Positions 1 through 24,434 of a DNA stretch of 24,434 bases are shown here, piece by piece. The notes beneath the pieces were generated by a model. It was given only the letters and a program-made list of their open reading frames with translations. It made no database searches and was not told the DNA's origin. The position numbers and the translations under genes were made by a program. Numbering within the stretch: the stretch's first letter is position 1; the number at the start of each line of letters is the position of its first letter. This DNA is from a virus, in the IMG/VR virus record IMGVR_UViG_3300042502_001783, positions 1-24,434 of that record; one strand, 5' to 3'.

Positions 1-201
1 CATGCTGCGAATATCGCAGCCGATATTTGGTTGGAAAAGTCTTTCTCCACGATTCGTCATAACTATATTTCGAATTGATTCCTTTACTGAATCCTCGTCA
101 ATCTTTCTCGATATATCTGAGTTAACTGGATTTAGCAATAGAGTTTTGTGAAAATCAGTGTATGTTTCAGATTTTCTTCTGCTGAGAGGTGTAAGTGCCA
201 T
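1..201 (-). CDS. 25: Baseplate wedge protein gp25-like, N-terminal 67 residues (partial)
   Basis: The gene starts with ATG at 201 and runs out of the window at position 1, so only the first 67 residues are seen. They begin MALTPLSRRKSETYTDF and include SVKESIRNIVMTNRGERLFQP, then IGCDIRSM. The NIVMTNRGERLFQP stretch is the hallmark of the gp25/W-like baseplate wedge family, in which this segment sits near the middle of a protein of about 130 residues. gp25 forms part of the baseplate core bundle and helps start sheath assembly. Its ATG overlaps the stop of the upstream gene by one base (TAATG), so translation is probably coupled. It is the last gene of the baseplate operon visible here. The family call is firm; the C-terminal half cannot be checked. 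Confidence 0.88.
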   Translation of the reverse strand, partial: MALTPLSRRKSETYTDFHKTLLLNPVNSDISRKIDEDSVKESIRNIVMTNRGERLFQPNIGCDIRSM

Positions 202-1838
202 TATAGATTATCCCCTTCATATAGACCTTTTCTATATGATTGTTTCTTATGATTGCTCAATGCAAGACTATTATAATTACCCCAAATTGATATATGTCCC
301 CGAGTATCAACATGAATAAACTTTGAATATGTGCCAATACCATCAAACCCTTCTTCACTACATGCACGAATGAAATTGTTTCTAAATTCATCTGACTTTC
401 CGGCCATGTTAACATCTAACGCTTGTCCGAAATTATGTTGTGATCGTCCAGGTTTAGCAACGCTTTTCTGAGACGGGCCATTTTTTGCGATAGCAGCATT
501 ATACAATCTTTGTTGCTTAGCAGAACTTCTATATGCACTGTTAATACTCAAAATTGTATTAAGTTTTTTAGCAACTCTGAAGATCCGAACCCAAACACCA
601 ATTTCTACCTTTTGCCAGCTCAGAGGAGCTTCATCTTTATTTAGAGTAGAAAAAGATATCATATTTGAAGCCGCGAAGGAGTTACTGTTAATTTGTTCGA
701 TCGTTGCAGATATGATTTCATTTGCCATACTAATTTCTTCCGTGGTGAATTCTTTATTAATATGAGCGCCTACTCCTGCATTGTTTATTACTTGAGCCGC
801 GTTGTTTTTTTCTGCTATAATAACAAATGGATCTTTACGGAAGTGCCCAGCCTTTACGGCATCAGTTGTGGCTGTCACAGAAAAATTACTAAATAGGGCA
901 GATTGAATTACATACGCGTTAACAATACTCTTAAGCCCATCGACCGGAGATCTCATAAACGCACCTACAATTTCTGTTAACTTACAAAGACGAAAAAGAA
1001 TATACGCTATTACTTCCGGAGTAATTTTTTCATATCCTCCGGCCATTTGAGCAATGATACTTTCAATTTTCGTCTTTATGTTTTTTATATTAAGATCGCT
1101 AAAAAAGTTTTTGGCTCGAGCAAGTTTTTTCGATATAGCATTTGCTGTAGCGATCGCCATATTCTTGAATGATTCAATTTTCTTAACTATATTGTTTATT
1201 TGCTGTAAGAACCTGTCTTTTAACGAATCAACTAGCTTATTCAAAATGTCTTTAATCGAGTTTAATTTATCTATTACATCTTTTATTGAAAAGTTTTTCA
1301 ATTGATCAATTAGGCTTGCTCCAGCTGACACTAGACCAGCAACCTGTAATAGGTTGCCGTTAAATGCAGAACAAAATCCACCGCTCAAAGACGTTTCGAA
1401 ATTATTATTGTAGTATAAATCAAGTTGTGTATAATAACTGTTGATTTCTAATTGTGAATCATTTGTTACTTGTGAAGCGTTAGATTGACCGCCAACACTG
1501 GATATTGTCGAATTATAAGAAGACAATAATGAATTCAAAAATTCAAGATCATATTGAGAAAATTCTAAAAAGTCTGCGTACTCAGCAGATAATACAGGAC
1601 CTTGCTTAAATCTCTCCAATACAAGAGGATATGTTGTACCATTTGGGTCTACATTGATTAATGCTTCTTGTGTTAGCGCAATAGTCGAGTATATTACATC
1701 TTGATCATACTTTATTGCTGGATTCACTTGTAAATTATATAGTTCATCAAATGAATATAACTGAGAAGTTAAATCGCTTATTGTTAATGCTGATATAGAA
1801 TACTTTGATGTTTGATTGTTGAATGTATTACATGTCAT
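201..1838 (-). CDS. Baseplate protein with C-terminal M15-type peptidase domain
   Basis: 545 residues. The first ~400 are Ser/Asn-rich and helical, with amphipathic, possibly coiled stretches around residues 180-260, and match nothing I recognise. The C-terminal ~120 residues carry M15 (D-Ala-D-Ala/L,D carboxypeptidase) hallmarks: SAYRSSAKQQ, then SQHNFGQALDV (zinc ligands His and Asp in SxHxxGxAxD), then FIHVDTRG (third ligand in HxD). Such domains cut peptidoglycan cross-links or stem peptides in the periplasm. The gene lies between gp5 and gp25 and overlaps both (ATGA at 1835-1838, TAATG at 199-203), so the product is probably a virion baseplate or hub component that helps the tail cross the cell wall, not a free endolysin. 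No signal peptide is seen. The peptidase call is good; the structural role is inferred from position. Confidence 0.75.
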   Translation of the reverse strand: MTCNTFNNQTSKYSISALTISDLTSQLYSFDELYNLQVNPAIKYDQDVIYSTIALTQEALINVDPNGTTYPLVLERFKQGPVLSAEYADFLEFSQYDLEFLNSLLSSYNSTISSVGGQSNASQVTNDSQLEINSYYTQLDLYYNNNFETSLSGGFCSAFNGNLLQVAGLVSAGASLIDQLKNFSIKDVIDKLNSIKDILNKLVDSLKDRFLQQINNIVKKIESFKNMAIATANAISKKLARAKNFFSDLNIKNIKTKIESIIAQMAGGYEKITPEVIAYILFRLCKLTEIVGAFMRSPVDGLKSIVNAYVIQSALFSNFSVTATTDAVKAGHFRKDPFVIIAEKNNAAQVINNAGVGAHINKEFTTEEISMANEIISATIEQINSNSFAASNMISFSTLNKDEAPLSWQKVEIGVWVRIFRVAKKLNTILSINSAYRSSAKQQRLYNAAIAKNGPSQKSVAKPGRSQHNFGQALDVNMAGKSDEFRNNFIRACSEEGFDGIGTYSKFIHVDTRGHISIWGNYNSLALSNHKKQSYRKGLYEGDNL

Positions 1839-3541
1839 GTTAATTCGCCTGGTAAATCTGGTGTTATTGGATTTGCTTGACTTGTAGAAGATTCATAGTC
1901 GGTGTCAGATGATACTCCTCTTGCAATTGCTGCTGGAACGTTTGCAGCAATTGCAACTTCAGCAGAACCAGGCGCTTGTCCTGGACTATTTAAGTGAATT
2001 TCTGATCCTCCGATCTTTACAAATTCTCCTGTTTTCATATCAATGCCATCTGTTGATTCAACCGCAACCTTTTTACTAGCCTTTATCCCAATATTCCCGG
2101 CCTTTGCCTCTAAGCTAAGTTTACCGATCGATAAAAGATCAATGTTATCTACGCGCGCAGTTGCAGCGATTCTAGATCCAGCAATGTCAATTGAATCTCC
2201 AGCGTTAATCGTAACTCTTCCTCCAGAAGTGATGCTAAAATCTCCTCCAGATTGAAATTCCATATCACCTTCTGCTTGGATGACGCATTTTCCTCCTTGA
2301 ACAAGTATACCGTATCCAGTTCCATATACACTTAATTTAGATCCGGTAACAACTTCCTCCATGTTTCCTTCGCTTGAATTATGAGAACTACCAAACGATT
2401 TGATCGTCACATTTCCATGAGAATCGAGAGTAACGTGTGAACCGGATACGTGCGTGATGCTGATGAATTCGTTATCATCAGTTTTTCCTGCTAACTCGAT
2501 ATTTGATCCATATTGTCTTGCCTGCCACACAGATGTACGTACATTTGATGCGATAGGCCGCAATGGTTCTTCTATTGTGTGATCTCCAAACTGTGTAGTT
2601 TTTCTAAATGTTGCTTGAGTTACAATTGGCGATTTGTCGATTCCTTCGCCATGAAACTGGTAAGGCATGCTTACTGTTCCATAATTATCGTGCGCATCCT
2701 GTGAAGATGCTAAGTACGGATTAACGTTACCAATATCGTACGAGGTTTCATCTGGTTTTTGTAATGATTTGTTGAAGGTTGAAATAATAGCATTATGGTT
2801 ATTGGGATCTGCAAACGCTTCCCATGTAGGTGCAAGTGAAGTAAGCAATTCTGACGTTACACCATTTGTCTTTATGTAACTATTTAGGTCTCCTCCAGTA
2901 TATGCTTTATATCGTCTTTTCGCTAATTCCCATGCATAATAGTCCTGATTTACTGGAGTCATTGGAGCTCCTCCAGAAACATCTTTCCAGGTTCCATAGG
3001 TAAATTGGTATCGTCCGGCTGCGGTACTTGTACCGCCCGGTCCAACTATGTTAGGGTGGTTCCCTGACGTATCGAATGTACCTCCGCCATTTAACACATC
3101 GTATTTACCGGCACTTTCTTTCGATGCTATTGCATCAAGAAAGGCCCTTTGATGTGACTCAAGAGAAGTATTTACTGCTCGACCCGTATCAACCGGATAA
3201 TTTCCCGTAGTACCCATACTGTATGGCGGTAGCGATGCACCTCCAACCGCTGGAAGAGAAAACTTTGCTGTATTGATTACACCAAAAACAATCGGATGCT
3301 GAGCATCTCTACCATCCATGAAGCAACCTATTACTAGGTCGCCTTCATCCGGCATAGAGGTGAACTTAGAATTTCTTACGACATGCGCCCATGGAAGATC
3401 TTCTTTATATACTGCCCCAGACCCTACTGCTGGATGAAAGTTAAAACACCTTACACGAACACGACCAGACCGAGGATCTTCTATATCTTCAACCAAGCCC
3501 ATAAACCACACGAGGTTTTCGAATCCATTTTGACTTATCAT
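1835..3541 (-). CDS. 5: Baseplate hub/needle protein gp5-like with lambda-endolysin-like lysozyme domain
   Basis: 568 residues with a gp5/VgrG layout. Residues ~11-95 form the OB-fold (GLVEDIEDPRSGRVRVRCF, then PDEGDLVIGCFMDGRDAQHP). Residues ~130-265 are a lytic domain, with AFLDAIASKESAGKYDVLNGG, then STAAGRYQFTYGTWKD and MTPVNQDYYAWELAKRR. This pattern resembles lambda endolysin (GH104-type transglycosylase) rather than T4 lysozyme (GH24), and Glu142 is the likely catalytic acid. Residues ~335-525 are short beta repeats (GNVTIKS, GDFSITSGGRVTINAGDSIDIAG) of the triple-stranded needle. T4 gp5 has the same order and 575 residues. The protein punctures the outer membrane and locally digests peptidoglycan. 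The start overlaps the gp27 stop by four bases (ATGA), in keeping with the gp5-gp27 complex. Confidence 0.92.
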   Translation of the reverse strand: MISQNGFENLVWFMGLVEDIEDPRSGRVRVRCFNFHPAVGSGAVYKEDLPWAHVVRNSKFTSMPDEGDLVIGCFMDGRDAQHPIVFGVINTAKFSLPAVGGASLPPYSMGTTGNYPVDTGRAVNTSLESHQRAFLDAIASKESAGKYDVLNGGGTFDTSGNHPNIVGPGGTSTAAGRYQFTYGTWKDVSGGAPMTPVNQDYYAWELAKRRYKAYTGGDLNSYIKTNGVTSELLTSLAPTWEAFADPNNHNAIISTFNKSLQKPDETSYDIGNVNPYLASSQDAHDNYGTVSMPYQFHGEGIDKSPIVTQATFRKTTQFGDHTIEEPLRPIASNVRTSVWQARQYGSNIELAGKTDDNEFISITHVSGSHVTLDSHGNVTIKSFGSSHNSSEGNMEEVVTGSKLSVYGTGYGILVQGGKCVIQAEGDMEFQSGGDFSITSGGRVTINAGDSIDIAGSRIAATARVDNIDLLSIGKLSLEAKAGNIGIKASKKVAVESTDGIDMKTGEFVKIGGSEIHLNSPGQAPGSAEVAIAANVPAAIARGVSSDTDYESSTSQANPITPDLPGELT

Positions 3542-4893
3542 ATACCTATTCCACTTCTTGATAACACAAGCTTTTGTCTAAATGTGTTTTCGAAAAATAC
3601 ACTACTAATTGATTCTACTATATATCTTCCACTTTTTTCTTTATCTAAATCAACAGTATTTGTTTTGATCGCGTTTATTTCAAGATCAATCATGCTTCCA
3701 GCAAATATGTTGTTTCTCCCATTGATAGTAACCGCTATCTGATTTCTTCGATAATGATATAGATTTGCTCTCTTATAGTTGTACAGAGTCGGATAATATT
3801 GGTTATTGCGGATCGAACTCCCGGTAGGAGCTCCAGTTGAGTGATAATCTTTCACTACAAACGTTTCATCTTCTGCCGAAATATGTCGGTCGATAAACGC
3901 TTGAGTGTGTATTAGTTTTTGACCAGGATGTTTAAATTCTGTGATGTGATCATACTCGTATTGCACGACCGTGCCGTTCATTATGTCTATCTCAGTAGTC
4001 TTTTTCTTATAGGCGCCGACTGTTATATCTTCAACACTATTTACTCGATCACCATACTCAATATCAATAATTTCAGACATTGCCATTATTTGTTTATCCG
4101 CACCCACATCAGGCATATAGTTAAGTCTGAATATCGGAATAGTTCCCGTTTTTATCTTAGTATCTCTAGCTAGTCTAGGATCAATTAAACCATCACCAAC
4201 ACCCACAAAATTTTTGGATATCTTGTCCATATACTCATTAGTTGCAAAATAGTATTTTTCGCGGCTTTCAAAGAATCTGAAAAACTGTGTGGTTGAACTT
4301 GGACTTACCGCTCTTCGAGAAAAGAAGTGCATAGTTTGCTCGGGCGTATAATTCGGTATTACATATGATTGAACACCTTGTGTATCTTCTATGACCAATT
4401 CTTTCGTCTTAAGTTGCAATTCCTTCATTGGTGTTTTATAATATTCATCATATACTAGTTTAACGTAATCACTTATTTTTGACGAAATAGAATCTGGCTT
4501 ATATGCCTTCATTATGTTAAAGTTTTCGGAATAAAACTTTCCAGGTGATACGAAATTAATCTTGTATTTTTGTATCTTTCCTGTGCTTTCATCGTCGTTG
4601 CCAACATCTGTAATTGCATATAGGAAGTAAATTTCTTGGCGTTGATTGTTATAGAAATCCGTGTATGTAATTTCAAGAGTTTCTTCACCTATAAGAGGAA
4701 ACTCAGCAAGTATGTTTAGCGCGTCATAAACAATTGCAGATCCCCGAACAGATCCTGCCGACATAGATTCGTCTATGTTAAAGGCGTGAATGAGTCTATT
4801 AATGTCAATGGTCTTTGTTCTTTCAAAGTTTGTGACTTTGAAAGAAAGCAATTCGAAATGACCAGCTTGTTTAAGTTTAGCTGAGTTAATCAT
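3538..4893 (-). CDS. 27: Baseplate hub protein, gp27-like
   Basis: 451 residues (T4 gp27 has 391). It starts MINSAKLKQAGHFELLSFKVTN and has an N-terminal beta-domain (SAGSVRGSAIVYDALNIL, then EETLEITYTDF) typical of hub proteins of the gp27/gpD fold. A segment rich in F, Y and R around residues 180-230 follows (TPEQTMHFFSRRAVSPSSTTQFFRFFESREKYYFATNE), of the kind seen in T4-superfamily hub proteins. The C-terminal part has the strand-rich domain ending (INGRNNIFAGSMIDLEINAI, then SGRYIVESISSVF). The trimer caps the tube and carries gp5. The gene sits directly before gp5 with an ATGA overlap and overlaps gp53 upstream by eight bases. A perfect 12-bp inverted repeat lies near its 5' end. Family assignment rests on pattern and position; primary similarity to T4 gp27 is weak. 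Confidence 0.75.
   Translation of the reverse strand: MINSAKLKQAGHFELLSFKVTNFERTKTIDINRLIHAFNIDESMSAGSVRGSAIVYDALNILAEFPLIGEETLEITYTDFYNNQRQEIYFLYAITDVGNDDESTGKIQKYKINFVSPGKFYSENFNIMKAYKPDSISSKISDYVKLVYDEYYKTPMKELQLKTKELVIEDTQGVQSYVIPNYTPEQTMHFFSRRAVSPSSTTQFFRFFESREKYYFATNEYMDKISKNFVGVGDGLIDPRLARDTKIKTGTIPIFRLNYMPDVGADKQIMAMSEIIDIEYGDRVNSVEDITVGAYKKKTTEIDIMNGTVVQYEYDHITEFKHPGQKLIHTQAFIDRHISAEDETFVVKDYHSTGAPTGSSIRNNQYYPTLYNYKRANLYHYRRNQIAVTINGRNNIFAGSMIDLEINAIKTNTVDLDKEKSGRYIVESISSVFFENTFRQKLVLSRSGIGI
4818..4846. repeat. Perfect 12-bp inverted repeat inside the 5' end of the gp27-like gene
   Basis: TTCTTTCAAAGT at 4818-4829 is the exact reverse complement of ACTTTGAAAGAA at 4835-4846, with a 5-base loop. 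On the mRNA (minus strand) the hairpin lies 48-76 bases into the gp27-like coding sequence. It might slow ribosomes or act as an RNA-processing site; no function can be assigned from sequence alone. Confidence 0.6.
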
Positions 4894-5683
4894 TCATAAC
4901 CTTTTCTAAATCACTTTGTAATTGATCAGCATAATTCGAATTAACAAGCCATATAGTTCTTCTATCATCATTAAGCTGTATTTCATAATCATAATATTTA
5001 ACTTTAGTCCACTGAGATGTAACAATGGATTGATCAAGAAAATATGTATCTGGCGATATACTAATTGTCTTATCAATATGTGTAAAGTGTTTTATGTTTG
5101 AGCGAATAGCATCGTTTAATAACCAATTATTAGCGTTAAAGGTTAGTTTCTGGCTATTTCCTCCAACGCCTGTTAATGAAATTGCTACTCCTGATAAAGA
5201 ATTCGCGGCGTTTGATGCGAGTTTTATATTTGACTCGTCTACTCTTATTACATAGTAGTTTGTGTCAGTTACAAGACCGGTAATTGCAGATAACGCCGTG
5301 TAAATAACCGGATCACTTGTTAGTAATTTGTGATTTGGTAAAAAAATACTATTTGTAGAAGTGTTAACATTCGAACTAACAAAGTCTTGGGATCCTTTGT
5401 TATATTTTTTTAGCATTGACTTTTCAAAATTCTCGTTTGAAAGAGGCCATTGCGTATACGGATCGATAATTTGATTGGCTAAATATATTAACCACACTTT
5501 GTTTTGATCACCATAATAATAGTAAGCAATATCTTCTGGTCTATCATCTCCCTTTATAGTATAAGGTAAAAACGCATAGGGATCAGATTGCAAATCTTCT
5601 ATTATTTTAACTCTGGAAGTAATATCAGTTACTATACGATTTAGATAGTTTATTTTTGGAAAATGCGTAAAATACTTTGACAT
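4886..5683 (-). CDS. 53: Baseplate wedge protein gp53-like with inserted domain
   Basis: 265 residues (T4 gp53 has 196). The N-terminal half holds the family pattern: FLPYTIKGDDRPEDIAYYYY, then NKVWLIYLANQIIDPYTQWPLS, a LysM-like fold that clamps neighbouring baseplate wedges together. Residues ~103-183 look like an insertion: a beta-rich module (FLPNHKLLTSDPVIYTA, GLVTDTNYYVIRVDESNIKLA, GVAISLTG) of a type often seen in phage fibres and other virion proteins. Without it the length falls to ~185, close to T4 gp53. The C-terminus (WTKVKYYDYEIQLNDDRRTIWLV) returns to the gp53 pattern. The start overlaps the stop of the upstream gene by one base (TAATG), and the end overlaps gp27 by eight. Confidence 0.85.
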   Translation of the reverse strand: MSKYFTHFPKINYLNRIVTDITSRVKIIEDLQSDPYAFLPYTIKGDDRPEDIAYYYYGDQNKVWLIYLANQIIDPYTQWPLSNENFEKSMLKKYNKGSQDFVSSNVNTSTNSIFLPNHKLLTSDPVIYTALSAITGLVTDTNYYVIRVDESNIKLASNAANSLSGVAISLTGVGGNSQKLTFNANNWLLNDAIRSNIKHFTHIDKTISISPDTYFLDQSIVTSQWTKVKYYDYEIQLNDDRRTIWLVNSNYADQLQSDLEKVMND

Positions 5684-6570
5684 TATTCACCTTCAATATT
5701 ATCTGAATAATCTGAGGCAACATGAATCTGAGCTTCAGTAAATGCCATCTGCAGTGTTATAACACCTGGTCGACCTCCCTTTAACATGGTGGTGCCATTA
5801 CCTTGAGAGTACTGAGTGTTTAGCGAATTGATTAGTCCAGGTTTGAAAAAATAGAAATAATCTTGGTCTATTCCAAGAAGACTTATTTTTACTAGTTTTG
5901 GATATGTTAAAAGCGCGCGAGGAACGATTCCGTCTATGCCCTGATAATTTGGCAACATGTTTCTTTTGATTGTTCTTATGATAGAATTGAGGGACGAAGA
6001 TTCTCTTTCATTACGGGGTGCTAATGTCCAGTTAAATGTATGTGATTTAAGAGCAACGCCGTCAAAATCAAGTGTTGTGTGAGGGTTTACCGCAGTACCA
6101 GTTGTTAGATCGGCCGCAAGACCAGCACCAGGGGAAATATTATCTAGGCCCGCTCTTCCTACGAATGACCCAAATACTCGTGCTGTACTTAAGTACGAAT
6201 CTATATCAGTTAAACTTGAAGTATCATTCATTACTTCTTTTAAAGCATTGTATGTAGCAGATCCGCTCCTTTTCATTGATTCATTACTCATGTTCATAAG
6301 TGCGTACGCTGCTGTACCCGTTAATCCTAACTGAGCCCTATTTGAGTTAACGTTAACGCTATCTTCCAAATTCATCGGCAGGGGTAATACAATTGTTGCT
6401 CCAACACTAATAGCGTTAGACCCAGAAGATACAAATCCAGCAGTTGGGTCATACTTGTAGTCAATGAAATTCATCACCATGGCATACGCACCAATATCCG
6501 ATGGGAATTGGAGGTTGCTATGCTTAAATTCATTTTTTCTAGTTTCAATGACTTGATCAGGATTCGCCAT
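5683..6570 (-). CDS. Baseplate tail-tube cap/initiator, gp48/gp54-like
   Basis: 295 residues. The N-terminus contains FPSDIGAYAMVMNFIDYKY, followed by ISVGATIVLPLPMNLEDSVNV, a conserved opening of the gp48/gp54 family that forms the platform on which the tail tube polymerises. The C-terminal half has HTFNWTLAPRNERESSSLNS and YFYFFKPGLINSLNTQYSQG, then GRPGVITLQMAFTEAQIH, the tube-like fold shared by gp19, gp48 and gp54. I cannot tell gp48 from gp54, so no symbol is given; no second copy is visible in this operon. It is the first gene of the minus-strand baseplate operon. ATG at 6570 is preceded by AGGGAA (mRNA sense), about 30 bases below the late start site predicted from the box at 6605-6612. 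Confidence 0.8.
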   Translation of the reverse strand: MANPDQVIETRKNEFKHSNLQFPSDIGAYAMVMNFIDYKYDPTAGFVSSGSNAISVGATIVLPLPMNLEDSVNVNSNRAQLGLTGTAAYALMNMSNESMKRSGSATYNALKEVMNDTSSLTDIDSYLSTARVFGSFVGRAGLDNISPGAGLAADLTTGTAVNPHTTLDFDGVALKSHTFNWTLAPRNERESSSLNSIIRTIKRNMLPNYQGIDGIVPRALLTYPKLVKISLLGIDQDYFYFFKPGLINSLNTQYSQGNGTTMLKGGRPGVITLQMAFTEAQIHVASDYSDNIEGE

Positions 6571-6579
6571 GATATTCCC

Positions 6580-6587
6580 TATAAATA
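6580..6587 (+). promoter_or_regulatory. T4-type late promoter for the plus-strand operon
   Basis: An exact TATAAATA box, the late promoter consensus recognised by T4 gp55 with gp33 and the sliding clamp. The predicted start is about 6593, giving a ~29-base leader before gp4 at 6622. No TTGACA lies upstream, so this reads as a pure late promoter. It lies within the leader of the opposite-strand gp48/54-like gene. Confidence 0.8.
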
Positions 6588-6604
6588 TCTCTGTATGTTA
6601 GAAG

Positions 6605-6612
6605 TATTTATA
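6605..6612 (-). promoter_or_regulatory. T4-type late promoter for the minus-strand baseplate operon
   Basis: TATTTATA on the plus strand is an exact TATAAATA on the minus strand. The predicted start is about 6599, so the 5' ends of this transcript and of the plus-strand one overlap by several bases. No sigma70 -35 box is seen at the right distance. Confidence 0.8.
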
Positions 6613-6621
6613 CGGATATCC

Positions 6622-7080
6622 ATGGCTTATTATCAGGGCTTCTTTAAGCCAAAAAATCCTCAGAAGTACGCAGGAGATCCAACAAATATCGTCTATCGAT
6701 CGAGTTGGGAACTTAAGCTATATTCATATCTTGATTCACATCCAAGTGTAACGAAATGGCAAAGTGAAGAATTCTGTATACCGTATAGATCTCCTATTGA
6801 TGGAAGAGTGCATAGATATTTTCCAGATGTTTATGTGGAACAAATAAATAGCAATGGGATTAAACAGAAAATCTTAATCGAAATAAAGCCCGAATCACAA
6901 ACAAAGCCACCGAGCATGACAAATAAAATGACGCCAACCGGAAAGATTAGTAAAAGATTCTTAAACGAAGTTAAAACTTGGGGTGTTAACGAAGCAAAAT
7001 GGAAAGCAGCAGAAGAGTATTGTGCTGACCGCGGTTGGCAATTCACCATTATGACAGAAAAACAACTATTTGGAAAATAA
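6622..7080 (+). CDS. 4: Head completion protein gp4-like (putative nuclease fold)
   Basis: 152 residues from ATG 6622 (T4 gp4 has 150). The frame is open further upstream, but that start would lie inside the opposite gene and before the late promoter. The gp4 family pattern is clear: MAYYQGFFKPKNPQKYAGD, then NIVYRSSWELKLYSYLD, IPYRSPIDGRVHRYFPDVYV and KILIEIKPESQTKPP. Glu30, Asp69 and Glu87-x-Lys89 fit a PD-(D/E)xK-like nuclease core, as noted for this family. gp4 completes DNA-filled heads before tail joining. It is the first gene of the plus-strand operon, and the next ATG follows its stop with no gap. Confidence 0.9.
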   Translation: MAYYQGFFKPKNPQKYAGDPTNIVYRSSWELKLYSYLDSHPSVTKWQSEEFCIPYRSPIDGRVHRYFPDVYVEQINSNGIKQKILIEIKPESQTKPPSMTNKMTPTGKISKRFLNEVKTWGVNEAKWKAAEEYCADRGWQFTIMTEKQLFGK

Positions 7081-7671
7081 ATGACCGCAGTATTTGACAC
7101 AATTTTAACACAAGGGATCCGTGCCGGGAAGGTGCCAGCTCGTACTGAAACATCACGTGAATGGTACAGGAAAACAGCTGAATCTTATAAGAAGATAGAT
7201 GAAACGGCCCTGATGAAAGGCGGAAACGAAAGGCTGACTAGCCAGCCTCGTTTTGGCAGCTGTTACATGTATTATTACGACCCAAAGCATAAATTAACGC
7301 TGCCATATTATGACATGTTTCCTCTCGTATTTCCATTCAAAAAAATGAAAAAAGGATTCCTGGGTATTAATATGCACTATTTGCCCCTTCCTCTTCGTGC
7401 TAAATTAATGGACGCGTTATATGATATTACAAACAACGATAGGTATGATGAAACTACTAAACTTAAGCTAAATTATAATGTTTTGAATTCTGCGTCTCAA
7501 TTCAAATACTTCAAGCCGTGCATAAAGCATTACCTAAACGATCATTTAAGAAGCAGATTTCTTTATGTATATCCTTCCGAATGGGACATTGCTTTATTTT
7601 TACCAACACAAAGATTTGTTGGTGCAACGAAGCAACAGGTTTGGGCTGAATCTAAAAAGCTCATCAAATAA
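7081..7671 (+). CDS. Conserved T4-superfamily virion-cluster protein, function unknown
   Basis: 196 residues. Distinctive stretches are SCYMYYYDPKHKLTLPYYDM, FPLVFPFKKMKKGFLGINMH, LPLRAKLMDALYDI, KPCIKHYLNDHLRSRFLYV and YPSEWDIALFLPTQRFVGAT. I recognise the YDPKxxxTLPYYDxFPLVFP...GxNxHYL pattern as one kept beside gp4 in marine T4-like phages, but I cannot tie it with confidence to a T4 gene; a head/DNA-end or neck role is possible from its place next to gp4. It starts immediately after the gp4 stop (TAAATG), with GGAAAA as a weak ribosome site. Confidence 0.7.
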   Translation: MTAVFDTILTQGIRAGKVPARTETSREWYRKTAESYKKIDETALMKGGNERLTSQPRFGSCYMYYYDPKHKLTLPYYDMFPLVFPFKKMKKGFLGINMHYLPLPLRAKLMDALYDITNNDRYDETTKLKLNYNVLNSASQFKYFKPCIKHYLNDHLRSRFLYVYPSEWDIALFLPTQRFVGATKQQVWAESKKLIK

Positions 7672-7680
7672 GGTTTTCAA

Positions 7681-8433
7681 ATGGTATTCAATATTACTGA
7701 ATTTAGCGCTCAGATATCTAAACACGGACTAGCAAAGAATAATCTGTTCTTTGTTCGCATCACGCTTCCTCCTTCATTGAAAAGCTTAGAAGAAAAGCTT
7801 CCTTCCCGCGAATTATCCTTCCTTTGTAAATCGGTGATGCTTCCTTCGATTGATCTTGATACAATTGACATTAAACAACAGGGATTCGGAAAACCTGAAA
7901 AGCGTCCAATGGACTTTCATACGTCAAGTCTATCGTTACAATTTATGATGGACAGTAATTTCGCTACAATGAAATATTTTCACAGATGGATGCAATCTAT
8001 AGTAAACTACAATAGCTATGACGGCCATTTCGTAAAAGACGGCGATGGCAAATACCTATACGAATTTGAATATAAGGAGAACTATGCCGCGCAGGTAGAG
8101 ATCTTGGTATTCTCTGGTAATGATGGCGATAAAGCTTATTTGTATCAGCTTGGAAATGCATTTCCGTTTTCAATAGGAAGCATAGACGTCTCATGGGAGA
8201 ATAATGGAGAAGTGATGGTTCTTCCCGTAGGATTCGAATTTGACAGAATGAAGGTAAGTGGTATGTCGATCGGAAGTGTAACAGATGACTTTAGTCGTGC
8301 AAATGGATTTTTGACGTATCTTTCATCAATAAATTCTTATGGCCAAGCTATTAATCAGATACGCCGACCACGATCAATACAAGATTTAATTAACACCATA
8401 ACAACGGTGAACACTATTTTCAATACATTATAA
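7681..8433 (+). CDS. Tail-tube-fold structural protein (gp19/gp54-like)
   Basis: 250 residues. The order of motifs is that of the tube fold: KNLFFVRITLPPSL near the N-terminus, an LPS-start strand (SVMLPSIDLDTIDIKQQGFG), PMDFHTSSLSLQFMMDSNF, FHRWMQSIVNYN, and near the end LGNAFPFSIGSIDVSWENNG followed by VGFEFDRMKV. These match the conserved strands and F-x-x-W-x-x-x-I helix of T4 gp19-type tubes. At 250 residues it is longer than T4 gp19 (163), so a tube initiator or a baseplate-proximal tube ring is as likely as the major tube. It sits just before gp26. Spacing to neighbours is 9-12 bases, and the next gene has a GGAG ribosome site. Confidence 0.65.
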   Translation: MVFNITEFSAQISKHGLAKNNLFFVRITLPPSLKSLEEKLPSRELSFLCKSVMLPSIDLDTIDIKQQGFGKPEKRPMDFHTSSLSLQFMMDSNFATMKYFHRWMQSIVNYNSYDGHFVKDGDGKYLYEFEYKENYAAQVEILVFSGNDGDKAYLYQLGNAFPFSIGSIDVSWENNGEVMVLPVGFEFDRMKVSGMSIGSVTDDFSRANGFLTYLSSINSYGQAINQIRRPRSIQDLINTITTVNTIFNTL

Positions 8434-8445
8434 CGGAGTTATACT

Positions 8446-9153
8446 ATGGGACTACCTAAGATTGATCTACCACTATTTGATATCGAGATTCCGTCAACCG
8501 GGAAAAGGGTTAAGTACCGTCCATTCACTGTAAAAGAGGAGAAAATTCTTCTCATCGCGCAAGAGTCAAAAGACATTGATCAAATCATTCTTGCAATTAA
8601 GCAAATCATTAATAATTGTGTGATCTCTGTTGATGTCAACAAATTAGCAATGTTTGATTTAGAATACATGTTAATCAATATCCGCGCTCAATCTGTAAAT
8701 AATGAAATTCAATTTTCAATTAATGATCCTGATACAAAGGAGCGTATTGATCTTACTGTTGATATATCAGAAATACGTGTTATTCACAAAGAAGATCATA
8801 AGCAATTAATTAAGGTGAATGATGACGTACACATTAAAATGCGTTATCCAACAATTAATGAATTATCTGGTATCATTAAGTCGATTAAATCAAAAGATAA
8901 GTTTGAAGACTTGTTTAACATTATGATTAGTTGTATTGAAAACGTTATTGAAGGTGATAGTGTCCTCGTGTTAAAAGATTTTAGTGATGAAGAAGTAGCC
9001 GAATTTGTAAACAGTTTTACCACTAATCAAATCGATCAAATCAAAAACTTCTTTGAAACTATGCCGGCATTAAGATATGAGGCTAAATACAAAAATTCAA
9101 ACGGAGACGATAAGACCTTTATCATCGAAGGTATGGAAACTTTTTTTATCTAA
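8446..9153 (+). CDS. 26: Baseplate hub protein gp26-like; zero-frame product of a frameshift pair
   Basis: 235 residues (T4 gp26 has 208). It begins MGLPKIDLPLFDIEIPSTGK and continues VKYRPFTVKEEKILLIAQES, the signature of the T4 gp26 baseplate family (PF12322-type). The helical second half ends YEAKYKNSNGDDKTFIIEGMETFFI. gp26 acts in assembly of the central baseplate hub. The last codons are GAA ACT TTT TTT ATC TAA, and a slippery heptamer with a downstream stem-loop allows a -1 shift into the reading frame at 9147-9314. The layout of short protein, extended protein and then tape measure is that of tail assembly chaperones such as lambda G/GT. ATG is preceded by GGAG at a normal distance. 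Confidence 0.85.
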   Translation: MGLPKIDLPLFDIEIPSTGKRVKYRPFTVKEEKILLIAQESKDIDQIILAIKQIINNCVISVDVNKLAMFDLEYMLINIRAQSVNNEIQFSINDPDTKERIDLTVDISEIRVIHKEDHKQLIKVNDDVHIKMRYPTINELSGIIKSIKSKDKFEDLFNIMISCIENVIEGDSVLVLKDFSDEEVAEFVNSFTTNQIDQIKNFFETMPALRYEAKYKNSNGDDKTFIIEGMETFFI

Positions 9154-9179
9154 CGCTAGGTTATAGTAATCTAGCGTTA
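9141..9179 (+). promoter_or_regulatory. Programmed -1 ribosomal frameshift signal (slippery site plus stem-loop)
   Basis: Seven T residues at 9141-9147 sit in the zero frame as T TTT TTT, a classic X XXY YYZ slippery heptamer. After a 3-base spacer, TAACGCTAG (9151-9159) pairs perfectly with CTAGCGTTA (9171-9179) across an 11-base loop; the zero-frame stop TAA is the first triplet of the stem. Shifting -1 opens a frame of 56 codons to the stop at 9312. The elements are read directly; their activity is inferred. Confidence 0.82.
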
Positions 9180-9314
9180 TATTACAAAACAACCTTTGCA
9201 TTAGTACAGCACCATAAATATTCAATAAGTGATATTGATAGTCTTATTCCTTACGAACGAGATTTATATTTAACTATGCTAGTTGAGTTTTTAGATAAAC
9301 AAAAAGAAAAGTAA
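9147..9314 (+). CDS. 51: gp51-like baseplate hub assembly segment, expressed by -1 frameshift from gp26
   Basis: The -1 frame entered at 9147 reads YLTLGYSNLALYYKTTFALV, QHHKYSISDIDSLIPYERDL and YLTMLVEFLDKQKEK, ending at TAA 9312-9314. The composition is protein-like, and the ALYYKTTFALVQHHKYS...PYERDLY pattern resembles the short gp51-type proteins that follow gp26 in marine T4 relatives. No ATG, GTG or TTG occurs in this frame between the slippery site and an ATG at 9276, which is nearly at the end. Independent initiation would therefore miss the conserved part. The likely product is a gp26-gp51 fusion of about 290 residues made in minor amount, comparable to lambda gpGT. T4 gp51 is a separate, longer protein, so the gene name is tentative. 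The next gene starts two bases after the stop. Confidence 0.75.
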   Translation, partial: YLTLGYSNLALYYKTTFALVQHHKYSISDIDSLIPYERDLYLTMLVEFLDKQKEK

Positions 9315-9315
9315 A

Positions 9316-10908
9316 ATGGATATAGAAAAAGTCGATATAGAGAAATTTACAAAGTTGTTTTCTTCAATGGAAAAACAACTTGTGATGCAATCTAGTTTTC
9401 TTGAATCATTATATGATCTTACGGTAGAAGAAAGAGAAGATAGAAAAGCTAATGAAAAGCTATTAGCCGTAGCTCGAAGAGAAGAACAATCACAGTTCAT
9501 TGAACAACGCGAACCAACTAGAAAATCACGAGATTTTACTGCGCAAGGCGTATCTGGCGAACAAACTACATCACTTTTTTCCGGTATATTTGGTCCCATA
9601 GTCGACATGATTCCAAAAATTCTTTCTGGTTTAAGTATAGCCGGAATTGGTGCACTTCTTATAAAGGGCGGTATCTTTGCTGCGCTAGCGCCAGCAATTG
9701 GTACGTTTATTGAAGACTTCGTTGAAACTGCATTACTCGATTTAGGTGCTTCATCAGAAGCAGCAAAGTCATTTGGATCTGCTTTAGGCAGAGCAGGCAC
9801 CTTTGCTGCATTGGGATCCATTTTTGGTAAAAGAACGGCCCTGTTATTTGGCATAGCCGGAGGCGCATCATCTATATTTGACGATGAAATTCGTGATTTG
9901 TTTGACTCAAATAAAGATGGCATAGTAGAAGCATTTGGGATGCAGCTATCTGCTGATAATGTTGTGATGGGTATTGGAGCTGCATTAGGCGGTGCTCTTG
10001 TACTCGTACTACCAAAATTAATACCTGCTATTGTTGGACCTATGATTGGTTTACTTATGGGCCCAGTTGGATTAGCTGCTGTAACGGCTGCAGTAATAGT
10101 TGGTGGAGCAACATTATTTGGAAACTACCTTAATGATAAGCGCGCTGAGTTTATTAAAGAAATTGACAAGTATATAGGTCAGGGCATCGAAGGTATGAAA
10201 AACGAAAAGGATGTTGGATTTCTTAATAGCTTAGGGCTACAAATGGGATTAACTGATCCTTCTACAACAACTGAAGCAATGATAGGGCTAGAAGCAACGG
10301 CTTCAAACTTTAAAACCGCTATGGTAAGAGGTGGCAGAGGACCATTAACACCAGAAGAAAAGAAGAAATCAGAAGTAATCGATTGGAATACTGCTAAGAA
10401 AGAACTTGATCCTAAGGCGTATAAATTACTAGAAGATCAGGCCGAAGGACTTAAGAATAGTATCAAAGAACCAGGCGCCCTAATTGGTTTAACAGACGAT
10501 AAACTCGATCAATTACGTAGACTATCTGTTCTATTTGGTCACACGGAAAACGTAACTATAATAGATAAAGAAAAAGCTGCTTCCGCTGTTTCAGCGGAAG
10601 CAGCTTCTAGAGAATACGGAGAACCGACATACGATGCTATGGGAAATGTTACTGGATATACTACTCCGGCTCCATCGGTGGTTACTCCGCAACCAACACC
10701 CGCGCCCGAAGTAACTACTCCAAATCAAAGCCGGCTTGATCAAATTGAACAGGGGGCAATGCAAGCAGTTGGTAAAATCAGTGCACCATCAATGAATTCA
10801 TTTAATAGTCCAACAAACGTTGGAGGTTCTACGAGTGTAACTAACAACAACTCAGTCTTCAATATAATGTCAAACCCAAGCCAGAGCCTAGACCACATGG
10901 TACCGTGA
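9316..10908 (+). CDS. Tape-measure-like protein (position of gp29)
   Basis: 530 residues. Residues 1-75 are charged and probably coiled-coil (FTKLFSSMEKQLVMQSSFLE, then VEEREDRKANEKLLAVARRE). Residues ~85-275 alternate Gly/Ala-rich hydrophobic helices (IPKILSGLSIAGIGALLIKG, VVMGIGAALGGALVLVLPKL, GPVGLAAVTAAVIVGGATLF) as in tape measure proteins. The last ~90 residues are Pro/Ser/Asn/Thr-rich. The gene directly follows the gp26/gp51 frameshift pair, where tape measures lie in many tailed phages. T4 gp29 has 590 residues, so the tail may be slightly shorter than T4's. No lytic motif is visible. A perfect 15-bp hairpin is embedded at 10574-10606. The identity rests on context and composition. 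Confidence 0.65.
   Translation: MDIEKVDIEKFTKLFSSMEKQLVMQSSFLESLYDLTVEEREDRKANEKLLAVARREEQSQFIEQREPTRKSRDFTAQGVSGEQTTSLFSGIFGPIVDMIPKILSGLSIAGIGALLIKGGIFAALAPAIGTFIEDFVETALLDLGASSEAAKSFGSALGRAGTFAALGSIFGKRTALLFGIAGGASSIFDDEIRDLFDSNKDGIVEAFGMQLSADNVVMGIGAALGGALVLVLPKLIPAIVGPMIGLLMGPVGLAAVTAAVIVGGATLFGNYLNDKRAEFIKEIDKYIGQGIEGMKNEKDVGFLNSLGLQMGLTDPSTTTEAMIGLEATASNFKTAMVRGGRGPLTPEEKKKSEVIDWNTAKKELDPKAYKLLEDQAEGLKNSIKEPGALIGLTDDKLDQLRRLSVLFGHTENVTIIDKEKAASAVSAEAASREYGEPTYDAMGNVTGYTTPAPSVVTPQPTPAPEVTTPNQSRLDQIEQGAMQAVGKISAPSMNSFNSPTNVGGSTSVTNNNSVFNIMSNPSQSLDHMVP
10574..10606. repeat. Perfect 15-bp inverted repeat with 3-base loop inside the tape-measure-like gene
   Basis: AAGCTGCTTCCGCTG (10574-10588) is the exact reverse complement of CAGCGGAAGCAGCTT (10592-10606), separated by TTT. 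It is in frame within a KAASAVSAEAAS stretch. The stem is GC-richer than its surroundings and would be very stable in RNA. Confidence 0.75.
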
Positions 10909-10930
10909 TCCAGAATCACTTCTGGATCAC
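10905..10930. terminator. Hairpin terminator between convergent operons
   Basis: GTGATCCAGAA (10905-10915) and TTCTGGATCAC (10920-10930) form a perfect 11-bp stem with loop TCAC. The stop codon of the tape-measure-like gene lies in the left arm. No long T-run follows on either strand, so it may act as a bidirectional terminator or an RNA 3'-end stabiliser. A weaker 5-6-bp hairpin lies at 10960-10976, just past the gp32 stop. Confidence 0.65.
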
Positions 10931-10993
10931 TTAAAACATTGCGATTAGGATTTATACCTTGCCATGAAAAGTGGCACAGGTGAAGTGTTTTGA

Positions 10994-11926
10994 TTAGTCG
11001 TCAGTCGCAAGTCTCTTGAAAAAGTCAAGTGTTTCCTCATCATCTTCATCAAGAGATGGTGCTACATCTTCTTTTTGCTTAGCTGCAACCTTTTCCTTAA
11101 AATTCGGCTTATACTCAGTTTCATCAGATTCATCACTTGTCTTATTTGAAGAACTTGTCATTGACCCATTTAAACCGAGAACTTTATAAAGTTTAGTCTT
11201 TAGTTCATTATACGACTTAAAGTTCTTTGGATCAGTGATGTCCTTTAACGAATGCATCGATCCTACTAATTCTTCAAGCTCTTCTTCTGTAAATGGTTTG
11301 CCATTCGATTTAGTGATTTGTCCTGGTTCGCTGAACTCCGATTTGTCGTAGTTACGATACCCTTCGTAGTTTCGAATCTTCAGCTTAAAATCGGCGCCAT
11401 CCCAAAGATCAAATGGATTTACTGCTTCTTCACCTTCATATTGAGGATTCATTGCTTCCTGAATCTTCTCCATGATTTTTTTGCCAAACTTAAACAAGAA
11501 AACTTTGCCTTCGTTCTTTGGATTTGCCGAATCTTTTATCATATAAATGTTTGCATAAAAGTTTGTTCTACGCTTTTGTTTACGAGCAATCTCTTTATTT
11601 GATTCAATACCGGAATTCCACAACTGAGAATTATACTCACTTACTGGATCATCTTGACCAAGAGTTGCGAGTGAGTTTTCAATATACCATCCTCCAGGTC
11701 CTTGGAATCCATGATCGATCATTTTTACGAATGGAAAATCTTCTCCCTCTGGTGCTGGAAGAAAACGGAAAACGGCATACCCGTTACCAGCTTTATCAAC
11801 TTCTGGTTTCCAGATGTTTTCATCATTTGAAGAGGAGTTATTGTTACCTGCGGCCTTCTGCAGCTCAGAGTTGAGTTTATCGAGAGAAGACGAGCGATTA
11901 GATTTGAGTTTATCTAAATAAGACAT
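10994..11926 (-). CDS. 32: Single-stranded DNA-binding protein gp32
   Basis: 310 residues (T4 gp32 has 301). The N-terminus, with basic SYLDKLKSNRSSSLDKLNSE, is the cooperativity domain. The core OB-fold shows GNGYAVFRFLPAPEGEDFPF, KMIDHGFQGPGGWYIEN, RRTNFYANIYMIKDSANPKN and EGKVFLFKFGKKIMEKI, collinear with T4 gp32. The C-terminus is acidic (SLDEDDEETLDFFKRLATDD), as expected for the arm that recruits replication partners. T4 gp32 binds zinc through His64 and three cysteines; here His72 is kept but the protein has no cysteine at all (the CPVC position reads DPVS). It coats ssDNA in replication, recombination and repair. The hybrid promoter and leader repeats upstream suggest expression through infection with autoregulation. 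Confidence 0.95.
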   Translation of the reverse strand: MSYLDKLKSNRSSSLDKLNSELQKAAGNNNSSSNDENIWKPEVDKAGNGYAVFRFLPAPEGEDFPFVKMIDHGFQGPGGWYIENSLATLGQDDPVSEYNSQLWNSGIESNKEIARKQKRRTNFYANIYMIKDSANPKNEGKVFLFKFGKKIMEKIQEAMNPQYEGEEAVNPFDLWDGADFKLKIRNYEGYRNYDKSEFSEPGQITKSNGKPFTEEELEELVGSMHSLKDITDPKNFKSYNELKTKLYKVLGLNGSMTSSSNKTSDESDETEYKPNFKEKVAAKQKEDVAPSLDEDDEETLDFFKRLATDD

Positions 11927-11927
11927 T

Positions 11928-11991
11928 TGCGATTCCTTTGCGATTATAATGCGATTTTTTACAATTTTACGATGTTGGCATAATTGCCATC
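11928..11991 (-). promoter_or_regulatory. Putative gp32 mRNA translational operator (5' hairpin plus three repeats over the ribosome site)
   Basis: In mRNA sense the ~60-base leader opens with a hairpin, TGGCA-ATTA-TGCCA (11976-11989). Three copies of AATCGCA follow at exact 11-base spacing (plus-strand TGCGATT at 11950-11956, 11939-11945 and 11928-11934). The AAAGG ribosome site lies between the second and third repeats, and the third abuts the ATG. T4 gp32 represses its own translation by nucleating on a 5' structure and spreading over short repeats that cover the ribosome site; the layout here is the same with a different repeat. The function is inferred from that analogy. Confidence 0.65.
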
Positions 11992-11993
11992 TT

Positions 11994-12024
11994 TATTTAT
12001 ACCACAAATAAGTGAGTATGTCAA
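11994..12024 (-). promoter_or_regulatory. Hybrid sigma70/late promoter for gp32
   Basis: On the minus strand TTGACA (12019-12024) is followed after 17 bases by TATAAATA (11994-12001). The first six bases of the box serve as a sigma70 -10 (TATAAA), and the full eight match the T4 late consensus. The predicted start is near 11988, at the foot of the leader hairpin. Confidence 0.75.
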
Positions 12025-12028
12025 CTGA

Positions 12029-12619
12029 TTAAGAAAATCTTTCGAGTAATGTTTGTTTCATTTTTAGTTTATCATAAGTAAAGAACGGTCTGATTTTTTC
12101 TACACTTCGTTTGATTTGTGGGAAAATGATTGGATCTGTTATTTTCTTTTCCCAATACGAAAAATTCTTTACAAAGTCATCAATGATAATAAGTGTTTCG
12201 ACGCTTACTTTTTTCATATTATAGAGTTCAAGTAATCGAGGATGTTGGCCATCTTTTACTTCTAAATTTGAGTTGAAATCGTCTTCTAATTCTGACAAAT
12301 CATTGAGAAAAACATACGATAGAGTTTGTTGTTTACGATTCCAATTCAAATAGATATCTTCAGCTCTGTTATTATCTATTAAGTCTCCAATCCAAAGAGT
12401 AGGATCAGACATAATATTTGCCAAAATAAACTCTTTAGCATCTTTTCTTTTGGCTAACTTATAGAAGTGAAATTTGTCTTTACGGTTTTCGAATGCTTGA
12501 TGTGAAGCTTTTACTTTGCCGTTATATTTGAAGTAATCGTATTCAGTTGTGAAGTGTTTTTTCAGCGCGAGATAATAGATGTAAAGATCATACGCATCCC
12601 GTGTTGAGTGTACTATCAT
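12029..12619 (-). CDS. 59: Helicase loader gp59-like
   Basis: 196 residues (T4 gp59 has 217). The N-terminal half matches the family: DAYDLYIYYLALKKHFTTEY, then DYFKYNGKVKASHQAFENRK and DKFHFYKLAKR, corresponding to T4's YKLYLMIKQHM, YDVIKYN and RRDKYFFQKLSEKY. WIGDLIDNNRAEDIYL follows, like WIGDISDADA in T4. The protein binds fork DNA and gp32 and loads the gp41 helicase, coupling recombination to replication. The start overlaps the gp33-like stop by one base (TAATG). T4 keeps genes 59, 33 and 32 together; here the order in transcription is 33-like, 59, 32. Confidence 0.9.
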   Translation of the reverse strand: MIVHSTRDAYDLYIYYLALKKHFTTEYDYFKYNGKVKASHQAFENRKDKFHFYKLAKRKDAKEFILANIMSDPTLWIGDLIDNNRAEDIYLNWNRKQQTLSYVFLNDLSELEDDFNSNLEVKDGQHPRLLELYNMKKVSVETLIIIDDFVKNFSYWEKKITDPIIFPQIKRSVEKIRPFFTYDKLKMKQTLLERFS

Positions 12620-12843
12620 TAAATTTGAAGCCTTTTAGTTTTTTCTACTAGATTAAGTTTCTCAGCATCTTCATGAACCTTTGCTTTCATGATTTGGCTT
12701 CTTCTCACTATATCGCCAATTATTTCAACTTCTATATTATGTATTTCTGCATAATGAATAAGAGCATCGATATACGATACCTCTTCGTTGATGTATTTGT
12801 TTACTTCATTCAGAATACTTTCCGCGGTCAATTCTATTTGCAT
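12619..12843 (-). CDS. 33: Late transcription accessory protein gp33-like
   Basis: 74 residues: MQIELTAESILNEVNKYINE, then YIDALIHYAEIHNIEVEIIG, DIVRRSQIMKAKVHEDAEKL and NLVEKTKRLQI. The YIDALIxYxExNxIEVExxxxxI...KAKVxEDAEKLN pattern is that of the short gp33 proteins of marine T4 relatives; T4's own is 112 residues. gp33 bridges the RNA polymerase beta flap and the sliding clamp for late transcription, in keeping with the TATAAATA promoters in this window. It starts directly after the upstream stop (TAAATG) with no clear ribosome site, so translation is probably coupled. The assignment rests on pattern and position next to gp59 and gp32. Confidence 0.6.
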   Translation of the reverse strand: MQIELTAESILNEVNKYINEEVSYIDALIHYAEIHNIEVEIIGDIVRRSQIMKAKVHEDAEKLNLVEKTKRLQI

Positions 12844-13032
12844 TTAACCAAGAAGCACTTCAATATTAAGAGCCCAACTGTGGGCAACGTCTTCTACGTA
12901 ATCTAAAGATTTACCCGGAAGTTCTCCGGCTGTATCATAAAAATCGATATAGTAGTATTTCTCTACTTCATTTCGAAGTACTTCAGCGCGGGCTGAGTTT
13001 GAATTTTCTTTAAAATATGTTGATATAAGCAT
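12844..13032 (-). CDS. Small conserved hypothetical protein
   Basis: 62 residues from ATG 13032, chosen because AAGGAAG stands at the proper distance before it; the longer frame from 13074 would begin inside the upstream gene. Sequence highlights are EVEKYYYIDFYDTAGELPGK, then SLDYVEDVAHSWALNIEVLL. It looks like the small T4-relative proteins with a beta-hairpin followed by a YAEDxAExW helix. Function unknown. It is in the gp33-gp59 transcription unit, with a strong hairpin just upstream at 13048-13070. Confidence 0.6.
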   Translation of the reverse strand: MLISTYFKENSNSARAEVLRNEVEKYYYIDFYDTAGELPGKSLDYVEDVAHSWALNIEVLLG

Positions 13033-13047
13033 AATCTTCCTTTCTAG

Positions 13048-13070
13048 TTGATGGGCGCTACGCCCATCAA
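13048..13070. repeat. Intercistronic 10-bp perfect hairpin
   Basis: TTGATGGGCG (13048-13057) and CGCCCATCAA (13061-13070) form a perfect 10-bp stem with a 3-base loop. It fills the gap between the stop at 13071 and the ribosome site of the next gene. No T-run follows on the minus strand, so it may be a partial terminator, a processing site or an mRNA stabiliser setting expression of the gp33-gp59 cistrons. Confidence 0.65.
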
Positions 13071-13331
13071 TCACTTCTCTGTTAATCTATTTGAGACAAA
13101 CGCGTATAATTCGTTGGCACGTTTTAAAACATCACTTGACTCATACATTTTTGGAATGTTAGAATCAATAAAAATATCCAAATCCAACATTGGACCAGCC
13201 GGATACGTGCTTTTAAAGTAATCGTATTTGGTATTAAACTTTTCTTGATTAAGTTCTGTTTCTCTATCTAGCATATTTTGCGCCATTTTGAGAACATCGA
13301 GGCGCACTTCAAAGGGTGTTTTATTTGCCAT
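13071..13331 (-). CDS. Conserved T4-superfamily hypothetical protein (MANKTPFEVRL family)
   Basis: 86 residues from ATG 13331, beginning MANKTPFEVRLDVLKMAQNM. A longer frame exists, but this start gives the N-terminus I recall from small proteins near replication genes of marine T4-like phages. The rest is helical with DYFKSTYPAGPMLDLDIFID, then a C-terminal helix. It overlaps the end of the VWA gene by 11 bases, with AAGGCGG upstream. Function unknown. Confidence 0.65.
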   Translation of the reverse strand: MANKTPFEVRLDVLKMAQNMLDRETELNQEKFNTKYDYFKSTYPAGPMLDLDIFIDSNIPKMYESSDVLKRANELYAFVSNRLTEK

Positions 13332-14265
13332 TTGTGTATACCGCCTTGTTTCTTTCTTCATCATTAAATGCTGTAGCTCCATATACAGAAGAAGTATTTA
13401 GGCCAGCAGCATAAGCAGTTTTCATTCTTGATGTCATGTCAGAAGCTGAACGAATAGTTTCAGCAGAGTTCGTTGTTAAGAATTGGAGAGTATTCTCGTT
13501 TTTGAAACCAAGCGAAACACCTGTTGCAAATGCATCAATGTTTGCTCCAAGAAACATGAATCCCCAGTTTTTGCTTTCAGCTATTTCAATCATGGGCTTA
13601 ATATTTGAAAGACTAAATGTTCTTGACATATTCTCTTCACCATCAGTGAGTACGGTGATGATTATTGATTCACGATCTTTTTTCTTTTTCGCACTGAGCG
13701 CAGAGTTAACTGCCATCATCACTCCACCAATTGCGTCATAAAGATTCGTTCCTCCACTTGGCCGATACGTATCATTATTTAGGGGCTGAACTTCTTCTAT
13801 ATCTTTACTATCAATGGAGCATGTCACGCCATATCCATTAAACTTATACAGAGAAACAAGTGTTTTGATACCAGTCTTTTTTGCATCTTCTTTCTGGGTT
13901 AATAGATACTCGTTATACCCAGAAATAGTCGCTTCTTTACACAAAGACATCGAACCAGATTCGTCAAGAACAAAAATGACGTGAGAAAGATTCGTGTTCC
14001 TTGCAGCGCGTTTTGGTTTAAAGGCTGCATCCAAATTCGGCCTTTGGGCTTCAATGATTGGTTGTGTCGTCATTGTATCAACCGGCCCCGATTGAATAAC
14101 TTGAGGAAAGATATACGGATTTGTCAATGGGCTAAAAGGTGTTGACTCCCATTGCTTATTAATAGGGTATCCAATCGTTGGTTTGACAAATGGGTCACGG
14201 GGTAAATTAATAGGGTATCCAATCGTTGGTTTGACAAATGGGTCACGGGGTAAAATGTATGTCAT
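13321..14265 (-). CDS. VWA-domain protein with duplicated N-terminal repeat
   Basis: 314 residues. A von Willebrand A domain starts near residue 93: HVIFVLDESGSMSLCKEA has the MIDAS motif DxSxS (Asp101, Ser103, Ser105). PSGGTNLYDAIGG supplies the MIDAS Thr, and IIITVLTDGEENMSR the third-loop Asp. Such domains bind a metal and a protein partner and often pair with MoxR-type AAA+ ATPases, one of which lies upstream at 15346-16458. The first 36 residues contain two identical 16-residue copies of LPRDPFVKPTIGYPIN from a perfect DNA duplication. ATG at 14265 has AAGGA upstream. The tmRNA lies just upstream on the same strand and may share its promoter. The biological role is unknown. Confidence 0.8.
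   Translation of the reverse strand: MTYILPRDPFVKPTIGYPINLPRDPFVKPTIGYPINKQWESTPFSPLTNPYIFPQVIQSGPVDTMTTQPIIEAQRPNLDAAFKPKRAARNTNLSHVIFVLDESGSMSLCKEATISGYNEYLLTQKEDAKKTGIKTLVSLYKFNGYGVTCSIDSKDIEEVQPLNNDTYRPSGGTNLYDAIGGVMMAVNSALSAKKKKDRESIIITVLTDGEENMSRTFSLSNIKPMIEIAESKNWGFMFLGANIDAFATGVSLGFKNENTLQFLTTNSAETIRSASDMTSRMKTAYAAGLNTSSVYGATAFNDEERNKAVYTNGK
14158..14254. repeat. Perfect 48-bp tandem duplication at the 5' end of the VWA gene
   Basis: Bases 14158-14206 are repeated exactly with a period of 48 (14206-14254). The unit is in frame and encodes LPRDPFVKPTIGYPIN twice. The absence of any mismatch implies a recent duplication, active homogenisation, or an assembly error. Confidence 0.9.
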
Positions 14266-14289
14266 AAAATGATCCTTGTGTTGTGGTGT

Positions 14290-14608
14290 GTGAAAGGACC
14301 CGTTAGGTTATACGGTGGAGCCCATACCGCAGACAGTGATTTAAGCCGCTAGACGTAGGTCCATTGGCGCAAAGTTGTCGTTTGCAATGTTTGTTGCATT
14401 TAGAAATTTCTTCGCGGTAACGGCGCTTAGATCCCGATAGCTCCACTCTGCCTAGTACGTACATCGATCCCATTCACCCCCAGCAAAGACATATCACATG
14501 CGACTTCCAATTTGGTTGCAATCCTGTTAACAAGATCGGATATATCTGTGGTGGAGGTGTCGGCTTCGAAGCCGAGTCTGTTCCGTGTTCAGTGAATATC
14601 AACACTAT
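14290..14608 (-). ncRNA. ssrA: Circularly permuted (two-piece) tmRNA, alphaproteobacterial type
   Basis: Read on the minus strand, the acceptor piece comes first. The T-arm TCGGC-TTCGAA-GCCGA (14575-14560) leads into CACCTCC, discriminator A and an encoded CCA ending at 14549. After a ~67-base intervening segment, the coding piece starts GGGGGTGAATGGGATCGATG at 14481. GGGGGTG pairs with CACCTCC over seven base pairs, and the third pair is G-U, the alanine identity element. The tag frame (14385-14341) reads ANDNFAPMDLRLAA then TAA; ANDNFA starts and LAA ends fit alphaproteobacterial tags. A pseudoknot is possible after the tag (CGGT/ACCG with GGGCTC/GGGTCC). The T-loop appears one base shorter than usual. 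tmRNA rescues stalled ribosomes and marks products for proteolysis. Outer ends are approximate. Confidence 0.9.
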
Positions 14609-14613
14609 GAGTA

Positions 14614-14644
14614 TATTTATATCACAATTATTATAGTATGTCAA
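14614..14644 (-). promoter_or_regulatory. Hybrid sigma70/late promoter for the tmRNA and VWA gene
   Basis: On the minus strand TTGACA (14639-14644), then 17 bases, then TATAAATA (14614-14621). The arrangement is the same as upstream of gp32. The predicted start near 14608 is just before the acceptor piece of the tmRNA. No terminator is obvious between the tmRNA and the VWA gene at 14265. Confidence 0.75.
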
Positions 14645-14668
14645 CTATTTAAATGAATTTAACGGCCT

Positions 14669-14965
14669 CTAAACGAGAGAAGGAGACTGATATATATGAA
14701 CAGTCATAAGATAAAATGGACCACTAGTTCGTGGAGACTCAAGGTGCAAAGTCCCGACGTATACCGAATGATCTGGAACATCCCCACCAGTTAAGACACT
14801 AGTGAAGGTTACATCAACTGGGATCAGGGGCTTCTCAAGTGTTTCATAAAATATTGCTGGTATACCATCTTGTTCATGAACGGTGAGCACCTTAAATGCT
14901 CCCTGTGAAGCTGTTATTGTTACACTTGTATCTGTCATTTGTGTCTTATGAATCACTCGTCCCAT
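14669..14965 (-). CDS. Hypothetical phage protein, DUF7352-like pattern
   Basis: 98 residues beginning MGRVIHKTQMTDTSVTITAS and continuing QGAFKVLTVHEQDGIPAIFY. The order (short beta start, then GAxxLxVxxQxGxPxxxY, then YVGTLHLE and FYLMTVHIYQS) resembles the small phage family catalogued as DUF7352, whose function is not known. The match is by pattern only. AAGGAGT stands before ATG 14965, and the gene lies 18 bases after the membrane protein in the same direction. Confidence 0.65.
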   Translation of the reverse strand: MGRVIHKTQMTDTSVTITASQGAFKVLTVHEQDGIPAIFYETLEKPLIPVDVTFTSVLTGGDVPDHSVYVGTLHLESPRTSGPFYLMTVHIYQSPSLV

Positions 14966-14983
14966 AACATTACTCCTTAATGT

Positions 14984-15346
14984 TTATTCGTCTTCATCGC
15001 TGTTCTTGATACCGATCACATTTAGTCTAACTAGAAGCACAAGAATATTCGTATAAAGCAATATACTAATCCAAGGAATAGCTATATACGCAATTTGAGA
15101 ATATTCGCTTACGTATACAAATGACACTGCTGTAGCATTAACGAAAAGAAAACCTAACATCTTCTGAATGTCAGCACCTACATTCAACGTAGACCCAGCT
15201 ATTCCAACAAATACTCTTGACAAAATATAGTAAAAGTCAATAGCATTAATGCATACAAATAAAGCTAAGGCTTCTATACTATATGGAACATTAAAACTTG
15301 CGGCCACTACAGCCGCGAGCACAATGTATACAAATATTTTTTTCAT
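14984..15346 (-). CDS. Small membrane protein of the AAA+ operon
   Basis: 120 residues. Hydrophobic segments at about residues 5-20, 25-45, 63-80 and 84-108 (IFVYIVLAAVVAASF, ALALFVCINAIDFYYILSRV, MLGFLFVNATAVSFVYV, IAYIAIPWISILLYTNILVL) suggest three or four membrane helices, with an acidic tail NSDEDE. I do not recognise the family. The start overlaps the stop of the AAA+ gene by one base (TAATG), so the two are translationally coupled. This may mean the ATPase works near the membrane, but that is inference. Confidence 0.7.
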   Translation of the reverse strand: MKKIFVYIVLAAVVAASFNVPYSIEALALFVCINAIDFYYILSRVFVGIAGSTLNVGADIQKMLGFLFVNATAVSFVYVSEYSQIAYIAIPWISILLYTNILVLLVRLNVIGIKNSDEDE

Positions 15347-16458
15347 TAAAAGGGTGCATCCAGATTTTCTGGTGTCTGAGGCGTATTCAAATCCGCATTT
15401 GCATCAATTTTTGCATAAAGATCGATGAAAGCTGCCTGAGTGTCGGAGTCAAACCTTGACACACAGAGCGTAATAGATTTTTTTCTGTTTTTGAAGATTG
15501 CAAAAGTTTGTACGATGTGGCACAACCGGCGGCTTGAAATAACTTCTTCTACACCACCGTCATCAAACGTTTTACGAATAGCCGCAGACCATTTCGTAAG
15601 GTTGTCAGCAAACTCTTCGTCAACGTTTCCGAAAAGTTCCATGTGCTTAAGCACAATCTTCTTTTCTACGTTGGCATTAGGATATGGTTGCTCAACGGTG
15701 ATAGTGAACCGTTCAAGAAAAGCTTCGTCGATGATGCTAGCGGCAATGAAACGACCGTCTTCTGAACCCTTACCCTTTGTGTTAGAAGTAGCGATGATGT
15801 TAAAACCAGGAGCTGGTGATATAAGTTCACCAGTCTTTTTGATCAAAACTGGTTTACCTTCGAGCACACCCTGAAGAGCCATTAGCTTGTTTGAACCCCG
15901 ATCAATTTCGTCGATGAGAAGGATTGCACCAGCTTCCATTGCTTTGATAACCGGTCCCTTTGCGAAAACAGTTTCACCGTTTGAAAGCCGGAACCCGCCG
16001 ATAAGATCATCTTCGTCTGTCTCAGGGGTGATCTGAAGACGAATATATTCTCGGTTAAGTTCTGCACAAGCCTGTTCAACCATCATTGTTTTGCCATTAC
16101 CTGACATGCCAGTGATATAAACCGGATAGAACATTTTTGATCCGATGATAGTAGCGATGTCTTTGTAATGGCCCCACTTAACGTATGTCTTCGATTTGTT
16201 TGGGATATGTGTTCCATCTTCAGACAAAATCTTTGGCTGTTCGAAGCCCTGTGTCATGACAGGACGAAGTTGAGTAACAGTAGCTGACAGATCATATACT
16301 CCCCGCTTAACTGTTACAACGTTTTTGATTACTGACCAAACAACATTGTGTTTGATACCATTTGCATCAGCAAAATCGACAAGTTCTTTGCGAGTAAACG
16401 TGGTTGCACCAGGATTGGCAGCCAGAATTGCTTCGACGAAGTTCTTAATGTCAGACAT
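15346..16458 (-). CDS. cobS: MoxR/CobS-type AAA+ ATPase
   Basis: 370 residues from ATG 16458, which has GGAG six bases before it; an ATG four codons upstream lies on that site. Residues 1-58 are a small helical, probably winged-helix domain (TTFTRKELVDFADANGIKHN). The AAA+ core shows Walker A GMSGNGKT (117-124), DEDDLIGGFRLSNGETVFAK, Walker B LLIDEI (180-185), sensor 1 ATSNT and an arginine-finger candidate in EAFLERF. T4-like cyanophages carry the same protein, named CobS after a cobaltochelatase subunit. No other cobalamin genes are seen here, and MoxR relatives usually act with VWA proteins, two of which are encoded nearby. It probably remodels or activates a protein complex with them. A sigma70 promoter precedes it. 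Confidence 0.85.
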   Translation of the reverse strand: MSDIKNFVEAILAANPGATTFTRKELVDFADANGIKHNVVWSVIKNVVTVKRGVYDLSATVTQLRPVMTQGFEQPKILSEDGTHIPNKSKTYVKWGHYKDIATIIGSKMFYPVYITGMSGNGKTMMVEQACAELNREYIRLQITPETDEDDLIGGFRLSNGETVFAKGPVIKAMEAGAILLIDEIDRGSNKLMALQGVLEGKPVLIKKTGELISPAPGFNIIATSNTKGKGSEDGRFIAASIIDEAFLERFTITVEQPYPNANVEKKIVLKHMELFGNVDEEFADNLTKWSAAIRKTFDDGGVEEVISSRRLCHIVQTFAIFKNRKKSITLCVSRFDSDTQAAFIDLYAKIDANADLNTPQTPENLDAPF

Positions 16459-16492
16459 GTGAATCTCCATTGGATTATCTGCTTACATATTC

Positions 16493-16521
16493 TATATAAG
16501 GTAAGTCGTACTGAATGTCAA
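16493..16521 (-). promoter_or_regulatory. Sigma70-type early promoter for the AAA+ operon
   Basis: On the minus strand TTGACA (16516-16521), a 17-base spacer and TATATA (16493-16498). It reads into the AAA+ gene at 16458. No late box overlaps it. Confidence 0.75.
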
Positions 16522-16524
16522 CCA

Positions 16525-18744
16525 TTATGAGATAATTGCTGCAAATTTTGCGGCAATTAGGCGATTGTGTTTTTTCTTAAGGGCTTTATCAGTGAAGGCC
16601 TTTGCAATGGTTTTAACATCTTTATTGAAGGTGTCTTCATCATAATCGTCGTCATCAGTTGCTACATCACCAGTAGAAAGAGCTGTAAAGATTTGGTGAT
16701 CATACCCGTTTAAGTTTTCGAAGATGTAGTAATTATCTTTCTTCATCTTTGTAATTGCGGTATTCATTTCATCAACAGACTTACTCCTAATCTCGTATTT
16801 GATATTAGCAGGTCTAATGAGATGGTAGTTGATAGTTTTAACACCCATTTTACGAATGCCATCGAGAAGGTTTTGTGTTGCATCATAATATGGAATATTG
16901 ATACGTTGGCCCATAATATCCAAGACTCGAGTCTTACTTGCCTTTGCTGCATACCGGTCGATATCAATTCCATCGACTACATGAATACCATCGCCTTTGC
17001 CATCAGTCAAGGTGATGAAATTCATCTTTTGTACATTATGTTTAGCGCGGAAAGCGGCAATATGATGATACATAGCCATAATAGAAGTATCGAGAGGAGT
17101 TCCCTGAAGCTCCTCCATATGAGATTGCCATGCTCTCCTAAAAGAAGTAGTTTGCGCAAAGAGTGCACGAAACGCTTCTTCATATACTTTCTTGTTCATT
17201 GAAGAGTCAATGAGTTTGAACAAATGTGTAGTGTCCATACGAATTGATGTCAATGATTGTTTAATTTCATTATGGCGATTACGTACGTTTGCGTTATTCG
17301 GGTTTGTGAAGGCATAAACCTCGAAAGGAATATTCACACGCTTACAAAAGGTAGTAAGAATTAGCAACTGTTTGATAACCTTGGGAAGCAATCCATTCAT
17401 TGAACCAGAGTAGTCGATCATCATCATCACGCCGTGAGACTGATCGTCGTCAAGATGAGTCACTTGTTTAAAAATAGCATCGTCGTACTTATATTTGTGA
17501 AGCATGTTAACATCGATCGAACCCTTCATTGACTGGCGAGCACGAGCAAATCTGCGAGCAGTCTTTCGCATTTCGAACTCTTTCACCATAACTGAGACTA
17601 CCTGTTTAGTGTTCGACAAAAACTTAATATAGTGTTTTTCAGGGTAATCACAGCGACCACAAGTGCGATCACGACTTTCTTTTAGTTCTTGGTAAGAAGA
17701 AGTAGAGGCCATGGCCTGTTCTTTTGTTGGACCCTTCACAAAGAGAGTAGATCCACCAGCATTAATTGAGTCAACGAGTGCTTTGGCAATTGCATTCCTA
17801 AAGATAGCGTCTGTCTCAACATTACTAATCTCATTGGAATATCCTCCAAGAGAGTCAATTTCTGTCTCGGCCTTAACACTATTTTCGCCTGAAGCTTCTT
17901 TTTGAGCAACTTCACCTTCAATGAAGCTATCGACGTCAACTTCAATCTTAACATCACCGTTCTTAATTGCGTCGTGCAGTTCTTTCGAGATATCTGATGA
18001 AGTTTTGCCGCCCTTAGGCTTATCTGCAGTCAAGACAATCTTGTCGGGGATAGTATCCCTAGCGGTGCCTTCACCTCCTTTACCTTCTCCTCGAGAAAAA
18101 CTACCATCACCATCGTCAAGACCATTCTGTTCTTGAAGTACTTCAAGACCATTCTGTTCTTGAAGTTGCCGCTCACTATTTTCAAGTTGCTCTTTCATGA
18201 ATTCATAAATTTCACGACAAGAATCAATAACGTCTTTCCAAGTTTCAACTGCCATTGCGCGATCAACGTATGGCTGTTCTTTCGAACTAAATCGAACATC
18301 AACGAGACCACGGCTTTTTGAGTAGATGTTAACCCGATTCATGAAAGACATTTTGTTGACGTCGTTATCCTTTAGACCAAAGAAATCACGATCAAGAAGA
18401 TCTTGATAACCGCGCTTAAAGGATGATAGAAGTCCAGGGTATTCACGAAGCACGAGTTTTTCAATACGAATGTCTTCGATGACATTAACATAACTACGAG
18501 GGCAACCTGGGATGTCTGTATCCGAGGAATGCCAACCGTCTGCAGGGGTATGAAGTGCGTGGCCAATTTCATGACCAACGAGGAGATCATAGAGATCTTT
18601 ACCTACGTCTTTCCAGAATGGAAGACCCAGGATTCGTTTTTCTACATCGAAGAATGCTGTGGGATGGTTCGTCTGCTCGACTGTAATATTTTCACGAGCA
18701 AGAAGCTTAGCAAGAATAGTCTTTTTAGCAAGAAGAACTGTCAT
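16525..18744 (-). CDS. Large CobT-like protein with HEXXH metalloprotease motif and VWA domain
   Basis: 739 residues. The N-terminal domain has LYDLLVGHEIGHALHTPADG with HEXXH at 58-62, then YVNVIEDIRIEKLVLREYPG, whose Glu could be the third zinc ligand. A charged linker (about residues 185-300) carries a short tandem repeat (LQEQNGLEV, LQEQNGLDD). The VWA domain has MIDAS MMMIDYSGSMNG (Asp444, Ser446, Ser448), GTPLDTS for the Thr and ITLTDGKGDG for the Asp. The C-terminus is acidic then lysine-rich. CobT, the VWA partner of CobS in cobaltochelatase, has a similar acidic-linker-plus-VWA layout, but the HEXXH domain suggests a protease or an inactive peptidase fold. With the AAA+ gene downstream it forms a MoxR-VWA pair. 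It has its own strong promoter and the ribosome site AAGGAA. Confidence 0.82.
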   Translation of the reverse strand: MTVLLAKKTILAKLLARENITVEQTNHPTAFFDVEKRILGLPFWKDVGKDLYDLLVGHEIGHALHTPADGWHSSDTDIPGCPRSYVNVIEDIRIEKLVLREYPGLLSSFKRGYQDLLDRDFFGLKDNDVNKMSFMNRVNIYSKSRGLVDVRFSSKEQPYVDRAMAVETWKDVIDSCREIYEFMKEQLENSERQLQEQNGLEVLQEQNGLDDGDGSFSRGEGKGGEGTARDTIPDKIVLTADKPKGGKTSSDISKELHDAIKNGDVKIEVDVDSFIEGEVAQKEASGENSVKAETEIDSLGGYSNEISNVETDAIFRNAIAKALVDSINAGGSTLFVKGPTKEQAMASTSSYQELKESRDRTCGRCDYPEKHYIKFLSNTKQVVSVMVKEFEMRKTARRFARARQSMKGSIDVNMLHKYKYDDAIFKQVTHLDDDQSHGVMMMIDYSGSMNGLLPKVIKQLLILTTFCKRVNIPFEVYAFTNPNNANVRNRHNEIKQSLTSIRMDTTHLFKLIDSSMNKKVYEEAFRALFAQTTSFRRAWQSHMEELQGTPLDTSIMAMYHHIAAFRAKHNVQKMNFITLTDGKGDGIHVVDGIDIDRYAAKASKTRVLDIMGQRINIPYYDATQNLLDGIRKMGVKTINYHLIRPANIKYEIRSKSVDEMNTAITKMKKDNYYIFENLNGYDHQIFTALSTGDVATDDDDYDEDTFNKDVKTIAKAFTDKALKKKHNRLIAAKFAAIIS
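18116..18166. repeat. 27-bp period tandem repeat containing an 18-bp palindrome
   Basis: A 24-base unit at 18116-18139 recurs exactly at 18143-18166 and encodes LQEQNGL twice in the linker of the HEXXH/VWA protein. The junction TCTTGAAGTACTTCAAGA (18131-18148) is a perfect 18-bp palindrome, a structure that favours replication slippage. Confidence 0.8.
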
Positions 18745-18764
18745 GTTGGTTCCTTTCTAAGATC

Positions 18765-18793
18765 AGTATATACTGGTCTTAGGTGAATGTCAA
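18765..18793 (-). promoter_or_regulatory. Strong sigma70-type promoter for the HEXXH/VWA gene
   Basis: On the minus strand TTGACA (18788-18793), 17 bases, then TATACT (18765-18770). The gene starts ~20 bases downstream of the -10 box, with AAGGAA before its ATG. Confidence 0.8.
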
Positions 18794-18832
18794 CTAAGAA
18801 TATGATAGACCATGTTTTATAAGTCAATTAGT

Positions 18833-19150
18833 CTAAGCAGTAAAGTTGCCACGCGAATGACCAGGACCACCGTCTTCAATAAACACCTTTGTTGGTTTTC
18901 CGTGATTCATAGCAAAGATATTTTCCATGGAAGCATATTGCTTATCGGAAATTATTCCCATGAGAGAGTAAAAATGACCAACGGCAGATCCCCAGATAAT
19001 TGGGCGCTTTATATCGTTTGTCTGAACTATGTAGTAATAATCTGAATTGTCTATTGCAATTCCGATTAGACGAACAATTTGTGTATCATGCATGATACAC
19101 ATGTGATTATGAAAAGGTTTCGTTTTTTCTATAAATTCTTCAGGAGTCAT
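18833..19150 (-). CDS. Hypothetical protein
   Basis: 105 residues beginning MTPEEFIEKTKPFHNHMCIM; later parts include YYYIVQTNDIKRPIIWGSAV, then ENIFAMNHGKPTKVFIEDGG. Composition is protein-like and codon use matches the AT-rich core genes, but I recognise no family. No clear ribosome site precedes ATG 19150, so the exact start is uncertain. A 22-bp perfect palindrome falls inside it at 19080-19101. It lies upstream of the HEXXH/VWA promoter in the same direction. Confidence 0.55.
   Translation of the reverse strand: MTPEEFIEKTKPFHNHMCIMHDTQIVRLIGIAIDNSDYYYIVQTNDIKRPIIWGSAVGHFYSLMGIISDKQYASMENIFAMNHGKPTKVFIEDGGPGHSRGNFTA
19080..19101. repeat. Perfect 22-bp palindrome, operator-like
   Basis: Each half-site is TGTGTATCATG and the right arm is its exact reverse complement with no spacer. 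It lies ~50-70 bases inside the hypothetical gene that starts at 19150. A continuous dyad of this size is typical of a dimeric repressor site, but coding constraints alone cannot be excluded. Confidence 0.6.
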
Positions 19151-19203
19151 ATAGTATACTCATTTTAATGCCCTTTGCCGGCTGGTTTCGAAACATTGAC
19201 TTT

Positions 19204-19776
19204 CTATGCCTCTTTTTGAAAAGCATCATAGACGCGGCGATCAAATTCATCCCACGCAGCAGTCTCCGCTGCATTCAGCGCCGTCCACCACGCCGTCCAC
19301 CACGCCACATCGCCTCGCACCGCGCCCTGGGCAGCTGCCGCATCAGCCGCAGCCGACGCAGCCGACGCTTGTGCTGCCCTGGAAGCAAAGAAAGTCATGC
19401 GCAGCAGCTTTGGCTCTACTGGCTGCGTTGTCAGGTACTTACGTAAAATTTCCGGCATGACCCAAAAGTTGTCGTCTGCGAACCGGCGCAATAATTGTGT
19501 TGAATCAATGCTAGCAAGGATGGTGCGCTCTGAGGAAACGCCCTTGTCAGATTGTTCCTGCACATTACCGCCGAAACTGACCTTGTGTAGCATTGGTCCA
19601 GGTGCATAGCGGAGTGCATGAGACGGCCGGCGGGACCAATGATAGCCAGCCTCGCAAATCTTAATCTTGCTCTGGAAAATCAGCGTCTGGCCGACCGCTG
19701 GAATAGGGGAACCGTCACGAAGGGTGGACCCGGTGAAGTGCCATGCGATAGTTTCGTTTACATCTTTAGTATTCAT
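19204..19776 (-). CDS. DUF7666-like protein with Ala/Trp-rich tail
   Basis: 190 residues from ATG 19776 (a GTG at 19788 is an alternative). The N-terminal ~110 residues follow the pattern of a phage family I know as DUF7666: IAWHFTGSTLRDGSPIPAVG, then ICEAGYHWSRRPSHALRYAP, SSERTILASIDSTQLLRRFA and PEILRKYLTT. Members usually end in Ala-rich helices with AAWxAA repeats; here the tail is AAQASAASAAADAAAAQG, then a WWTAWWTAL stretch encoded by a 12-bp direct repeat. Function unknown. GC content is clearly higher than in the core genes, which suggests acquisition from a GC-rich source. It lies in the minus-strand accessory block downstream of the 55-residue gene. Confidence 0.7.
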   Translation of the reverse strand: MNTKDVNETIAWHFTGSTLRDGSPIPAVGQTLIFQSKIKICEAGYHWSRRPSHALRYAPGPMLHKVSFGGNVQEQSDKGVSSERTILASIDSTQLLRRFADDNFWVMPEILRKYLTTQPVEPKLLRMTFFASRAAQASAASAAADAAAAQGAVRGDVAWWTAWWTALNAAETAAWDEFDRRVYDAFQKEA

Positions 19777-19795
19777 ATTTTCTTTCACTATAAAG

Positions 19796-19963
19796 TTACT
19801 TTTTTGGAGTAGTTTGTTCAGCTTGTTCTAGGTCGTGCTGGCGCTGCCGCCAGACATGGCAAAGACGAAGAAGCCGCCTACTTTCTGCTGGAAACTCTGC
19901 CGTAAGTGCATCTCCAGCTTTAAGCAGTGCGTCAGCTTTAGCCTTTGCCTTTTCTTTCGTCAT
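19796..19963 (-). CDS. Small basic helical protein, 55 residues
   Basis: The product reads MTKEKAKAKADALLKAGDAL, then TAEFPAESRRLLRLCHVWRQ and RQHDLEQAEQTTPKK. ATG 19963 is preceded by AAGGGG at five bases; an in-frame ATG one codon earlier sits too close to that site. It is amphipathic, basic at both ends, with no family I recognise. The gap to its neighbour (stop 19796, next start 19776 or 19788) fits an operon. Confidence 0.6.
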   Translation of the reverse strand: MTKEKAKAKADALLKAGDALTAEFPAESRRLLRLCHVWRQRQHDLEQAEQTTPKK

Positions 19964-20056
19964 CATTTCCCCTTGTGTTAATATGTGTACCGAAAGCGGT
20001 CATACAATACGATCAAGTGTGTGACGCATTGGCCCCGACAACTATATGCCAACTGT

Positions 20057-20512
20057 TCAAAGAACATTAAGCATAGGATTGATCAAGTCGCGCCGAAGGT
20101 AGCGGTAGATAGCTTTGAAGCAATCGCCGTGTGGCTTGCGATACGTCAACCGATAGCGGGAAATCCTTTGGCAATACGCATATTGAATATGGTGAGCCAC
20201 TTCATGTGCTGTGATGAGCATGTAGTAATCGGCGTCACTTGTCATCGGCCGGCTTCCAATGATTTGATCATCTGCAAATGAGGCATACTCTTTAAATATA
20301 GTATTGCCGCGCTGCCACCCGTTCAAGCAAATGTTGATTTTGTTTGCGCCACCTGAGGATCTCCCTCCTTGCCGGCGATGAAATTTCAGGGCCTTTCGTG
20401 CACGGGCAAGTGCATCAGGCGGAAGGTCCAATTCATATTCCTTGCGCCGAAGCATCTTCATACAGTCAGATAGTGTCGTGTAAACAAGGGCTTCAATCTC
20501 TGCATCAGTCAT
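20057..20512 (-). CDS. SprT-like zinc metallopeptidase
   Basis: 151 residues. MLITAHEVAHHIQYAYCQRI contains HEXXH (His103, Glu104, His107), and RKPHGDCFKAIYRYLRRDL supplies the third ligand in HG (His128), the arrangement of SprT/Spartan-type domains. Around residues 45-75, RRQGGRSSGGANKINICLNG fits the strand before the active site. SprT-like domains in cells cut proteins cross-linked to DNA; phage versions are common but their targets are mostly unknown. There is no C-terminal zinc finger. It has its own sigma70 promoter at 20544-20572 and a weak AGAAGAG ribosome site before ATG 20512. The ~90 bases between its stop and the 55-residue gene hold no further feature. Confidence 0.8.
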   Translation of the reverse strand: MTDAEIEALVYTTLSDCMKMLRRKEYELDLPPDALARARKALKFHRRQGGRSSGGANKINICLNGWQRGNTIFKEYASFADDQIIGSRPMTSDADYYMLITAHEVAHHIQYAYCQRISRYRLTYRKPHGDCFKAIYRYLRRDLINPMLNVL

Positions 20513-20543
20513 ATTGATTCTCTTCTTTACTGTTTCTTACCAT

Positions 20544-20572
20544 AATATAAATAATTCAAAACCAAATGTCAA
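20544..20572 (-). promoter_or_regulatory. Sigma70-type promoter for the SprT-like gene
   Basis: On the minus strand TTGACA (20567-20572), 17 bases, TATATT (20544-20549). It is the fifth TTGACA-17 promoter on this strand. A TATAAATA on the opposite strand overlaps the -10 box, but no gene follows it in that direction. Confidence 0.65.
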
Positions 20573-20617
20573 CTGGTCACCACGTATGCTTATAGATACA
20601 GTTAAGAAATTGAATGG

Positions 20618-21154
20618 TTAGATCATTTTTTTTGTACTCGATAAATTCAGTTGTGCCAGCGTTTCGACTGGATCACAGGTGTTATTCCTTTCAAGGATTT
20701 CCGTAGCGATCCGTCCTCTATGTTTACGAAAAGCCGCGGTTTTTCCGTCTGGATATCCTGGCGTAGCTCCGTAAGTGTTGGCCACTTGCGCGCAGTGTTC
20801 TCGCTCTTTTTTCGTAATCAAATCAATCATCACTTTCAACTTATCTATGTCGATGCTACTACTCATGCGCATATTGTAATCAGCTTGCGCTGCTGCTTTG
20901 GCGGATTCCATAGATGGATGAATACGTCCGAAACTGAGTATACCTATCTCACACCCTGGGTAACTCGCCGAAAGTTCATAACACCCCTCATCCATGTATG
21001 AAGGATGTATTAGGTAACTTGCTGCAAACCACGCTGACGCTTTCGCACCGCCATAGTGAATGTCTTTCCATACTAAGGGCTTCACTAATTCAGAGACTAG
21101 CATATTCCATGAGTCATTTTTGTTTTTTTCTGTTTCGTTAACATGCTCGTTCAT
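20618..21154 (-). CDS. Hypothetical accessory phage protein
   Basis: 178 residues from ATG 21154, which has AAGGA ten bases upstream; an ATG nine bases earlier lies on that site. The middle (MESAKAAAQADYNMRMSSSI) is the AKAAAQADYxxR segment common in prophage and temperate-phage accessory proteins, and EREHCAQVANTYGA resembles another frequent accessory module. The N-terminal WKDIHYGGAKASAWFAASYL pattern suggests a phage-wide domain of unknown function. It overlaps the upstream zinc-protein gene by 17 bases and ends before the SprT promoter. Confidence 0.65.
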   Translation of the reverse strand: MNEHVNETEKNKNDSWNMLVSELVKPLVWKDIHYGGAKASAWFAASYLIHPSYMDEGCYELSASYPGCEIGILSFGRIHPSMESAKAAAQADYNMRMSSSIDIDKLKVMIDLITKKEREHCAQVANTYGATPGYPDGKTAAFRKHRGRIATEILERNNTCDPVETLAQLNLSSTKKMI

Positions 21155-21335
21155 TATTAACATCCTTTACATATGTTGTAACCATCGTGTTCCACTCAGT
21201 GATAGCATCATTTTTATCAAGACTGGAAGGCCCATATGCGCTACATTGTACACACTTTACCCACCGCGCTAAAACTCCAGAAATTATTAGATAATCAGAG
21301 CTACATCCATTAGGGCATGGGATCAGGTCGCTCAT
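21138..21335 (-). CDS. Lar-like zinc protein (short)
   Basis: 65 residues. IPCPNGCSSDYLIISGVLAR and WVKCVQCSAYGPSSLDKNDA, then ITEWNTM, follow the Lar family outline: CPxxCxS, a strand, VxCxxCxAxGP, then an A-I-x-x-W-N helix. Lar of the Rac prophage relieves type I restriction by modulating the methyltransferase. Many phage proteins share the fold without tested function. ATGA overlap with the upstream Lar-like gene. Confidence 0.7.
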   Translation of the reverse strand: MSDLIPCPNGCSSDYLIISGVLARWVKCVQCSAYGPSSLDKNDAITEWNTMVTTYVKDVNNERAC

Positions 21336-21724
21336 TGACGTTCTCCATTACGCACGGCCTTAATTGCGGCATCAGCTAGCATTAACCACTTGGTCCGCTC
21401 TTGGTCTGAGGCATCTGCGAAACCTTCCAAGGTGCGGTTTTTACCAACATTTGGTGCGGCACGGTCAGCTTCGGCTTTCCACATACTGAATGCTACATGC
21501 TCACAGTTAATACGCATTTGTGTATGTGCGCGGGTGTTCCATGAATCAACTGTCTTCTGATACTCAGTGTTATATTCTCCTTCGGCTTGGGGCCACACTC
21601 CGCAATACAGGCTTTCGCAGGTGATGTAGAACATGGGATCTGTAATCACATTTCCGTTGATGTAGTCATCCAGATGGGTTTGAGGTTTGCTCCCACAGAA
21701 CGGACAGGGCAGTAGGTTACTCAT
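21332..21724 (-). CDS. Lar-like zinc protein with C-terminal accessory helix module
   Basis: 130 residues from ATG 21724, which has an excellent AGGAGG site; the frame is open further upstream inside the neighbouring gene. MSNLLPCPFCGSKPQTHLDD, then FYITCESLYCGVWPQAEGEY and TVDSWNTRAH match the Lar pattern (CPFCGS, CxxxxCG, WNTR). The last ~60 residues (NCEHVAFSMWKAEADRAAPN, then EGFADASDQERTKWLMLADA) form the helical module often attached to phage accessory proteins. It may act against restriction; this is inferred from family only. Confidence 0.72.
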   Translation of the reverse strand: MSNLLPCPFCGSKPQTHLDDYINGNVITDPMFYITCESLYCGVWPQAEGEYNTEYQKTVDSWNTRAHTQMRINCEHVAFSMWKAEADRAAPNVGKNRTLEGFADASDQERTKWLMLADAAIKAVRNGERQ

Positions 21725-21953
21725 AACTCGCCTCCTCTTGAGGATCATCGCAGCCGCACGAAATGGCTTGTCCACCACAAACGGCGCAGCGTTCTTGGTC
21801 ACAGCCGGGGTGATGCAGCGTTCCGGGTGGGCAATAACAGTCGTGGCATCGATCCGTGCCACTGTTAGGCAACCGTGACGGCTCCCTGTCGAACTTGAGA
21901 TAAGTGCAGCCGACGGCGTAGGTCATTTCCTGTTCGCAACAGTTGCAAATCAT
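21717..21953 (-). CDS. Cys-rich zinc-binding protein, 78 residues
   Basis: From ATG 21953, with GGAGG just upstream. Cys and His recur in CxxC-like pairs: MICNCCEQE, then DRCHDCYCPPGTLHHPGCDQ and ERCAVCGGQAISCGC. This is enough for two or three zinc knuckles. No DNA-binding fold I can name. It overlaps the next gene by eight bases and the previous by four (ATGA). Confidence 0.62.
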   Translation of the reverse strand: MICNCCEQEMTYAVGCTYLKFDREPSRLPNSGTDRCHDCYCPPGTLHHPGCDQERCAVCGGQAISCGCDDPQEEASYE

Positions 21954-22153
21954 TTGCGTTCCTCCACTTTGAAATAGGCGTCTGCGCGGGCTTTGACTAT
22001 TGGTTGATGGCTTCCTGCGCATCCGTGTTCGACGAAATACGCTGGACCGCTACAATACAAAGTATCTCCGTGTCTTTGTATGCTATAAATTAACACCAAT
22101 TTCCCGCAGACATCACATTTGACTGGCCTGGTATCGTGTTGCAAAGGTATCAT
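21950..22153 (-). CDS. Small zinc-finger-like protein, 67 residues
   Basis: MIPLQHDTRPVKCDVCGKLV contains CDVCGK, and DTLYCSGPAYFVEHGCAGSH supplies further Cys and His. One zinc ribbon is likely. ATG 22153 is preceded by TTAGGAGTG, a good ribosome site. The first of four closely packed Cys-rich genes read leftward (22153 to 21138). Function unknown. Confidence 0.6.
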   Translation of the reverse strand: MIPLQHDTRPVKCDVCGKLVLIYSIQRHGDTLYCSGPAYFVEHGCAGSHQPIVKARADAYFKVEERK

Positions 22154-22215
22154 ATTACACTCCTAAGTTTATGAGAATGCCTCTGTAAAATGGGTATGAA
22201 AGACATATATGTAGT

Positions 22216-22533
22216 TTATGTCTCTGTCGGTTGACCAGTCCAGTGGAAGGAATGTGTCATTTCACTCTCCTCACATGCCTCGACGCAATATTGGTACAGC
22301 TTCCAGCCCCCGACTTCCCAAGTCAGAGCAATGTCACAGTCATCTACCAGCAACTTCGGTGCCGGGCAGTTTCTTGCCTCGTAGTCATCCAGAAATGCTA
22401 TCGCCAAAACTGCGCTTTGGGGGCAGGCAGAATAAGTTGAACGGTCGCCGATTTTGTAGAGGCCCACCATTTTGTGAACGGCTTCTCTCAGCGCGGTATA
22501 ATTTGCTGCGAGTTGATTGTAGTCAGCGATCAT
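22216..22533 (-). CDS. Hypothetical protein
   Basis: 105 residues beginning MIADYNQLAANYTALREAVH. The middle has CPQSAVLAIAFLDDYEARNC, and the end WEVGGWKLYQYCVEACEESE. Not recognised; composition and the tight ATGA overlap with the upstream gene support a real product. GGAG stands before the ATG. A 7-bp hairpin (AGACATA/TATGTCT, 22201-22223) covers its stop, and the 62-base gap after it is the largest in this block. Confidence 0.6.
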   Translation of the reverse strand: MIADYNQLAANYTALREAVHKMVGLYKIGDRSTYSACPQSAVLAIAFLDDYEARNCPAPKLLVDDCDIALTWEVGGWKLYQYCVEACEESEMTHSFHWTGQPTET

Positions 22534-22862
22534 GGCTTTCTCCGAAAAAAACTAACCACTTTTCCTGATGACAAAAAGTCATAAGTATATCTTATATCGC
22601 CTTCTCGCCAGAACGCGGTTATGGATCCACGCCCATTTGACCCAATACCCGGGTGGGAAACATGTTTGACGTGCCGAAGCCACGACAAGAACGTTGTTAG
22701 TGCGACCAATGACGGCAACTCGTCATTATCTTCCCACGCATCTTCTGCCATCATGTTGGCAAACTGGACGCTTAAGCGTTCTGCACACCCCTCTGGAAGC
22801 TGCGATGCAGGGTCATATATGATCTTCCGAATTTCCTCTAATCGCCTTTCACGTAAAGTCAT
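22530..22862 (-). CDS. Hypothetical phage accessory protein
   Basis: 110 residues: MTLRERRLEEIRKIIYDPAS, then LVALTTFLSWLRHVKHVSHP, IGSNGRGSITAFWREGDIRY and TYDFLSSGKVVSFFRRKP. The GSITAFWREGDxRxxxxFxxxGKV pattern is one I associate with small phage and mobile-element proteins of unknown role. Starts and stops overlap neighbours by four bases on both sides. Confidence 0.65.
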   Translation of the reverse strand: MTLRERRLEEIRKIIYDPASQLPEGCAERLSVQFANMMAEDAWEDNDELPSLVALTTFLSWLRHVKHVSHPGIGSNGRGSITAFWREGDIRYTYDFLSSGKVVSFFRRKP

Positions 22863-23038
22863 GACTTATCCCTCATCACTTGAAAAATAGACTGACTGTT
22901 CGACCCGGCACAATATCTGCACTGCACGAAGGTAATCAAAAACTTCGGCATAGCCGCGTGGTAGGTGTTAAGCATAATCCGGCCAGAACCGCCGCAACTA
23001 TTACAGGTTGTAATCCTAAATAGATCTGCATCTGCCAT
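22859..23038 (-). CDS. Small zinc-ribbon protein, 59 residues
   Basis: MADADLFRITTCNSCGGSGR, then IMLNTYHAAMPKFLITFVQC, RYCAGSNSQSIFQVMRDKS. The CNSCGGSG and CRYCAG pairs look like one DnaJ-type zinc ribbon. GGAGG-like bases (GCGGAGGAGCGCTG) precede ATG 23038. It is joined to neighbours by TGATG upstream and ATGA downstream, so it fits the operon exactly. Confidence 0.68.
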   Translation of the reverse strand: MADADLFRITTCNSCGGSGRIMLNTYHAAMPKFLITFVQCRYCAGSNSQSIFQVMRDKS

Positions 23039-23247
23039 CAGCGCTCCTCCGCTTCTTTATCTGGCGGCTCTGGCATGGATTTACCATCGCCGAAGTCCCA
23101 CCAGTGGGTAACATCGTAAGCCTTGACATTAGAGTAATATGCCGTGCCGTCATTATCGTGCAGGAAAGCGTTGGAAATGATGCCTTTCTTTGCGTCATAA
23201 ACCACCGCAACACCTTTCTTTGCAGTTTCAATCGGTTTCCAAGTCAT
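23038..23247 (-). CDS. DUF551-like small protein, 69 residues
   Basis: The start ATG 23247 was chosen for the AAGGAGG site before it; the longer frame reads as non-protein-like upstream. The sequence starts MTWKPIETAKKGVAVVYDAK, and later VTHWWDFGDGKSMPEPPDKE. W-x-P-I-E-T-A-x-x-G followed by a distal THWW is the pattern of the small DUF551-type phage proteins, function unknown. ATGA/TGATG overlaps on both sides. Confidence 0.72.
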   Translation of the reverse strand: MTWKPIETAKKGVAVVYDAKKGIISNAFLHDNDGTAYYSNVKAYDVTHWWDFGDGKSMPEPPDKEAEER

Positions 23248-23555
23248 GGCTGTTCCTCCTTGCGAATAGCGGCGTCGATGCGCTCTGCGGTTTGTGCGCC
23301 GCCAACATGCATGTGGTATAAGGCATCGTCTGCGTGGGTGCGGGGTGGCATAAATGACCGGGCCGCGCGTTCCATCGCTTTGCCTTCGCTCAGCGCCACT
23401 TTCGCACACCGCTCCCGCTCCGCCTTCACAGCCGCGTCTGCGATGTCCTTGCGGATGTATTCGGTGTCGCCAGCGTCGTTCTTGTAGCAAACTCCCGCAT
23501 TGGGGTTGCGCCAGTTTTTGAAGGTAGCGGTGATCCGTTTCGGCATGTCACTCAT
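23244..23555 (-). CDS. Hypothetical accessory protein, 103 residues
   Basis: From ATG 23555 with AAAGGAGA upstream. MSDMPKRITATFKNWRNPNA, then TEYIRKDIADAAVKAERERC and AKVALSEGKAME. The YIRxDIADAAVKAERERCAKVA helix is a frequent end module of phage accessory proteins. Function unknown. It is GC-rich and tightly packed in the operon (ATGA downstream, eight-base overlap upstream). Confidence 0.68.
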   Translation of the reverse strand: MSDMPKRITATFKNWRNPNAGVCYKNDAGDTEYIRKDIADAAVKAERERCAKVALSEGKAMERAARSFMPPRTHADDALYHMHVGGAQTAERIDAAIRKEEQP

Positions 23556-23736
23556 GGCTGTCTCCTTTCTGCGCGGCCCCGCAAATATGAGCCGCCTCTG
23601 CCGCATCTTCGGCATCGCCGCGCCGCAGAACGTGGATAGCCCAAAGGATGCGCTCTTTTTCGTCACGCGACCGGCGCTCGGACAGCATGTCTACCAGGTC
23701 GCGCGTATCGTATCGTCTTGTGACTGGCACCTGCAT
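23548..23736 (-). CDS. Hypothetical small protein, 62 residues
   Basis: MQVPVTRRYDTRDLVDMLSE, then RRSRDEKERILWAIHVLRRG and DAEDAAEAAHICGAAQKGDS. Charged and helical, possibly a short helix-turn-helix or dimerisation unit, but no family is recognised. ATG 23736 overlaps the upstream stop (TGATG); AAAGGCGG serves as ribosome site. Confidence 0.6.
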   Translation of the reverse strand: MQVPVTRRYDTRDLVDMLSERRSRDEKERILWAIHVLRRGDAEDAAEAAHICGAAQKGDSHE

Positions 23737-24434
23737 CACGCACCGCCTTTCTGCGCGAGGGCGGCAACCTTGCGACCGCAGGGTTCGCAGTAGTCGCTTC
23801 CGGCAAAGCGGGTGCTGACGCGCCGCCCGCAGCCTTTGGTAGCGCAGTCTACGTGAAAGCGACGTGTGTTGGTCAGGTGGATCAGACCCTCGGGCCAAGG
23901 CGCGGCCCCGGCAACCGCTTGATCGCCGGGGCCTATGTCATGCGCTGCTCGATTGGTCCGGGCTTCACTTGGCATCACCTCCTTTCCGGGGCTGTTGTCA
24001 TAAAGGCTCTCGACATCACTAAAGATCGCGGCCTGAAACTCAGCGCCAAGGGGCTGCTGTCGTTGTGCCAGCGCGCCGTAGAGCGTGGCTATGGTGTCCT
24101 TTCCGGTGTTGTCGATCAGGGCACGGGCGCTGACTACAAGTTCAAGTGCGGCGTAACATTCCCTCATCCACGCCTTCCGTTGCAGCGCAGTTGGGTCGCT
24201 CGGGGATGCGTTCACGGCGTCCATTTTAGCCACGACAGATGCTTTGCGAACGATTGGAAATGCCGCGTCCAGCGCCTTTACCAGCGCCGCTTCCCGTATC
24301 GCAGCGGCGTCGGGCTGCACGGCGGGTTCCAGCGCTGCTGTCTGGTATGCCGCCTGCGCATGTGCCTTCGCCGCTGCAAGATCGTTATGCCAGCTTGTAT
24401 CATGGTGGCATAGATATTTGCCGTTTGAGAAAGC
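23736..24434 (-). CDS. Accessory protein with C-terminal zinc finger, N-terminus outside window (partial)
   Basis: The frame is open without stop to the window edge, and the first visible residues (FSNGKYLCHHDTSWHNDLAA, then AKAHAQAAYQTAALEPAVQP) read as coding, so the start lies beyond 24434. AKAHAQAAYQ recalls the AKAAAQADY module of 20618-21154. The C-terminus has CATKGCGRRVSTRFAGSDYC followed by EPCGRK, a four-Cys zinc finger. Inside it, an in-frame ATG follows AAAGGAGGTG by only two bases, so a second start producing just the zinc-finger half is possible. The gene is very GC-rich. Function unknown. Confidence 0.65.
   Translation of the reverse strand, partial: AFSNGKYLCHHDTSWHNDLAAAKAHAQAAYQTAALEPAVQPDAAAIREAALVKALDAAFPIVRKASVVAKMDAVNASPSDPTALQRKAWMRECYAALELVVSARALIDNTGKDTIATLYGALAQRQQPLGAEFQAAIFSDVESLYDNSPGKEVMPSEARTNRAAHDIGPGDQAVAGAAPWPEGLIHLTNTRRFHVDCATKGCGRRVSTRFAGSDYCEPCGRKVAALAQKGGA

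Follow-up and report, generated by a model that had tools for sequence, protein, structure and literature searches.

In tmRNA, the G3-U70 base pair is the signal for alanylation, SmpB serves in delivery, and the LAA end of the tag is recognised by ClpXP. The tmRNAs of the Bxz1 group of mycobacteriophages and of Bacillus phage G are of the standard one-piece form. These phages encode a tmRNA of their own (PMC4131195) but are unrelated to the phage described here. Two-piece phage tmRNAs are already known as well. A 2022 survey of 18,146 phage genomes yielded 133 unique tmRNA structures, of which it called 53 two-piece, and 50 of these came from marine or aquatic phages (PMC9004378); a tmRNA database holds 79 phage sequences (PMC11915505). 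The known cases include one of the alphaproteobacterial type, the ssrA of the Methylophilales phage Melnitz (MZ577097; PMC9004378).

The window analysed here is the whole of the 24,434-base IMG/VR record IMGVR_UViG_3300042502_001783, from an uncultured T4-type phage. Like Melnitz, it carries an alphaproteobacterial-type two-piece tmRNA upstream of gp33-gp59-gp32, with a 7-bp acceptor stem containing G3-U70, a tag ending in LAA (the Melnitz tag is ANDNYVPVDYALAA) and the promoter TTGACA-N17-TATAAATA. In contrast, Melnitz has a glutamine riboswitch behind its tmRNA and the window has none at the Rfam gathering threshold, although the Melnitz authors describe the riboswitch as common and not defining (PMC9004378). 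Melnitz also lacks a VWA-annotated gene between the tmRNA and gp33, where the window has one, and the window differs further in its probably extended tag and 6-nt T-loop. The tmRNAs from related, uncultured T4-type phages of IMG/VR (e.g. L109, L114 and L102) share the structure, place and tag type of the window gene, and most of them its promoter; L109 is 76% identical to it over 188 columns. Chromosomal two-piece tmRNAs of alphaproteobacteria (RF01849) have the same permuted order, tRNA-like domain and ANDN...AA tag, but they form a separate tree cluster, are not phage-linked and mostly score 110-165 bits against 70 for the window. What would go beyond the known cases is an unusual tag start and a joint promoter pattern.

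Results

An earlier note, made from the sequence alone, had placed a phage-encoded, circularly permuted tmRNA at 14290-14608. Rfam covariance models bear this out on the minus strand, where RF04321 (tmRNA_permuted) matched 14609-14341 with 70.5 bits (E 6e-12; cut-off 47 bits) and RF01849 (alpha_tmRNA) matched 14657-14293 with 58.8 bits (cut-off 50 bits). The gene lies between the VWA gene and a gene for 98 amino acids at 14669. ARAGORN, which the note had also proposed, made no tmRNA call in the window at its default threshold; at relaxed thresholds it recovered the permuted structure, and this call is weak evidence because five overlapping alternative calls came alongside. Comparison of the window tmRNA with named phages by blastn gave a short chance match only. 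The covariance-model bit score of the window tmRNA is the lowest of the phage copies and falls under nearly all host copies. A 440-nt stretch with the tmRNA is identical in two further IMG/VR contigs from two other datasets, and an assembly error therefore seems unlikely.

The window encodes T4-type tail-tube cap, baseplate wedge and hub, head closure and DNA end protector proteins, together with gp32, gp59, gp33, CobS and CobT-like proteins. The nearest relatives share the order CobT-CobS-tmRNA-VWA-gp33-gp59-gp32; in several relatives at a greater distance, and in Melnitz, the tmRNA still precedes gp33-gp59-gp32. The RF01849 match, the T4-type neighbours and this synteny uphold the suggestion that a T4-type phage carries the alphaproteobacterial two-piece form, and, as far as sequence comparison reaches, the window gene is confirmed as a real permuted tmRNA gene of that type. 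Among named phages, Sinorhizobium phage phiM12 is close by gp59 (39%) and gave no tmRNA match in the same model search. Other features of the window include a 16-residue unit of about 48 bases that occurs twice without change at the opening of the VWA gene (LPRDPFVKPTIGYPIN; 14159-14254) and a Lar-type restriction-alleviation domain protein (21332-21862) among small genes near the right end. The G+C content climbs rightwards from about 0.33-0.42 to 0.45-0.59 between 19000 and 24434, where database matches are few, and this end is possibly a different gene module.

Table 1 Features of the tmRNA locus and its surroundings in the window
Feature	Coordinates	Strand	Basis or remark
CobS/MoxR-type ATPase	15346..16470	minus	Protein match; upstream; query for relatives
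-35 element TTGACA of joint promoter	14639..14644	minus	Exact; 17-nt spacer to TATAAATA
TATAAATA, T4-type late promoter box, also near-consensus -10	14614..14621	minus	Sequence
Permuted tmRNA gene	14341..14609	minus	RF04321 match, 70.5 bits
Helix 2, ACA strand	14579..14581	minus	Partner of 14463-14461; three pairs two-sidedly changed vs commonest pairs
T-arm, 5-bp stem UCGGC/GCCGA, 6-nt loop UUCGAA	14560..14575	minus	Rfam model and alignment
Acceptor stem, 3' strand CACCUCC	14553..14559	minus	Pairing
Encoded discriminator and CCA end (ACCA) of acceptor piece	14549..14552	minus	Sequence
Intervening segment, 67 nt, presumably excised in maturation	14482..14548	minus	Alignment, folding
9-bp helix of intervening-segment ends	14547-14539 with 14495-14487	minus	Alignment, folding
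Acceptor stem, 5' strand GGGGGUG, start of coding piece	14475..14481	minus	Pairing; G3 paired to U70
Helix 2, UGU strand	14461..14463	minus	Comparative alignment
Likely tag ATNIANDNFAPMDLRLAA-stop, resume codon GCA at 14397	14341..14397	minus	Context score; A at -4
Tag of the earlier note, ANDNFAPMDLRLAA-stop	14341..14385	minus	Frame, context; in frame with longer tag, C at -4
3' rest of coding-piece precursor	14293..14340	minus	RF01849 match, to limit of alpha_tmRNA model
VWA-domain protein, directly downstream of tmRNA	13321..14265	minus	Same in most nearest relatives
gp33-type late-transcription coactivator	12619..12843	minus	Protein match
gp59-type helicase loader	12029..12619	minus	Protein match
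Second TTGACA-N17-TATAAATA, upstream of gp32	11994..12024	minus	Exact; sole other exact copy in window
gp32 single-stranded DNA-binding protein	10994..11926	minus	Protein match

In the window gene the acceptor piece, with its encoded CCA, precedes the coding piece. Its two ends pair as the note had described, with GGGGGUG and CACCUCC forming seven of seven pairs, the third of them G-U, followed by ACCA. The folding energy of the single sequence is unremarkable (z -1.46), and the structural case for a tmRNA is carried by comparative pairing. Relatives were gathered via the VWA and CobS proteins and searched with the same covariance model, which gave matches above the cut-off in 35 of 49 relative records and, among records further away, in 2 of 22. 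Such a frequency in the clade, together with the two-piece phage tmRNAs published in 2022 (PMC9004378), speaks against the remark that tmRNAs are rare in phages. Where the note had looked to related phages for broken acceptor pairing, the opposite was found: all seven acceptor pairs, G3-U70 among them, are present in all 33 script-extracted copies (L044 excluded) and in every one of 49 complete further phage copies, and the other acceptor pairs vary among the 33 (e.g. GGGCCCG/CGGGUCC and GGGCGAU/AUCGUCC).

An alignment of 25 distinct phage tmRNAs, made without fitting to a structure, contains four helices of 24 pairs with 99.8% of cells paired, the consensus structure itself being taken from that alignment. 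Two-sided changes occur in 20 of the 24 pairs, none of 500 shuffles reached the observed pairing level, and a slid control also fell far below it. Across the 25, neither G3-U70 nor the two outer acceptor pairs nor the CCA varies. Helix 2 of the window reads A-U, C-G, A-U against the commonest C-G, U-A, G-C, so that the whole 3-bp helix has been swapped; on this alignment, the swap is direct evidence of selection on the window copy. From these comparisons the tmRNA gene appears common to many relatives and clearly maintained.

The tag proposed earlier was accurate in its frame and in its LAA-stop end; its start probably lies further upstream. A resume codon is preceded by A at -4 in 24/24 related phage copies, 60/66 host copies and 49/49 further complete phage copies, and in E. 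coli tmRNA the corresponding change, A86C, abolishes normal activity (PMC2481249). The resume codon of the 14-residue tag (the ANDN site) has C rather than this near-invariant A. Therefore, the tag probably starts 12 nt earlier, a shift that would be required for normal activity. The GCA at 14397 stands in frame 12 nt upstream of the ANDN site and has a resume-context score of 5.63, compared with -0.46 for the ANDN site and a median of 5.8 for all copies; ARAGORN at the relaxed threshold picks the same codon. The likely tag is 18 residues long, ATNI-ANDNFAPMDLRLAA. Relative to aligned kin, the window has 12 nt inserted just upstream of the tag, and none of the aligned IMG/VR phage tmRNAs has this insertion. 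The window tag ends RLAA-stop, and most related phage tags end ALAA. An RLAA end was considered as an unusual feature and dismissed, since 9 of the 49 further phage tags and some host tags also have it.

The TATAAATA box ends 4 nt ahead of the RF04321 model start and is preceded by TTGACA at exactly 17 nt. In the related loci, a perfect TTGACA 16-18 nt upstream is found at 11 of 15 TATAAATA sites at tmRNAs versus 1 of 107 other sites (Fisher p about 1e-11, from related sequences whose events are not independent). The same TTGACA-N17-TATAAATA arrangement precedes the Melnitz tmRNA, where its authors assigned an early promoter (PMC9004378), and recurs in relatives. Upstream of gp32 in relatives the late box is common, and the perfect -35 is limited to the window's own lineage. 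A consensus promoter scan of the window passed over the tmRNA promoter, since the scan accepts only -10 hexamers with T in the sixth place. In RB49 and S-PM2, overlapping early and late promoters have been proposed as the source of middle-mode transcription (PMC2984593). By analogy of sequence, the tmRNA promoter would combine early (sigma-70) and late (gp55/gp33) signals, and we infer the timing of its use in the window phage from this combination. We found no description of such a joint pattern for phage tmRNAs in the open-licence literature, which is weak evidence of novelty. Elsewhere in the window, at 6580-6612, two divergent TATAAATA boxes separate the tail-tube cap operon from the head-closure operon, an arrangement that late promoters would be expected to show.

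We interpret the window gene as a functional ssrA gene belonging to a T4-type phage, with a probability of roughly 0.8. An improbable alternative is that it is a decaying relic, a diverged copy whose resume signal is damaged and whose tagging has been lost. Such decay would fit the lowest score of the phage set, the 12 nt inserted right upstream of the tag and the C at -4 of the ANDN codon, given the effect of A86C in E. coli (PMC2481249). However, the window copy retains every one of its 15 pairs in the acceptor stem, T-stem and helix 2, and a relic is unlikely because a whole 3-bp helix has been swapped on both strands by two-sided changes. In addition, the tag frame is open to LAA with an in-frame GCA in a normal context, the promoter is intact and the sequence is identical in two other datasets. 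Less probable still is a decoy, that is, an RNA that binds SmpB or stalled ribosomes and blocks or replaces host trans-translation with tagging unimportant. Phage DS6A provides a precedent in a tmRNA consisting of the tRNA-like domain only which, or a molecule similar to it, inhibits host tmRNA (PMC11915505, PMC4131195). DS6A differs from the present case, however, and a decoy would have no need of the tag frame, LAA-type end and resume signal that are conserved across the phage clade.

To place the gene among its homologs, a tree was built from 27 tmRNAs of phages and 69 from bacterial genomes. The former group together (95/92) with one genome-derived copy among them, in a tree of 195 usable columns with long branches and unsettled bootstrap. 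That genome-derived copy has terminase genes on one side and head genes on the other and appears to lie in a prophage. Since the phage tmRNAs cluster apart from host tmRNAs, the gene looks like an old phage property that does not identify the host. The expectation that the tmRNA would point to the host group is therefore poorly supported by comparison with the sampled alphaproteobacterial copies, and it is weakened again by Melnitz, which has the same alphaproteobacterial tmRNA type and infects the gammaproteobacterium OM43. Recent capture of the gene from a host, or a contig contaminated with bacterial DNA, is very improbable: tmRNA genes are common integration sites that phages can carry off, but T4-type genes stand on the flanks, synteny is conserved in many phages, 68 host copies fall outside the phage cluster, and a bacterial genome collection of 84,980 species contains no exact copy of the 26-nt T-arm/acceptor string.

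Several further tmRNAs were noticed among the records searched. An alphaproteobacterial contig (L293, 4510-4850, minus strand) holds a second permuted tmRNA, divergent in sequence and accompanied by two tRNAs, between the terminase large subunit and head genes and with a GroES-like gene nearby; it is apparently prophage-borne and outside the T4-type phages. Sinorhizobium phage Phosso (PV764938; L130, 2406-3095) has an unannotated permuted tmRNA that scores 113 bits and whose intervening segment is very long. Two weak partial matches near each other in IMGVR_UViG_3300007171_000825 (L127 and L128) are possibly a decayed or divergent copy, and one Bradyrhizobium genome (G071, behind L136) has two tmRNA matches, of 135 and 128 bits.

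Discussion

If the window carries a working ssrA gene, one precursor RNA would start, probably at the TTGACA-N17-TATAAATA promoter, and fold so that the acceptor stem and the intervening-segment helix join its two halves. Host tRNA-processing enzymes would excise the intervening segment, leaving an acceptor piece that ends in CCA and a coding piece that starts with GGGGGUG. Host AlaRS would charge the RNA with alanine via G3-U70, and host SmpB would presumably deliver it to stalled ribosomes, because no SmpB gene was found in the 26 phage records searched, one of 195 kb included. The released protein would be marked by the LAA-ending tag for host ClpXP-type proteases. As the promoter unites an early and a late signal, the RNA would be expected from early through late infection, and the benefit may be that ribosomes stay available during the breakdown of host and phage mRNA. 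The redirection of ribosome rescue suggested by the earlier note is a plausible, putative role. A wider scenario is possible and we offer it tentatively: T4-type phages of this clade would own an old tmRNA lineage apart from those of their hosts and, with a joint early/late promoter, take over rescue through infection, and in the window a 12-nt in-frame insertion would have moved the resume codon to give an 18-residue tag.

These results have practical consequences for annotation. Default ARAGORN can overlook divergent phage tmRNAs, tag starts call for a check of the A at -4, and a phage tmRNA is unfit for naming the host, because the phage copies form a separate cluster. For the biology of these phages, the window gene is a well-supported further case of a trait published in 2022, and within a clade of T4-type phages this trait proves common, syntenic and subject to selection on its structure. 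A testable prediction on the timing of phage tmRNA synthesis comes from the recurrence of the TTGACA-N17-TATAAATA promoter.
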